Origin: a virus | Length of the DNA: 46,715 nt | Direction: 5' to 3' (one strand) | IMG/VR virus record: IMGVR_UViG_3300025009_000167 | Span: 1 to 46,715 of that record | Shown: in pieces, positions 1 to 46,715 of the stretch | Position numbering within the stretch: position 1 is the first letter of the stretch | Layout of the letters: each line of letters starts with the position of its first letter | Made by a program: the position numbers and the translations under genes | Notes under the pieces: generated by a model | Seen by the model: only the letters and a program-made list of their open reading frames with translations | Told to the model about the DNA's origin: nothing | Database searches by the model: none

Positions 1-75
1 GGAGCACTCTGAGGCTTTCGCCGTGGCGTAGATCGCCTCCCGGCGGGCATATTCGGCCGCGTTCTGCTCACTCAC
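1..75 (-). CDS. Partial coding region running off the left edge
   Basis: An open minus-strand frame runs from GTG at 75 to the window edge and reads VSEQNAAEYARREAIY and onward, an alanine- and charge-rich composition typical of coding DNA. Upstream, the frame meets a TAA inside the left-end hairpin of the TnpB element. Either the gene starts at this GTG or its 5' part was displaced by the insertion. No clear Shine-Dalgarno sequence precedes the GTG. The function cannot be assigned. Confidence 0.35.
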   Translation of the reverse strand, partial: MSEQNAAEYARREAIYATAKASECS

Positions 76-95
76 AAAACGTAGGGCCGTGGAAG

Positions 96-116
96 CCCCG
101 TCTCTTTAGAGCGGGG
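96..116 (+). repeat. Left subterminal hairpin of the TnpB element
   Basis: CCCCG pairs with CGGGG and CTC with GAG, with one bulged T and a TTTA loop. Layout and loop match the right-end hairpin at 1290-1309. It could alternatively be the right end of an older, deleted element. Confidence 0.5.
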
Positions 117-161
117 AGGAAACGACCCCAGCCCGTCAAGGGCTGTCCTCCTTTCGTTGTA

Positions 162-191
162 TTGACTCAAGGCTTGACTTTCCGGTATAAT
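162..191 (+). promoter_or_regulatory. Sigma70-type promoter of tnpB, apparently leaderless
   Basis: The -35 box TTGACT (162-167), an 18-bp spacer and a perfect -10 box TATAAT (186-191) are followed by 6 nt and then the ATG at 198. Transcription starting 7 nt after the -10 box would begin at the A of the start codon. A second TTGACT lies at 174-179 but is too close to the -10 box. Confidence 0.65.
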
Positions 192-197
192 GTGTCT

Positions 198-1316
198 ATG
201 AAACTGACCGCTAAGGTTAAATTGAATCCCACGCCCGAACAGACCCAAGCACTGCGCGACACTCTTGCCAAGGCTAACGCCGTCTGCAATCAGATTAGCG
301 AGTGGGTATGGGAGCACCAGACGTTCGGCCAGTGGACGCTTCAGAAACAACTCTACTATTCTCTCCGAGCTTCTTCTGGCTTGTCGGCGCAAATGACCGT
401 CCGTGCCATTGCCAAGGTCGCCGATGCCTACAAGTTGGACAAGAAGCGCAAGCGCACTTTCAAGCCGACCGGCTCTATTGCCTACGACGAGAGGATTCTC
501 CGCTGGCACGTTGACAAGCGCACGATTTCTATTTGGACTACTGCCGGTCGAATGCTGATACCGTTCGTTTGCGGTGAGCATCAAGCCGCCCTCCTCAAAA
601 CCCAGCAAGGCGAATCGGACCTTGGCTATCTGGGTGGCAGTTTCTACTTGTTTGCTACCTGCAATGTTGAGGAACCCATACCGCAAGACGTTAAGGGCGT
701 GCTGGGCGTTGACCTCGGTATCAAGAACATTGCCGCCGACTCTGATGGAACTCTCTATTCTGGTGCTCAGGCCAACGGGCTTAGGCGACGCCATCGTAGG
801 CTTAGGGCGAAGCTCCAAACGAAGGGCACGAAGTCGGCTAGGAGGCTTCTTGTAGCCAGACGCCGGAAAGAAGGACGATTCGGAACTGACATCAACCACT
901 GCATTTCTAAGCGCATAGTTGCCAACGCTCAAGGCACCGGACGGGCGATTGCTCTTGAACAACTCAAGGGTATAACCAGACGGGTAAAAGTTCGCAGCGG
1001 CCAGAGGGCAACTTTGCATTCGTGGTCCTTCTCTCAGTTGGCTAGTTTTATCAGTTACAAGGCCAGGGTTGCAGGGATACCCGTATTTTTCGTCGATCCC
1101 CGGAACACCTCTCGTACGTGTCCCTCTTGTGGCTCTATCGATAAGGCTAACCGACCTTCTCAATCTCGTTTCCTCTGTGTGTCGTGCGGATTTTCTGGAA
1201 TCCCTGACACGATCGCGGCTGGCATCATCGCCAGTCGGGCCGCAGTCAATCGGCCATACGCGGTGAGGATTCAACCCCCTAACTGCAAGCCTCCGGCTTT
1301 AGCCGGGGGTAGTTGA
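198..1316 (+). CDS. tnpB: TnpB RNA-guided nuclease (IS200/IS605 OrfB family)
   Basis: The 372-aa protein has the TnpB layout. The N-terminal half starts MKLTAKVKLNPTPEQ. A split RuvC nuclease domain follows, with Asp172 in GVDLGIKN, Glu254 in ALEQLKGI and Asp337 in PDTIAAG, plus a zinc ribbon (Cys308, 311, 327, 330). Active TnpB uses an omegaRNA from the 3' end of its own gene through the right-end hairpin to cut DNA next to a short motif; all three catalytic acidic residues are visible here. ATG 198 is chosen over upstream codons because it follows the promoter by one turn. No tnpA is nearby. The guide would be the flank starting at about 1319. Confidence 0.9.
   Translation: MKLTAKVKLNPTPEQTQALRDTLAKANAVCNQISEWVWEHQTFGQWTLQKQLYYSLRASSGLSAQMTVRAIAKVADAYKLDKKRKRTFKPTGSIAYDERILRWHVDKRTISIWTTAGRMLIPFVCGEHQAALLKTQQGESDLGYLGGSFYLFATCNVEEPIPQDVKGVLGVDLGIKNIAADSDGTLYSGAQANGLRRRHRRLRAKLQTKGTKSARRLLVARRRKEGRFGTDINHCISKRIVANAQGTGRAIALEQLKGITRRVKVRSGQRATLHSWSFSQLASFISYKARVAGIPVFFVDPRNTSRTCPSCGSIDKANRPSQSRFLCVSCGFSGIPDTIAAGIIASRAAVNRPYAVRIQPPNCKPPALAGGS
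1290..1309 (+). ncRNA. Right-end hairpin and probable 3' part of the omegaRNA scaffold
   Basis: An 8-bp stem (1290-1297 with 1302-1309, one T-G pair) carries a TTTA loop and overlaps the last codons of tnpB. In the IS605 family this is the right-end palindrome and the end of the guide-RNA scaffold. The guide is the adjoining host sequence. Confidence 0.55.
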
Positions 1317-1322
1317 CGTGCG

Positions 1323-1496
1323 TCATTCATCTGCGTCTGACTCGGTATCCGACCTTGGCATTTGCGCTTTGCGCAGCGCATTGATGACTTCCCGGAGGTG
1401 TCGGTCGCAGCCACGTAGCTCGATGTTAGCGTTGCCCCACCGAAAATAGGCAGCGCTTAGGTGCTCCTGGGCCTTCCTGCAAGCTTTGCAGCTCAT
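1323..1496 (-). CDS. Small Cys-containing phage protein, 57 aa
   Basis: The ORF starts MSCKACRKAQEHL, continues with AYFRWGNANIELRGCDRHL and ends with an acidic tail. The CxxC near the N-terminus and the later Cys/His (GCDRH) suggest metal binding. The pattern of a C-rich N-terminus followed by NAxIELxGCxxHxxE resembles small uncharacterised phage proteins I recall, but no function is known to me. It starts 5 nt after the stop of the upstream gene at 1502, so it is the last gene of a minus operon. The TnpB element begins just past its stop. Confidence 0.7.
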   Translation of the reverse strand: MSCKACRKAQEHLSAAYFRWGNANIELRGCDRHLREVINALRKAQMPRSDTESDADE

Positions 1497-1501
1497 AATC
1501 G

Positions 1502-1891
1502 CTACTCGCTCACTATCGTTTGGGTTGGCAGGGTCAGCGGCGGCAGATCATTGTTTGCTATAGTGGATAGCACGCCAAACTCGAACCGAAGGGCATCCAG
1601 TGAGAGTTGACAGCTCTTTATCAATAACTCGCTGGTTTGCATCCGCGCCACCGCGTCGAGATAAATGGTATCCTCCGCCAGCAGTTGGTCTATCTGCGCT
1701 CGCCGGGTCTGCTCGTTCTTGCCGTCGATAGTGCCCTTCGCGACTCCTTCTGCCAGCAGCCAGGCGTGACGGGAATCCCGATCACCTCTAGCGATGTTGG
1801 CTAAGGTGAGGTTGTTGATGACCATGACGGTGTTGGTCCTGAACGCCGCCGGCAGCATCAGTAGCTGCGCCCGAATCGTGGGATCAATCAT
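1502..1891 (-). CDS. Hypothetical helical phage protein, 129 aa
   Basis: No recognised function. The first 35 residues are hydrophobic-mixed. The rest is helical with the run GTIDGKNEQTRRAQ followed by a long amphipathic helix; a GKN-x2-R element followed by coiled coil recurs in small phage early proteins. The ATG follows GGAGG at 8 nt. It lies between the DnaA-like gene and the 57-aa gene on the same strand, probably in the same transcript. Confidence 0.7.
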   Translation of the reverse strand: MIDPTIRAQLLMLPAAFRTNTVMVINNLTLANIARGDRDSRHAWLLAEGVAKGTIDGKNEQTRRAQIDQLLAEDTIYLDAVARMQTSELLIKSCQLSLDALRFEFGVLSTIANNDLPPLTLPTQTIVSE

Positions 1892-1944
1892 AAAAGTTTC
1901 CTCCGTCTACTCTTGGGGCGGGTTATCCGCTCGGCTCCGCTCGT

Positions 1945-2181
1945 TCACCCTGCTGGCAGAGGCAGGTTGCTGCTTTTGCTCAGATGATGCAGCACCGTAG
2001 AATGATCGCGGTGCAGGACATTGGCAATGGCGTGCAGGCTGTACCCTCTGGTCCGAAGCTCGCTGCAAATCAGCCGGCGCATGGCCACGAATTCAGGATG
2101 CCGATCCTGCTTAGTCGCAGCCACCAGCGTCCAACCATACTCGTGGCACAGATCCCTGGCAATCTCAATCGCGGAGCTCAT
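1945..2181 (-). CDS. Stand-alone DnaA domain IV-like DNA-binding protein
   Basis: The 78-aa product ends in a helix-turn-helix matching the C-terminal origin-binding domain of DnaA: RHPEFVAMRRLICSEL, then the signature HRDHSTVLHHLSK. In DnaA the RDHSTV segment contacts the DnaA box. The AAA+ ATPase and loader-binding domains are missing, so it may bind DnaA boxes without opening an origin, either as a decoy or as a phage-origin binder (inference). The start is ATG 2181, because GGAGG lies 5 nt upstream and the ATGA overlaps the stop of the preceding gene. A longer GTG start at 2226 is less likely. Confidence 0.75.
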   Translation of the reverse strand: MSSAIEIARDLCHEYGWTLVAATKQDRHPEFVAMRRLICSELRTRGYSLHAIANVLHRDHSTVLHHLSKSSNLPLPAG

Positions 2182-2276
2182 CGTAGCCTCCATCCTCGCC
2201 AAACCACATACCCTAGCGCGGTCCACTGCACCAACAGCAGGATTCCAACCTGGGCCAGGTATAAGAAGTCAGGCAT
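2178..2276 (-). CDS. Tiny single-span membrane protein, 32 aa
   Basis: The product MPDFLYLAQVGILLLVQWTA continues with LGYVVWRGWRLR: one hydrophobic helix and a basic C-terminus, predicting an N-out/C-in peptide. Its ATG overlaps the end of the upstream gene by 8 nt. Its TGA overlaps the next ATG (ATGA), so it sits in a chain of translationally coupled genes. It is short, but the coupling on both sides and the clean hydrophobic segment support it. Function unknown. Confidence 0.55.
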   Translation of the reverse strand: MPDFLYLAQVGILLLVQWTALGYVVWRGWRLR

Positions 2277-2613
2277 CGGGGTTGGCATCCTCTGCCGACT
2301 TCTGCCCATCCTCCACCATCTCCCATTCATTGTAGAGATTGCGGACGACCGTGCCGAAGCTGCCATCCTTACGCCGAGGATGTCCAGCGAGCCATGGCTT
2401 TCCGTACTTATCGGATATCTCCACCACTTGGTATTCCAGCCCGCGTCTTTTGACGATCATCCCCTCATAGAGGCCCCACTTGGCCTTAATCAGGAGCAAT
2501 TCCTGTGCGCTAATTTCTGCATTGAGCCGGCGCCGATCTTCCAGGAGAGGCTCCAGTCTAGCTTCCAGCACCGCCAATTGCCTTTTAAGCTCATGTAATT
2601 CCCACTTAGCCAT
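2269..2613 (-). CDS. Coiled-coil protein with small beta-rich C-terminus, 114 aa
   Basis: Residues 1-45 form a heptad-like coiled coil (MAKWELHELKRQLAVLEARL and on). The C-terminal part (YEGMIVKRRGLEYQVVEISD, GKPWLAGHPRRKDGSFGT) looks like a small SH3- or KOW-like beta domain. The start is ATG 2613, which overlaps the stop of the gene upstream (ATGGCTAA) after GAGGAG. No family recognised. Confidence 0.7.
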   Translation of the reverse strand: MAKWELHELKRQLAVLEARLEPLLEDRRRLNAEISAQELLLIKAKWGLYEGMIVKRRGLEYQVVEISDKYGKPWLAGHPRRKDGSFGTVVRNLYNEWEMVEDGQKSAEDANPDA

Positions 2614-3136
2614 CGGGGTTCTCCTCTCTCCCGAAGATCGTCTGTCCATTCCAGGGACATTCTGGACAGAGTTCGGCGTGCAGCGCCAGCAACTCAGGCA
2701 TATGCTGTGCGATGTTCTCAACTCCCAGCCGGGTGCTCTCGGCCCACAGCCGGGTGCTCTCGGTCCACAGCCGGGTGCTCTCGGCCCACAGCCGGTGGCC
2801 CTCCTCCCACAGCCGGGTGCCCTCGGCCCACAGCCGGGTGCTCTCGGTCCACAGCCGGCTGGCCTCGGCCCACAGCCGGTGGCCCTCCTCCCACAGCCGG
2901 TTGCCCTCGGCCCGCAGCCGGTCGCTCTCCTCCCGCAGCCGGGTGCTCTCGTTCACCGCTTCCGCCAATCCAGCGGATAGGCGCTCAGGCGGGACCATCT
3001 GGAAGAGTCGGAGACGAAGAGGCCGCTCTGCTGGGGGCTTCTCCTGCTTGATGTACGCCACGCGCTCGTCGTAGTTTGTCACAAACTCGACTAGCCTGTC
3101 GTGGTGGCAGTGAAACGCCACCCCTGATTTAGCCAT
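2606..3136 (-). CDS. Heptad-repeat coiled-coil protein, 176 aa (paralogue of 42244-42774)
   Basis: Three parts are visible. The N-terminal domain has HCHHDRLVEFV and RLRLFQMVPPERL. The middle has about a dozen tandem 7-residue units of the type RLWAE(G/S)(T/H/N), encoded by a 21-nt repeat. The C-terminal domain has HMPELLALHAELCPECPWNG. The HCHH cluster and CPEC pair could bind a metal. The heptads should form a long alpha-helical coiled coil with Leu and Trp at core positions. A clear paralogue with the same length and domain order lies at the other end of the window. It shares ATGGCTAA start/stop overlaps with both neighbours. Function unknown. Confidence 0.8.
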   Translation of the reverse strand: MAKSGVAFHCHHDRLVEFVTNYDERVAYIKQEKPPAERPLRLRLFQMVPPERLSAGLAEAVNESTRLREESDRLRAEGNRLWEEGHRLWAEASRLWTESTRLWAEGTRLWEEGHRLWAESTRLWTESTRLWAESTRLGVENIAQHMPELLALHAELCPECPWNGQTIFGREENPDG

Positions 3137-3371
3137 CGGGGTTCTCCCGTGCCCAGAGCACCCCCGCCTGGAAGCAGGCGCAGTTGGTATCCTGGCATGG
3201 CACAGTCGTCAGAGGGTGCAATTCAGCTAACTGCCTAGAGGAGAGCACCACTGTTTGATTCCCCTCAGCCCCCATAACCCGCATGAGTACCACGCCCCCA
3301 CCTAGCGCGTCCCGGTATACCAAGGGCATGCCTGTATCGGCCTCTCCGAGTATTCGCCAATTCCTAGACAT
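3129..3371 (-). CDS. Hypothetical protein, 80 aa
   Basis: No recognised family. The body is beta-prone (MPLVYRDALGGGVVLMRVMG, TVVLSSRQLAELHP) and ends with CQDTNCACF and ENPDG; three close Cys could bind a metal. Start chosen at ATG 3371, with GGAGGA 8 nt upstream. An alternative ATG at 3407 overlaps the upstream stop as ATGA and would add 12 residues. The C-terminal ENPDG is produced by the RBS/start overlap with the next gene. Confidence 0.65.
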   Translation of the reverse strand: MSRNWRILGEADTGMPLVYRDALGGGVVLMRVMGAEGNQTVVLSSRQLAELHPLTTVPCQDTNCACFQAGVLWARENPDG

Positions 3372-3403
3372 CGTTCCATCCTCCTTTTTGTCCCTGCTAA
3401 TTC

Positions 3404-3652
3404 TCATTCGCTATCTCCGGCTTTCGCTATCTCCCCCCGCTCACGAAGGTACGCAATAACCCACCTCTCCATGAACGGGTCTGCCAGGAGAATACGCCCC
3501 AAGGCCTCGGCGCCCAACTGCCGTTGGCCCCGGCGCACCATCTCCAGGAGGCGTGGTGTGAGGCCCAACCACCGATAGAAAGCCATGGGGCGGACTTGCA
3601 GGAACGCCCGGCGGCGGTCAAGTTCTTCCATGAGAGCGTCAAGAGTTTTCAT
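3404..3652 (-). CDS. Small HTH DNA-binding protein, 82 aa
   Basis: A predicted helical protein whose centre (FYRWLGLTPRLLEMVRRGQR, then EALGRILLADPFMERW) fits a Cro/CI- or YdaS-like helix-turn-helix. It is the first gene of the leftward set 3652 to 1323. Its promoter (3659-3687) lies inside a perfect inverted repeat (ATAGCACA/TGTGCTAT), so autoregulation is likely. The ATG lies exactly 6 nt from the -10 box and no Shine-Dalgarno is present, suggesting a leaderless mRNA. Confidence 0.65.
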   Translation of the reverse strand: MKTLDALMEELDRRRAFLQVRPMAFYRWLGLTPRLLEMVRRGQRQLGAEALGRILLADPFMERWVIAYLRERGEIAKAGDSE

Positions 3653-3658
3653 GTTTTA

Positions 3659-3701
3659 ACCATAGCACACATCGGCCTACTTGTCAAGCCTTTTGTGCTA
3701 T
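3659..3701 (-). promoter_or_regulatory. Promoter and dyad operator of the HTH operon
   Basis: On the minus strand, TTGACA (3682-3687), a 17-bp spacer and TATGGT (3659-3664) are followed by 6 nt and the ATG. A perfect 8-bp inverted repeat, ATAGCACA at 3662-3669 and TGTGCTAT at 3694-3701, brackets both boxes. A bound dimer would occlude RNA polymerase. Confidence 0.7.
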
Positions 3702-3723
3702 CGTTATTGGGGGAATTGGGGAA

Positions 3724-3855
3724 TTAAGGTGTAGGTGGTGTGGTGCATCCCCGGAGGAAGAAGCTGGAGCCCGCGGCGGTCACGGCAATGATGCCCCCTA
3801 TAGCAACCTCGCTCTGTGTCGTCACGGCGACCACGTGTTTGTTTCTCACACCCAC
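3724..3855 (-). CDS. Possible small lipoprotein-like or membrane peptide, 43 aa
   Basis: A GTG-initiated ORF encodes a hydrophobic stretch (VAIGGIIAVTAAGSSFFL) followed by RGCTTPPTP. A Cys after a hydrophobic segment and a Pro-rich tail recall lipoprotein or Rz1-type peptides, but the lipobox is imperfect. GTG 3849 is an alternative start. AAGGGG lies shortly upstream, overlapping the end of the previous gene. It fills an otherwise empty gap in the operon. Moderate doubt. Confidence 0.4.
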   Translation of the reverse strand: MGVRNKHVVAVTTQSEVAIGGIIAVTAAGSSFFLRGCTTPPTP

Positions 3856-3856
3856 G

Positions 3857-4000
3857 TTACCCCTTAATCCGTGTCAAAAGCGCAGTCGCTTCCGCCTGCT
3901 GGCCCTCGTGCACCTCGCCTTTTGCAATACTACGCAAGAGTTCAATCAGTTTGATAAAATCACTGAAGCGCAGCATGATCGTGATATCGGCTACGCTCAT
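3857..4000 (-). CDS. Hypothetical 47-aa protein
   Basis: MSVADITIMLRFSDFIKLIE continues with LLRSIAKGEVHEGQQAEATA. It is mostly amphipathic helix, with no family match. ATG 4000 overlaps the TGA of the XRE gene (ATGA), which fixes the start and implies coupled translation with the regulator. Confidence 0.6.
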   Translation of the reverse strand: MSVADITIMLRFSDFIKLIELLRSIAKGEVHEGQQAEATALLTRIKG

Positions 4001-4191
4001 GATGTAATGATCCCTAGGCGCTTGGCGGCCCCGCGGAACAGCCTCAACCTCTGTTGATAATAAAGCCCCGGCTTCCGCGTTCCAGTCTCCCACCGATAGA
4101 CCGTGTTGAGTGTGACCCCGAGGTGTCTAGCGAATGCCTCTTGGGACTCCCCAAGCGCAGCCCGAAGTTCTTTGATTTCGTCTGGGCTCAT
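3997..4191 (-). CDS. XRE-family HTH transcriptional regulator, 64 aa
   Basis: A compact lambda-repressor-like HTH: MSPDEIKELRAALGESQEAF, then ARHLGVTLNTVYRWETGTRK. GESQEAFARHLGV and NTVYRWETG form the recognition helix-turn-helix. It lacks an oligomerisation or cleavage domain, so it acts as a Cro-like regulator. It follows AGAGG and an upstream TATAAT bracketed by inverted repeats, so it probably controls itself. It is located directly after the lysis genes. Confidence 0.85.
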   Translation of the reverse strand: MSPDEIKELRAALGESQEAFARHLGVTLNTVYRWETGTRKPGLYYQQRLRLFRGAAKRLGIITS

Positions 4192-4204
4192 TTCATAACC
4201 TCTT

Positions 4205-4251
4205 ACCAGTGGATTATACCATCATCCATCCACCACTCAGTTTTCACTGGT
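4205..4251 (-). promoter_or_regulatory. Promoter/operator of the XRE gene
   Basis: A perfect -10 TATAAT (minus strand, 4213-4218) lies between inverted ACCAGTG (4205-4211) and CACTGGT (4245-4251). The -35 region is weak. The arrangement suggests repressor binding on both sides of the promoter. It overlaps the 3' end of the amidase frame. Confidence 0.5.
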
Positions 4252-4722
4252 GATTCCCCTAAACAGATCCCACATTCCGCCCGGACATTCTGTCTCCCAT
4301 CCCGGGAGAGCCAGGTCGCGGTGGCCTCGGACTTCGGCCCACGGCACTTGCGCTTTAAGTTTGACGATCAGCCACCGCAACGATTCGAGCATGACTAGCG
4401 GCGGGCTCTGGTGAGACCAGTCCCCGGCTAGGCAGATACCCACGGCGTCATGGTTATGTTCGTGAATATGGTAGGACATGGCGGTGATGTCATGGAGCCA
4501 GTCAATGCTGCCGTCCCAATGGAGCAGGTAATGATACCCCACCGCGGGCCATCCCTTCGTGCCCACGTGGTAGTCAGCGATCTCCTTAGCCGTGAAGTCC
4601 CGCTCGGCCCCCGCCGTGTGGTGAATCGCTAACCACTTAATCGCTGGGTAGGAGCGGGTCGGATAGACGCCGGTGGCCGGTAGCAGACCCCGCAGGTCGA
4701 TTACCCGCGGGGCGCTCAGGCT
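4237..4722 (-). CDS. N-acetylmuramoyl-L-alanine amidase domain, -1 frame extension of the upstream lysin
   Basis: The frame encodes a complete Amidase_2/PGRP-type domain: VIDLRGLLP, then IHHTAG (zinc His), then GWPAVGYHYLLHWDGSI, EVRGHRD (zinc His) and TECPGG (zinc Cys). It cleaves the MurNAc-L-Ala bond of peptidoglycan. The conserved domain begins directly after the stop of the upstream gene with no ATG, GTG or TTG and no Shine-Dalgarno. The first GTG (4566) lies after the catalytic IHHTAG. The frame enters from a CCCTTTA heptamer, so the likely product is a fusion made by -1 frameshifting. A disabling indel is the alternative. Confidence 0.85.
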   Translation of the reverse strand, partial: SLSAPRVIDLRGLLPATGVYPTRSYPAIKWLAIHHTAGAERDFTAKEIADYHVGTKGWPAVGYHYLLHWDGSIDWLHDITAMSYHIHEHNHDAVGICLAGDWSHQSPPLVMLESLRWLIVKLKAQVPWAEVRGHRDLALPGWETECPGGMWDLFRGITSEN

Positions 4723-4728
4723 AAAGGG
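4688..4728 (-). promoter_or_regulatory. Programmed -1 ribosomal frameshift signal (slippery site plus stem-loop)
   Basis: On the minus strand the heptamer C CCT TTA (4728-4722) sits in the correct phase (X XXY YYZ) with the zero-frame stop TGA one codon later (4718-4716). After a 9-nt spacer comes a 10-bp stem (4712-4703 with 4697-4688, one G-T pair) with loop AATCG. Slippage yields CCC TTT AGC and continues into the amidase domain. Confidence 0.7.
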
Positions 4729-5687
4729 TAAGGGTAGACGACAACGGACTCCTGGCCGTCCTGCCAGGCAAATAGGTTGGGTTCACTATCTATCATGACC
4801 CGTTGCAGGCTCGCATGGTCTATGCTGATCTCATCTGAGAAGGCCAGCACCGTATGTCCGTCGGCTCGCAGCCTTTCCGCCAGGACTTTGAATCCCAAAA
4901 CGAATTCCGGCATGGGTTCCTCCTTCTGTTGTGCCGTGGCTTTGAAATCCTCATACAGGTCCGGGTTGCGCAATAGCGAATATTGATAGAAAGCTGGGTC
5001 GTCGCTGGAGAGGATGAACCAATAGCTCTCGTCACATCCATTCCGGGCCAGGGCCGGCGCGTAGATGCTCGGAAGCATCTGATTAACCTCGGTGCAAACT
5101 ACCGGCAGTCCCACGATGGCCCCAAGCGTGTCCGCGTCTTGAAGATCATCCAGCTCGTAGCAGTGCACATCCGCGAAATCGAATCTATCGCCTAAGCCGG
5201 CATCACGATATGCATACCAACTGTCCTCGTAATCGCCGATGGGCGAGAGTGCCGGTAGGTGTACCTCTACACCCAATTCCAAGTTGTCCGCAGCAACGAT
5301 TTCAGTGAATGCCGAGAGATAGGCTTTCGCGTACTCAATCTGTGCTGACCAGTCCTCGCCCCAACCCTCGATATTCATTTCATTCCAGGGAATCCACCCA
5401 GGAGTTAGGCCAGCGCCCAAGTACAACTGGAAAAGCCTCGCGTCCTCAGCGGCGCAAACCACGGGGTTCAGCCCCCGCACCGTCGGTCGGTAGACTCGCA
5501 CCAGGGGCGCAGTGATGCCCAGGTCACGGCACAGTTCTGCTTCCTGAGTAATTCGGTCATACTCCTTATCATCGTCGTGATAGGCGATGATAAGGAGATT
5601 ATCGGGGCCCAGGTCACGAACGGCTTTCAGTTCCCGCTGAAAGTACTTGCGAAATTGGGCGTTGGGAAGCCCTAGGCCAAGGGTCAT
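4716..5687 (-). CDS. Glycoside hydrolase-like lysin domain (clan GH-A-like TIM barrel)
   Basis: The 323-aa zero-frame protein has TIM-barrel features. WIPWNEMNIEGWG (Glu103) resembles the acid/base Asn-Glu of clan GH-A. VVCTEVNQM (Glu200) is placed like the nucleophile at the end of strand 7. It ends VVVYPYPLA just after the slippery heptamer, and the -1 frame supplies an amidase domain. It overlaps the holin-like gene by ATGA. In context it is the glycosidase half of the endolysin; the substrate (glycan strand or host polysaccharide) is not readable. Both a short form and a fusion of about 480 aa could be made. Confidence 0.7.
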   Translation of the reverse strand: MTLGLGLPNAQFRKYFQRELKAVRDLGPDNLLIIAYHDDDKEYDRITQEAELCRDLGITAPLVRVYRPTVRGLNPVVCAAEDARLFQLYLGAGLTPGWIPWNEMNIEGWGEDWSAQIEYAKAYLSAFTEIVAADNLELGVEVHLPALSPIGDYEDSWYAYRDAGLGDRFDFADVHCYELDDLQDADTLGAIVGLPVVCTEVNQMLPSIYAPALARNGCDESYWFILSSDDPAFYQYSLLRNPDLYEDFKATAQQKEEPMPEFVLGFKVLAERLRADGHTVLAFSDEISIDHASLQRVMIDSEPNLFAWQDGQESVVVYPYPLA

Positions 5688-5977
5688 GACACCGGCGGGG
5701 CTAGGAATCGGCTATAGAGATCGTGTACATATTGGCTGCCACGACCCATAACCAGGCCGGAGAGGATCACATCGGCGTAGTAGGGCGCAGTGGCAATTCC
5801 AGCCAGGTTTTTGAGCAGCGTCACCTGGAAGGCGAAGGCTAAAAGCAGACCCCCACCAAGAGCTACGTACTTGATGACCCGCTTCTCCAACCACTCCCCG
5901 AAAATCCACTCGACCATTGATTCGTTAACGAACGCCAACAGTGTGATGATCGCCAGTGCCGTTAGTCCTGTTGTCAC
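5684..5977 (-). CDS. Holin-like membrane protein, 97 aa
   Basis: Hydrophobic segments lie at about residues 3-20 (GLTALAIITLLAF), 37-55 (YVALGGGLLLAFAFQVTLL) and weakly at 65-80, followed by GRGSQYVHDL. Small size, two to three spans and a position directly upstream of and overlapping the endolysin fit a holin. A GRGSxYVHD segment recurs in phage membrane proteins I recall. The start is GTG 5977, 2 nt after the preceding stop, with GGAGAAGG just upstream. Confidence 0.65.
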   Translation of the reverse strand: MTTGLTALAIITLLAFVNESMVEWIFGEWLEKRVIKYVALGGGLLLAFAFQVTLLKNLAGIATAPYYADVILSGLVMGRGSQYVHDLYSRFLAPPVS

Positions 5978-5978
5978 G

Positions 5979-6356
5979 TTACCTTCTCCTTCCCGGCTGT
6001 GCCTTTCGCTGAAAATGTGGTTGCTCCACGTTCCACGAACTCACAAGGGCGATATCCTCCCGCATCGGCGCTCCGTGCGTTCGCAGTTGGTGCCCGGCGT
6101 GTCGCAGTTGAAACGCCCTCGTCAGGTTAGGCACCCCGTTCCAGAACGTCATCGTCTCTGTGAGTCCGCACGAGCACTGCACGTAGCGGGCGACCTCATT
6201 CATCACTGCCCTCCGCCGTGGCCGGCCGCCCCGGTCCGGCGTGTCTTCGGCACAGACGGGGAAGGGGCAAGCCAAGCACCGGGAGCCAGGCCCGGCCTTC
6301 TCGCACCCGCGGTCCTCGTGCGTACCAATGTGGGTTCCGCCTAGCGGTCTGGACAT
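5979..6356 (-). CDS. Cys-cluster protein, possible zinc-binding regulator, 125 aa
   Basis: The N-terminal region holds a Cys cluster (GCEKAGPGSRCLACPFPVC, positions about 18-36) of the C-x8-CxxCPxxxC type, and CSCG follows near residue 60. Such clusters occur in small zinc-binding phage regulators. The rest is not recognised. ATG 6356 shares one base with the stop of the RNA ligase gene (TGATG), so the two are coupled. The Arg-rich C-terminus could bind nucleic acid. Confidence 0.6.
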   Translation of the reverse strand: MSRPLGGTHIGTHEDRGCEKAGPGSRCLACPFPVCAEDTPDRGGRPRRRAVMNEVARYVQCSCGLTETMTFWNGVPNLTRAFQLRHAGHQLRTHGAPMREDIALVSSWNVEQPHFQRKAQPGRRR

Positions 6357-7300
6357 CAGGCGCCCCCTAGCCCAGGCTCCAGCAGCGTTTCATCCTCAAA
6401 CTGACGTTTGAGCAATTCTCCTTTGTAGTGTTCTGGGAGCCCTCGCACCACTCCACGCTTGATTTTGGGCAACGCCCATTCCAACAACTTTGTTGCGATC
6501 AGGTCCACGCATTCCTTTTCGATGTCGGCATGAACCTCTTTAATTAGAGCGCCGATATCGCGAGGCGAATCCTCAATCTGGCTCAACTCGCGCAAGTGCT
6601 GAACTGCCTTGTTCCATCGGGCCGGTGTCCGTAGAGAGAAAATTAATTCCTCAATAATATCAGACTTCGAGGGATTTGCTTCCTTCCACGCGGCAGCGTG
6701 AACCTCCTTAAATCCTTCGGAAACAAACTTGCCGATCAGCACGTGTTTATCTAGCCCAAAGCGGGAGTAGTTTTTGACCACGACTCCCTCTACTTTTTGG
6801 CCACCGAGAATTGATGGTTGGTCCAGCAGCCCTCGGAACATCTGGACATCGCTCACCATACCCTCATAGATGCGCGGCACTGTCTCAAGTCCCAGGCGTT
6901 TGGCTTCCATAACCTTATCATCGTAGGGTAAGTACAACTCGTGGTCAGTATTGATGTCGAAGATTATCAGATTTTTTTCGGGTACACGGTCATAGGCCAA
7001 AGCGTTGTGCCGCGCCTTTTGCAGGTATTCAGCCCGATATGTCCATCCAGGATGCAGGGGCAAGCTGTTGATGATTTCTATTGCTTTGTGAAACATCTTC
7101 TCAGGGGCTACCAGATTAAGTTCTGCCCCTTTTGAACGGGCCTTCAGCGTCAATTCTCCCATATCATCGAGGAATATTCCCCACGAGAATTGGCTGCCAT
7201 CGATTTTTTCCTCAACCAGCACGGGGTCAAGGAACAGTTCTGCCAACGCCCGGTGCCCCAAGGCAAAGATACTCGGGTAGGAATGCCAACTATTAGTCAT
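6356..7300 (-). CDS. RNA ligase, T4 Rnl2-like nucleotidyltransferase
   Basis: The 314-aa protein has the covalent nucleotidyltransferase motifs in order. Motif I is EKIDGSQFS with Lys32 as the AMP-accepting residue. It is followed by YRAEYL near 89-94, IIFDI near 112-116, motif IV VEGVVVKN (170-177) and motif V LIGKFVSE (Lys191). A roughly 120-residue helical C-terminal domain follows. Such enzymes seal nicks in RNA, often to repair host anticodon-nuclease damage. The start is ATG 7300; a TTG at 7351 is less likely. It stands among lysis genes rather than with replication or tRNA genes. Confidence 0.9.
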   Translation of the reverse strand: MTNSWHSYPSIFALGHRALAELFLDPVLVEEKIDGSQFSWGIFLDDMGELTLKARSKGAELNLVAPEKMFHKAIEIINSLPLHPGWTYRAEYLQKARHNALAYDRVPEKNLIIFDINTDHELYLPYDDKVMEAKRLGLETVPRIYEGMVSDVQMFRGLLDQPSILGGQKVEGVVVKNYSRFGLDKHVLIGKFVSEGFKEVHAAAWKEANPSKSDIIEELIFSLRTPARWNKAVQHLRELSQIEDSPRDIGALIKEVHADIEKECVDLIATKLLEWALPKIKRGVVRGLPEHYKGELLKRQFEDETLLEPGLGGA

Positions 7301-7396
7301 GACGCCCCACATCCAGGGGCCAGGAGAGTCCAGGCACCCCCCTGGCTCCAAACATCTTTGGCACTTTGGAAATACGGACGGAGAGGTTCTCTGACT

Positions 7397-7600
7397 CTAG
7401 CTATTCTTTTCACGGCCCAAGACTCCTTTCCCCGTTATATTCCCCTGTGGCCTGGCACGTGAGGTTCGCAAAATAGCCGTTACGCGCTGACGGGAAATCC
7501 GGAAGGCTTTGGCTAGCGCGGCATGGGTCATTTCAGGGTGTCGCTCATGCCACCAGAAAATGAGGTCGTTTCGTTGGCGCTTTGCTTGCAAGGTGTACAT
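7397..7600 (-). CDS. Small HTH protein, 67 aa, leaderless
   Basis: NDLIFWWHERHPEMTHAALA, then KAFRISRQRVTAILR, is a helix-turn-helix resembling sigma-factor region 4 or a resolvase-type HTH. It has its own promoter: TTGCTA, a 17-bp spacer and TATACT, then 6 nt and the ATG, with no Shine-Dalgarno. It may act as a transcription regulator of the lysis block. Inference from motif only. Confidence 0.7.
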   Translation of the reverse strand: MYTLQAKRQRNDLIFWWHERHPEMTHAALAKAFRISRQRVTAILRTSRARPQGNITGKGVLGREKNS

Positions 7601-7606
7601 GTGAGA

Positions 7607-7635
7607 AGTATAGCATAACTATTGCCATTTAGCAA
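7607..7635 (-). promoter_or_regulatory. Promoter with 6-nt -10 to ATG spacing
   Basis: On the minus strand: TTGCTA (7630-7635), 17 bp, TATACT (7607-7612), TCTCAC, ATG. The predicted transcription start coincides with the start codon. Confidence 0.6.
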
Positions 7636-7684
7636 TAGGGGAGTTTTGCGGGTTTTGGCTTAGCTCGGAGTTGGTTCGTTGATG

Positions 7685-8026
7685 CTATACCCGCCGCTGA
7701 ATTTCCTCGTGCAGATTATGCAGGGACTCGCGCAGTTCTTCCCTGAATTTGGCCAGGTCTACGCTGAGACGATTTTCGATCTTCTCCATATCACCCTTCA
7801 ATTCCAGTCGGGTCTTGTCCAGGGCTGCATTAAAATCCCGCTTAGCAGGGCACTGGAAGGCATGGAGCGTAACCTTGGCGTCCACGAGGTCCTGCACTGC
7901 CCGCCGTTCCTGCCCATTCCACTCTTTCGGAGCCGACCGGGAGATGGCCGCAACCGTCACCTTGGCGAACCAGCCCATCGCTACCCCTGCCAGGCCGATC
8001 AGTGAGACCAGGACGGTGGGGTCCAC
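7685..8026 (-). CDS. Membrane-anchored coiled-coil protein, 113 aa (possible spanin-like)
   Basis: One N-terminal hydrophobic helix (VLVSLIGLAGVAMGWFA) is followed by a long, charged coiled coil to the C-terminus (LELKGDMEKIENRL and on). This layout suits an inner-membrane spanin (Rz-like) or a holin-associated protein. It lies between the fibre genes and the lysis block. The start is GTG 8026 with GGAG about 8 nt upstream. No lipoprotein partner is obvious next to it. Confidence 0.55.
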   Translation of the reverse strand: MDPTVLVSLIGLAGVAMGWFAKVTVAAISRSAPKEWNGQERRAVQDLVDAKVTLHAFQCPAKRDFNAALDKTRLELKGDMEKIENRLSVDLAKFREELRESLHNLHEEIQRRV

Positions 8027-8048
8027 CTACGACTCCGCCACGAGCAGT

Positions 8049-8201
8049 CTAGGTCCCATCGGAGTTCCCGCCCTGAATGGGAGGCTGTACCTCCAGCTCC
8101 TGGATCCGGGCTAGCAGCTTCTCCCGCTCAGTCCGCAGCGCGTCCAGGGACTGGTGCGCCGTGAATAGGGCTGACAAGATTTGGGTTAGGGTGCTGTCCA
8201 T
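8049..8201 (-). CDS. Small coiled-coil protein, 50 aa
   Basis: MDSTLTQILSALFTAHQSLD, then ALRTEREKLLARIQELEVQP: an amphipathic N-terminal helix and then a coiled coil, with a Gly-rich tail. It follows the stop of the upstream ORF by 1 nt, and GGAG lies inside that ORF. Function unknown. Confidence 0.6.
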   Translation of the reverse strand: MDSTLTQILSALFTAHQSLDALRTEREKLLARIQELEVQPPIQGGNSDGT

Positions 8202-8202
8202 C

Positions 8203-8376
8203 TCAGGCTCCTTCGCTTGTCTCGTAGGTAAACTCGGAAGTGTATTCTATGTTAGCATGGAACTTTGGAACAAACTCACAAGTTGGGTCGGAAACCGTGC
8301 CGTCAGGGTAAACCTTCCCTCGAACGATGACTATAGGTCCCTTGGTCAGGGTCTGGGCGGAATCGGTGTCGTCCAT
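8203..8376 (-). CDS. Small hypothetical protein, 57 aa
   Basis: Begins MDDTDSAQTLTKGPIVIVRG and continues with KVYPDGTVSDPTCEF. It is beta-prone and acidic. A strong AAGGAGG lies 7 nt upstream. It sits between the fibre gene and the 50-aa coiled-coil gene. Not recognised. Confidence 0.65.
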   Translation of the reverse strand: MDDTDSAQTLTKGPIVIVRGKVYPDGTVSDPTCEFVPKFHANIEYTSEFTYETSEGA

Positions 8377-8385
8377 TTTGCCTCC

Positions 8386-9600
8386 TTAGACGATTAGATA
8401 CGAGAACCAGACGGCGAAGTTGCTAGCACCCACGCCACTGTTCCACTGAAAACTAGCCCTGTCATTGGTGGTATCACCATTGATGCGGCCATTATCTGCC
8501 CCGCCGTTGTCTCCCCCTCCGTTGCATTGTCCCTCGTTTGTGAAGTTAGATGCTACCGGCAAGGAAATACCAACCTCAGCTGCCCCCGCCCCCGTGGGGG
8601 TGGTGGCTATCTCTCCGGAGACAAAGACTCTTGCTCCAATCCGTGTAATTTGGAAGACGCTACCGGTAAAGACTGTGGCAGCGTTAAGATTGGTTACCAA
8701 CGTCAGCGTCGGCGTATACGTCCCGCTGTACACCTGCCCGCTGTCGCTCGGTGTGTTGATGATGGGGCTGGTCAGGGTGATGCCCGATATCAATGCGCCG
8801 CCATCGTCTGCGTCCCCGTGGTCGTGATTGGCGTTTGTGAAGTCAGCGATTGTGGGCGCAACCAGCAAACTCTCGCCATTCCCAAAACGCTCTGTCTGGG
8901 AAGCCCCAATACTGTGCAGCGTGCCCTCGGCGTCGTGGATAAAACGCGCCGTGCCATTGTTGGAGACAACGAACAGATTCCCGTCAGTGCCCACCGGGGC
9001 CACACCCGTACCGCTTTTGATCTGAGCGTAGACCTCGATGGCGCCGATCCCCGCGGTGCTCTTGGTGGTATCAACCGCCTCGCCCACCAGTCCGGACAAA
9101 AGTAAGGCCCGTCCCGCAGCGGCATCGGTATCGGTGAACCCACGGACCAACAAGCCCCCGCCCAGTGCTGACACCTTAGAAAAGGCTGCATACGTGTCCG
9201 TTTCGGCTACATCGGTTACCCCGTGTGCCACGTCGCTCGACTTGAAGGCCAGGATTTCGTCATCGTTGGCGTCCTGCTGAAGGGTAAGGCCCTGTGTCAT
9301 AAGGGCATTAGCCGTATCATTGAAAAATACGTTGCCATTGAGAATCGGGCTGGTCAGCGTCGGGCTCGTCAAGGTCTTGTTCGTCAGGACGTCAGTGGTA
9401 GCCTTCCCCACCAGGGTATCGTTGCCCGATGTAGGGAGCGTCAGTGTCCTCGCATTGGTCACAGTCGTAATACTGTCGGCCTTGAGGAGCGCCGTGTCCG
9501 TCCCCTCGTGGGTGTGGGCTGTCAGGTCTGTCCGCAGGTTGTTGACGTGGCTGGGGACCGCCCTGTCGTCGCTGTTTACTACTGTCGATACTAGTGCCAT
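8386..9600 (-). CDS. Tail fibre or spike-type structural protein, 404 aa
   Basis: The N-terminal third has low-complexity fibre repeats (LTNKTLTSPTLTSPILNGN), common in phage tail fibres that form triple beta structures, and the same type recurs near residue 275 (ITLTSPIINTP). The C-terminal part (GTYTPTLT, then Gly/Asn-rich GGDNGGADNGRINGD) looks like a receptor-binding tip domain. It is the last of the large fibre genes. Gene order and repeats support an adsorption role. Confidence 0.75.
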   Translation of the reverse strand: MALVSTVVNSDDRAVPSHVNNLRTDLTAHTHEGTDTALLKADSITTVTNARTLTLPTSGNDTLVGKATTDVLTNKTLTSPTLTSPILNGNVFFNDTANALMTQGLTLQQDANDDEILAFKSSDVAHGVTDVAETDTYAAFSKVSALGGGLLVRGFTDTDAAAGRALLLSGLVGEAVDTTKSTAGIGAIEVYAQIKSGTGVAPVGTDGNLFVVSNNGTARFIHDAEGTLHSIGASQTERFGNGESLLVAPTIADFTNANHDHGDADDGGALISGITLTSPIINTPSDSGQVYSGTYTPTLTLVTNLNAATVFTGSVFQITRIGARVFVSGEIATTPTGAGAAEVGISLPVASNFTNEGQCNGGGDNGGADNGRINGDTTNDRASFQWNSGVGASNFAVWFSYLIV

Positions 9601-9613
9601 GACGATGCCTCCG

Positions 9614-11590
9614 TTAAGTCCATTTGTAGTTGCCGGACCAGTCCGCCTGTCCGTCCCAATTGAAGTAGGTCCCGACGTTGCCTATCACTCGCACGGTCAC
9701 TTCACTGATCCAAGCGGGCGGGGCAAACTCGTGTTGCTCGATAAGACGCATGGGACCTGCCTTTTCCACCACGACGTTGCGGCTACGAGCATCCCCTTTC
9801 CAGTAATCGGTTAAAACCACGGGAGGCGAATTGCGAAGTGCTTTCAGCGTACCCAAGGCTGTGTCCGCTGCTACCCTGCTGGACCTTCCATCAGCAGTCT
9901 TTTGCGCATCGGCCAGGATGATGCTGAAAGACAGCACGTCCTCATATTGCGGGCGTAAGGCTGCCCTGGCGATTAGGCCCTTCACCTTCGGTGTGCTAGC
10001 ACTGCTGGCGTTGGTGATGTCCAGGCGCATCTTGGTGTTGTAGCCCCGCCAACTTCCTGTGGCAGGTCGGCTGAGGCGGGTCCGGCTAGCGGTAGTGGCA
10101 CTCAGACCCCATTGGGTGTACGCCCCGGCGTCAATGGAGAGTTTCAACTGAGCAAAGGTGCTGCTCGAAAAGCCAGAGTTCTCAATATCGAAGCCCATCA
10201 GTTCTTTGTCTATCCCCCGTGCCCCGAAGTCAATGGGGGATAGATAGATCGAAGGCGCCGCGGCGTAGGTATGACCCGACTCAGAAAGCGGGTTGTTGAT
10301 CGGTGACACGGTGATGTAGGCCACGTCTTGTCCTGCTCCCATCCAAAGCCGGTTGGGGGTGGTTAGGCCGGAGACGTGCATACAGTTGACCGTCTTGGCG
10401 GGGATCTTCACCAGCGGGTGCCATATCTTCGGGCCAATCCATCCAGGAGGGATCGCTTCCCCCTCGTGGGGCCGGCGCCCCTTGAGGATGTAGGTGTCGG
10501 TTCCATTATAGAGGGCCACATAATGCCACCCGGCCAGATAGGTTTGCGCTGTCACCCGGCCGTACACAGGTGAGGTGTTGCCGGGGTCTCCCCCGGGCTG
10601 AATGGATTGCAAGTTGGAGCCTGCCGTCCGTGGGTTGAACTCCAGCAGCCCCATAATGTGAGGCAGGCAGATGTAGTCGTCTATAGCGATGGGGTTCACC
10701 CCATTATTGGCACTCTTGAGGTGCGCGATGGCTTGTAGCAGGTTTGTAGCCCGCCCGGAAGAGTCCAGTCCGTATAGCCCATCCGCCTTGCACGCCCATA
10801 CCGCGTGGCGCATCCCCACTAGGCCGGTAAGGGCCTGCGAGGTGTCCCCGATGGCGAAGGGAGTTGCCGGCCCCCAGTTGGCAGCGGTGAGCGGGTCGCT
10901 GCCGGTCAGGACACCATCCACGGAATTGGTGCTGTAACCTCGCCAGAGGCGCCAGCCTACGGCGCCGGGAACGTCCAGCCAATCCTTGGCGAAGTACTTG
11001 GCCTGGACGGTGGCAGCCTGGCTCCAAGCCGAGCCTGTGAATTTCCAGATAGGCGTGCTGGACGAAAACCCCACGAAGATGGCGCCGTCAAACTCCACGG
11101 CCTTGGTCACAACCGTGGAAGCCCCGAAGTCCTTGCCCGTCACAGCAGCCCCTAACGCGACTAGGGCGTCGGTCGTAGTGTTGATCTGACGGCAATACCG
11201 GCCCCCAATGGCGTAGATATTGCCACCCAGCTCGAAGAAATCGGTAACCAGGTTGGACCCGTCGGCTACGCCCGTTATGGTGGTAAGCAGCCCTGCGGCT
11301 ACGATCATGCCGGGTTGACTACAATCGGCGTCCACGGCGTAGTCATAGCAGCCGGGGACGTAGTGTTCGCCGTACCCGTAGCCCAGGTGAAAGGTTCGCA
11401 TCTCTACGTTACGCTCCCCCATAGGGGCGTCCTGTCCTAACTCGGTAGGGATGGAGTCTTCTGTCCAGATCGGGACGCCCTTGTCCTGAGCGAGGATGTA
11501 GCCATCCCCGTTCAGAATTAGGTCATAAGCACGTTCCCGACCCGTGGTTCTGGTGGCGACGGCGGACCTGCCGGAGCCTATTCGTGTCAT
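9614..11590 (-). CDS. Large beta-rich virion structural protein, 658 aa
   Basis: No catalytic motif. Many short beta strands with repeated WxF/YxG-type blades (ADGLYGLDSSGRATNLLQ, YLAGWHYVALYNGTDTYILK, NRLWMGAGQDVAYITVS) suggest a beta-propeller. The C-terminal region from about 480 resembles a beta-sandwich. It overlaps the upstream gene by ATGA and lies within the tail/fibre block, so it is likely a tail-hub or host-contact protein. Confidence 0.65.
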   Translation of the reverse strand: MTRIGSGRSAVATRTTGRERAYDLILNGDGYILAQDKGVPIWTEDSIPTELGQDAPMGERNVEMRTFHLGYGYGEHYVPGCYDYAVDADCSQPGMIVAAGLLTTITGVADGSNLVTDFFELGGNIYAIGGRYCRQINTTTDALVALGAAVTGKDFGASTVVTKAVEFDGAIFVGFSSSTPIWKFTGSAWSQAATVQAKYFAKDWLDVPGAVGWRLWRGYSTNSVDGVLTGSDPLTAANWGPATPFAIGDTSQALTGLVGMRHAVWACKADGLYGLDSSGRATNLLQAIAHLKSANNGVNPIAIDDYICLPHIMGLLEFNPRTAGSNLQSIQPGGDPGNTSPVYGRVTAQTYLAGWHYVALYNGTDTYILKGRRPHEGEAIPPGWIGPKIWHPLVKIPAKTVNCMHVSGLTTPNRLWMGAGQDVAYITVSPINNPLSESGHTYAAAPSIYLSPIDFGARGIDKELMGFDIENSGFSSSTFAQLKLSIDAGAYTQWGLSATTASRTRLSRPATGSWRGYNTKMRLDITNASSASTPKVKGLIARAALRPQYEDVLSFSIILADAQKTADGRSSRVAADTALGTLKALRNSPPVVLTDYWKGDARSRNVVVEKAGPMRLIEQHEFAPPAWISEVTVRVIGNVGTYFNWDGQADWSGNYKWT

Positions 11591-12855
11591 ACGGGTTGCC
11601 CCGAAGCAATCCAGCGTTCGGCATAGGGAAGGAAAGATAGCCGAGAGTTGTAATCCGCCTCAAACTCGCCCGCTCGAGGGTCTTCGTGATCCCGTGCTGC
11701 CAGCCAGCAGGCTCCCAATTCCACCAGGTCCTTGTCGGCAGTGGTGGTATCGCTGTCAGAAGATAGTTCTGAGTGTGGCCCTAGCCCTCGAACCAAAAGA
11801 AGTGCGTCAGCCATAGGTGCGAATGAATAGGCAATGCGGTAGGGGTTTGCCGCGGTGACTTCGGCAATGATGTCCTCGTATGGGATGGAGCTAAGGTGCT
11901 GCCCCATCCAGAGCCCAGCGTCAGCCCCGGCGGTGACGGCAGAGCCTCCCCGGTACTGGTATAGGCCTTCCACGGCGCCAGGGTTATCCACCCAAGAGGG
12001 TAGGTCCATCTGCCTAGCCGATTTATGGCGGAGGCTCACGTTGTCCCAATACACGTCGGCGCTGGCCTCTTGCCCCTTGAGCCTGATGGACAGCGAGAGG
12101 CACCCTGCCGGCGTGGTGAAGTCGAAGGCCAGGTATCGCCAGTCACGGTAGGTGCTGGTCTCGCTCTCAATTACTGCGGCGTTGGTCTCGTCATAGGCTT
12201 CCAGTTCCCCTGTGCCGAACGCAACACGAAGGTCTGCCCGGACGCAGTAGGTGTCCCCTGGAGCCACATTGATGAGGGCGGATCGCGCACGCCCGTTAGC
12301 AGAACTGTTCAGTGCCCGAAGGCTATTGCTTCCCAGGGTGATGTTGGCCGCTGCCGTAACCTTGGACAGGGTCGCCGTGGTTGCCGTCCAGTTGCTCGTG
12401 CCGGAGGTTTCCATGTCGCCGTCCGTGACCAGTGTCAGGAGCCCATAGCGCCGATACCGGAGACTGCGAAGAATGCGGTTGATGTAGTGTGTCCAACCGG
12501 GGATGCTTCCCCACCGGGTCCCGGGGGGAACAGCCTTGTAAAAGCCCATTGTCATGGTCGTGGTGGGGGTGTTGCTAAAGCCACGTCCTGTGGGCAGCGT
12601 GAATGTTGACGTGCCGGGAGCGTAAGTCTTGATGCGCCGAACTTCCCCTACGTTAAGGGGCGTCACGGCAGAGTCAGCCTCGACTTTGGCCCATACGTTC
12701 TGCCAGTAGGTGGCCTCGTCTTCTTCGTCAAAGTGCGATGCAGCGGCGTTGTGTACCCATACGGTCGTGGCTGAACCTGACGAAGGCGACCCTTGCGAAT
12801 ACCACCCCAGTCGCTCAGGACACTCGCGGGACATAACCAAAAGGGACGTTGACAT
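11587..12855 (-). CDS. Structural protein with embedded carbohydrate-binding-like domain, 422 aa
   Basis: Residues about 145-275 form a CBM4/9-like jelly roll: LVTDGDMETSGTSNWT at the start, and SADVYWDNVSLRH at the end, the usual strand with an Asn/Asp. The flanks (residues 1-140 and 290-422) look like phage-specific structure. It is probably a tail component that binds host surface glycan, working with the neighbouring glycosidase. No enzyme motif seen. Confidence 0.65.
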   Translation of the reverse strand: MSTSLLVMSRECPERLGWYSQGSPSSGSATTVWVHNAAASHFDEEDEATYWQNVWAKVEADSAVTPLNVGEVRRIKTYAPGTSTFTLPTGRGFSNTPTTTMTMGFYKAVPPGTRWGSIPGWTHYINRILRSLRYRRYGLLTLVTDGDMETSGTSNWTATTATLSKVTAAANITLGSNSLRALNSSANGRARSALINVAPGDTYCVRADLRVAFGTGELEAYDETNAAVIESETSTYRDWRYLAFDFTTPAGCLSLSIRLKGQEASADVYWDNVSLRHKSARQMDLPSWVDNPGAVEGLYQYRGGSAVTAGADAGLWMGQHLSSIPYEDIIAEVTAANPYRIAYSFAPMADALLLVRGLGPHSELSSDSDTTTADKDLVELGACWLAARDHEDPRAGEFEADYNSRLSFLPYAERWIASGQPV

Positions 12856-12858
12856 GGC

Positions 12859-13140
12859 CTAGCCCTTTCTCTCCGTTTTCTTGGCAGGAGGCGGGGGATC
12901 GTAGATCTCTACCGGTTCCAGGCTCCATACAGGGAGACCTTCTGCGACTTCACCCCCGCCATAGACATGCTGCGCCTTGCGCTCTAGTGCATCTAGATCT
13001 CCCCTGAAACGGTGCGCCTCGCAACTGATGACGCGTCTCTCAGCGTCGTATCGCAGATGGTAGATCGTGGACGGCAACGTCCACGATGGCGGATTCGCCA
13101 AGTGATCCTTATATCGCTGCCAATGGCTTTTCTGCGTCAC
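12859..13140 (-). CDS. Small protein sharing a domain with 16415-17095, 93 aa
   Basis: The core YHLRYDAERRVISCEAHRFR, then GDLDALERKAQHVYG and EGLPVW, matches YHLIYGRAGEVIDYHVDHLR, then GGIDALWRKLQRRYP and AGLPVW in the protein at 16415-17095, with the same spacing. Start placed at GTG 13140, overlapping the upstream stop as GTGA; a longer frame overlaps the depolymerase gene and is rejected. Function unknown, presumably virion-associated. Confidence 0.7.
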   Translation of the reverse strand: MTQKSHWQRYKDHLANPPSWTLPSTIYHLRYDAERRVISCEAHRFRGDLDALERKAQHVYGGGEVAEGLPVWSLEPVEIYDPPPPAKKTERKG

Positions 13141-15365
13141 GGCGTCCAGTCCCGTTCCCATACCAGCGCAGACGACGCGGTCAGCGCCGGGAACAGCCCT
13201 GCCACCGCCATCATGCCGTTGAAGTCCCACGGCATGATGCACTTGCCTCCCCTGCGGGCAACCTCCGCCGCAAAGCCCTGAATGGTTGTGTCCAGGGCAG
13301 CGTAGCCCCCTATCGTGCTGGCCGTGTCGGTCACGCTGCTCACGTCGTCTGGCCCCACCGCGGTAGCCTTTACCACCGTAATGCCTAGCGTGTCGTCTGT
13401 GACCTCAGATGCAATCCTGCGGGTGAGCGTGACCTTGGCAGTCCCACTGCCCGTGGTGGTGTTGGTGCTGGTAGCGGCCGCCGTTAGCCCAGTAGGGGCC
13501 GGAGTTCCGTCGGCAATGGCGATGTTCATGGTTGCATCGTTGGCCGCCTGAACATGAGCCGTCATCGCGATGACGGCCCCACTACGCAGAAAATAGAACC
13601 ATGCGCCTATCACTGAATGCGCTGTCAGGGTGACCGCAATCTTGCGGGCCACCTCTTTCGAGTCGTCTCCTACCTGGAGCGGTATGCTGACCGTTATGGG
13701 GCTTCCCGGCATCCCGGCCGCCGTGACCGTGACGGCGGCATTGCCCGCCCCGGTAATTGCCGCCACAACGGTAGTCGTCTCGACCTGTTGAGCGCCCGCG
13801 TCTCTAACCAGGACGCGGTAGCTGCCAGTAATAGTGGCGTTCGTTAAGAGCTGTCGGCGGATTTTAGCAGCATAGGTTACGGCACTGTCGTTATTGGCTA
13901 CGGCCACCGACTCCGCCTGTGGGAACCCCGCGAGGCTCGAATTAACCGTTACCGTAAGGTTGCCTGCCCCGCCAACAGTAACAGCCGTTGTACAGGTGAC
14001 TCTCTCTCGCTGCGGAGTGCCCGGCGAGGCCGTCGAGCTGGCCCCTGCCTCTCCAAGTATCCAGGGGAGCGTTCCCAGGCTGCTCAGGTCGGGGATAGCC
14101 GTCGGGTCGGTGTCGTATTTATGGATATCCGCGATATCGCAGCAGTCCTTATACCACGGTAGGTTGCCTGCTGTGCCGATGAAATAGGAAGTGGTGCTAT
14201 CCATAGACACAGGGGTGCGCGTCACCGACCGGATGGCGTTGTAGCAATCGACGGCCCAGGGGTGGGCGTTAAGGGCTATCAGGTTATCGTATATCTCGTT
14301 GAAGGTGTTCCAAGCGGAGATATTGCTCCCGATCTCGGTCTGGTCATTGTACATCTGACACCAGGCCCGTGCTGCCTCCACGTAGTTCTTCCAGAGCCAG
14401 GAGCGGTCAGCAGGAGCAATGCGGCAACCCCCGATGTAGACAGTGGAAGCCACAGCGACTTGAATCGTTATGGTGACCTGAGTAACGCCCCCCAGGGGCG
14501 GGTTGGTTTGAGTCCCGATGGTGTAGGTCTCCCATACACCCCCACCGGCCAGCGTAACTTGCTTCAGCAGCATGGTCCCCGTGAGGGTCCCGGCTGCATT
14601 GTAGTAGTTGAGATAGGGGGTTATCGCTACTGACCCCTTGACGTTGATGCTGATCCGTAAGAGAGTTTTCCCGTCGTACGCCACCTTCGGGGACTCCAGT
14701 TTCGTGGCTTGCGCATCGGTCTTGACCAAGCCGACGTAGGACGTGGCTTTGTTGTCCCCCGGCTGTACTCCCTGGGCTTCATCAGTGTAGTATGTCTCCG
14801 TGGCGTTTCCGTCTGTGTAGGTCCACCCATTCCCCACCAGGGGGTTACTCTCCATGCCGCCGTTGTTCGTCCCGGTGCCCAACAAGTCCGGCCCACGCCA
14901 GGCGGGGTACATAGCCACCGGGTCGAATTTCATGTTGGCCCCGCTGAGCGGGCTACTGTAGAGGCATGGGAACATCCTGATGCCCGCCTCCTTGCACATG
15001 CGGGCGAACGTCTCCCAATTGGCGCGATAGGCCGGGTAGAACTGAGGGGTCCATACCCCCGTGCTCCAGTTGGCATCCTTGACGATGAAGTCATCAAAGA
15101 ACATGAAAAACCGCAGGTCCGTGATGTTGTAGGACCGCAGGAACTTAAGTTGTTCCCTGATGGCAGCCTCGTCCCAGGCAGCCCCCCACCAGGTATAGGA
15201 TCCCGACGTTCCGCTCCGCTGGACGCCGAAGGGCAAGTTCAAGCCCTTTAGCGAGGCAAAGCGGATCGGTAAGGTCGTGTCCGGTGCCTTCCCCACCTGG
15301 ACACTTGAGGGGCGGGTCGGCTCCAACAGACAAGTGCGCGGGCGAGAAAGCCCGACAGCAGGCAT
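13137..15365 (-). CDS. Clan GH-A glycoside hydrolase with two inserted beta domains (depolymerase-like)
   Basis: This 742-aa protein carries a TIM-barrel glycosidase interrupted twice. The barrel starts near residue 35 (FASLKGLNLPFG). The acid/base is Glu357 in WNTFNEIYD and the nucleophile Glu439 in WILGEAGAS. A jelly-roll CBM-like insert lies at about 170-320. A Ser/Thr/Val-rich Ig-like or fibre-like insert of over 200 residues lies at about 450-685. The last barrel strand follows (GGKCIMPWDFNG). Likely cleaves capsular or exopolysaccharide during adsorption. ATG 15365 shares one base with the preceding stop (TGATG). Confidence 0.8.
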   Translation of the reverse strand: MPAVGLSRPRTCLLEPTRPSSVQVGKAPDTTLPIRFASLKGLNLPFGVQRSGTSGSYTWWGAAWDEAAIREQLKFLRSYNITDLRFFMFFDDFIVKDANWSTGVWTPQFYPAYRANWETFARMCKEAGIRMFPCLYSSPLSGANMKFDPVAMYPAWRGPDLLGTGTNNGGMESNPLVGNGWTYTDGNATETYYTDEAQGVQPGDNKATSYVGLVKTDAQATKLESPKVAYDGKTLLRISINVKGSVAITPYLNYYNAAGTLTGTMLLKQVTLAGGGVWETYTIGTQTNPPLGGVTQVTITIQVAVASTVYIGGCRIAPADRSWLWKNYVEAARAWCQMYNDQTEIGSNISAWNTFNEIYDNLIALNAHPWAVDCYNAIRSVTRTPVSMDSTTSYFIGTAGNLPWYKDCCDIADIHKYDTDPTAIPDLSSLGTLPWILGEAGASSTASPGTPQRERVTCTTAVTVGGAGNLTVTVNSSLAGFPQAESVAVANNDSAVTYAAKIRRQLLTNATITGSYRVLVRDAGAQQVETTTVVAAITGAGNAAVTVTAAGMPGSPITVSIPLQVGDDSKEVARKIAVTLTAHSVIGAWFYFLRSGAVIAMTAHVQAANDATMNIAIADGTPAPTGLTAAATSTNTTTGSGTAKVTLTRRIASEVTDDTLGITVVKATAVGPDDVSSVTDTASTIGGYAALDTTIQGFAAEVARRGGKCIMPWDFNGMMAVAGLFPALTASSALVWERDWTP

Positions 15366-16132
15366 CAGACCAACTCCAGCCAAATGCTTGCGGCCGCACC
15401 TTGACCAGTGATGGTATCAACGAGAATAACCATTTCAGGCTCGCCATTCACATCAATTTCAAACTCCTGGTTTAGTCCCTCGCCCAGGGCCGTCAGGATC
15501 GGGACGTTGATACGTGCCCCGGCGTGCCACGACGTAGCACTAACCTGGTTCCCGAAGAAGGGGATCAGCGCCAGTGTGGGAAGAGACCGCAGGTCGGTGA
15601 CAGAAAGCGACACCTTGACGCGGGCCGTGGAGTATCCAGCGCAGTTGATCGCTGTGACAGTTCCAGGGGTATAGGCATTGTTAACAATGTTGGGGTTAGC
15701 GTCCTGAGTTACCTCGGTGCCTACAATGCCAATGTCAATGGCTCCCGCAGCGCCCCCAGCTGCATAGGTGCCCACGACGGTGCACTGGCCTCCAGCGGCC
15801 CGCTGTGCCTCGGTGACACGTAGCACCCATTTCCCGGTGTCAACTGAGGTAATCGAACAAAAGATGTCGTAGGTGAGGGCATTGGTTACTGCTGCAAAGG
15901 CGATACGGATCGCTTCGTTTGCTACGGATGGGGTCCGAGATCCAGTTTGTGGTGTAGTCGGTCCTTCGGCGGTATTGGCCACTACCGCCACAGAGTGGGC
16001 AACGTTGGTCAGATTGCCCGTAGACCCCGCCCCCGCCGTAACCGTGAGGGCCCCCATAGTGAGCTTGTCCACTGCCGTGATGGCGTTGCGGTGGAGAACG
16101 CCAGTATTGCGGAAACTTGTCTCGCTAACCAT
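15365..16132 (-). CDS. Beta-rich structural protein, 255 aa
   Basis: Small-residue-rich sequence with strands such as GALTVTAGAGSTGNLTNV and a fibronectin-like region (AIRIAFAAVTNALTYDIFCS). The C-terminal half (YSTARVKVSLSVTDLRSLPT) looks like a virion surface fold. It overlaps both neighbours by a few bases in the head/tail block. Not assigned to a family. Confidence 0.6.
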   Translation of the reverse strand: MVSETSFRNTGVLHRNAITAVDKLTMGALTVTAGAGSTGNLTNVAHSVAVVANTAEGPTTPQTGSRTPSVANEAIRIAFAAVTNALTYDIFCSITSVDTGKWVLRVTEAQRAAGGQCTVVGTYAAGGAAGAIDIGIVGTEVTQDANPNIVNNAYTPGTVTAINCAGYSTARVKVSLSVTDLRSLPTLALIPFFGNQVSATSWHAGARINVPILTALGEGLNQEFEIDVNGEPEMVILVDTITGQGAAASIWLELV

Positions 16133-16418
16133 AATACATGACCTCCAGGGTTGCCGAGGTGCTCCCCTCTCGAATGGCGGAAAAGTTGACTACCTCCGCG
16201 TAAGAGGCAAGCCCTTTTCTTTCATACGGCTCCAGCCGAAGTCCTTGCGTGGCGGTGGGAGTGGACCCATCCGTCCAATAACGAATGGGGGCGCCCATAA
16301 CCTGGACCTCTGCCACTCTGGGTTTAGGGCCGGAGGGCATGGTCAGGGTTACAGCAGTAGCCCCAACGGAAAGCCCTGTCTGCTTCCCAATGGGAGCATA
16401 CTTGGTAAAGTCGATCAT
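16125..16418 (-). CDS. Small beta structural protein, 97 aa
   Basis: Contains APIRYWTDGSTPTATQG, a motif found in many small phage structural proteins (IRYxxDGxxPTxxxG), and ends in SATLEVMYYG. This type is often encoded near head or head-tail connector genes. Coupled by ATGA to the gene upstream and by an 8-nt overlap to the gene downstream. Confidence 0.65.
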   Translation of the reverse strand: MIDFTKYAPIGKQTGLSVGATAVTLTMPSGPKPRVAEVQVMGAPIRYWTDGSTPTATQGLRLEPYERKGLASYAEVVNFSAIREGSTSATLEVMYYG

Positions 16419-17095
16419 CTCTTCACCCCCTTCTTAGCAACCTGCTTGGACGCCTGCTTGCGCTCAGGGGCAGGGGCATCGCCCTCTACCAACTTGCCAA
16501 CAACTGCGGTAAAGCCACTAACCATCTCCTGAAATCCACCGATGAGACTGCTGAGTTGCTGCTGAGTCGCTTGGTTTTGCCCGATGAGCGATGCAAGTTG
16601 GTCCGTTTGGGTTTGTCGGTCTTCTCTGATTTGCCTGTCGCGTTCCAGGTTGGCCCAATCCTGGTGGAAGCCTCTCTGATGCAACTCACGCTCTTCGGGT
16701 GAACTAAATGCCAGAATGCACCCGGGGAAATTGCAGGGAATGGTTAGGTCCGGCTTCTTAGCCCCTTCCGGGAGCCTTGACACCCATACAGGCAGCCCGG
16801 CCCCCGCGGACCCCTTGGGGTAGCGCCTCTGAAGCTTGCGCCAGAGTGCATCAATCCCGCCCCGGAGGTGGTCCACGTGGTAGTCAATGACCTCCCCGGC
16901 GCGGCCATATATCAGGTGGTAGCGCGGGTAACGAGGCAGTTGCTTCGCCCTGGGCTTAGCCTTAGCAACCTCCCCCATACCGTCGTCGGTATCCGACTCC
17001 TCCTCGGCGGTTTCCACCATCTCTGTTTGGTGCTTGGAGTGGTACTCCTGGATTTGTGCCAGGAAATCCTCCGGGCTTACTGTGTCTACTGCCAT
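16415..17095 (-). CDS. Multi-domain protein with C2H2 zinc finger and coiled coil, 226 aa
   Basis: The order is: acidic N-terminus (about 1-45); the domain shared with 12859-13140 (about 58-110); a C2H2 finger, CNFPGC and HQRGFH with spacing C-x4-C-x12-H-x4-H; a Gln-rich coiled coil (about 145-200); and a Lys-rich tail. A zinc finger of this classical spacing is unusual for a gene in a structural block. It could bind DNA or bridge proteins in the head. Function inferred only from architecture. Confidence 0.65.
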   Translation of the reverse strand: MAVDTVSPEDFLAQIQEYHSKHQTEMVETAEEESDTDDGMGEVAKAKPRAKQLPRYPRYHLIYGRAGEVIDYHVDHLRGGIDALWRKLQRRYPKGSAGAGLPVWVSRLPEGAKKPDLTIPCNFPGCILAFSSPEERELHQRGFHQDWANLERDRQIREDRQTQTDQLASLIGQNQATQQQLSSLIGGFQEMVSGFTAVVGKLVEGDAPAPERKQASKQVAKKGVKR

Positions 17096-17108
17096 ACCTG
17101 TTCTCTCC

Positions 17109-17552
17109 TTATCTTTTTAGCCCATCTAGGGCTAAGTGAGCCTTATTCCGGTCCTTCCTTTTTTGCTCAAGCCAATCCACCAAGTTGCCCACCATGCTGG
17201 CCCAGTCTCGCCTGCTCATGTGTTTGGTCTTGAAGGTTGGCCCCTTGCCGTAACCCCCCTCGCGCACCCTGCCGGCCAGGTCCCGCACGTGATCCGCTGA
17301 AAGCATACCGGCGCTGGGGATTATCAAGGCAGCCTCTTGCCGGTCCGCTCGCGGGGGGACAGCGTAGACACCCGGCACCTTGTCGTTGGGATGCATCTCT
17401 CGGAGCTCGTTATCCGTAACCGTCCGCACCGTGGGACCCTGCCTGGCCATGAGTATCCTGGCCCTCTCCTTGGCCTTGGCCTGCAGCACCCATTGAGGGA
17501 GCCAGAAATCCGACTCCGCGTCCACCTGTACCATGAGGGGTCCTTTAGCCAT
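17109..17552 (-). CDS. Hypothetical protein, 147 aa
   Basis: A helical, basic protein: FWLPQWVLQAKAKERARILM, then KTKHMSRRDWASMVGNLVDW, ending in a Lys-rich coiled segment. The segment VPGVYAVPPRADRQEAALII suggests a central small beta element. Located between the capsid-associated gene and the zinc-finger gene, after a strong hairpin. Not recognised; possibly a head-completion protein by position. Confidence 0.55.
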   Translation of the reverse strand: MAKGPLMVQVDAESDFWLPQWVLQAKAKERARILMARQGPTVRTVTDNELREMHPNDKVPGVYAVPPRADRQEAALIIPSAGMLSADHVRDLAGRVREGGYGKGPTFKTKHMSRRDWASMVGNLVDWLEQKRKDRNKAHLALDGLKR

Positions 17553-17568
17553 ATCCTTTACTCCCGTC

Positions 17569-17599
17569 GTGGGTGGCCCAGAACTGTTGGGCCACCCAC
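17569..17599 (-). terminator. Strong intercistronic hairpin, 12-bp stem
   Basis: A perfect 12-bp inverted repeat (GTGGGTGGCCCA with TGGGCCACCCAC) has a 7-nt loop. On the minus strand no U-run follows; on the plus strand ACTTTTT follows. It may stabilise or attenuate the leftward message, or terminate stray rightward transcription. Confidence 0.55.
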
Positions 17600-17621
17600 A
17601 CTTTTTGGATTGAGACGTGAC

Positions 17622-18371
17622 CTACTCCATGCGGAGGTCTAGGGCACTCCAGGCTGTGCTTGCAGCCACCCGCTGGACAACCCCCACAAGGGACTGCTTG
17701 ACCCAGGTGTTGGGCGTCCCTTCTACCAGGATGATCGGCTCGCAGGCCCCGGCTACTGTGCCAGGTGTCCACGCAGTCCCGCCCAGGGAGATGGTGTTGG
17801 CGGTTAGCACAGCAGCTATGCCCTTGAACTGTATCCAACCAAAGCTGGATGCCGCGATGGCAGCGACGGCCACGCCCATTGGGGCGCCGGTGAGAGTTGT
17901 GATGGGCGTCTGGATAACCCCATTGCAGGGATTGGCGATGAGGTCCACCCGCGATGTCGTGGTCCACGCTGCAATCAAAACCACTTGGTTTTCCAGCGTC
18001 AGTTGCAGGGTGGCGAGCCCGTCCGCGGCGGGATTGGACTTGATCTTGTACGCATGCCCCGCATCAGGCGTGACCGACACTACGGCGTATCCTTCGGCAT
18101 ACTGGTCCAGGGTCGCGGCGGTGTTCCCCAGGGTAACGGTAGGGGTGTTACTGCCCAGGGCGCTGGCCACAGCGGTAAGGTCTACGTGGTTAGCCACGTT
18201 TGCCGGGGCCTGGATCACGTTGCCGATCACCAGGGCGGTGCCGCCTGCCTTGACGAAGCGGAACCTTCGGCCATCCTGGAACACCATCTGTGTCCCCAGT
18301 GGCCACCGCTTGGTCGTGTAGGTGTTGTACTGTTCCGGGTCGTTGCCATAGATCACGTTTGGGAAAGACAT
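17622..18371 (-). CDS. Head decoration or other structural protein, 249 aa
   Basis: Small-residue and beta-rich (GSNTPTVTLGNTAATLDQYA, then EGYAVVSVTPDAGHAYKI). It follows the major capsid gene with a 180-nt gap that holds a possible promoter. AAAGGAGG lies 6 nt before the ATG, predicting high expression. Position and composition suit an abundant capsid accessory or decoration protein; no motif proves it. Confidence 0.6.
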   Translation of the reverse strand: MSFPNVIYGNDPEQYNTYTTKRWPLGTQMVFQDGRRFRFVKAGGTALVIGNVIQAPANVANHVDLTAVASALGSNTPTVTLGNTAATLDQYAEGYAVVSVTPDAGHAYKIKSNPAADGLATLQLTLENQVVLIAAWTTTSRVDLIANPCNGVIQTPITTLTGAPMGVAVAAIAASSFGWIQFKGIAAVLTANTISLGGTAWTPGTVAGACEPIILVEGTPNTWVKQSLVGVVQRVAASTAWSALDLRME

Positions 18372-18453
18372 GGTTGCCTCCTTTACTCTCTGTCCCCGCC
18401 GCTGCCGAGCGGGAGGTCTTTTCTAGGCCCGTACAAGAGGCAGCGAGCCAGCT

Positions 18454-18483
18454 TTGATACCATACCGACACCCAAGGTGTCAA
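18454..18483 (-). promoter_or_regulatory. Possible internal promoter with dyad
   Basis: TTGACA (18478-18483), an 18-bp spacer and TATCAA (18454-18459) on the minus strand, upstream of the 249-aa gene. A perfect inverted repeat GACACC/GGTGTC (18467-18472 and 18476-18481) overlaps the -35 region. Confidence 0.4.
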
Positions 18484-18549
18484 GGCTCAGTATGTAGGGG
18501 ATGCTGCCCCCATGTGCCACGAGACGGGGAGCACATCGGCGTTGTTGCG

Positions 18550-19458
18550 TCAATAAGTTGGGGACGCAGCGCCCATGTTTAGTTCAACACCCCAGGTATC
18601 AGTTCTTTCCCCGTAGGCGTAGCACATGGTGCCGTTCATCTCCGTACCCCGGAGAGAGCCGTCTTTCTCCGGCTCCACGTCCACGCCCCACAGTTCGGCG
18701 TAGACCACGGCCCGCTTTGTGAAGACCCCACCCTTCGCCAACGATGACGCGATGGCGAAGTTGGCGTCGGTGAGAATCGGGACCCCGTGAAGGCTCCCGA
18801 CCCCGTACCGCTGGATCAGATCCAGGTGGGTTCGTTGGTGCCCCACTACGGTCCCCGCAGCCCCTATCTCCAACAATGACGATGGGACGCCAGCGTTGCT
18901 GAGAGACAGCCCCTCGGTGAGTTGGTCCACGAGGTCGTTGAAGGTAAATGGGTGAACGGCACAGTAGAGTTGCTCCTTGCTGATCTCGGTGGTGTTGCCT
19001 CGCACCTGCGCGATGGCAGCCGAAATGTATCCCCTGGTCAAGGTCTTGCCGGACCCCCCGAACGCTACCGCGAAGTTGTCCATCTGAGCCGTGCCGTCGG
19101 TGTCCTGCTTCTTCTTCAGGGCATCGGTGATGGCGCGGCTTATCAGGTTAACCACGCTCTCAGACCGGGTCTTCTGCGCCAATTTGGTGTAGATCACCTG
19201 GACGCCGACCTCGGTGGGTGTAATTGTGATCAGCGTATCGCTGAGTTGCTGGGCCTGCGCCATGTCGAGCCCCTCGGTCAGGTCATAGGCCGTGACCGCG
19301 GAAATCTTAGGCTCGGTGAAGCTGCGGTTGCCTGCCGGGACTTCGGCTCTATCCACGGCGCCGGGGAATACCCCATAGTCTTGCATTGTGAAGATCGCCT
19401 TGGCCCGCACCGCGTTGACGGTTTGGTCAAGTTGGCTAGTGCCAGTGACTCCTGCCAC
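18550..19458 (-). CDS. Major capsid protein (HK97-fold type)
   Basis: The 302-aa protein lies directly after a scaffold-like gene. Features of a capsid protein include an N-terminal helical arm, a strand-rich P-domain-like middle (SDTLITITPTEVGVQVIYT) and a long helix (SVVNLISRAITDALKKKQDT). The A-domain-like C-terminal half has YGVGSLHGVPILTDAN and WGVDVEPEKDGSLRG, common in phage coat proteins of the N4/P22-related groups. The start is GTG 19458 with AAAGGAGG 8 nt upstream, consistent with heavy translation. Confidence 0.8.
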   Translation of the reverse strand: MAGVTGTSQLDQTVNAVRAKAIFTMQDYGVFPGAVDRAEVPAGNRSFTEPKISAVTAYDLTEGLDMAQAQQLSDTLITITPTEVGVQVIYTKLAQKTRSESVVNLISRAITDALKKKQDTDGTAQMDNFAVAFGGSGKTLTRGYISAAIAQVRGNTTEISKEQLYCAVHPFTFNDLVDQLTEGLSLSNAGVPSSLLEIGAAGTVVGHQRTHLDLIQRYGVGSLHGVPILTDANFAIASSLAKGGVFTKRAVVYAELWGVDVEPEKDGSLRGTEMNGTMCYAYGERTDTWGVELNMGAASPTY

Positions 19459-19488
19459 TTTTGTTACCTCCTTTGTTGCTTGCCCCGA

Positions 19489-20307
19489 TTAGGGGGTCTC
19501 TCCGAAGCGGGCCAGGGCCTCGACATATCGCTTGCGGGCAACGTCCCCGTACAGGTCTCCCTTGATCCCCAATTGCCCCTCGCTATAAGCTCGGTGTATT
19601 GCGTCCGCGTCCTTAAATGCGGCCGCGTGGCTACCTACACTAACAACGGGGCTTGAGGCGTTGCTGCGAGCTTCCACCTCGTCTTCCTGCACCTGCTTCT
19701 CCTGAATCTTCTTGAGTTCTGCATTCATGCCCCGGCTGATCCCCTCGTGGAGTACCTTATGCAAGAACTCCCTGGGGGCGCCGGCATCGTCGTAGAAAGC
19801 GGCTTGCTCTTCCCTGCTCATGGCCTTCCAATGGGGCAACTCCTGTAGCGCTGCGCCCAACTCCCCCAGCCCGGATGTGTACCCCTGACTGTGACCTTGC
19901 TGGAAGGCTTCCTCTCTCGCCTGTTGAAGGATCGGTTCGAGTTCCTTGCGCCTCCTATACTCTTCTTTGGTCCGGCGCCCGATCTCGTACTCATCTCCCT
20001 CCTCAATGAGGCGGCCTGCTTCTATTTCCCTGTGCTGCTTTTCCGCCTCGGTCAAGGCGGCCTGCCTCCCCCGGTAGTACGCCTGGTCCTGGGCGCTTTT
20101 AGTGCGCCGGGCCAGTTCGCCTTTGACCAAGGGATGATTGAAGAGTGTCTTAGGGTCGAGCTTGTCCAGTTCTGCCAGAACGTCCCGGTGATCCTGTACG
20201 GGTGCGCTGCCTGTTGAACCTTTCTCCACAGCCTCTGTATCGGGGGCGGAAGGATTGTCCGTTATGGCAACTGGCCCGTCAGATGCCTGGGTTGGTTCAT
20301 CCGACAT
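19489..20307 (-). CDS. Scaffolding-like protein, 272 aa
   Basis: Highly charged, nearly all helical, with a long coiled coil (AEKQHREIEAGRLIEEGDEY, then EEYRRRKELEPILQQAREEA), an acidic N-terminus and a basic C-terminus. This composition and its place directly before the major capsid gene are typical of capsid scaffolds. The start is ATG 20307 with GGAGG 9 nt upstream. It is the first gene after the 20334-20374 terminator, so its level may be set by read-through. Confidence 0.7.
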   Translation of the reverse strand: MSDEPTQASDGPVAITDNPSAPDTEAVEKGSTGSAPVQDHRDVLAELDKLDPKTLFNHPLVKGELARRTKSAQDQAYYRGRQAALTEAEKQHREIEAGRLIEEGDEYEIGRRTKEEYRRRKELEPILQQAREEAFQQGHSQGYTSGLGELGAALQELPHWKAMSREEQAAFYDDAGAPREFLHKVLHEGISRGMNAELKKIQEKQVQEDEVEARSNASSPVVSVGSHAAAFKDADAIHRAYSEGQLGIKGDLYGDVARKRYVEALARFGETP

Positions 20308-20333
20308 GGTGACGATTCCTCCTTCTTTGGCAT

Positions 20334-20391
20334 AAAAAAGAGGGGCAACTACCTTTTTACAGTAGTTGCCCCTCACGAACACGAACGGGGC
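20334..20391 (-). terminator. Intrinsic terminator/attenuator with conserved 23-nt leader
   Basis: On the minus strand a 13-bp stem (GAGGGGCAACTAC with GTAGTTGCCCCTC) and 9-nt loop are followed by six T. The 23 nt running into the stem (20369-20391) hold GCCCC, then GTTCGTGTTCGTGA, then GGGG, identical to 34190-34212. GCCCC can pair with the GGGG of the terminator arm, giving a competing structure. Confidence 0.8.
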
Positions 20392-20442
20392 GAATCCCTA
20401 TTCTATTTGATTTGTTAGTTTAAGCCCTCTTTGCTTAGCCTG

Positions 20443-23400
20443 TCAAGAAGCTGCCTCATAAATGGGGGCCTGTTCCGCCCGTAGCAGATCTGAGTAGAAG
20501 CGGTTCAATTCCTCTCCATGCTCGTACCGGAAGCGCCTGCGGGCCAAGCTGGTCTTGGCTCTCTGTGACCTCTGTGCAAGCAAGGCCACTCGTCGTCCTT
20601 GCTCCTTAGCCAGTTGGCGCAACGCAACCGCCGTCCGGTTCTGAGCCTTGGGGGATACTGTCTGCGCCAAGGCTCGGAGTTGCCGTCCAGCAGCGGCGGC
20701 CTCATCCCCAACTTCCTTGCTCATCCCCTGATACCGGGGCAGCTCCATGTACTCACCCATCAACTCCCTGGCGACATAATAGCGCTTCCGTAGGGGAGAA
20801 GCCTCTTTGGAAATCTGTGCCATCAGGTCTTCCCTGTCCCCTTCAGATAAGGATGCCTTAAAGAACTCTTGCTGCTCGAAGAAATCCTCCATATCCTCCA
20901 GCCCGTCCTCGTCCAGCGCCGGGGTCATTGATAGATAGGCGTCAGCCAGAATCTCAGCCCTCTCCCGACGGTCCGGCACCGTCCCCGCAATCGTAGCCAT
21001 GGCCGCCTTGTACTTCGAGGCGCGTTCTCCGGTCATAGCAGCTTCGGGGAAGGCCAGTCCGACGCCTTTCAAGAGGCCCCGCTTTTCATCCTGTAGCCTG
21101 TGATCCTCGCGCCTCCACTCCACGCCACTGATTTTCCCTTCGGCGAGGCGCTTCTCCCACGCCGCTTGTTTGGCCTTTATCTCGTCGAGTCCGGGGCGAG
21201 CCTTATTCCAAGCCTTTGCCGTCTCGCTGGTTACACCGGCTCCTAATTCTGCCTCCGCTGCTTCACGCCTCCTTTGCGAACTGCCCCCACCGCTTGGGGC
21301 AGAATATCCGGTAGCGCTGGCAGCTTCCTGACGAGCAGCTTCCTGCCTCACATGCTCTTCCATCCTCCCAATCTCTGGATTCTTTGCCCGCAAAGTATCT
21401 TCTTGGTTCCCGCTTATATCCGCCCATTCCTTGCCGAATGAGTTGCTTGCCAGTTGGTCCTTCAGTTTTCTGAGTCGCTGCGCCGTGGTAAATGGACTGG
21501 TGCGAAGACCAGCGAGTTCTCCGGCTACCGCTGGCATGGGAACGTTCTTGCCTTCCGCTACCTTTATCACGTGCTCCCCAATCTGCTTTGGCCCGATGGG
21601 ACCAACTCGAAGCACGTAAGCGTCGAGAATCCCTTGCGGTCCTGTCTTTACAGGGAATCCCGTGGAGGTTGTGCCCATCATCCAGTCTATAAGTGGCCCT
21701 ACCCGTAAGCTGGCTTTCCCCCTTGCCAGTACCGTCGCAGCCTCAAGCGCCTTGCCTGAAGACCCCTCTGCGACAGCTTTGCCCATCTGCGCAAACGCCT
21801 TGAAGTATGTGTGGTACGGGCCGAAGACGCTTATTGTCCCCTCATTTGTACTGATGCTCCCCCAATCCTTCTTCTCCGGGTCATCCCAGTTGGGGAGACT
21901 CCTGGAAAGAAGCCACTGAACAGCTATGGTGAGCGCCACCCCCCCGGCGATAATGCTCCCCATCTGCTTCTGTGCCTCTGCCACGCGGGGCGACCGGGTA
22001 TGGAACGGCACCCCTCTCAATGCGTCCGTCATCATAGTGGTGGTAGCCCCCGCGAAACGAGCAGCAAAGAGCAGGGACGTGTCCATCCCCTTTTCCTTGG
22101 TGGTGAGTCCAGCTCGCAGCAGCACCCCGGTGGCCTTGCGAATATGGGTAGCCGTCTCTGCCCTTTCCAGGCCGGTGAGCCTACTGCCCTTGTAAGCTTT
22201 CCAAAGCTCCGTCTGCGCCACGAATGTCCACCACTCGAAGGCCCGTTGAGTTTGCCTTATGCCCGGCAACTTGGCGATACCCTTAAGAAGCTTGCCCCCC
22301 TCGGACAGCATAAACTCAGTTGGAGGGCTGATGGCGGCGGCCATAATGCCGTCCTTTATTTCCACGCTGTTAGAAGTCCGATAGTTCTCCGGAGCCTTCG
22401 CCAGGCTAACAACGGCATGAGCCGCGGCCTTCCACCAGATAACCGGGTGAGCAAAGAATAGGTTTGTGCCCTGTACAAGCACTTGAGACAGGTCGCCTGT
22501 GACCATTGAGGCTCGTTCGAGCCTAAACCACTCGTCAAATAAACTCGGATCGCTCGGCCTCCATTTATCCAGTTGGTCCGCTATTTCCTTGGGATAGATG
22601 CGCCCGGTCCACGAGTCTTTCTGTTCACCGATATGCGCCTTGCCGATACGCTTCTTCTCTCGGTTGAGCCTTCTGGTAGCTCTCTCAAGGTCCCTTCCGG
22701 CGTCCACAACCTCTTGGGCCGTAACCATCCCTGCCTTCTGCAACGCCACCGTGTTCTTGTACCCGGTGTTGGCCTGCTTCCAATCAGCAATGATCTGCTG
22801 CCCTTCCGCTGAGTTCTTGAACCGCTGTGCCTCGGTCTCTCCCAGGGCCTTGATTTCTGTGGACATACGGTGGTTGGCGATATTCTCTATGCCGTGAGTC
22901 AGACGTTCCGCAAGGGCTGTAATCGGGTCAGCATACCCAAACCCCAACTTGAGGCCGTCCCGTATCGTCTCGAAAGACCGCATCTGCTGGTGCCCCTTGG
23001 TTGTGGAGGTCACGTCAGCGCCCTTGGGCGACTTGGTGACGATGCGCGGCCAGTAGTTTTTTGCCTCCTTTACATCAATCCCTTCGTCCAGTTGCGCCTG
23101 CAAGATTGCGGCAAGGGTGTCCTCAATCTCCGTGAAGGCCGCACGTTGCTCCACTGTCAGGTCATAAGACTTGTAGTTTTCCATGATGTCGTCGAGGCGT
23201 TGCGCGGCGCCTTTCGGCATCAGGGATGCAGCAATCGGCTTGACCTTCACCGCCGTGGCAAGGCCCTTGCTGTTTATGCCAAGCAGCTTTTGATTGCGAG
23301 TTGCCCACTCCGCTACGCTTTCTCGCGCAGCCCCGGCCATGAGACCAACAAAGAGGTCTCGCTTGGCATGAACCCATGCAACGGGGTTGCCCTTCCTGGC

Positions 23401-26400
23401 TTCGCCCAAGCTGGCAGCTACAGGGTCAATGTAATGGGCCACGACTTTAGCGCCAGGCGTAGTCCCGGCAGCCTCAAAGGCTCGCTGCATCGGCGTGCGC
23501 TTATAGAGAGGTATCGTGCCTGCACCGCCTCCAATGGCAGCCTCGGGGATATGCTGGAACTGCTCTACGACGGCTTCCACGGTCTTGTCGTAATCGCCAA
23601 CTGTGAAGACGGCTTTGTCCATATTGCGGGGCAGCGCCGCGCGCTCTTCTGCGGTGGGGCCTTTGGCCTTTTTCTTTATCTCCGCTATGGTGGCTGCCCT
23701 TACAGCGTCGTCCTGGTCCTGGGATTTTTTCTTGTCAGACTCCTTTTGGGCCTGCTCCTTCTTGGCCCCTTCCTGGGCATCTTCCCATGCCTTAAAGTCT
23801 GCCCGGCGCTTGTTCGCGGCTTCTTCCTCTAGGGCTTTCTTTTCAGGAGCCACCCTCGCTGACAGGGCATCTTGCCATGTTTCCCCCTCTGGTTGCTCAG
23901 CAACTTGTGCCATGGGCAACTGTTCAGCCTTAACCCCCAATAACAGGTCTCCTGCGCCTTCCCTCTTGGGGGCAGGCTCGGTTTCCCTGATGAGGGGCTC
24001 CGTCGTTTCAGCAGCCTTTTCCTCTACGGCAGGTTGTTCTGTGGAAGGCTCTGGTTCTTGGGCAACTGTTAAAGGAGGGGCAATGCTTTCCTCGGACTCG
24101 GCCTTCTCTATCCCCTCGACCGCATCTAAGAACGCTTGCCATGCCTCGTCTCGCGATTCCTTATAGTCATCCTCTTCCACAAAGTCAGTCCTGTCCACTT
24201 CCTGATAGGTTTTCAGTGCGTCGCGAGCATCTTTGACAAAGAACTCCTGTTTCTCAAGCTTGTCTAGGACACTTTTTGCCAGTGCGGAGTTGTGGGACTT
24301 CCATGCGCTCATACGTGTGTGCGCTGCCAAAACTTCAGCAGGCATACCCGCTTCCAGAAGTGGCCCAGGGGCTTCTTCAGGTAGGGACAGAGGCATGATG
24401 ACTTCGGGTTCGCCTTCTCCTGCCTCAATAGGCTTTTCGGGTTCCTGTGGGGTAGGTGTCACTTCGGCAGACGATGGCACCGGAGGCTCAACGGGAGGTG
24501 TTGCTACAGGAGCCGGGGGCGTTGTTTCCGCCTCAGCAGGGGCCTCCGTTCCCGGCGTCGTAGTTGATAACCCTTCAAGAACCGCTTGGTGAAAGTCGTC
24601 GGCCATCTTTTGGAAGCCTGTGCTTAACTTAGCAAGTTCACTTCGGCCCATTCCAGAATAAGGGCCACGAACACCTTCAAGGTCGTAGTTGTTCTGCCGT
24701 GCCCACAGCTCCCATAGCCTCTGCGCGACATTCTCTTTTGCCTCTGCGGCCCCTCTTGGCGTAATAAAGTTGGACCGCGCATACTTGCTCCCCATGTACA
24801 TGGCAACCGGGGAATCCGGCGGATAGATACTGTACACGCTCTCCAATATTTCCCGGGCCTCTGTGGGGTCAATGCCAGGAGGGAGGTTGGCAAGAATGTT
24901 CTGGCGAAGAGATTGCAGCTCCTGTGTGCCAACAGCGTCGCGACGTTCATAGAGAGCGGTCAGCTCCGGGTTATCCTGGATTGCTTCCCACTTGGCCTGA
25001 CTCTTATCCTGTGCTAAAAGCTCATCTTCCTTGGTATCTATTAACTTCTGGAGGTCATCATACGTTAGCCCCTCAGTTGTTCGGGCAGGAAGTTGGCCAA
25101 CCTCCGCTTCAGGGAACAGTTCCCCTTGCCCCGGCAACGGCTTCGCCCTGGCCCGTTCAGCCGAGGCTTCCTCTGCTCGCTTAGCATCCGCGGCCTTCTT
25201 TTCCAGTTCTTCCAGTTTACCCAAGTCTGCGCCAAACTGTGCCTGAACAGGGGGGCCCCCCATGTCTACGCCACCGCCTTCTAGCCGAGCCTGCCCTGTC
25301 ATAGTTAGGCTCGGAGGCGCAACCGACCCCTCCGCCTTCTCTACAGGAGGAATCCCCTTCCCCTCATCAAATGGCTCTTTGCCCTGCCCACCCACGGGTT
25401 CTGGCATTGCCCCTGAGACGCGAAGGTCAGAAGGTGTCATACTCCGGGCGATTTTGTCTGCTGCACTTTTAGAGGTCAAGCCACTTTCTACCGTGTTGCC
25501 AGTTTGTGTGTCAATAATCTTCCAGTATCCTTTTGCCATGCCCTCATTGCTAGCTACAAAGCGCTGTGGCCCACCCACGTCCTCGACGGTGAGCCCGACC
25601 TTCGGCAGTTCCCCCTTCTCCGCAGCCTGCTTCAATGCCTCTGCGCCCCGGAAGCCCCCGTGGAAGGCCCCCCCCATGAGTCCTCCCAAGGCACCTGCCT
25701 CTTGCAACCGCTCAGGGCTTATCTCCTTGCCCTGCGCCGTCTGCTGCAAGGCTTCCTGGTAGACTTCCTCCCCGCCCTCCATGGCAACGTTGGCAGCGAG
25801 TTTGCCGGCTTCCTTGACCGGCGCTGAGGCGATGTTCTTGACCGCCTGCCGGAATGGGAGTTTGAGCTTCCCGCCGGTTCCCAGCATCATGGCAAACTGC
25901 GCGGCATCGCTGGCCCCCAGCCCCAAGTTGCCCAGGAACACCTTGGAAGCAGCGTCGGAGGCTTCGTCCTCACTCTTGCCCTCGCCAAGTGCTTCCTTAT
26001 ATGTACCACCAGCCTCCATGAGGGATTCCAGAGGTCTCGACAATGCCGCGCCGGCCACGCTGCCTATTAAGATATTACCGATAGTCCCGATGCCGGCCGC
26101 GGTAGCTATACCGCCCGTAGCCAAAGAAGCAATGATGCCGATGGCCATAAGGGGAATGGCGGTGCCCAGGGTTTCTGCGCCAGTTGTGGTCAGATACTCT
26201 GGATCAAGCAGGGAACCGAACCCCTTCACGTCCCAGGAGGGCTTGTCCTTGATCTCGTTGGCTTCCCTAATGCCCTTCCCTGACTCGTGTAGGCCGCGAG
26301 CGACCTCGGTTTGGGCGTCGGACATAGCCTTTCCTGCCTCCGGGAAGAAGGGGACAGGGCCAGTGGCAGCGGGGATGCCTATTGCCGTGAGCGCCCGTCC

Positions 26401-26874
26401 CACGGGGGTCAAGGGCAACGCAGCCGCTTCCCGCTTACGCTTGGCCTCATCCTGCCGTATGGCCCATTCCATGCCGGCGCCCAACTGTTCCCCAAAACCG
26501 CCTACACCTGCCACGAAACTGCGCCGGGTTTTCTCCGCTCCCTCCATGATTCCCCTGGCCCAATCCGGCAGTTCCAGTTTGGGCATTTCAGGGGTTGGGG
26601 GAGGAGGTTCATACTTGGGGGTGGAAGGCTTCGACTCGTTGCGGTCCCCAAGCATGGCCTGTTTCCATTCATTCAGTTGGCGGGCAGAATTGCGCTCGAA
26701 CCATTGGGCGGCGCGGGGACCTATCGGCGGGACCTTGGAGCGGTCAAGCTCGTCGTCCCTTTGCCAGGAAGGGGTTGCCGTATCGTCTTGCTCATCAGCC
26801 CACTTCTTGAAGTCATCCGCGTCCCTGACCCGCCGATATTCCTCCGGCTCCCAAGACCACCACTTGTTAGCCAT
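20443..26874 (-). CDS. Giant internal virion / ejection-type protein, 2143 aa
   Basis: The largest gene in the window. Helical, with hydrophobic segments at about 235-280 (PLMAIGIIASLATGGIATAA and on) and near 1700 (GVALTIAVQWLLS). A Pro/Glu/Ala-rich low-complexity linker lies at about 780-1000. A conserved-looking globular part follows (about 1090-1600), similar in style to large polyvalent phage proteins. The C-terminus is a long coiled coil. Length, membrane-penetrating segments and position between peptidoglycan hydrolase and capsid genes suit a DNA-ejection protein such as T7 gp16. No polymerase or protease motif was found. Its ATG overlaps the upstream stop (ATGGCTAA). Confidence 0.7.
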   Translation of the reverse strand: MANKWWSWEPEEYRRVRDADDFKKWADEQDDTATPSWQRDDELDRSKVPPIGPRAAQWFERNSARQLNEWKQAMLGDRNESKPSTPKYEPPPPTPEMPKLELPDWARGIMEGAEKTRRSFVAGVGGFGEQLGAGMEWAIRQDEAKRKREAAALPLTPVGRALTAIGIPAATGPVPFFPEAGKAMSDAQTEVARGLHESGKGIREANEIKDKPSWDVKGFGSLLDPEYLTTTGAETLGTAIPLMAIGIIASLATGGIATAAGIGTIGNILIGSVAGAALSRPLESLMEAGGTYKEALGEGKSEDEASDAASKVFLGNLGLGASDAAQFAMMLGTGGKLKLPFRQAVKNIASAPVKEAGKLAANVAMEGGEEVYQEALQQTAQGKEISPERLQEAGALGGLMGGAFHGGFRGAEALKQAAEKGELPKVGLTVEDVGGPQRFVASNEGMAKGYWKIIDTQTGNTVESGLTSKSAADKIARSMTPSDLRVSGAMPEPVGGQGKEPFDEGKGIPPVEKAEGSVAPPSLTMTGQARLEGGGVDMGGPPVQAQFGADLGKLEELEKKAADAKRAEEASAERARAKPLPGQGELFPEAEVGQLPARTTEGLTYDDLQKLIDTKEDELLAQDKSQAKWEAIQDNPELTALYERRDAVGTQELQSLRQNILANLPPGIDPTEAREILESVYSIYPPDSPVAMYMGSKYARSNFITPRGAAEAKENVAQRLWELWARQNNYDLEGVRGPYSGMGRSELAKLSTGFQKMADDFHQAVLEGLSTTTPGTEAPAEAETTPPAPVATPPVEPPVPSSAEVTPTPQEPEKPIEAGEGEPEVIMPLSLPEEAPGPLLEAGMPAEVLAAHTRMSAWKSHNSALAKSVLDKLEKQEFFVKDARDALKTYQEVDRTDFVEEDDYKESRDEAWQAFLDAVEGIEKAESEESIAPPLTVAQEPEPSTEQPAVEEKAAETTEPLIRETEPAPKREGAGDLLLGVKAEQLPMAQVAEQPEGETWQDALSARVAPEKKALEEEAANKRRADFKAWEDAQEGAKKEQAQKESDKKKSQDQDDAVRAATIAEIKKKAKGPTAEERAALPRNMDKAVFTVGDYDKTVEAVVEQFQHIPEAAIGGGAGTIPLYKRTPMQRAFEAAGTTPGAKVVAHYIDPVAASLGEARKGNPVAWVHAKRDLFVGLMAGAARESVAEWATRNQKLLGINSKGLATAVKVKPIAASLMPKGAAQRLDDIMENYKSYDLTVEQRAAFTEIEDTLAAILQAQLDEGIDVKEAKNYWPRIVTKSPKGADVTSTTKGHQQMRSFETIRDGLKLGFGYADPITALAERLTHGIENIANHRMSTEIKALGETEAQRFKNSAEGQQIIADWKQANTGYKNTVALQKAGMVTAQEVVDAGRDLERATRRLNREKKRIGKAHIGEQKDSWTGRIYPKEIADQLDKWRPSDPSLFDEWFRLERASMVTGDLSQVLVQGTNLFFAHPVIWWKAAAHAVVSLAKAPENYRTSNSVEIKDGIMAAAISPPTEFMLSEGGKLLKGIAKLPGIRQTQRAFEWWTFVAQTELWKAYKGSRLTGLERAETATHIRKATGVLLRAGLTTKEKGMDTSLLFAARFAGATTTMMTDALRGVPFHTRSPRVAEAQKQMGSIIAGGVALTIAVQWLLSRSLPNWDDPEKKDWGSISTNEGTISVFGPYHTYFKAFAQMGKAVAEGSSGKALEAATVLARGKASLRVGPLIDWMMGTTSTGFPVKTGPQGILDAYVLRVGPIGPKQIGEHVIKVAEGKNVPMPAVAGELAGLRTSPFTTAQRLRKLKDQLASNSFGKEWADISGNQEDTLRAKNPEIGRMEEHVRQEAARQEAASATGYSAPSGGGSSQRRREAAEAELGAGVTSETAKAWNKARPGLDEIKAKQAAWEKRLAEGKISGVEWRREDHRLQDEKRGLLKGVGLAFPEAAMTGERASKYKAAMATIAGTVPDRRERAEILADAYLSMTPALDEDGLEDMEDFFEQQEFFKASLSEGDREDLMAQISKEASPLRKRYYVARELMGEYMELPRYQGMSKEVGDEAAAAGRQLRALAQTVSPKAQNRTAVALRQLAKEQGRRVALLAQRSQRAKTSLARRRFRYEHGEELNRFYSDLLRAEQAPIYEAAS

Positions 26875-27049
26875 CGCCCATTAGCGCTCGACAATCAAGG
26901 AACTCGTACCGCTGCGCCGTAATGATCTCGCGCAACGTGAGTCCTTCTAAGATTGGACATGATTGACGGGACTCCTCTGCCAGTGCAAGCCATTCCTCAA
27001 ACTGCTCCCTACTCCCCATGTCCCAAATTTGCTCGACGGGGAGCGCCAT
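26867..27049 (-). CDS. Hypothetical 60-aa protein
   Basis: MALPVEQIWDMGSREQFEEW, then LALAEESRQSCPILEGLTLR: helical and acidic. Coupled on both sides: TAATG with the gene upstream and an 8-nt overlap with the giant gene. Probably a small virion or chaperone protein for the ejection module. Confidence 0.65.
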   Translation of the reverse strand: MALPVEQIWDMGSREQFEEWLALAEESRQSCPILEGLTLREIITAQRYEFLDCRALMGDG

Positions 27050-28041
27050 TAGCGGAAGGCCCCCATAGCGTATCGGTTACGCTGAGGTCGGTATTGCTCC
27101 TGCTCCTGCTCGAAATCTTGCGTTGTGGTCCCCCCCGCTCGGAGCGCTGACCCAAAGACGCCCCTTTCAGACGGCTTCATGGTGTCATAGCCGGCTAAGT
27201 TCATGGTGCGCGCAGTGGGCACGCTTCCCACGCCACTACCCGGCAGAGGCGTCATGGCTGCTCGGTTCTGCACTCCACTGTTTGGAGGGGGCGTGCCCCC
27301 CTGCATGGCTCGTTGCCAAGGAGCCTGGTTCCGCAGAGCCGCGGTGACGGCATAGTTCTCCGGGTTGGCGGCCATCGTAGCCTGCTTGAATTGCCAGTCC
27401 CGCGCGGCCTCAGCTTCACTCAAACTCTGGGCACGTCCGCCCAGGGTTTGGCGGCCATCGTAGTAGCCGACCGCCTCGCCCCCACGAAGGCCACGCCCGA
27501 AGCGACCCTCAGCCTCAGCCTCAGCCTGGGCACGTCCGCCCAGGGTGTCTTGACCCCCATAGCGCCCGGTCATGGCTGCCTGCCATTGCTGTCGCTGAAA
27601 AGTGTCCGCTCCCCCTGGCCCATAGCCGTACATACTGGCCCTGGCCTCTTCTTCCCGGAGGCTTTGGGCTCGTCCCCCTAGTGTTTGCATGGGTCTACCG
27701 TATCCGCCGCCACCCCCATAGCCCTCAGTGGGGTCGTAGCCATAGGCATCCGTCATGTAATTACGTTGCTGAACAGTCGTCCCCCCACCCGGCAGACGTC
27801 CGGTGTTGCGAGCGGTACGGTCGTAGAAGTCCCAATCCATGGCCTGCACCTTGCCCGTTCGTGGATCACGGCCTCGGTACAGGTTCATGTTATACGGGTC
27901 GGTTTCGGGTCCGTAGCCCTGCCCGAAGGTTGGGGTGGTCTCCTCAGAAATACGCGACCCAAAGGGTTGCCTCCGCATGTTCTGCCAAGGATAATCAGGC
28001 CCGGCCCTATAGTCTTCCCTATAGTCGTTTCCATTAGCCAT
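27049..28041 (-). CDS. Gly/Gln/Arg/Tyr-rich repeat protein, 330 aa
   Basis: Low complexity throughout. The element TLGGRAQSLxExEARA recurs three times or more (QTLGGRAQSLREEEARA, DTLGGRAQAEAEAEGR, QTLGGRAQSLSEAEAA), and YG-rich stretches lie between. It is intrinsically disordered in character and lies in the internal-virion block. Likely an ejection or DNA-packaging-associated protein; no known domain. Confidence 0.7.
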   Translation of the reverse strand: MANGNDYREDYRAGPDYPWQNMRRQPFGSRISEETTPTFGQGYGPETDPYNMNLYRGRDPRTGKVQAMDWDFYDRTARNTGRLPGGGTTVQQRNYMTDAYGYDPTEGYGGGGGYGRPMQTLGGRAQSLREEEARASMYGYGPGGADTFQRQQWQAAMTGRYGGQDTLGGRAQAEAEAEGRFGRGLRGGEAVGYYDGRQTLGGRAQSLSEAEAARDWQFKQATMAANPENYAVTAALRNQAPWQRAMQGGTPPPNSGVQNRAAMTPLPGSGVGSVPTARTMNLAGYDTMKPSERGVFGSALRAGGTTTQDFEQEQEQYRPQRNRYAMGAFR

Positions 28042-28043
28042 TG

Positions 28044-29456
28044 TCAGTACCTCCCCTTAAAAGCGTCTTGCCATTTGCGCTGGCCGGAAGCCCCGGCGTA
28101 GTCCCACTTTGCAGGCTGTTCATCGGTGGGGGGATAGAGATCCGAGTAATTACCGGGAGGGCCTATCTGAATCGGGTTAGGCTCAGGGTTATTGAGATCA
28201 TACCCAGGGGGTCCCTGCTGCCGACCGGGTGTTGGGGGTTGGTTAGGCGGTGCCATAGATGGGCTAGGGGGCGCCTGTCCAGGCGTAGGTCGGTATGAGT
28301 AATCCCCTTCTCCTATCACTCTGCCTGTCCACCCAGGGTTCCTGGCTAGAAACTGGTTCACGTCTGAGGTTCCTGTTCTCATAGCCTGGTCGTATAAGGC
28401 GCCGCCTTCTTCCCCAAACCGCGCGGCATATTCCTCTCTTGATGGGAGGTTGCCGCCGCGCGCCTGTTTTACGTTAGCGCCCCACTGCCAGATGCCGCGA
28501 GCCTTCTCCTCCGGGCTGGTCTCATAGGCCCCCTTGCCAGGGCCTGCCAGTTGGCCCACTACCGCATCCGTCGGGGTGGTGTCCAGGCTGAAGTTGGCGT
28601 ATTTCCCGTAGTCAAACAACCGCCCGCCCTCATCGCCCCATCGCCTGACCCAAGCCTCCCTGCCGGGGGCTGAACCTGACGCGGCCTTGGTCATCTGTCC
28701 CCACTTCCACATCTCGCGCAGTTGGCTATCTTTGCGGGTAGCCTCCACGTCGTTCGGCATGTACCCCCTGGGCAACTGCGGCAGGTCAAGGCCCTCAAGT
28801 TCCTCCACGTCACTATATCCGAGTGCATTAGACTTGCGCGCCTGTTGCTCCTGGCGCTGCTTCCACAGGTCCATGGCGGTGTTGACGCCGAACTTTTCCT
28901 TATCCAGGCCGAACTTTTCCTTATCCAGGCCGAACTTTTCCCGTTCCAATTGGGCGGTGGCCCTGGTGACTTCCTCTTGAGCATAGGTGAGCTTTTCCTG
29001 TGCTGCACGAAGCTTGTTCTGGCTCTGCATGGTGGGCTTCTGGATATTCTCCATAATGGCATAGTCGAACTCAAGGCGAGCCTGCGCGGCCATCTTATCG
29101 GCCTCAATTTTGGCCCACTGCCACCCTCCCAGAACCCCTACCTCGGGCCTCGGTGTCGGCTTCTCCGGCTTCCCCGGCGGCTCCACCGGCTTCCCCGGCG
29201 GCTCCACCGGCTTCCCCGGCTCCTCCGGCGGCTCCTCCGGCTCCTCCGGCGGCTCCTCCGGCTCCTCCGGCGGCTCCACCGGCTCCTCCACCGGCTCCTC
29301 CACCGGCTCCTCCGGCGGCTCCACCGGCTCCTCATGCGTATTTAACAACGCCCTTCGGTTGGTGTCGCGCGCGCTCTGCACCGGCCAGTAATTGCCATTG
29401 CGGTCTATCCTCCAAACCTTGCCGGTTCGGGGATCGTAATATTCTCGTTCAGCCAT
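28044..29456 (-). CDS. Pro/Glu-rich and coiled-coil virion protein, 470 aa
   Basis: The N-terminus (YYDPRTGKVWRIDRNGNYWP) is a small beta motif. It is followed by a long EPPEEPVEEP-type repeat (about residues 42-100), which should be an extended polyproline rod. A coiled coil with the tandem heptad EKFGLDK and then two repeated ARxGxEGG-RLFDYGK-like segments come next. The C-terminus is Pro-rich. It sits between the peptidoglycan hydrolase and the Gly-rich gene, suggesting an internal virion protein. Not recognised. Confidence 0.7.
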   Translation of the reverse strand: MAEREYYDPRTGKVWRIDRNGNYWPVQSARDTNRRALLNTHEEPVEPPEEPVEEPVEEPVEPPEEPEEPPEEPEEPPEEPGKPVEPPGKPVEPPGKPEKPTPRPEVGVLGGWQWAKIEADKMAAQARLEFDYAIMENIQKPTMQSQNKLRAAQEKLTYAQEEVTRATAQLEREKFGLDKEKFGLDKEKFGVNTAMDLWKQRQEQQARKSNALGYSDVEELEGLDLPQLPRGYMPNDVEATRKDSQLREMWKWGQMTKAASGSAPGREAWVRRWGDEGGRLFDYGKYANFSLDTTPTDAVVGQLAGPGKGAYETSPEEKARGIWQWGANVKQARGGNLPSREEYAARFGEEGGALYDQAMRTGTSDVNQFLARNPGWTGRVIGEGDYSYRPTPGQAPPSPSMAPPNQPPTPGRQQGPPGYDLNNPEPNPIQIGPPGNYSDLYPPTDEQPAKWDYAGASGQRKWQDAFKGRY

Positions 29457-29468
29457 AGTTAGTGCTCC

Positions 29469-31157
29469 TTACCACGCCGCGGCCGGCTTCTTGCGGCGCG
29501 CTAGTTCCGCGCCTTGCCGTTCCAAGAACTCGTTCTTTTGCTTAGACGTGAGCCAGTTAGGGGGATCAAGGGGCTTCCCTTTCTCATCCACCACTGGCCC
29601 CCGATAGGGGGGTTCCTTAACCTCTCCTGACTTAAGGCGATCTCCTACCTTTCCTGCGGTCTGCGCATAAATGTCGCCAAGCACGCCTAGTAGTCCTTCC
29701 GGGGACCCTTTCCCCCTGGCAAATCGGCCGATATCCCTGCTTATGTCGCCAATTGATTCTTGCCAGGGCTCCCGTGGCGACCCGCCGCCCATCTGCTCAC
29801 TGTAGGTGTCCCACCCCTTTGCCGTAGGTGGAGGGATGGGCTCGTCATCCATCTCAATCGGATGCCCACCCCTCTGCTTACTGTCGGAGCGCCAATCCAC
29901 TGACGATAGCCCAGAGTTGGCAAACAGATCATCCATCGAGGGCAACAGCTCCTTACTTCCTTGCTCATCCCACCCGGACATGTCAACCTCCGGCAGCCAG
30001 TCCTCCGGGGGTTTCTTCGCAGCATCGTTTATCTCCTGTTCTCTTTCGGTTCCCCGGTTCATCATGCCCTTCCAGTTTGGCGCCGGAGGCAGATAGTCCT
30101 TAAGTTGGCCGACAATATCCAGGTCAATAGGAATAAAGGCGGGTTCTATGGGCTTCAGTTCGTTCATGCGCCCCCGGTCCCAATTGCCCAGGTTTTTCAT
30201 GACGGTCTCTGCGCCCTGCCTAGTCATCATGTACGGCGCCAGCCTCTCGATTATCTCATACGGAGCCAGGATAGCCTCGCGCCACATGGTCGCCGCGTCC
30301 TTGTTGCGGTCCCACTCCGCTTTAGCCTCAGCCGTGCTACGGACTCCGGCAGCAATCTGGTCTTGCAAGAGATTGCGCTGTTCTGACAGGGACGGCCCAA
30401 GCACGTCGTCAGAGAACCATATGGCTTCCTCTGCCTTACTAATCTTCGCATCAACGGCCTTTAATTGAGCTTCGACAGACGTGATTCTTTTATCCAACTC
30501 GGTTGGGTCCGCATTATCCGGCAAGGCGTTGTACGCCGCTAGAAGCGCACTAAGCTTGGCCTCCAGTGAAGCCTTGAGGCCCTCCTGAATGGTGATGAAT
30601 TGTTCGGCGTTATTGACTAGGGCCTTACCGCGCTCTTCCTTGGGGCCAGCGGGGATCACGGGCCGCGGGCGTGTCGGTTTCTCGTCTCCCATCGTAGCGT
30701 CTCCTTTCGGCTCTCCTTTCGGCTCGGACGATCCCTTTGTACTCGAAGGCGGGCTTCCCCCTGCTAAGCGGCTGATCTTGCCGGCGTAGTCCTGGTCAGT
30801 GGCCCAGCCCTTACCTTGCAGGTACTTGGCGAAGTCGTAGGCATTAGTCTTGGGCGCATCCTTGTACCGCGGCGAGAGCATGTTGCGGGCCAACCGCTCA
30901 AAAGCTGCGCCAATGCTGGCGTCGGAGGCAAAGTCGGCCCTGGTGTTCACCCGCTTCCCCCCTTCAACTTCCCATGTAGGGTAGTTGCCCGAAGCCTCAC
31001 CGGGAAGAGCCTTTATCCCAAAGAGCGGTTTCTTGAGGTCTCCGCCCGTTTCGTTACGCGCCATGGCGATGAGCCAGGCGGCGGGAATACCTGTCTTCCG
31101 CTCTGTCTCTACCGCGTAGGGCCAGAGGGACTCAGTAAACCTGTCCTTCTCAGGCAA
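29469..31157 (-). CDS. Virion-associated peptidoglycan hydrolase (glucosaminidase/FlgJ-like), 562 aa
   Basis: The first 130 residues match the GH73-type glucosaminidase layout: FTESLWPYAVETERKTGIPA, WLIAMARNETGGD with the catalytic-region Glu, LFGIKALPGE, and YPTWEVEGGKRV. The end is KYLQGKGWATDQDYAGKI, where WATD..YA is a family hallmark. The remaining 430 residues form a coiled coil and a linker-like virion part. The likely role is local cell-wall digestion at DNA ejection. The start is TTG 31157, directly after the stop of the 53-aa gene, with GGAAGGG upstream. Confidence 0.8.
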   Translation of the reverse strand: MPEKDRFTESLWPYAVETERKTGIPAAWLIAMARNETGGDLKKPLFGIKALPGEASGNYPTWEVEGGKRVNTRADFASDASIGAAFERLARNMLSPRYKDAPKTNAYDFAKYLQGKGWATDQDYAGKISRLAGGSPPSSTKGSSEPKGEPKGDATMGDEKPTRPRPVIPAGPKEERGKALVNNAEQFITIQEGLKASLEAKLSALLAAYNALPDNADPTELDKRITSVEAQLKAVDAKISKAEEAIWFSDDVLGPSLSEQRNLLQDQIAAGVRSTAEAKAEWDRNKDAATMWREAILAPYEIIERLAPYMMTRQGAETVMKNLGNWDRGRMNELKPIEPAFIPIDLDIVGQLKDYLPPAPNWKGMMNRGTEREQEINDAAKKPPEDWLPEVDMSGWDEQGSKELLPSMDDLFANSGLSSVDWRSDSKQRGGHPIEMDDEPIPPPTAKGWDTYSEQMGGGSPREPWQESIGDISRDIGRFARGKGSPEGLLGVLGDIYAQTAGKVGDRLKSGEVKEPPYRGPVVDEKGKPLDPPNWLTSKQKNEFLERQGAELARRKKPAAAW

Positions 31158-31319
31158 CTACTTCTTGCCCTTCCTTGCAGGGAGGCCGCGCCGTGGAGTA
31201 GACGCGTACTCCTTCAATTGCTTCTCGCTCATGCCTGTTCGGGTGGGTTCCCCCTCACGGGCACGGGCTAGGTCCGCGCCCATCAGTTTTTGTTGCTGTT
31301 TCGACACAGAAGGCGACAT
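31158..31319 (-). CDS. DUF3008-like small phage protein, 53 aa
   Basis: MSPSVSKQQQKLMGADLARA, then GMSEKQLKEYASTPRRGLPA, then RKGKK. This matches the small family (SKxQQxxMGxxxAxxxG, Mxxxxlxxya) encoded near phage structural genes, function unknown. AAGGAG lies 9 nt upstream. Its stop directly abuts the TTG of the next gene. Confidence 0.75.
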   Translation of the reverse strand: MSPSVSKQQQKLMGADLARAREGEPTRTGMSEKQLKEYASTPRRGLPARKGKK

Positions 31320-31382
31320 GCGCTTTACTCCTTGCAGGCATCAAATTTTATACAGGTGAAGGTTGACTAAATTAGCTTGTTC

Positions 31383-31679
31383 TTACTTTTGGCTGGTGAC
31401 ATTTTGTTCCCCCATGTTCTTCAGATAGGAAATCTTCTTCACGGCCCGCATGGGTATCTGGATACAGTCGCAGCAGTTGAGAAGCTCGATGCCCACGCTG
31501 TGCGTAAGCGTTACCGACTTGGCGGTTTTCTTCACCAAATAGCCGACGGAGATGTGCTTCAAATGTTCGTCATTGAGGCCGCCATCGCACAGGGATTCGT
31601 AAGAATTCCACTTGCTTGTAACTACGCTATCTACCCACTCCACAAGAATGATATCGGGCGGCCATTTCTTGCTGCTCAT
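31383..31679 (-). CDS. Hypothetical protein, 98 aa
   Basis: MSSKKWPPDIILVEWVDSVV, then SVGYLVKKTAKSVTLTHSVG, CCDCIQIPMRAVKKI. The YLVKK-x-VTL-x and IPMRAVKKI pattern resembles small phage or host proteins with an SH3/Sm-like barrel. Start at ATG 31679 (TGATG with the upstream stop), after AAGGGG. A longer frame to 31874 is out-of-frame overlap and is rejected. Confidence 0.65.
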   Translation of the reverse strand: MSSKKWPPDIILVEWVDSVVTSKWNSYESLCDGGLNDEHLKHISVGYLVKKTAKSVTLTHSVGIELLNCCDCIQIPMRAVKKISYLKNMGEQNVTSQK

Positions 31680-31789
31680 CAGCACCCCTTCTTCAGCTTC
31701 TTCATGGCCTCCTGGTGCTCCTTCGGCGTCATGCCCTTGTGCTCCTTGGGCATGGACTTGGGCATATTCCCCATTTTGCCTGATTTCAT
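31679..31789 (-). CDS. Lys/Met-rich basic peptide, 36 aa
   Basis: MKSGKMGNMPKSMPKEHKGM, then TPKEHQEAMKKLKKGC. Comparable Met/Lys/His-rich small ORFs (KGMTPKEHxxxMKK) occur next to phage portal genes. Overlaps both neighbours by 1-4 nt (ATGA and TGATG), and a GGAGGG precedes it. Possibly binds packaged DNA; inferred from charge. Confidence 0.6.
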   Translation of the reverse strand: MKSGKMGNMPKSMPKEHKGMTPKEHQEAMKKLKKGC

Positions 31790-32097
31790 TCGACTTCCCT
31801 CCTAAGTTCTTGTGCTTGAAGCTTCTCCATCTCGTAGACCCACTCGCGAATATCCGTCTCGGGCCGTCCGGCAAACCGCTCCCGGCGCCGGAGTACTTCT
31901 TCTTGGAGGTCCGGCGGAAGGCTCATCAGTGGCGCCGATAGCAAGCGGTACTCCCATAGTTGTTCGTTTCGGGAGACCGGGGTGGCTCCCATGGGGTGCT
32001 GCCCGCCCTTGAGTTGCAACGCCATATGATCCGAGACCTCCCGCATCTTCTCTACCACGCGGTTGGTTATGCGGTCGTAGCGGTTCTCGGTCGCCAT
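31786..32097 (-). CDS. Hypothetical protein next to portal, 103 aa
   Basis: MATENRYDRITNRVVEKMRE, then SRNEQLWEYRLLSAPLMSLP. Helical and charged, with RRRERFAGRPETDIREW near the C-terminus. ATG 32097 follows AGGGG by 6 nt and lies 1 nt past the portal stop. Likely a connector-associated or early structural protein by position only. Confidence 0.6.
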   Translation of the reverse strand: MATENRYDRITNRVVEKMREVSDHMALQLKGGQHPMGATPVSRNEQLWEYRLLSAPLMSLPPDLQEEVLRRRERFAGRPETDIREWVYEMEKLQAQELRREVE

Positions 32098-32098
32098 T

Positions 32099-34141
32099 CT
32101 ATTCCCCTGGTATCCCGCCAGGGAGCATAAGGGTGCTGGGCTGCCTCTCCACCCCGGCGGGCCTTCCCCCTGGCGCCGGCGGCCCCCCCATGGGGGCCAT
32201 GCCAGGCATCGCTCCCTCAAGAGGCATGTTCAGGCCCGGCTCCGCAGCCAGGTTCTCCGGCGCGGGGACGCCTTCCATGCCGCCGCCAAAACCCGGCGGG
32301 GGAGGCCCTTGGCCAGCCTGCTCTTGGTCCAGCATTTCCTCCACGCCGGGAGGCAGGGGCATGGCAGCTAAGCGAGCCTTGCGCTCAGCTTCTTCTATCA
32401 CATCCAGTTCGTGAGATCGCTCCAGGGCTCGCTTAACCATAGCGTCAAAGAGCGGCCCCTGTCCGGCGTAAACCATGTCCTCGACCACTCGCTCTTCCAT
32501 GATTTCTTCGGGGTTGGGGATGTGCATACCATCTTCTAAGTACATCCGGCGGGGGATCCCGCCCCCCTGCCATTGCTGCATGAAGAAACTCCCCTCTGCA
32601 ATCCGGTTTGACGGCAAGAGCGGCACTATCCGAGCGGTGCAGGAATAGTAGCCAAAGATGTCCTTCGGCCCAAATCCGAGCCATCTCTTCTGTGGTTGGC
32701 CCCGGATCTTCCTTGGGGCATCTCCCAAGACGTACAACTTTTCCTTGATGACGTTCTCAATCAACCACCAGACGAACTTAGTCATCTCCTGAATGGCCAG
32801 CGATGCGTTGTCCCGGATCGGGTCATAGACCTGTCTTGCGGCGGTCATAAGTTGGTTTATGGCGTAGCCCGGTTGTTCTGGCCCCCCCATGCCCTTTAGC
32901 ACATTAGGTACCGCTTCCTTCAATTCTCCCAGCAGGAATTGGATCATCTCCGACAGGTCCTGGCCGACAGGTGGCGGGTTGACCCATCCCATATGCCACC
33001 CAGAAGGCATCCCCTTGAAGACCCCTGCCTTATAGGTGATCTCCGGCATAAGTTGGTTTTGGGCCTTTCCATCCGGCCCCGGCCTGACTGTAAGACCCGG
33101 TGTTCCCTGTGGGCCCTCGATGGTTCCCATGGGGTAGGCTGCCAAGTGAGCCCAGTTGTGCTTCATGGTCAGGAGCTCGTCCAGTTCCATTTCCTTATCC
33201 ACCATCTGCTCCACCACGCTCTCCGCCTGTTTCCATAGCATTTCCGTAGAGTTGGAGAGGCCGAAGAATGGGAAGTATGGGGTTCTGTGGTAGGCGTGCC
33301 CGAACTGTTTGAGGATGGTGTCGTCCGCCATATAGGAGACATGGTACGGGTTCCAGTGTTCAACGAACTGCTTTTCTTCCTCAGAGGAAGAGCCAGGGCG
33401 GTGGCCCTCCACATAAGGAGCGGAAACCTGAGACGGCAGGAATGTCCTGGTGCCTTCGTGATAGGTCAGCCCAAAGTCACTCTCGATACTAGTAACTGTA
33501 CGGGTAGTGACTTCGACGCACTCTCTCAGTCCGCCCTCGGTCATAAAGCCCCACCAGGTCCGGGGGTCCACCGCCTGCCATGCCAGTGGGATACGGCCCT
33601 GTTTGTAAAGCTCTCTGGATTCCGACAGGCTGGTCGACTCCTTCTCGTCCAATCGCCCAATGCGCTTGCCGAACATGGTCTTGGAGGTGGGGTAGTCGTG
33701 CCAGGTATGCGGGGTATAAACCATTTTCCAGATGCCCATCCCGAAGGTTACAGCATGGTCCATCCCGCCGCGGAAGGGCCGGAAGGGGAGTCGAGCAGAG
33801 TCCATATCTTCCAAAAGCGCCGTAGACCACTTTTCCCGCAGGGTAGCGTTCTCCTGCGCCGCCCGCCCTGGGCCCGAAGGTGTGACCGCGATGGTGGGCA
33901 TATTGATGGTCAGCGAGGACACGAGACGGCGCACAGTATCGGCCACGATGCGGACGCGGACCTCTTTGGTGGTGTTCTTGAAGCCGTCCGGGATGTTGAT
34001 GGGGTGATCGCCTATTCTGACCTGGGCGATTTTCTCCCAGCGCTTTCGCTGCGAGTCGGATTGCGAGATCGCCTCGTCACGTAGTCGCTGGATATGCCGT
34101 AGGCCGGGCGGCGCCGGTAGCGACGCTTCCTTTTTAGCCAT
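32099..34141 (-). CDS. Portal protein, 680 aa (podovirus type)
   Basis: Forms the dodecameric DNA gateway at the capsid vertex. Features include the N-terminal helical part, a wing/stem region (VVEQMVDKEMELDELLTMKH; NPPPVGQDLSEMIQFLLGEL), the long helix with EQPGYAINQLMTAARQVYDP typical of portal crowns, and a Pro/Gly/Met-rich C-terminal tail. About 680 residues is a usual size for portals of short-tailed phages. It follows the terminase operon after a terminator, giving separate control. The start is ATG 34141 (MAKK); the Shine-Dalgarno is poorly placed, either GAGG 11 nt upstream or AAGAAGG directly at the ATG. Confidence 0.85.
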   Translation of the reverse strand: MAKKEASLPAPPGLRHIQRLRDEAISQSDSQRKRWEKIAQVRIGDHPINIPDGFKNTTKEVRVRIVADTVRRLVSSLTINMPTIAVTPSGPGRAAQENATLREKWSTALLEDMDSARLPFRPFRGGMDHAVTFGMGIWKMVYTPHTWHDYPTSKTMFGKRIGRLDEKESTSLSESRELYKQGRIPLAWQAVDPRTWWGFMTEGGLRECVEVTTRTVTSIESDFGLTYHEGTRTFLPSQVSAPYVEGHRPGSSSEEEKQFVEHWNPYHVSYMADDTILKQFGHAYHRTPYFPFFGLSNSTEMLWKQAESVVEQMVDKEMELDELLTMKHNWAHLAAYPMGTIEGPQGTPGLTVRPGPDGKAQNQLMPEITYKAGVFKGMPSGWHMGWVNPPPVGQDLSEMIQFLLGELKEAVPNVLKGMGGPEQPGYAINQLMTAARQVYDPIRDNASLAIQEMTKFVWWLIENVIKEKLYVLGDAPRKIRGQPQKRWLGFGPKDIFGYYSCTARIVPLLPSNRIAEGSFFMQQWQGGGIPRRMYLEDGMHIPNPEEIMEERVVEDMVYAGQGPLFDAMVKRALERSHELDVIEEAERKARLAAMPLPPGVEEMLDQEQAGQGPPPPGFGGGMEGVPAPENLAAEPGLNMPLEGAMPGMAPMGGPPAPGGRPAGVERQPSTLMLPGGIPGE

Positions 34142-34158
34142 CCTTCTTCAAACCTCGC

Positions 34159-34212
34159 AAAAGAGAAAAGGGGTTATCATACATGATAACCCCTCACGAA
34201 CACGAACGGGGC
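34159..34212 (-). terminator. Intrinsic terminator/attenuator with conserved 23-nt leader
   Basis: On the minus strand an 11-bp stem (AGGGGTTATCA with TGATAACCCCT) has a 4-nt loop and is followed by TTTTCTCTTTT. The 23 nt entering it (34190-34212) are identical to those before the 20334-20374 terminator. Lies between the terminase block and portal. The interval 34213-34288 shows nothing further. Confidence 0.8.
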
Positions 34213-34288
34213 AAGCGTTTATTCGGTTGTCAGGCCCCTGCCTTTGTTAGCTACTATACTACGAGGACAGCATCCTGTCTACCTCTGC

Positions 34289-34528
34289 CTACTCGCCCGG
34301 CGTCCCCAAACTTCCCATCTTCTGCTCTTGCCATGACCTTTCCTCGTCAGAGCGGACGATCATGGCTAACAGGCGCCGCATAACACGGGCGCGGCCCTTG
34401 CCATGATAACGGGCCTTTGCGATGACTTCCTCAAGAAGAGCATCCATGTCTCTCCCGTCAGCTTCCCCCTCGTGGGGGGGCCATGGGTGCTTTGGCTGTG
34501 TCCGGCGCACATCCTCTTCAAATTTCAA
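34289..34528 (-). CDS. Hypothetical protein, 79 aa
   Basis: Starts at a TTG that overlaps the end of the upstream gene; reads KFEEDVRRTQPKHPWPPHEG, then LLEEVIAKARYHGKGRARVM. Basic helical C-terminal half. No family recognised. Last gene before the terminator in front of portal. The TTG start is uncertain. Confidence 0.5.
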   Translation of the reverse strand: MKFEEDVRRTQPKHPWPPHEGEADGRDMDALLEEVIAKARYHGKGRARVMRRLLAMIVRSDEERSWQEQKMGSLGTPGE

Positions 34529-34721
34529 TATCGGCCTCCAGTTGGAGCCTAATCCTCATCTGCTCCATCCACTCATGCATCTCTCGAACGTCCTGCAACC
34601 GTAGCTCAAACGAGCGAAGTTGCTTAAAAACCCTTCGCAAGTCTTCTGCGGTCAGGGTCTTCCCCGGTTCGCCCCGAATGGCATCCACGTCGTCCTTACT
34701 CAAGTCTAACATCAATGTCAT
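34518..34721 (-). CDS. Small coiled-coil protein, 67 aa
   Basis: MTLMLDLSKDDVDAIRGEPG, then LTAEDLRRVFKQLRSFELRL, then a Met/Glu-rich helix. It overlaps the terminase large gene by 26 nt. ATG 34721 has GGAG 5 nt upstream; ATG 34712 is an alternative. Upstream sequence in this frame is a shadow of the terminase gene and is rejected. Unknown role near packaging. Confidence 0.6.
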   Translation of the reverse strand: MTLMLDLSKDDVDAIRGEPGKTLTAEDLRRVFKQLRSFELRLQDVREMHEWMEQMRIRLQLEADIEI

Positions 34722-36141
34722 AAATCTCCAATACAGCAGCCAGGCGCAAAAGAGCCTGTGACATGGCATCGCATTGATCGGCATGTGCCCCATTCGGGAA
34801 TGAAGCGCATTCCTCAATGAACCCATCCACCCATGGGGCGGTGGCCGGGGCGGGAAGCCAAACGTTACCGGCCTCGATCTGAGGGGAGACGGCGGCGACC
34901 CTGGCCTCCTTGCCTCCTTTAGGGTTGACCGCAATAAGCCCTTCGATCTTCTGGCGCAGGGTGTCGATGACCGCCGGCCCGTTAGCCTTGTCCTCGACGA
35001 ACTTAGCGTAGGCTGTGGGCCAGGCAACCGACATAGCCATTACGGCCTTGACCGTCTCGGGAAAGTCCCGCCTAGCGCGGTCCTGGTCCAGGAGATACTT
35101 GTTAGCGCCGATTCTCCCCCAGACCTGCCCAACCACATAGTCGGAGTCCGTAGTCTTCTTGAAGGCCATGTCCCAAGATTGTACAATTTCATCAAAGGTG
35201 TTCAGGGCGGGGCGTTCCTTATAGAAGCGCCACCAGGCCCGTTTGATCTTTCCTCCCTCAGCAGGAGACGGGCGCTGTTGAATCTGCCCCGCGTAGCGGT
35301 ACTCCCCAAGCGCAGCCCGCAGGCTCTTGGTGGCAGCAGGCCCCACCTTGGCAGGCCATAGCAACTCCCCCTCATAGGTGCGCCAGTCCTTCCAACCGGT
35401 CTCCAGCACGACGCATTGTCGCTTGGGCTCATACTCTCCCGGCAACATGAGGTGTACCCATCCGCCCTGGGCCAGCAGATGTCCGCTAAGGTCCTGTTCG
35501 TGGACTCTCTGCCCGATGATGACGGCCCGGCCGGTTTCCAGATCGTTGAACCGGGTGGTCATGGTGCCGTCCCACCAGTCTATGGTGGCCTTGCGAATGG
35601 GCTCGGACTCCCCCTGATTGGTGTCGTGGGCGTCGTCTACGCATAGAAAATCCCCCCCCTGCCCTGTAACCCCTGCCTCAACTGATGTACAGAGGCGATA
35701 GCCGGTCTTGTCGTTCTCGTAGACGCTCTTGAGGTTCTGATCCCCGGTGAGCTGGTAGACGTGCCCCCACCTGTCCTGATACCAAGGACTCCCGATAACC
35801 CGCCGACACTTGAGGCTGTCCCGAATGGCCAGAGGCATGGCATAAGACGCAAAGAGCCACCTGATCTCAGGATCCGTGGCCCAAGCCCAGGTTGGCCAGA
35901 ACACGGAGACCAGAAGAGATTTGCCATACCTGGGGGGGATATTGATCAGAAGCCGGCGTATCTGCCCGACGGTGACGGCCTCAAGGTGCTCGCAGATAGC
36001 GTCAATATGATAGCCCGGCACAAACGGGCGCCCAGGTTCAACTACGTGCCACGCCTGAGTGACGTAATCCCGCAGAGACTTCTCCGCAATGAGCGTCTGC
36101 ACAGCCTCCAGTGAGGGCTTGTCCTGGACCGACAGGGGCAC
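34696..36141 (-). CDS. terL: Terminase large subunit
   Basis: The ATP-driven DNA packaging motor and nuclease, 481 aa. Walker A is PPRYGKS (69-75) and Walker B FLCVDD (Asp169-170), with a coupling motif around IIGQRVHEQD. The RuvC-like nuclease has Asp324 in QSWDMAFK, TTDSDYVVG, Glu383 in FVEDKANG and Asp in HADQCDAMSQ. Starts with GTG 36141, sharing one base with the upstream stop (TAGTG). Unlike most phages, six small genes and a regulatory gap separate it from the small subunit. Confidence 0.92.
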   Translation of the reverse strand: MPLSVQDKPSLEAVQTLIAEKSLRDYVTQAWHVVEPGRPFVPGYHIDAICEHLEAVTVGQIRRLLINIPPRYGKSLLVSVFWPTWAWATDPEIRWLFASYAMPLAIRDSLKCRRVIGSPWYQDRWGHVYQLTGDQNLKSVYENDKTGYRLCTSVEAGVTGQGGDFLCVDDAHDTNQGESEPIRKATIDWWDGTMTTRFNDLETGRAVIIGQRVHEQDLSGHLLAQGGWVHLMLPGEYEPKRQCVVLETGWKDWRTYEGELLWPAKVGPAATKSLRAALGEYRYAGQIQQRPSPAEGGKIKRAWWRFYKERPALNTFDEIVQSWDMAFKKTTDSDYVVGQVWGRIGANKYLLDQDRARRDFPETVKAVMAMSVAWPTAYAKFVEDKANGPAVIDTLRQKIEGLIAVNPKGGKEARVAAVSPQIEAGNVWLPAPATAPWVDGFIEECASFPNGAHADQCDAMSQALLRLAAVLEIYDIDVRLE

Positions 36142-36566
36142 TATGCCTCCTTGTCCTTCATAAAGTCAAGGAAGTAGGCCAAATGGTTCTCAGACCCTCG
36201 CAAGGACCCCTCCAGTTCTTCCAATCTGTCGCACACCTCCTCGGGAACGGCGTTTATTGGGTAGAACGCCTGAACGAGTTCATACAAACTGGCGTGTATT
36301 AGGCTTAAGTCAGTACTCCTTCCGCCAATGTTGCCAGGAGAACTTCCATTCTCTCGCAAGAAAAGGCTGAAGGTCATTTCTCTGCTCCTTTCAGGGTTCA
36401 TAACTAGTCGGGTCAGATACCAGTAACAATAGTCACACTCCTTCTCCACGGTTATGACGGCTATGTCACCTCTGTTCCATCCATACTTAGAACAAAAGGC
36501 TTCAATCAGGTCAGCGCGCGGGCACTGTTTTCGTTCTAGATCAGTGATGAAGTAAAAGGACGCCAT
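36141..36566 (-). CDS. Hypothetical protein, 141 aa
   Basis: MASFYFITDLERKQCPRADL, then KYGWNRGDIAVITVEKECDY, CYWYLTRLVMNPE. Predicted mixed alpha/beta; the C-terminal half is helical and acidic. Start at ATG 36566 with AGGG upstream; a TTG 9 nt earlier is possible. Directly precedes terL with a 1-nt overlap. Not recognised. Confidence 0.6.
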   Translation of the reverse strand: MASFYFITDLERKQCPRADLIEAFCSKYGWNRGDIAVITVEKECDYCYWYLTRLVMNPERSREMTFSLFLRENGSSPGNIGGRSTDLSLIHASLYELVQAFYPINAVPEEVCDRLEELEGSLRGSENHLAYFLDFMKDKEA

Positions 36567-36590
36567 GTGTAGCAACCCTACAGATCACTG

Positions 36591-36920
36591 TCAAGCGAGG
36601 TCGCTTAGACAGGCTTGAAGCCGCGCGATGATGAGGTCCCTCTCCCATGACTCCCCTGCAACGTGTTCCGGCAATACTATCGCATTGGATAGCGGTTGTA
36701 TGCCAGGCGCATAGGCCGGGAAGGACTCATGCTCCAAATAGACCACAAGGAAGTTGAAGCCAGTTGTCTCAAGCCCTACAAGACGGGCATCTTGTGGGAC
36801 AACAAGAACTGAGGGGTGTCGGATTCCCGCCAGCATAACGCATAGAGCCTCGCTGGATATACAGATGGCCCGTAAGTGTCGGTTAGACATCGTGTTGCCC
36901 TTCATGTACGAATATGTCAT
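36591..36920 (-). CDS. Hypothetical protein, 109 aa
   Basis: Contains hydrophobic strands (HLRAICISSEALCVMLAGIR, then SVLVVPQDARLVGLETTGFN, FLVVYLEHESFP), a small alpha/beta protein. ATG 36920 overlaps the upstream stop as ATGA; the in-frame ATG at 36890 has AAGGG at good distance and could be the true start. Function unknown. Confidence 0.6.
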   Translation of the reverse strand: MTYSYMKGNTMSNRHLRAICISSEALCVMLAGIRHPSVLVVPQDARLVGLETTGFNFLVVYLEHESFPAYAPGIQPLSNAIVLPEHVAGESWERDLIIARLQACLSDLA

Positions 36921-37231
36921 CCAAACGTCACCCCCATACGCCCATGCTCACCCTGGACGATTATATCAGGACCCTCTGTCGAAGCCGTAACCCTCATGCC
37001 ATATATCCGTATGGCCTCAGCATCATCCCCGTGAAACGCGTATGGAGACTGGACCAGGGGGACCGACCCTGTCGCTATCCCACAAGCCATTAACTCTCCC
37101 CATAAAAAGGGCAGCAACCTGATCCTCAGCGCCACATGTTGTGGCACCTCAACATAAACCTCCACAAAGCGCAGACGCAGAGACCCAATCTCTCCCAACA
37201 AAGAACCCCAACCCCCAGATACCTCAGCCAA
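36917..37231 (-). CDS. Hypothetical protein, 104 aa
   Basis: Reads VEVYVEVPQHVALRIRLLPF and continues with EAIRIYGMRVTASTEGPDII, a beta-rich protein. It begins at TTG 37231 immediately after a TGA in the same frame; the start is uncertain. The DNA just before it (37231-37250) repeats the 3' end of this same gene (GTGACGTTTGG plus TGA), a sign of duplication and deletion. Confidence 0.55.
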   Translation of the reverse strand: MAEVSGGWGSLLGEIGSLRLRFVEVYVEVPQHVALRIRLLPFLWGELMACGIATGSVPLVQSPYAFHGDDAEAIRIYGMRVTASTEGPDIIVQGEHGRMGVTFG

Positions 37232-37257
37232 ACGTCACTGCCATCATCACCGTCGCA

Positions 37258-37689
37258 TCAAATACATCGCTTAATATCAGCCTTGACCTTGCGCAGCTCC
37301 CTGGCGGTGAACCGCGGTTTGGACCGCTCTTCGGCTAGAAACTGTTTGAGGGTTTTGTGCTCGTGGACAGTTGGCGGGAGGCTGGCGACCTGCCTAGCGA
37401 TAGACGCGGCCCACTTCTCGCCCTTGACCTTGTGCGGGAGTACATAATAGTCGCGCCGACCTTTTCGGATAACCAGAAGAACCCCCAGCGAGGCAAGTCG
37501 GCGTACATGAATCCCTACGGTTCGCTGACTACTCCCGGCCCGAAGCCCTATCGCCTCCTGGCTTGGGAAGCACCCGGTATTGTTCCCGTAAGAGAAAGAG
37601 CATATCGCCCAAAAGGTATTCTTCAGTCCAGGCGTCAGGGCTTCCAACGCCAGGTAGTCAACCACCAAAGGGACCCATCCTGGCGTCAA
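37258..37689 (-). CDS. Winged-helix/HTH replication-initiator-like protein, 143 aa
   Basis: The N-terminal 90 residues match the HTH_36 type seen in replication initiators and primosomal proteins: KNTFWAICSFSYGNNTGCFP, then SQEAIGLRAGSSQRTVGIHV, RRLASLGVLLV. The C-terminal part is basic and helical. TTG 37689 overlaps the TGA of the 48-aa gene as TTGA, so coupling supports this rare start. It might bind an origin or regulate early genes. Confidence 0.75.
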   Translation of the reverse strand: MTPGWVPLVVDYLALEALTPGLKNTFWAICSFSYGNNTGCFPSQEAIGLRAGSSQRTVGIHVRRLASLGVLLVIRKGRRDYYVLPHKVKGEKWAASIARQVASLPPTVHEHKTLKQFLAEERSKPRFTARELRKVKADIKRCI

Positions 37690-37832
37690 GGCCAGCCGCG
37701 GACCTTCTTATACGGCAACGCACCGTTGACGGCCTTGCCCGCGACCATGTCCCTGATGTCCCGCAACACACGTTGTACGCCCTCCTCCGGGATGTCGGTA
37801 TGTTGTCGGATTTGCCACTCAACAAACCTCAT
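37686..37832 (-). CDS. Small hypothetical protein, 48 aa
   Basis: MRFVEWQIRQHTDIPEEGVQ, then RVLRDIRDMVAGKAVNGALP, then YKKVRGWP. Strong GGAGGAGCAGGAG immediately upstream of ATG 37832. Its stop overlaps the TTG of the HTH gene (TTGA). It heads the operon that runs to terL. Not recognised. Confidence 0.7.
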   Translation of the reverse strand: MRFVEWQIRQHTDIPEEGVQRVLRDIRDMVAGKAVNGALPYKKVRGWP

Positions 37833-37908
37833 CTCCTGCTCCTCCGTCCACCCGCCGCTGTTTCAAAAATCCCCCTATAACCCCCTTATGTTATTAGTGC
37901 GCAGTTCC

Positions 37909-37938
37909 GTGTACATATTAGCTTTGAATCTTGTACAC
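37909..37938. promoter_or_regulatory. Inverted repeat, operator-like
   Basis: GTGTACA at 37909-37915 and TGTACAC at 37932-37938 form a perfect 7-bp dyad 16 nt apart. TAATAT (minus strand) lies just inside one arm. Likely a control site for the leftward operon beginning at 37832. Confidence 0.45.
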
Positions 37939-38104
37939 TAACTTACACCACCAAAACACCCCTATCAACCCCGACGCCCTACCGTTTCCCCAACCCCAGG
38001 TCATCCTGGTCATCATATCACTTAGTTTCTCTCTCCAATAACTGAGTAAAGCTTGAAAGTTTTTTTGTGCTGTATTGGGGCAGAGAACACGTCCTTACTC
38101 CCCC

Positions 38105-38275
38105 CTAGTAGGGGAACCGGGGTATGGGTAGGCGTTGCTGGCCTGGTGCGTAATAATGAAGGCGCTGCCGGCGCCTGTTCGCACTATTGCATCTTATGTC
38201 AACCTGTCCACTCGTAGTCATCGCAGGCTCGCTGCCCATGCCCCCTTGTACTGCGATGCTCGTAGCTGCAACCAT
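38105..38275 (-). CDS. Doubtful 56-aa ORF after terS
   Basis: MVAATSIAVQGGMGSEPAMT, then TSGQVDIRCNSANRRRQRLH. Open frame without a convincing ribosome-binding site; an Arg-rich patch is the only feature. It may simply be open by chance. Confidence 0.2.
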   Translation of the reverse strand: MVAATSIAVQGGMGSEPAMTTSGQVDIRCNSANRRRQRLHYYAPGQQRLPIPRFPY

Positions 38276-38294
38276 GCTAACCGTACGGATACCG

Positions 38295-38729
38295 TCACTC
38301 CGGGTCATCATCCAGCATCCGGCACTCCACCTCCACGGCACCAGCCTTGAGCAACAGCGCCTCCATTGTGCGCAGCTCATCCAGCGTGAGGGTTCGCAGG
38401 TCCGGGCCCGGGCCGGGCACCGCTATACCGCGGTGCTCAACTACTCTGTGAGGCGCATAGAGGGACGGCTTGCGTGCATCCAAAAACTTCTCCAAGAGCC
38501 GATCCGAGCCTGCGTATGCTCTGCGGATGCCTTCGCCCTCAAGGCATTCGGTGGAAATCTCGAAGGCCACCTTCATATCCTTCGCGAACTGGGGATCAGC
38601 TCTGAGCCAATCGTAGATCACTTGGCGGGCGGTATCCGTTTCGTTGCAGGCTTGGGTAATGATGCCGGTTTTGGCGTAGGCACGCAGGAAGTGTTTCTTA
38701 GCTGTATGGTTACGGAAATTATAGTCCAT
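38295..38729 (-). CDS. terS: Terminase small subunit
   Basis: The 144-aa protein has the DNA-recognition subunit pattern: N-terminal HTH (KKHFLRAYAKTGIITQACNE, then TDTARQVIYDWLRADPQFAK), helical oligomerisation segment, and GSDRLLEKFLDARKPSLY, which mirrors the SDxLLxxFLLKxRxPxxY motif of small terminases. The ATG overlaps the upstream 71-aa gene by 11 nt with AAGGCG upstream. It is separated from terL by about 2.1 kb. Confidence 0.85.
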   Translation of the reverse strand: MDYNFRNHTAKKHFLRAYAKTGIITQACNETDTARQVIYDWLRADPQFAKDMKVAFEISTECLEGEGIRRAYAGSDRLLEKFLDARKPSLYAPHRVVEHRGIAVPGPGPDLRTLTLDELRTMEALLLKAGAVEVECRMLDDDPE

Positions 38730-38934
38730 ATCTCGTCGCCTTGGGGTTCATTAGGGGGGGGTTTTCGTCGGCATAGCCGACATCATCGCGGTAATAGATT
38801 GTACATTTGGGTTTAAGGGCCTGGTCGCCGCGCGCCTCGAGGACAACGACCAGGCCGGTGGCGTCGGCGGGTTTCCGTGCGATGATAGCGGAGAGTTGGC
38901 GGTGTAGATCGGCGGCCCAGGGTGGCTGGCTCAT
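38719..38934 (-). CDS. Hypothetical protein, 71 aa, predicted leaderless
   Basis: MSQPPWAADLHRQLSAIIAR, then LVVVLEARGDQALKPKCTIY, YRDDVGYADENPPLM. Small alpha/beta protein, unrecognised. It is the first gene of the leftward block; its ATG lies 6 nt from a TATCAT -10 box and has no Shine-Dalgarno. The 3' end overlaps terS. Confidence 0.65.
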   Translation of the reverse strand: MSQPPWAADLHRQLSAIIARKPADATGLVVVLEARGDQALKPKCTIYYRDDVGYADENPPLMNPKATRYGL

Positions 38935-38940
38935 GCTCTC

Positions 38941-38968
38941 ATGATAGCGGGGTTGTGGCGGTTGTCAA
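38941..38968 (-). promoter_or_regulatory. Leftward promoter of the terminase operon
   Basis: TTGACA (38963-38968), a 16-bp spacer, TATCAT (38941-38946), then 6 nt and the ATG at 38934. The transcript would begin at the start codon. Confidence 0.65.
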
Positions 38969-38969
38969 G

Positions 38970-39022
38970 TTGGGCAAGAAAATTGGCCCAAAACTGTTAT
39001 AACTTTTGCCAAATTGTTATAG
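38970..39022. promoter_or_regulatory. Candidate operators between divergent promoters
   Basis: Inverted repeat TTGGGC (38970-38975) and GCCCAA (38986-38991); palindrome GTTATAAC at 38996-39003; direct copy TGTTATAG at 39015-39022. All lie between the leftward and rightward promoters, so a repressor could control both. Confidence 0.45.
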
Positions 39023-39048
39023 ACATCCCTGCCCTGCCATGATATGAT
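39020..39048 (+). promoter_or_regulatory. Rightward promoter of the early cassette region
   Basis: TAGACA (39020-39025), exact 17-bp spacer, TATGAT (39043-39048); one mismatch from consensus in each box. Transcription would begin near 39055 and serve the whole plus-strand block. Confidence 0.65.
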
Positions 39049-39054
39049 AGGTAC

Positions 39055-39435
39055 AGTAGAGATTGAGAGAGGGGGAGGCGAGAGAGAAACGAGACGAGGG
39101 GTTGCAGGGCCGGGGAAGCGAAGTCCGGCAGCGAAGCAAGGGCCTCTCATTAGACAGCAACCGGTGAGCTAGAACAGACAAGCCGGCGAATGACTCAGGA
39201 AACTGAGGTAGCGAATTCAGGATTCAAGAGCGGGTGGAATGCCGACTTGAGACGGGGAGAGGGAATTGAAGGCGGGTTAATCCCTGCCGCTTGGGGTATC
39301 TAGTTGAACACGTTGCGAGTGAGTGAACCAGGTCCGAGGTTGCTATCTGATGACTTGGCTAAGCCGCTCACCCAAGAAACGATAGCAGTCACACTAGGGC
39401 CTCAAGCGCAAGGGATTAAAACGGAGGGACGGATC
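39055..39435 (+). other. Long untranslated leader of the early transcript
   Basis: About 380 nt between the predicted start and the first supported gene. It is purine-rich at first (GAGAGAGGGGGAGGCG) and then has short inverted segments, such as CTCAG-GAAA-CTGAG at 39194-39207, another GNRA-capped hairpin. No convincing ORF. May act as a structured regulatory RNA; the function is not readable. Confidence 0.45.
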
Positions 39436-39639
39436 ATGGGCAAGCCAGCGTGGGGAATACCGGAAGACAGCTACATCAATCAGAGCCTGGAAGCCAAAGA
39501 ATTTAGGCGGGCATGCAATGTGCTTTTCCTGAACGGGATAGGCACGCCGGAAGCCATCGTTAGTGCCCGACATACCACCTACGAAAAAGCGCTTCGGGCG
39601 ATTGGGGATGCTCACTGCACGGCATACCTACAGAGATAA
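39436..39639 (+). CDS. Small hypothetical early protein, 67 aa
   Basis: MGKPAWGIPEDSYINQSLEA, then FRRACNVLFLNGIGTPEAIV, helical. First gene of the rightward transcript. ATG 39436 follows GGAGGG; an ORF from 39304 lacks a ribosome-binding site and is less likely. Unrecognised; possibly a small HTH-like protein (GIGTPEAIVSARHTTYEKAL). Confidence 0.6.
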   Translation: MGKPAWGIPEDSYINQSLEAKEFRRACNVLFLNGIGTPEAIVSARHTTYEKALRAIGDAHCTAYLQR

Positions 39640-39650
39640 AGAAAAGTGTA

Positions 39651-39673
39651 CCCGGCAGCTTGAGACTGCCGGG
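39651..39673 (+). terminator. Hairpin before the ArdC-like gene
   Basis: Perfect 8-bp stem CCCGGCAG/CTGCCGGG with 7-nt loop. No U-run follows, so it is more likely an attenuator or RNA-stability element than a terminator. Confidence 0.5.
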
Positions 39674-39700
39674 CGATGGACACGAAAGGAGCAAGCTATC

Positions 39701-40135
39701 ATGTCCAAGCCCAGTATAGCACGGAAGCTCACACCTACCCAGGCCCAAGTGTTCAGCCGCTACTCCGAAGCGAACGCCTCCAAAGTAGTCAGTACGCTAA
39801 CCTGTGGCTGCCAACCGTACCAGGATGTGTTCACCTACGGCCGCTGGCAAGCGATGGGATTCCAGGTACAGCGAGGAGAGAAGGCGATTCGCCTTCCCTT
39901 AATCAAGGAGGTCCAGGACGCGGATACCGAAGAAACCAAGCGGGTGAAGGGCATGAGCTTCGTGTTCTGTCGGCACCAGGTCCAACCCGCCAATGGCGAG
40001 AGCACCCCGCAACCACGGCCGCAGGCAGCACAAGGTACAGCAGAAGCACAGGGATTCACAGTTGCCGGATTCTACAACACAAAGCCCAGTGCCGATCGCA
40101 CCGAGAGCCTAATGGAAGGGTGGAAAGCGCTATGA
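39701..40135 (+). CDS. ArdC-like ssDNA-binding domain protein, 144 aa
   Basis: Contains YGRWQAMGFQVQRGEKAIRL and a later KGMSFVFCRHQV, resembling the N-terminal domain of ArdC-type antirestriction proteins (W-x-GxxVxxGEKxI). ArdC binds ssDNA and protects incoming DNA. The metalloprotease half is absent, so this would be a binding domain only. ATG 39701 has AAAGGAG upstream; the TGA overlaps the next ATG (ATGA). Confidence 0.6.
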   Translation: MSKPSIARKLTPTQAQVFSRYSEANASKVVSTLTCGCQPYQDVFTYGRWQAMGFQVQRGEKAIRLPLIKEVQDADTEETKRVKGMSFVFCRHQVQPANGESTPQPRPQAAQGTAEAQGFTVAGFYNTKPSADRTESLMEGWKAL

Positions 40136-40845
40136 CTACCACGGCTACCGTCTCCGATGCACTACTAGAGAAAATTACCGCTCTGCTGCGGATGGCAGAG
40201 CATCCGAACAGCAACCCCAACGAGGCCGCCCTTGCATTGGAGCGCGCACAGGCGCTTTTACTCAAGCACAACCTGGACAGGGCCAGCTTGGATACCGGCA
40301 ACGGTAAGGGCGAGACTGAAAAGGCCGGGATGCTTGATCTTGGATACGATCATAACTGGCGCCCAACCTTAGCGCACGTTATCGCCAAAGCGAATCTATG
40401 CCGGGTAATACGGTCTCCGGCCGACAGCAAGATTCACCTGTTCGGGACCAGGACCAACGTGCGGGTAGTCCTTTCTATGTACCTGTGGATTGGCGAACAA
40501 CTCGAAGGCATGGCTCTCAAGGACTTCAAAACCTACCGGGCCAGCGGCGGCCGGACGCATGGCACAACGTGGAAGACCAGCTACTTTATCGGCGCCGTGT
40601 CCACTCTGCGCGACCGCCTAGCCAAGCCCCTTGAGGCGTTCGCTCAAGGGGAAGGTCGGGCACTGGTACTCTACCAAAAGGACCTCGTAGACAGAGCCGT
40701 CAAAGGCGTATTCCCGCACCTGGCGCGTGGTAGTGCCGGGCGTGCCACATCCAACGAGGGACTGACCGCTGGACGTCAGGCCGGTAGCCGGGTGTCGTTC
40801 TCACGGCCGGGCACTCTAACCAGCGGCCGGTTACTCTTATCCTAG
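40132..40845 (+). CDS. DUF2786 domain protein, 237 aa
   Basis: The N-terminal 45 residues match DUF2786 (LEKITALLRMAEHPNSNPNE, then AALALERAQALLLKHNL). The middle segment (TNVRVVLSMYLWIGEQLEGM, then SYFIGAVSTLRDRL) is shared with many phage and plasmid proteins of this class. The biochemical role is unknown. Coupled to the ArdC-like gene by a 4-nt overlap, a common pairing in mobile elements. Confidence 0.8.
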   Translation: MTTTATVSDALLEKITALLRMAEHPNSNPNEAALALERAQALLLKHNLDRASLDTGNGKGETEKAGMLDLGYDHNWRPTLAHVIAKANLCRVIRSPADSKIHLFGTRTNVRVVLSMYLWIGEQLEGMALKDFKTYRASGGRTHGTTWKTSYFIGAVSTLRDRLAKPLEAFAQGEGRALVLYQKDLVDRAVKGVFPHLARGSAGRATSNEGLTAGRQAGSRVSFSRPGTLTSGRLLLS

Positions 40846-40854
40846 GCAGAGTCA

Positions 40855-40870
40855 AGGCCCTTCGGGGCCT
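40855..40870 (+). terminator. UUCG-capped hairpin
   Basis: AGGCCC-TTCG-GGGCCT, a 6-bp stem with a UUCG tetraloop, 10 nt past the DUF2786 stop. No U-run, so RNA-stability or processing is as likely as termination. Confidence 0.5.
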
Positions 40871-40901
40871 GTAATGCGCAAGGCCGGTGACAAGCCCGGC
40901 G

Positions 40902-40940
40902 GGTCCCCTGGCCGGGTCGGGGAGTAGTTAAAGGGAGAAG
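40902..40940 (+). repeat. Second repeat family, copy A
   Basis: GGTCCCCTGGCCGGGTCGGG followed by GAGTAGTTAAAGGGAGAAGA. Nearly identical to 41913-41950. Contains a CCCC/GGGG stem and ends in a Shine-Dalgarno before the 40955 gene. Confidence 0.7.
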
Positions 40941-40954
40941 AGAGAAACGGAACG

Positions 40955-41266
40955 ATGAGGCTCATACGCGAGGGCAGCAACTACATAGCCCTCTCATCAT
41001 TCGACGAGCGCGGTATCCCCAAAGACGCGGGCCTCCGGTGGGACCCCGCCCAGCGGCGGTGATGGACCGACAAGCCCGCCATCGCCTCCAAGCTAGCTCG
41101 GTACGCGGATGATGAGTGCCGCGCAGAGTTGGAATCAATCGCCACAGCACGCACTGAGCAGATCGAGGCCAGTCGGGCCGCCGATGCCGTAATTGATATG
41201 CCTGTGGCGAAGAGCGAGCCCGAAAGCAGTTTAGTTAGCAAGCCCGGTCGCGAGGCCGGACGTTGA
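40955..41266 (+). pseudogene. Early protein interrupted by in-frame TGA at codon 36
   Basis: The frame reads MRLIREGSNYIALSSFDERG and AGLRWDPAQRR, then TGA (41060-41062), then WTDKPAIASKLARYADDECR and onward to TGA at 41264. The whole resembles a small domain with AGxRWDPxxxxWWT seen near phage helicase-like proteins, in which the TGA position is Trp. One base change (TGG to TGA) would explain it; readthrough or sequencing error are alternatives. The C-terminal residues SKPGREAGR are encoded by the next hairpin repeat. Confidence 0.6.
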
Positions 41267-41270
41267 AGGA
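41242..41270 (+). repeat. GNRA-hairpin repeat R1
   Basis: Hairpin CCGGTC-GCGA-GGCCGG (41244-41259), then ACGTTGAAGGAG supplying the Shine-Dalgarno for the 41278 gene. First copy of the family. Confidence 0.85.
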
Positions 41271-41277
41271 GTATACG

Positions 41278-41442
41278 ATGACACTGAAAATCGGGCGCAC
41301 GTATGAGTACTGCAGGGTGTGTGGCAGTAGACTGACCCGACCAATCAGTCTCAGCGGGAAGCGCCCCACATGCCCGGTTTGCGTGGCTTGCGCACCATCG
41401 CAAACAAACCAACCCGGAGTTACCGTACTGCCTCGCGGCTAG
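41278..41442 (+). CDS. Zinc-ribbon-like mini protein, 54 aa
   Basis: MTLKIGRTYEYCRVCGSRLT, then RPTCPVCVACAPSQ. Two CxxC knuckles (12/15 and 32/35, with Cys38) form a typical rubredoxin or zinc-ribbon fold. AAGGAG lies 7 nt before the ATG. Role unknown; first hairpin-headed cassette. Confidence 0.75.
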   Translation: MTLKIGRTYEYCRVCGSRLTRPISLSGKRPTCPVCVACAPSQTNQPGVTVLPRG

Positions 41443-41497
41443 GCGGCGCCAAGCGCTAACCAAGCCCACAGCCCGGCAGCTATTACACGGTAACAGC

Positions 41498-41536
41498 AAG
41501 CCAGTCCGACCGTGAGGCCGGGCGTTGGAGAAGGAG
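41498..41536 (+). repeat. GNRA-hairpin repeat R2
   Basis: CCGACC-GTGA-GGCCGG (41506-41521), one A-C mismatch in the stem, then GCGTTGGAGAAGGAGAGG. Precedes the 41541 gene. Confidence 0.85.
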
Positions 41537-41540
41537 AGGA

Positions 41541-41762
41541 ATGATGAAAGACCGGCACGGAGTCACCACATACTATTATTCTGATACGTGGCCATACGGC
41601 GAATGCGGCCATGCCCACAGGTCAGACGATGCCGCCGTGAAGTGCGCCATCCGAATCCTGCACGGCGACAAGCAAGCGGCAGAATTCTATGGCATCAATT
41701 CCCGCGCAGACCTCCGCCGCGTCGCGGATCGGTGCACGCGGAGGACTACCGTAGGCGTCTAA
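41541..41762 (+). CDS. CGHxH zinc-motif protein, 73 aa
   Basis: Contains CGHAHRSDDAAVKC (Cys-Gly-His-x-His-x8-Cys), a compact zinc site, and a helical C-terminus (EFYGINSRADLRRVADRC). The same motif with identical spacing, CGHSHQTIAAADKC, is in the gene at 44331. ATG 41544 is an equally good start. Likely binds nucleic acid or protein through the zinc knuckle (inference). Confidence 0.7.
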   Translation: MMKDRHGVTTYYYSDTWPYGECGHAHRSDDAAVKCAIRILHGDKQAAEFYGINSRADLRRVADRCTRRTTVGV

Positions 41763-41783
41763 CGCCAAGGTCGGGCGCGGAGT

Positions 41784-41820
41784 AGCCAGTCCGGTCGCGA
41801 GGCCGGGCGTTGGAGAGGGA
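41784..41820 (+). repeat. GNRA-hairpin repeat R3, orphan copy
   Basis: CCGGTC-GCGA-GGCCGG (41791-41806), then GCGTTGGAGAGGGAGAG. It is followed by ATG immediately followed by TAA, so no gene is attached. Confidence 0.85.
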
Positions 41821-41866
41821 GAGCCATGTAATCTCAATGACAACCTGACAACTGAATAGCCAGCCT

Positions 41867-41908
41867 CTCCGCTGGCACCTGCCCACGTACGGGCAGATTC
41901 GAGCGGAG
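41867..41908 (+). ncRNA. Nested hairpin in an empty cassette
   Basis: Outer stem CTCCGCT (41867-41873) with AGCGGAG (41902-41908); inner stem CTGCCC (41879-41884) with GGGCAG (41891-41896). Lies between the orphan hairpin R3 and the second-family repeat; no ORF. Could be a small structured RNA or a scar. Confidence 0.45.
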
Positions 41909-41912
41909 AACA

Positions 41913-41950
41913 GGTCCCCTGGCCGGGCCGGGGAGTAGTGGAAAGGGAGA
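41913..41950 (+). repeat. Second repeat family, copy B
   Basis: GGTCCCCTGGCCGGGCCGGG, then GAGTAGTGGAAAGGGAGA, nearly identical to 40902-40940; replaces the GNRA hairpin as leader of the 41961 gene. Confidence 0.7.
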
Positions 41951-41960
41951 AGAAGGGACG

Positions 41961-42161
41961 ATGAGAACGGGACAGGGATACTGCCCGGTTTGTGGCAAGT
42001 GGTATAGTCTGCTCGCCAACCATATCCAGGACAAGCCTGGGCCAGAACACCAGGCTTATCGGACAGCGCACCCCCACGCTGAGTCCTGGCATAGAGCACC
42101 TGACGGCTCGCCGTGCAGATGTACCGCCGAGGACCGACGGTACGGCTGCGGGTGCATCTAG
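41961..42161 (+). CDS. Zinc-finger-like mini protein, 66 aa
   Basis: MRTGQGYCPVCGKWYSLLAN, then HIQDKPGPEHQAYR: CxxC followed by spaced His looks like a C2H2 knuckle. The C-terminal CRCTAEDRRYGCGC is a second Cys-rich cluster. Probably a nucleic-acid-binding accessory protein. Preceded by the second repeat family rather than the GNRA hairpin. Confidence 0.65.
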   Translation: MRTGQGYCPVCGKWYSLLANHIQDKPGPEHQAYRTAHPHAESWHRAPDGSPCRCTAEDRRYGCGCI

Positions 42162-42200
42162 CCCCTGCCGCCTGGGTCAGCCCCAAGCGAGAGGGACTAA

Positions 42201-42236
42201 AGCCAGCCCGGTCGCGAGGCCGGGCGTTGAAAGGAG
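42201..42236 (+). repeat. GNRA-hairpin repeat R4
   Basis: CCGGTC-GCGA-GGCCGG (42208-42223), with C replacing U at the outer U-G pair (C-G, compensatory), then GCGTTGAAAGGAG. Precedes the heptad-repeat gene. Confidence 0.85.
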
Positions 42237-42243
42237 AACGGGA

Positions 42244-42774
42244 ATGGACGAGCTAGGGGTGCACTGCCATCACGATGTACTCCTCGAGATCGTAACCAGC
42301 TTCGAGAAGCGCGTGGAATATATCCGCGCCAATAAGCCCGCATCGGAAATCCCGCTCCGCCTGAGGCTGTTTCAACTCATCCCGCCTGAGCGCCTCCCCG
42401 CCGCGCTGGGGGAGACACGGGACGAGGGCAGACGCCTGTGGACCGAGGGCAACCGCCTACGGGACGAGGGCAGCCGCCTGTGGGCCGAGGGCAGACGCCT
42501 ACGTGCCGAGGGCGACCGCCTGTGGATCGAGGGCGACCGCCTACGGGCTGAGGACAACCGCCTGTGGATCGAGGGTGACCGCCTGTGGGCCGAGGGCACC
42601 CGGCTGTGGACCGAGGGCAACCGCCTACGGTCCGAGGGCAACCGCCTACGGGACGAGGGCATTGCTGCGCACATGCCGGCACTACTCGCGCTCCATGCCG
42701 CGCTTTGCCCCGATTGCCCGTGGGATGGGAAAACCATCTTCACTCACCAGAACCAGGATGGCACGTGGTATTGA
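42244..42774 (+). CDS. Heptad-repeat coiled-coil protein, 176 aa (paralogue of 2606-3136)
   Basis: Same architecture and length as the minus-strand protein at 2606. The N-terminal domain has VHCHHDVLLEIV and RLRLFQLIPPERL, and about a dozen tandem heptads of type RLWxEGD/N follow (RLWIEGDRLRAEDNRLW). The C-terminal domain has HMPALLALHAALCPDCPWDG. Start at ATG 42244, 7 nt after AAAGGAG; the frame upstream is a shadow. Should form a rod-like coiled coil with Cys/His end domains. Unknown function. Confidence 0.8.
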   Translation: MDELGVHCHHDVLLEIVTSFEKRVEYIRANKPASEIPLRLRLFQLIPPERLPAALGETRDEGRRLWTEGNRLRDEGSRLWAEGRRLRAEGDRLWIEGDRLRAEDNRLWIEGDRLWAEGTRLWTEGNRLRSEGNRLRDEGIAAHMPALLALHAALCPDCPWDGKTIFTHQNQDGTWY

Positions 42775-42799
42775 TCGTGCCTGACCCTGGCAAAACCCA

Positions 42800-42828
42800 A
42801 CCAGTCCGAGGCCGAGCGTTAGAAGGAG
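42800..42828 (+). repeat. Degenerate hairpin repeat R5
   Basis: CCAGTCCGAGGCCGAGCGTT then AGAAGGAG: the 5' arm and GNRA loop have been deleted while the Shine-Dalgarno part is kept. It still precedes a gene (42837). Confidence 0.75.
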
Positions 42829-42836
42829 AAACGGAG

Positions 42837-43238
42837 ATGAAAATCAGCACTGTATGTTGCGAAGCTGATCTCTTTGTTGAGGCAGTACCAGTCAGATGCA
42901 GTCAACATACTCACCATAACATCTGGCTACGTCGGTCTAAAACTGGTTGGATGCTTTGGAGGCGGGGTTGTCCCCCTGGTGAAGGGTGGGAGAGAAGCTT
43001 CCCCACCTACCAGGAAGCGAGGGACTACTGTTCCCCCGTAGAAATGCCCGAAACCGAGGAGGAGTTTGATACTCTCCTCAGTTTCAGCTACCGGGCCTCA
43101 GTTTTACGCGCTCACCTGAGCGCGCAAGATTCAAGAGCCCAATATTTACAACCCGGACAAGTTCTAACGTTGGAACGGTTGGAACGGTTGGAACTGTTTG
43201 AGGCTGCGCCGCGAGGCGAAGGCAACCCGCCTACGTGA
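42837..43238 (+). CDS. Hypothetical early protein, 133 aa
   Basis: MKISTVCCEADLFVEAVPVR, then CSQHTHHNIWLRRSKTGWML, W. Cys/His-rich N-terminus may bind metal; then a small beta region and a helical C-terminus (TEEEFDTLLSFSYRASVLRA). Near the end GGAACGGTT repeats three times in the DNA, giving LERLERLE. Start at ATG 42837 set by AGAAGGAG. Not recognised. Confidence 0.65.
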   Translation: MKISTVCCEADLFVEAVPVRCSQHTHHNIWLRRSKTGWMLWRRGCPPGEGWERSFPTYQEARDYCSPVEMPETEEEFDTLLSFSYRASVLRAHLSAQDSRAQYLQPGQVLTLERLERLELFEAAPRGEGNPPT

Positions 43239-43250
43239 GTGGGCGCTAGT

Positions 43251-43276
43251 CCCCTGACATCCTGCCTCTTCAGGGG
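43251..43276 (+). terminator. Hairpin after the 133-aa gene
   Basis: CCCCTGA (43251-43257) pairs with TCAGGGG (43270-43276). An alternative CCTGCC/GGCAGG stem (43261-43266, 43275-43280) overlaps it, so the two are mutually exclusive. No U-run. Confidence 0.4.
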
Positions 43277-43293
43277 CAGGCGTTAGCGGAGTA

Positions 43294-43330
43294 GCCAGTC
43301 CGGTCGTGAGGCCGGGCGTTGGAGAAGGAG
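43294..43330 (+). repeat. GNRA-hairpin repeat R6
   Basis: CCGGTC-GTGA-GGCCGG (43300-43315), then GCGTTGGAGAAGGAG. Precedes the 43339 gene. Confidence 0.85.
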
Positions 43331-43338
43331 ATGGGGAA

Positions 43339-43515
43339 ATGAACATGATCGAGAGCCCAACAGAGACCTACTGCCAATTTCCCAAAGCACACAGGGAAAT
43401 TCCTGTGTGCTGGGATTCCTCCGGCAATGCTCTCGCCTGGGAGGACGGTCCGGCAGACGCTATCTTCCTAGTTTGCAACCTACCAGTGCAGAGAGAACCA
43501 CTAGAGAGCATCTAG
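43339..43515 (+). CDS. Small hypothetical protein, 58 aa
   Basis: MNMIESPTETYCQFPKAHRE, then IPVCWDSSGNALAWEDGPAD. Two Cys, no clear fold. Start ATG 43339 follows the repeat-encoded GAAGGAG; the frame 5' of it is translated repeat and is rejected. Confidence 0.55.
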   Translation: MNMIESPTETYCQFPKAHREIPVCWDSSGNALAWEDGPADAIFLVCNLPVQREPLESI

Positions 43516-43523
43516 CTCAACGA

Positions 43524-43558
43524 AGCCAGTCCGGTCGAGAGGCCGGGCGTTAGAAGGA
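43524..43558 (+). repeat. GNRA-hairpin repeat R7
   Basis: CCGGTC-GAGA-GGCCGG (43531-43546), the only copy with GAGA, still a GNRA loop; then GCGTTAGAAGGAG. Confidence 0.85.
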
Positions 43559-43565
43559 GAAGGAC

Positions 43566-43736
43566 ATGATTACGAGCAGAATCAGCCAGGAGTATCTGGA
43601 CGCACTGAACGCACTGAACGCACTGGGTAGCTGCCCGTTGTGCGGCAGCGAGCAGATCGAATTGCGATGGAACGATGCGGCGGACCTTACGGGGTACTGC
43701 CCGTTGTGTAAGGAGTACTTCGAGGTTCGGGCCTAA
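43566..43736 (+). CDS. Double CPxC zinc-ribbon mini protein, 56 aa
   Basis: MITSRISQEYLDALNALNAL, then GSCPLCGSEQIELRWNDAAD and YCPLCKEYF. Two CPLC knuckles (Cys23/26 and 45/48) 22 residues apart form a classical zinc ribbon. AGAAGGAGAAGG precedes the ATG. Probably binds nucleic acid or a host protein (inference). Confidence 0.75.
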   Translation: MITSRISQEYLDALNALNALGSCPLCGSEQIELRWNDAADLTGYCPLCKEYFEVRA

Positions 43737-43745
43737 GCACGCGCG

Positions 43746-43783
43746 AAGCCAGTCCGGTCGTGAGGCCGGACGTTGGACGAAGG
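43746..43783 (+). repeat. GNRA-hairpin repeat R8
   Basis: CCGGTC-GTGA-GGCCGG (43754-43769). The outer pair is U-A here instead of U-G, keeping the helix; then ACGTTGGACGAAGGAG. Confidence 0.85.
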
Positions 43784-43792
43784 AGAGGGAAA

Positions 43793-44287
43793 ATGGACCG
43801 GAACCAAAAGGGGCAGATGTTGCTGAATCCGAACGCGCTGGCTAAACAGGCCGCTGGCACACGCTACAGCCGCTACAACGGCGGCTGGATCAAGACCGTG
43901 ACTGGGCTGAACAAGCTCAACACGGACGGGTATTCCCTACGGGGGGAGTTCCTCAACGAAGATCGACTCCAATGGATCAGCCCATCGCTATACTTGGACT
44001 GCTCCATATCGGGGAGCCGCAAAAACCAGTCCAGCACGCACAACCTCTTCGTGGTCGATGAGGAGGGACAAGTCGCTCTTTTAGAAACGATCATCGATGC
44101 ACGCGATTGGGCGCCACGGCTCTGGCCCGCGATTGAGGAGTACTTGGCCGGTCACGGCCCGAAGCTCTCCGAGTTGGCACAAAATGAGCGGCAGGAATTC
44201 ATTATGGTCGCCCGCGCCGCAATGGAAACCCTGACGCCTGAGGAGCGCCAGCAAATATTTCTCGATATGCTGCCGGGCACTCCATAA
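43793..44287 (+). CDS. Hypothetical protein, 164 aa
   Basis: MDRNQKGQMLLNPNALAKQA, then YNGGWIKTVTGLNKLNTDGY, then a beta-rich middle (SPSLYLDCSISGSRKNQSST) and a helical C-terminus (TPEERQQIFLDMLPGTP). Not recognised. Stop codon lies inside the first bases of the next repeat. Confidence 0.65.
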   Translation: MDRNQKGQMLLNPNALAKQAAGTRYSRYNGGWIKTVTGLNKLNTDGYSLRGEFLNEDRLQWISPSLYLDCSISGSRKNQSSTHNLFVVDEEGQVALLETIIDARDWAPRLWPAIEEYLAGHGPKLSELAQNERQEFIMVARAAMETLTPEERQQIFLDMLPGTP

Positions 44288-44323
44288 GCCAGTCCGGTCG
44301 CGAGGCCGGGCGTTAGAAAGGAG
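44286..44323 (+). repeat. GNRA-hairpin repeat R9
   Basis: CCGGTC-GCGA-GGCCGG (44294-44309), then GCGTTAGAAAGGAG. Starts on the stop codon of the gene before it. Confidence 0.85.
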
Positions 44324-44330
44324 AGGGACA

Positions 44331-44567
44331 ATGGCAGCGGGAGCAGGGTATAAATGCGTAGGGAGTGTCCGCGGTTCGTGCGGCCACTCTCATCAAACCA
44401 TCGCAGCAGCCGACAAGTGCATTGCCAGCGACCAGAGGGACTGCGCCCGGGCAGGCGGATATAGCGACCGGGTGGTTGTCCCGCCGGGGTACAAATTCCA
44501 CAACGGGGCCATAGGCCATTGGGAATGGGATCGCGTAGCGCAATTGCAGCGCTTTGTGGAGGGGTAG
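44331..44567 (+). CDS. CGHxH zinc-motif protein, 78 aa
   Basis: GYKCVGSVRGSCGHSHQTIA, then AADKCIASDQRDCARAGGYS. Shares the CGHxH-x6-KC motif and spacing with the 41541 gene; an extra CxxG pair precedes it. Rest is unrelated. Likely a small zinc-dependent binding protein (inference). Confidence 0.7.
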   Translation: MAAGAGYKCVGSVRGSCGHSHQTIAAADKCIASDQRDCARAGGYSDRVVVPPGYKFHNGAIGHWEWDRVAQLQRFVEG

Positions 44568-44593
44568 GCAACTGGAAGGCCTGCGGAACGAAG

Positions 44594-44630
44594 CAAGCCC
44601 GGCTGTGAGGCCGGACGTTGGGAGGAGGAG
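44594..44630 (+). repeat. GNRA-hairpin repeat R10
   Basis: CCGGCT-GTGA-GGCCGG (44599-44614). Two stem bases differ from consensus but both still pair (C-G and U-G); then ACGTTGGGAGGAGGAG. Confidence 0.85.
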
Positions 44631-44642
44631 AAAGGACTAGAG

Positions 44643-44924
44643 ATGTTTATCTTCAAGGCCGGCCAGCCCCTCAACATCAGCGATTACGAGAACCCCTGGC
44701 TTCTCGGATTCGAGGCAGGGATAGCTGACGCCCAAGGAAATCCTTGGGCAACGTATGAGCAATTCACGGCCAACGCAGACAACGTCGTTGATTCCTACCG
44801 CAAATCTCAGAACTGCGTCCTGATGGACGACCCGGACTGTGAAAAGGATTTCGTGAAGGGCTTTCGCAGCGGCCTCTTCCGCGGGTTTGAGGACGCCAAT
44901 GACATCGGGGCCGGAGCGGAATAA
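44643..44924 (+). CDS. Hypothetical protein, 93 aa
   Basis: MFIFKAGQPLNISDYENPWL, then FEAGIADAQGNPWATYEQFT; near the end VKGFRSGLFRGFEDAND. The two GF-x3-G elements recall an Asp/Gly-rich fold but no family is clear. GGAGGAGGAG precedes the ATG. Confidence 0.6.
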   Translation: MFIFKAGQPLNISDYENPWLLGFEAGIADAQGNPWATYEQFTANADNVVDSYRKSQNCVLMDDPDCEKDFVKGFRSGLFRGFEDANDIGAGAE

Positions 44925-44926
44925 CC

Positions 44927-44964
44927 AAAGCCAGTCCGGTCGCGAGGCCGGGCGTTGGAAGGAG
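44927..44964 (+). repeat. GNRA-hairpin repeat R11
   Basis: CCGGTC-GCGA-GGCCGG (44936-44951), then GCGTTGGAAGGAG. Precedes the 44973 gene. Confidence 0.85.
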
Positions 44965-44972
44965 AAGGGGAG

Positions 44973-45425
44973 ATGAAGTCCACACGATGTTGGTGGGACG
45001 CTACGAATAGAGTTATCACCGTTTACCTCACTCCCCAACAAAAAACGGGGTACTGGTGGGAGGATGGGGAGCCATCTGACCGCGATTACTTTGAAGCTAT
45101 GGGCAAAGACCAGATCGTGGCGGACATGGAATCCGGCCCGTACACCATAAATATCGTGCAGGTGCGGAACAAGCTGGCGGCGCAGCCTACGCTGTTGCCA
45201 AAGGGAGCACTTGTGGACCCACCTGCACCTAGCCTCCCGCCCCATAATTGCACGCCTGTTTCTGTGGGTCGGTGGAGCCCGTGGCAACGTTCGCGTCGCT
45301 ACATTTTCAGGACATGTAGCTGCGGGCACGTGTACCGCTTAGGCCGAGTAGTCAGTCCGGTCGTGAGGCCGGGCGTTGGAATGAGAGGGGACGATGGTTA
45401 CAACTACAACTACAGAAATCCGTAG
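44973..45425 (+). CDS. Hypothetical protein, 150 aa, reading through the next repeat
   Basis: MKSTRCWWDATNRVITVYLT, then KTGYWWEDGEPSDRDYFEAM. A Cys-rich C-terminal part CSCGHVYRLG follows. The frame does not stop before hairpin R12: its last 20 or so residues (SPVVRPGVGMRGDDGYNY) are translated repeat and overlap the start of the next gene by 32 nt. A lost stop codon after YRLGRV is the likely cause. Confidence 0.6.
   Translation: MKSTRCWWDATNRVITVYLTPQQKTGYWWEDGEPSDRDYFEAMGKDQIVADMESGPYTINIVQVRNKLAAQPTLLPKGALVDPPAPSLPPHNCTPVSVGRWSPWQRSRRYIFRTCSCGHVYRLGRVVSPVVRPGVGMRGDDGYNYNYRNP
45351..45390 (+). repeat. GNRA-hairpin repeat R12
   Basis: CCGGTC-GTGA-GGCCGG (45357-45372), then GCGTTGGAATGAGAGG, a weaker Shine-Dalgarno than the other copies. 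Lies inside the 3' end of the 44973 frame. Confidence 0.85.
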
Positions 45426-46227
45426 CTGGCCAATAACGCACGGCTGGCACACTAGCCCCGGCGGCCAGCGCGTGAGCCTGGGGGACGGCGTGAGCCTGGG
45501 GGACGGCGTGCGCCTGGGGAACAACGTGAGCCTGGGGAACGGCGTGAGCCTGGAGAACAACGTGAGCCTGGGGAACGGCGTGAGCCTGGGGAACAACGTG
45601 AGCCTGGGGGACGGCGTGCGCCTGGGGGACGGCGTGAGCCTGGGGAACAACGTGAGCCTGGGGAACAACGTGAGCATGGGGGACGGCGTGAGCCTGGGGA
45701 ACAACGTGAGCCTGGGGAACTACGTGAGCCTGGGAGACGGCGTGAGCCTGGGGGACGGCGTGAGCCTGGGGAACAACGTGAGCCTGGGGAACAACGTGAG
45801 CCTGGGGGACGGCGTGCGCCTGGGGAACAACGTGAGCCTGGGGAACGGCGTGCGCCTGGGAGACGGCGTGACTAGCGAGGCATTGAACGAATGTTTCCGC
45901 CAAGCGTACCTCTCTGGTTCAGAAACCCACATCTTTTGGAAATGGGTGACTCCTGCCCGGAAGTCCCCCAATTTCGATGGGGGTACGGTGCTGACGTACG
46001 CGCAGGAAGCCGTCGTCGAGGCGGAGGCCGTAGTGAGCGATCAGCAGTGCGCGGCGGGGCTGCATGTGCTGCGTCCCGGATACCGGCCGGAATGGGTGGG
46101 ACTGTGCGCCCCTGGCCACGATCTGATTTGCCTGCGGGTGGAAGTGGCCAGCGCGGATATTCTGTTTGCCGGCCTACCTACGATGGACGCGAAGGTCCGG
46201 GTGCAGAGACTCAAGGTGCTGGATTAA
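45394..46227 (+). CDS. Hexapeptide-repeat left-handed beta-helix protein, 277 aa
   Basis: After 26 residues, 22 uninterrupted hexapeptides of type VSLGDG/VSLGNN/VRLGDG follow. Read as L-G-x-x-V-S they fit the [LIV]-[GAED]-x2-[STAV]-x rule of left-handed beta-helices, about seven turns. The C-terminal 120 residues end CAAGLHVLRPGYRPEWVG, then VEVASADILFAG and AKVRVQRLKVLD, resembling a C-terminal domain (CxxGLHV, KVRVxRxKVL) that follows pentapeptide or hexapeptide repeats in other phage proteins. No acyltransferase His loop. Possibly a DNA- or protein-mimic rod (inference). Confidence 0.8.
   Translation: MVTTTTTEIRSWPITHGWHTSPGGQRVSLGDGVSLGDGVRLGNNVSLGNGVSLENNVSLGNGVSLGNNVSLGDGVRLGDGVSLGNNVSLGNNVSMGDGVSLGNNVSLGNYVSLGDGVSLGDGVSLGNNVSLGNNVSLGDGVRLGNNVSLGNGVRLGDGVTSEALNECFRQAYLSGSETHIFWKWVTPARKSPNFDGGTVLTYAQEAVVEAEAVVSDQQCAAGLHVLRPGYRPEWVGLCAPGHDLICLRVEVASADILFAGLPTMDAKVRVQRLKVLD
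45472..45867 (+). repeat. 18-nt tandem repeat, 22 units
   Basis: In-frame repeat of GTGAGCCTGGGGGACGGC-type units with two common variants (GGGGACGGC and GGGAACAAC). Encodes the beta-helix hexads. High identity between units implies recent expansion or gene conversion. Confidence 0.85.
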
Positions 46228-46251
46228 AAACTATACGGTTTTCACGGGAAC

Positions 46252-46279
46252 CCGGTCGTGAGGCCGGGCGTTAAAGGAG
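46252..46279 (+). repeat. GNRA-hairpin repeat R13
   Basis: CCGGTC-GTGA-GGCCGG (46252-46267), then GCGTTAAAGGAGA. Lacks the AGCCAG 5' flank of other copies. Precedes the GTG-initiated last gene. Confidence 0.85.
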
Positions 46280-46286
46280 AAGAAAA

Positions 46287-46715
46287 GTGAGCTACAACAT
46301 GACGACCCTAACCACCACGCTCCGGCTGCTCCGGCAGCACGACGCGTGCACTAATCGGTACCCCCACCTGCGCTCGGCCCTGGGGCCACACTACAGCCAC
46401 GACCGCCCCATCACGCTCCTGCAAATCCTGGACCTGAACGGCCTGGATGACGCGCTCTGGGCGTTGCGGGCCGTACCGGCGGAACAAGAACAGGAGCGAG
46501 ACCGTTTCGCCCGCGTGCTGGCCTGCGACTACGCGGAGCATGTGCTGCCGATTTTCGAGGCCCTCTGCCCTCACGACAGCCGACCGCGGGAGGCTATCGC
46601 AGTGGCCCGACGCTTCGCCGCCGCCGAGGCCAGCAGGGAAGAACTCGACGCCGCCGAGTCCGCCGCCAGGTCCGCCTGGTCCGCCGCCGAGTCCGCCGCC
46701 AGGTCCGCCTGGTTT
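46287..46715 (+). CDS. Imm5-like immunity-family protein, 3' end outside the window
   Basis: Starts at GTG 46287 (VSYNMTTLTTTLRLLRQHDA). It contains ILDLNGLDDALWALRAV, ACDYAEHVLPIFEALCPHDS and RPREAIAVARRFAAAE, matching the Imm5-type pattern (C-x-AE-x-VLP-x-FE; D-x-RP-x-EAI). An Ala/Ser/Arg-rich repeat SAAESAARSAW then runs into the window edge. Imm5 proteins were named as predicted toxin immunity proteins; phage copies have unknown roles. At least 143 codons are present. Confidence 0.75.
   Translation, partial: MSYNMTTLTTTLRLLRQHDACTNRYPHLRSALGPHYSHDRPITLLQILDLNGLDDALWALRAVPAEQEQERDRFARVLACDYAEHVLPIFEALCPHDSRPREAIAVARRFAAAEASREELDAAESAARSAWSAAESAARSAWF

Follow-up and report, generated by a model that had tools for sequence, protein, structure and literature searches.

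A mostly phage-borne protein family with conserved Cys/His ends and a length-variable heptad array

DksA/TraR proteins (Pfam zf-dksA_traR) combine a small zinc domain with a coiled-coil hairpin; their zinc finger is of the C4 type with two Cys pairs, the hairpin is of fixed length, and phage and plasmid members are known. Proteins of the HP0958/FlgZ type have a long antiparallel helical hairpin with a terminal zinc domain, the zinc ribbon being wholly C-terminal. TAL effectors are built of near-identical DNA repeats that differ at few surface codons and are present in variable number between constant flanking domains; the repeats are about 34 residues long (33-35), residues 12 and 13 are hypervariable, and the DNA code is known. 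Among proteins of the hairpin plus C-terminal zinc ribbon type, MSMEG_4306 is described in PMC5947703. Coiled-coil spacers are recognised by divergent sequence with conserved length (PMC5082667).

The window analysed here (the whole stretch of DNA, an IMG/VR viral record of 46,715 nt) encodes two related proteins, P0001 and P0002 (Table 1). As stated in the original prediction, both are 176 aa in size and have the same domain order, i.e., HCHHD, RLRLFQ..PPERL, an array of RLxxExx heptads, and HMPxLLALHAxLCPxCPW; the array, predicted to hold about a dozen heptads, is present, but the exact count is 11 in each protein. The 7-residue period of the two arrays is far above that of shuffled sequences (z of 20.9 and 21.6), and at the DNA level both arrays are 21-nt tandem repeats. 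The Trp residue that had been placed at a core heptad position probably does not belong to the core, because the alignment with relatives puts it in place of Tyr at position e, beside the L/A core residue at position d. Our tree of the end domains joined P0001 and P0002 as sisters (99/87), supporting their paralogy, and comparison of their N halves gave a dS of 2.78 and a dN of 0.26 (dN/dS about 0.09), with synonymous sites saturated in the C halves. The two genes are indeed on opposite strands, with about 39 kb between them, but the phrase "opposite ends" describes their place in the window alone. The same phage is also represented by a 59,695-base record, with the genes at 7,855-8,382 (minus strand) and 47,483-48,010 (plus strand); the two ends of this record have 77 identical bases in common, so the phage genome is probably complete there. 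P0001 and P0002 are best read as a pair that arose by lineage-specific duplication within a protein family that had not been described before and is carried mostly by phages.

Table 1. Positions of the two family genes, their parts and the P0002 leader in the window
Feature	Position	Strand	Basis or remark
P0001 gene, family copy 1, 176 aa	2606..3136	-	Translation; 100% identical in two further viral contigs
P0001 N-terminal half of conserved domain, aa 1-53 (HCHHD, YxERVxYI, RLRLF, PPERL)	2978..3136	-	Alignment
P0001 array, 11 heptads RLxxExx, aa 66-142	2711..2941	-	DNA repeat and periodicity
P0001 C-terminal half of conserved domain, aa 143-176, LHAELCPECPWNGQTIF	2609..2710	-	Alignment
P0002 leader: 8-bp stem, GNRA tetraloop, then ribosome-binding site	42196..42243	+	One of 12 such leaders
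P0002 gene, family copy 2, 176 aa	42244..42774	+	Translation; 61% identical to P0001
P0002 N-terminal half of conserved domain, aa 1-51	42244..42396	+	P0001/P0002 comparison
P0002 array, 11 heptads, aa 64-140; W or R at position e	42433..42663	+	DNA repeat
P0002 C-terminal half of conserved domain, aa 141-176, LHAALCPDCPWDGKTIF	42664..42771	+	Alignment

Searches for close relatives with P0001 and P0002 returned the same phage only. The profile search for HCHHD-heptad-CPxCPW proteins that had been suggested with the original prediction recovered 49 distinct family copies, which are distributed over about 36 uncultivated phage contigs and Ca. Yanofskybacteria chromosomes. In viral contigs, the two-sequence alignment detected 8 loci, the C-terminal motif alone 40, and the joined end domains 37 (these sets overlap), and in the genome scan the five-member alignment detected 0 loci and the end-domain alignment 7. 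Phage contigs G036 and G064 carry four copies each (clustered across the record ends in G064), G060 carries three, and G042, G044, and G067 carry two each. The family was absent from the 50,697 deposited phage records of INPHARED (protein search with four queries), and the end domains had no match in any Pfam, NCBIfam, or PHROG model, the matches found being weak and repeat-driven. A PDB sequence search gave only weak matches, either to coiled coils or artefactual, the single match in PLSDB was to the array only (a Burkholderia multivorans replicon, 42% identity), and a literature search for the HCHHD motif gave no paper. Judging from these sequence comparisons, the two window proteins and their relatives, about 45 in number, are not described by any of the protein-family libraries searched. 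Family members resemble the alanine-zipper coiled coils (Pfam PF11839, Lpp) in having Ala at positions a and d, and PF11839 matches 6 of 31 members within the array (best, 2.9e-8; no match for P0001 and P0002), but they have no lipoprotein layout and their end domains lie outside that family.

In cells the gene occurs sporadically, being present in 4 of the 45 genomes from one order and in 1 of the 379 genomes that sample the phylum, which indicates no cellular core function. The neighbours in Yanofskybacteria are ordinary chromosomal genes (glutaredoxin, pyridine-nucleotide oxidoreductase, RpiB, and UDP-glucose dehydrogenase), and those in phages are mixed early or accessory genes (DUF5131, methyltransferase, RecT/ERF, SSB, nucleases, and ParB-like), with a few terminase and portal genes; the most frequent of them, DUF5131, accounts for only 3 of the 82 neighbour proteins scanned. 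Some members match tail-fibre and tape-measure PHROGs weakly, as might be expected of a virion or tail-associated structural coiled-coil protein, but these matches cover the repeats alone. Such a role is very unlikely in our view, considering also the mixed phage neighbours and the occurrence of the gene among housekeeping genes of Yanofskybacteria chromosomes.

The conservation of the Cys/His end domains, which had been noticed in the two window copies, holds across the family alignment of 41 sequences. The N-terminal segment has the consensus [WF]HxHHDxLxE...ER..YI..KP..E..LRLRLF, and the C-terminal segment has the consensus LHxxECPxCPW[DN]GxTIF. The invariant positions (alignment numbering) include H7 in the N half as well as H103, C107, C110, W112, and G114. 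In P0001, the residues H9, H11, H12, R25, I29, K33, E37, R41, and L44 of the N half are invariant or nearly so, and H153, C157, C160, W162, and G164 of the C half are at least 90% conserved. There is a single conserved CxxC in each family protein, and L165, which comes from the same bacterial order and is divergent, has lost HxHH and kept the first His and HxxxCPxCPW. Probably, the N-terminal His and HxxxCxxC would form one metal site, with zinc suggested by this conservation pattern. We propose a split domain, whose N half (HxHHD ... RLRLF) and C half (HxxxCPxCPWDGxTIF) would be clamped together by zinc through the N-terminal His and His-x3-Cys-x2-Cys. Adjoining the family gene in L015, an ORF at 7525-7989 (plus strand) encodes a protein in which LDERVEYINECKP is joined to FCPDCPWNGETIFP without an array, and it may be an array-less relative, with a weak N-domain score. 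In this ORF, YINECKP is almost directly joined to the CPDCPWNGETIFP motif, an arrangement that insertion of the arm into a single domain would predict.

The array had been regarded as a rod, but structure prediction of P0001 alone modelled it as a hairpin and not as a rod running from end to end. The AlphaFold model obtained with the family alignment (pLDDT 94.6, pTM 0.82) contains two helices, 55-98 and 100-144, and structural alignments of residues 54-145 led to known helical hairpins (the SerRS arm, HlyD, CHMP1B, FadA, and the Tsr tip), and to HP0958 (3na7), with Z-scores that are in the range reached by any hairpin and show no kinship. Judging from the two-helix model and these matches, the P0001 arm most likely doubles back on itself, bringing both ends together so that the halves of the conserved domain meet. 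The model of L046, a relative of 119 aa, is a single continuous helix of 41 residues with no hairpin, so that in this protein contact between the domain halves could be made only from one chain to another; the models suggest antiparallel dimers with swapped ends for short arms or, alternatively, a hairpin that is not common to the whole family. The fold searches yielded nothing useful for L046, those with P0001 yielded generic hairpins only, and hairpin-specific breaks were not clearly enriched at array midpoints among about 13 interior phase jumps and about 10 interior prolines.

The hairpin modelled for P0001 between two parts of a small Cys/His domain has the same gross layout as an RNA-polymerase secondary-channel factor like DksA/TraR or Gre, i.e., a zinc domain with a hairpin tip reaching the active site, and the fact that TraR-type factors are carried by phages and plasmids also speaks for this possibility. 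The hairpin is predicted for P0001 and not for L046. However, the family has a single CxxC plus H and HxxxC in place of the C4 finger. Its arms vary more than two-fold, which is too much for a probe of fixed depth, and the repetitive array is without a distinct conserved tip sequence. In addition, no match to the DksA/TraR or HP0958-type zinc-ribbon Pfam families was present among the matches listed for family members, and we regard a secondary-channel factor as highly improbable. HP0958/FlgZ and MSMEG_4306 are similar in their long antiparallel helical hairpin with a terminal zinc domain, whereas the conserved domain of the present family is apparently split across both ends, has one CxxC and not two, and shows no sequence match to them.

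The equal length of P0001 and P0002 had been taken to suggest that rod length is selected, a view that did not survive comparison across the family, in which the distance from HxHH to the first Cys ranges from 95 to 213 residues (49 distinct copies, of which a few are partial or weak). A period of 7 is clear in 29 of the 43 arrays tested and a period of 11 in 5, several have none, and members L031, L041, and L056 have hardly any repeat. In the clearest case, the loci L064 and L067 of two Yanofskybacteria genomes are collinear over several kb with 83-91% DNA identity, and the gene is in the same place and encodes proteins of 146 and 202 aa, a difference of 56 aa or 8 heptads. The tandem paralogues in G044 have closely similar end domains and arrays that are 84 residues (12 heptads) apart, and the four copies in G036 have H-to-Cys distances of 119, 122, 158, and 160, the copies at 160 and 122 having identical end domains. 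Equal length in a single pair is weak evidence for length selection: exactly equal H-to-Cys length is found in about 2% of all family pairs and, by our estimate, in roughly 15% of those within the same heptad register. For sister proteins such as P0001 and P0002, the same length may be either inheritance or coincidence.

A length-measuring rod or a matched hetero-oligomer, in which the array fixes the distance between the end domains, would explain why both window copies are equal in length despite 39% divergence, and the L046 model leaves room for single-helix chains to dimerise antiparallel, an arrangement in which the two partners would tend to be equally long. Nevertheless, orthologues and same-phage paralogues that are 8 and 12 heptads apart, together with the range of distances among the four G036 copies, contradict it at the family level, and we consider this explanation very improbable. 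Of the two observations that the original prediction named as arguing against a rod, widely varying repeat number was found and a lack of end-domain conservation was not, the ends being conserved. The family resembles coiled-coil spacers in having a repetitive coiled coil between two conserved domains, but length, conserved in the spacers (PMC5082667), is the variable part here, the opposite of a spacer. Considering the DNA repeats and the length differences between orthologues, the array would grow and shrink in 21-nt (or 33-nt) units by replication slippage or unequal recombination.

The end domains of 11 pairs of relatives differ at codon positions 1/2/3 by 0.16/0.11/0.27, and in these coding sequences the order 3>1>2 is the usual signature of purifying selection. 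The order is reversed between adjacent array units (0.26/0.29/0.16 in 20 arrays; nominal Fisher p about 1e-20, with non-independent sites and a heptad-phase rule chosen by the analyst). The rates at positions 1/2/3 are 0.63/0.45/0.26 for heptad phase b, 0.40/0.53/0.15 for f, and 0.26/0.49/0.16 for e, as compared with about 0.05-0.15 for d, g, and a, which are nearly constant, third bases included; b, f, and e are mostly the outward phases if d is L/A and a is A/G/S. Unit-to-unit pN/pS is >1 in 13 of 17 arrays, reaching 4.5, and <1 in the other 4. For instance, the units of L063 read GTT TAT nnT GAA GCA nnC nnG with the remaining positions almost fixed, and the variable codons are GGT/TTT/GTT/GAT/AAT and TGC/AAC/GAC/CTC. 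Adenine-targeted mutagenesis by a diversity-generating retroelement was considered and rejected, because TAT, GAA, and GCA, the constant codons of L063, keep their adenines in all six units.

These rates also bear on whether the array is a passive linker, i.e., a tolerated minisatellite whose helical form is maintained through purifying selection on the core and which drifts at exposed positions, only the end domain being of importance. This would agree with the free variation of array length and even period, with the three members that have hardly any repeat, and with the strong constraint on the end domains. It predicts equal rates at codon positions 1, 2, and 3 in the exposed phases, but in phases b, f, and e the rates at positions 1 and 2 are about two to three times that at position 3, and we think a passive linker rather unlikely, although it deserves to be taken seriously. 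Hexapeptide-repeat proteins, which are unrelated to the heptad family, show the same codon pattern (pN/pS of 4.3 in this phage and 4.0 in phage L103), and it is possible that a mutational or general effect of coding repeats in these phages explains the pattern as well.

The array may be likened to that of TAL effectors in the way it works, and only in this sense: differences are concentrated at few surface codons, repeat number is variable, and the flanks are constant. Unlike TAL effectors, the present family has units of 7 or 11 residues, a coiled coil, and no known ligand. In the most specific version of this comparison, each heptad of a modular recognition arm would combine a constant packing core with two or three repeat-variable outward residues, the number and order of units would specify a changing partner, and phages and a few Yanofskybacteria would make new versions by unit duplication and diversifying selection; on our analysis this is distinctly unlikely.

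Several features of the surroundings may be noted. P0001 is near the left window end, downstream of an amidase-like ORF (4237-4566, read from the sequence) and a small HTH gene, and P0002 belongs to a series of small plus-strand genes that have hairpin leaders with GNRA tetraloops in front of them. There are 12 such intergenic leaders of about 48 nt between 41232 and 46287 (plus strand; 12 pattern matches vs. 0.29 expected), each with an 8-bp GC-rich stem, a GNRA tetraloop (GCGA/GUGA/GAGA), and then a ribosome-binding site, and they stand immediately ahead of most plus-strand genes. A type-P5 twister ribozyme (Rfam RF02684, 51.3 bits) is located at 40845-40899 (plus strand), its start being the last base of a DUF2786/DUF7168 gene (39676-40845). 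A TnpB-type (IS605 OrfB) element occupies 72-1315 (plus strand); its site is uninterrupted in the related 59.7-kb record, where window positions 1-71 are joined to 1316. This phage also encodes an RNA ligase (PF09414, 1.5e-11) at 6356-7351 (minus strand). Other coding repeats were observed as well. The hexapeptide-repeat (VSLGNx) protein of this phage, with 22 units and a unit-to-unit pN/pS of about 4.3, is encoded at 45394-46227 (plus strand), and a similar gene lies directly upstream of the heptad-family gene in L103. A further coding minisatellite of this phage is the Ala-rich tandem array AAESAARSAW in an Imm5-like protein (PF21805), which is encoded at 46287-46715 (plus strand) and is complete as L120:6527-7099. 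An ORF at L120:8437-9528 (minus strand) resembles a DNA adenine methyltransferase, as read from the sequence, and has an internal array of GDDGQGVNRKLVHL-type repeats.

Taken as a whole, we tentatively favour a split domain, probably clamped by zinc, from which an arm of free length extends that diversifies and serves for recognition or as a decoy; its architecture and variability are supported, and the function of the family is what we infer from them. The arm would be an alpha-helical coiled-coil array between the domain halves, with small residues or Leu in the core, and is predicted to form a hairpin in P0001. With the array core constant and the outward b, f, and e residues diversified, putatively by diversifying selection, the arm would present a changing surface on a constant anchor, and its length would be free to vary. 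The anchor would bind a conserved partner or itself, and in conflicts of phages with their hosts or with one another the arm would most likely offer a surface for recognition or a decoy. For repeat proteins in general, equal length of two paralogues should not be taken to mean a molecular ruler without data from the family. The present family is widespread in uncultivated phages, yet missing from phage genomes that have been deposited and from the family libraries that were searched. The inverted codon-position pattern of its arrays is testable from population sequence data without knowing the function, and a molecule engaged in an arms race would be expected to look like this, with a strongly conserved base and a surface arm that changes fast and varies in length.

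Follow-up and report, generated by a model that had tools for sequence, protein, structure and literature searches.

The 46,715-base virus record IMGVR_UViG_3300025009_000167 (the window, by which the whole stretch of DNA analysed is meant) appears to encode a bifunctional endolysin whose two parts, a glycosidase-like and an amidase half, are split over two reading frames and are very probably joined by -1 programmed ribosomal frameshifting. The case rests on two independent examples, the window phage and a highly divergent phage contig, IMGVR_UViG_3300027819_000018 (L199).

The lysis cassette of the window lies on the minus strand. It includes a holin-like small membrane protein of 97 aa (5684..5977; phrog_20258, E 2.9e-8), whose gene passes into the next through an ATGA overlap. 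By eye, this gene resembles the holin-like genes adjoining the glycosidase-amidase proteins of two relatives, L164 and L173, and its product has no match by tblastn in known phages. The next gene is a zero-frame ORF of 323 aa (4716..5687, minus strand) in which a 65-aa module comes after a glycosidase-like domain (WNEMN ... CTEVN); the 3' end of the ORF reads TAC CCT TAC CCT TTA GCC TGA, with the TGA stop at 4716..4718 (minus strand). The -1 frame is open downstream of stops at 4788 and 4785 as far as 4237, and its segment from AGC to the stop (4237..4722, minus strand; 161 aa after the slip) encodes a zinc amidase of the PGRP/T7-lysozyme type. The cassette of L199 has the same order, with a holin (PF05105, E 1e-27), a glycosidase ORF whose last codons are AAT TCA CTC CCT TTA GCG TAA and, in the -1 frame, an amidase. 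An RNA ligase gene (Pfam RNA_ligase, E 1.5e-11; 6356-7351, minus strand) lies close upstream of the window cassette. Elsewhere in the window, positions 2606-3136 (minus strand) encode a protein of 176 aa that contains RLWxExxRLWAE-type tandem repeats, with nucleotide self-repeats at 2723-2951, and an internal repeat array with 85-93% self-match identity occupies 45470-45871.

The -1-frame segment matches Pfam Amidase_2 (E 5e-15) and phrog_822 (E 4e-24), and its AlphaFold model (pLDDT 80.8) has the PGRP/T7-lysozyme fold, with the Ts2631 endolysin (6fhg; Foldseek E 9e-13) as the best PDB match. Residues H49, H149 and C161 are invariant across relatives, and the zinc ligands are retained and the domain intact in the window phage and L199 alike. 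Taken with a holin-like neighbour in the window and a Pfam holin in L199, the Amidase_2 match and these three residues identify the product, as judged from sequence, as an amidase-type phage endolysin. The Thermus phage endolysins Ts2631 and Ph2119 (PDB 6fhg, 6su5) share the fold, with ∼27-32% identity to the window amidase in the structural match, but are stand-alone amidases; tblastn in known phages returned distant amidases only. A second lysin-like protein of 562 aa is encoded at 29469-31157 (minus strand), by the portal and terminase genes. Its first 158 residues match the phrog_3513 endolysin (E 1e-15), and it is perhaps a virion-associated lysin.

The 323-aa ORF can be called glycosidase-like, perhaps of GH clan-A type, on the basis of its relatives and its motif pattern. 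Its L199 counterpart matches Pfam Glyco_hydro_cc (PF11790, E 5e-7), the ORF itself aligns weakly to the glycosidase parts of L164, L173 and L116, and NE and TE motifs (NE..N / TE pattern) are present. Pfam gave no glycosidase match for the window ORF, tblastn found no match to it in known phages, and its AlphaFold model was unusable (pLDDT 36.8) and was left out of the analysis.

At the junction between the two halves, the slippery heptamer C CCT TTA (4722..4728, minus strand) lies in phase, two codons ahead of the zero-frame TGA. In-phase XXXYYYZ heptamers number 34 in the 10,991 codons of the window phage; the second triplet is AAA or TTT in just six of them, and CCCTTTA is the sole CCC.TTT case. 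For the 22-codon overlap, the chance expectation is ∼7% for any in-phase XXXYYYZ and ∼1% for the A/T kind. TTA is the rarest leucine codon in this phage (39/899). The heptamer C_CC.U_UU.A was chosen in E. coli work, with more than 0.10% shifting without a stimulator and under-representation in genes (PMC4066793). Nine nucleotides past the heptamer stands a 10-bp hairpin with a 5-nt loop, CCCCGCGGGT-AATCG-ACCTGCGGGG (4688..4712, minus strand), which is a candidate frameshift stimulator. Its minimum free energy is -19.5 kcal/mol, a stability reached by none of 7000 sampled 25-nt stretches of the same strand over 35 kb; for the surrounding 96 nt, z = -2.64 and 0/200 shuffles were equally stable. 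No Shine-Dalgarno sequence was found 10-14 nt upstream of the window heptamer, and Rfam gave no match on the minus strand, the strand of interest. A role of the hairpin as terminator is unsupported, with no T run after it, and so is transcriptional slippage at the junction, where base runs are only three long.

A survey of all -1/+1 overlaps in the window found the glycosidase-amidase junction to be the sole genuine overlap without a canonical start and the sole one with a heptamer; the genuine junctions with a canonical start are ATGA overlaps at 5687, 11590, 16418 and 36920. Ahead of the catalytic histidines, the -1 frame of the window holds no ATG, GTG or TTG, and only CTG at 4719, CTG at 4767 and other non-standard codons. 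The -1 ORF extends beyond the zero-frame stop, and the conserved domain that it encodes has no start of its own. The preliminary description of this locus had drawn attention to the in-phase heptamer before the TGA, to the 10-bp hairpin 9 nt on and to a -1-frame zinc amidase without ATG, GTG or TTG, and each of these was recovered here, the hairpin as an outlier in stability.

The same junction is found in L199. The two phages agree in the heptamer, its phase, its distance from the stop and the 21 nt that separate it from GAYYTNCGGGG (the DLRG codons), and CCCTTTAGC is identical at 9/9 positions. The surrounding nucleotides agree at 33% over the upstream 60 nt, which is about random, and at 52% over the 105 nt that begin with the heptamer; in the -1 frame, 3/30 amino acids are identical ahead of the heptamer and 17/45 past it. 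The glycosidases hardly align, and because none of the 33 window proteins tested against the L199 record matches at E ≤ 1e-4, the junction has outlived the divergence of everything else tested. A used frameshift site would be predicted to leave just this pattern, in which the nine bases and the frame break survive and both phages retain an intact amidase. The -1 frame of L199 holds two GTG codons (2752, 2809), located 49-68 codons upstream within the glycosidase gene and without Shine-Dalgarno sequences; from 2809 to the catalytic histidines there is no ATG, GTG, TTG or CTG. The stimulator structure is not clearly conserved between the two phages, since the downstream structure of L199 is modest. 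Its stability is -8.9 to -14 kcal/mol, the former value belonging to the corresponding stem ∼8 nt past the heptamer, and a 45-nt stretch with this structure ranks only among the top 24% of the locus in stability. An outer CCCC/GGGG pairing is possible in L199 too, though weaker.

Closer and more distant relatives were also compared. The frame break and the whole cassette are identical in four near-identical records, the window and three from other metagenomes, which differ from one another outside the cassette; these same-phage records are too similar to show selection. Most of their other sequence is >99.9% identical, and window positions 37248-38240 vary among them, with substitutions and indels clustering near 37,848 and at 38,076-38,239. 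In the Chloroflexota prophage-like regions L164 (435 aa) and L173 (442 aa), the same two domains follow in the same order beside a similar holin-like neighbour; these differ from the window cassette in having one open frame, which needs no slippery site, and in lacking the 65-aa module. Five further Chloroflexota loci (L112, L139, L162, L165, L166) code for single-frame proteins of great length (750-1370 aa) that contain several amidase-like domains, of which some appear to lack active-site residues and several stand behind a glycosidase-like domain. In the close relatives L147, L116 and L198, the amidase stands alone and starts from its own ATG at a similar position. Among the 80 viral relatives listed in a survey, only the window's own phage lacks a start ahead of the catalytic region, by a crude count in which L199 was scored as having a start, a GTG at least 49 codons upstream.

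Searches for further examples covered several collections. Single-protein scans of viral contigs returned the same phage only, and a scan with a consensus entered as a second row, which served just for search patterns, gave nothing new. Of 40 records reached through terminase relatives, which were too distant, the amidase was found only in the three same-phage records that hold this region. The junction DNA pattern recovered the two known phages and unrelated chance matches from viral contigs, and a single chance-like match from 400 genomes of one phylum. Among the amidase matches listed, from 72 of 396 genomes of one class, every one lies in an uninterrupted frame.

The most direct alternative is termination-reinitiation, in which ribosomes that had finished the glycosidase ORF would begin a separate amidase gene at the CTG of a CTGA overlap with the stop (4719); in the window phage this could work in principle. 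The window phage does favour ATGA overlaps, including the one from holin to glycosidase just upstream, which likewise has no Shine-Dalgarno sequence, and the stand-alone relatives L147 and L116 have an ATG start about the same distance ahead of the VxDLR motif. However, a TGA stop always yields NTG in the -1 frame, so that a CTG at 4719 is about a one-in-four accident, and this codon has no Shine-Dalgarno sequence and is followed by the -19.5 kcal/mol hairpin from +8. L199 has a TAA stop and no NTG codon in the stretch described above, and therefore CTGA reinitiation cannot explain both phages; it is considered unlikely. The preliminary description had named a separately initiated amidase as a finding that would speak against frameshifting, and none fits both phages.

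It could also be supposed that the frame break is damage or an artefact. A real indel may have split a former single-frame fusion, leaving a decaying gene with the amidase poorly or not expressed and the heptamer incidental. Such fusions are known in L164 and L173, and short homopolymers, CCC and TTT among them, are favoured by indels; against this, highly divergent L199 has the same break and the same nine bases, and neither phage has further damage, with the amidase and its zinc ligands intact in both. This origin is therefore judged very improbable. A one-base sequencing or assembly error, the other refutation that had been anticipated, has even less to recommend it. Every record is a metagenome assembly, but the same-phage records share the cassette in full yet differ elsewhere, and the independent L199 is arranged alike, which makes such an error very unlikely indeed. 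The frameshifted endolysin proposed earlier thus gains support from the junction conserved in L199, which supplies the conserved heptamer and frame break sought in a relative, and natural single-frame glycosidase-amidase proteins, the other check suggested, exist in the prophages L164 and L173.

The frames, the heptamer, the hairpin, the lack of other starts and the conservation in L199 are all read from the sequence, whereas slippage, its efficiency and the stimulating role of the hairpin are inferred. In the frameshifting model, ribosomes translating the glycosidase-like ORF would arrive at C CCT TTA, and the majority would continue to the stop two codons on, releasing the glycosidase with the 65-aa module. 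Some would slip by -1, with the P-site tRNA-Pro moving from CCT to CCC and the A-site tRNA-Leu from TTA to TTT, probably assisted by the hairpin 9 nt downstream. Slipped ribosomes would then proceed through AGC CTG AGC... into the amidase, and the resulting fusion, ...YPYPL-SLSAPRVIDLRG..., would have VVVYPYPLSLSAPR as the peptide spanning the slip junction. The predicted length of the fusion is 483 aa in the window phage and 459 aa in L199.

Upstream of the slip site, the glycosidase ORF contains a probable internal start, AAGGAGG-AACCC-ATG (4911..4925, minus strand), with its ATG at 4913, 65 codons ahead of the zero-frame stop. The 14-nt AGGAGGAACCYATG occurs in both glycosidase ORFs exactly 65 codons from the stop (window 4925-4911; L199 2760-2773), and the 65-aa modules of the two phages have no evident mutual similarity. 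No comparably strong internal site between the domains was seen on inspection of L164 and L173, the nearest single-frame fusions, and a scan of L098, L100, L103, L220, L225, L226 and L248 likewise gave no strong between-domain site. In a less certain step of the model, initiation at 4913 would probably also yield the 65-aa module by itself and, if the ribosome slips, a module-amidase protein. The preliminary description had proposed a short and a long lysin form in a set ratio; its frameshift part is supported, and what it missed is the conserved internal start at 4925-4911, which would give two further products. It is possible, though we hold this only tentatively, that the internal start and the -1 frameshift site bracket an exchangeable 65-codon module within one lysin gene, giving up to four products, namely glycosidase-module, glycosidase-module-amidase, module alone and module-amidase.

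Internal starts are known in the lysins CTP1L, CD27L, Lys170 and 2638A (PMC4777826, PMC6023083), and also in CS74L (PMC4777826). In these, a Shine-Dalgarno sequence and start at the linker give a second, C-terminal product, as proposed here, and in 2638A the internal start sits between two lytic domains. In the window, unlike in these lysins, a putative frameshift follows the internal start, whose product would be the module or module-amidase.

In dsDNA phages, -1 frameshifting is known mainly from tail-assembly genes. The window junction has in common with phage tail-assembly genes, IS3-family transposases and dnaX an in-phase heptamer, an overlapping -1 ORF, a strong and close downstream hairpin, and predicted short and extended products. 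It is unlike these in that the product is a lytic enzyme, with a second catalytic domain as the extension and not a chaperone or transposase part. Lysins have also been listed as frameshift-containing by the authors of PRFect; these too have a lysin over two overlapping frames, in phages of a different host group from that of the window phage. In mycobacteriophage Ms6, a frameshift has been suggested at a GTGA overlap before lysA (PMC3111421). Because frameshifted lysins have been claimed before, the window case is a variant and not the first. What is likely to be new is a conserved slip site between endolysin catalytic domains, together with a likely internal start.

The arrangement carries a warning for annotation, as standard gene callers would list the glycosidase-like half only and would miss the amidase, because it has no legal start. 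If the frameshifting explanation is true, phages would use recoding also to control the amount or composition of the enzyme with which infection ends.
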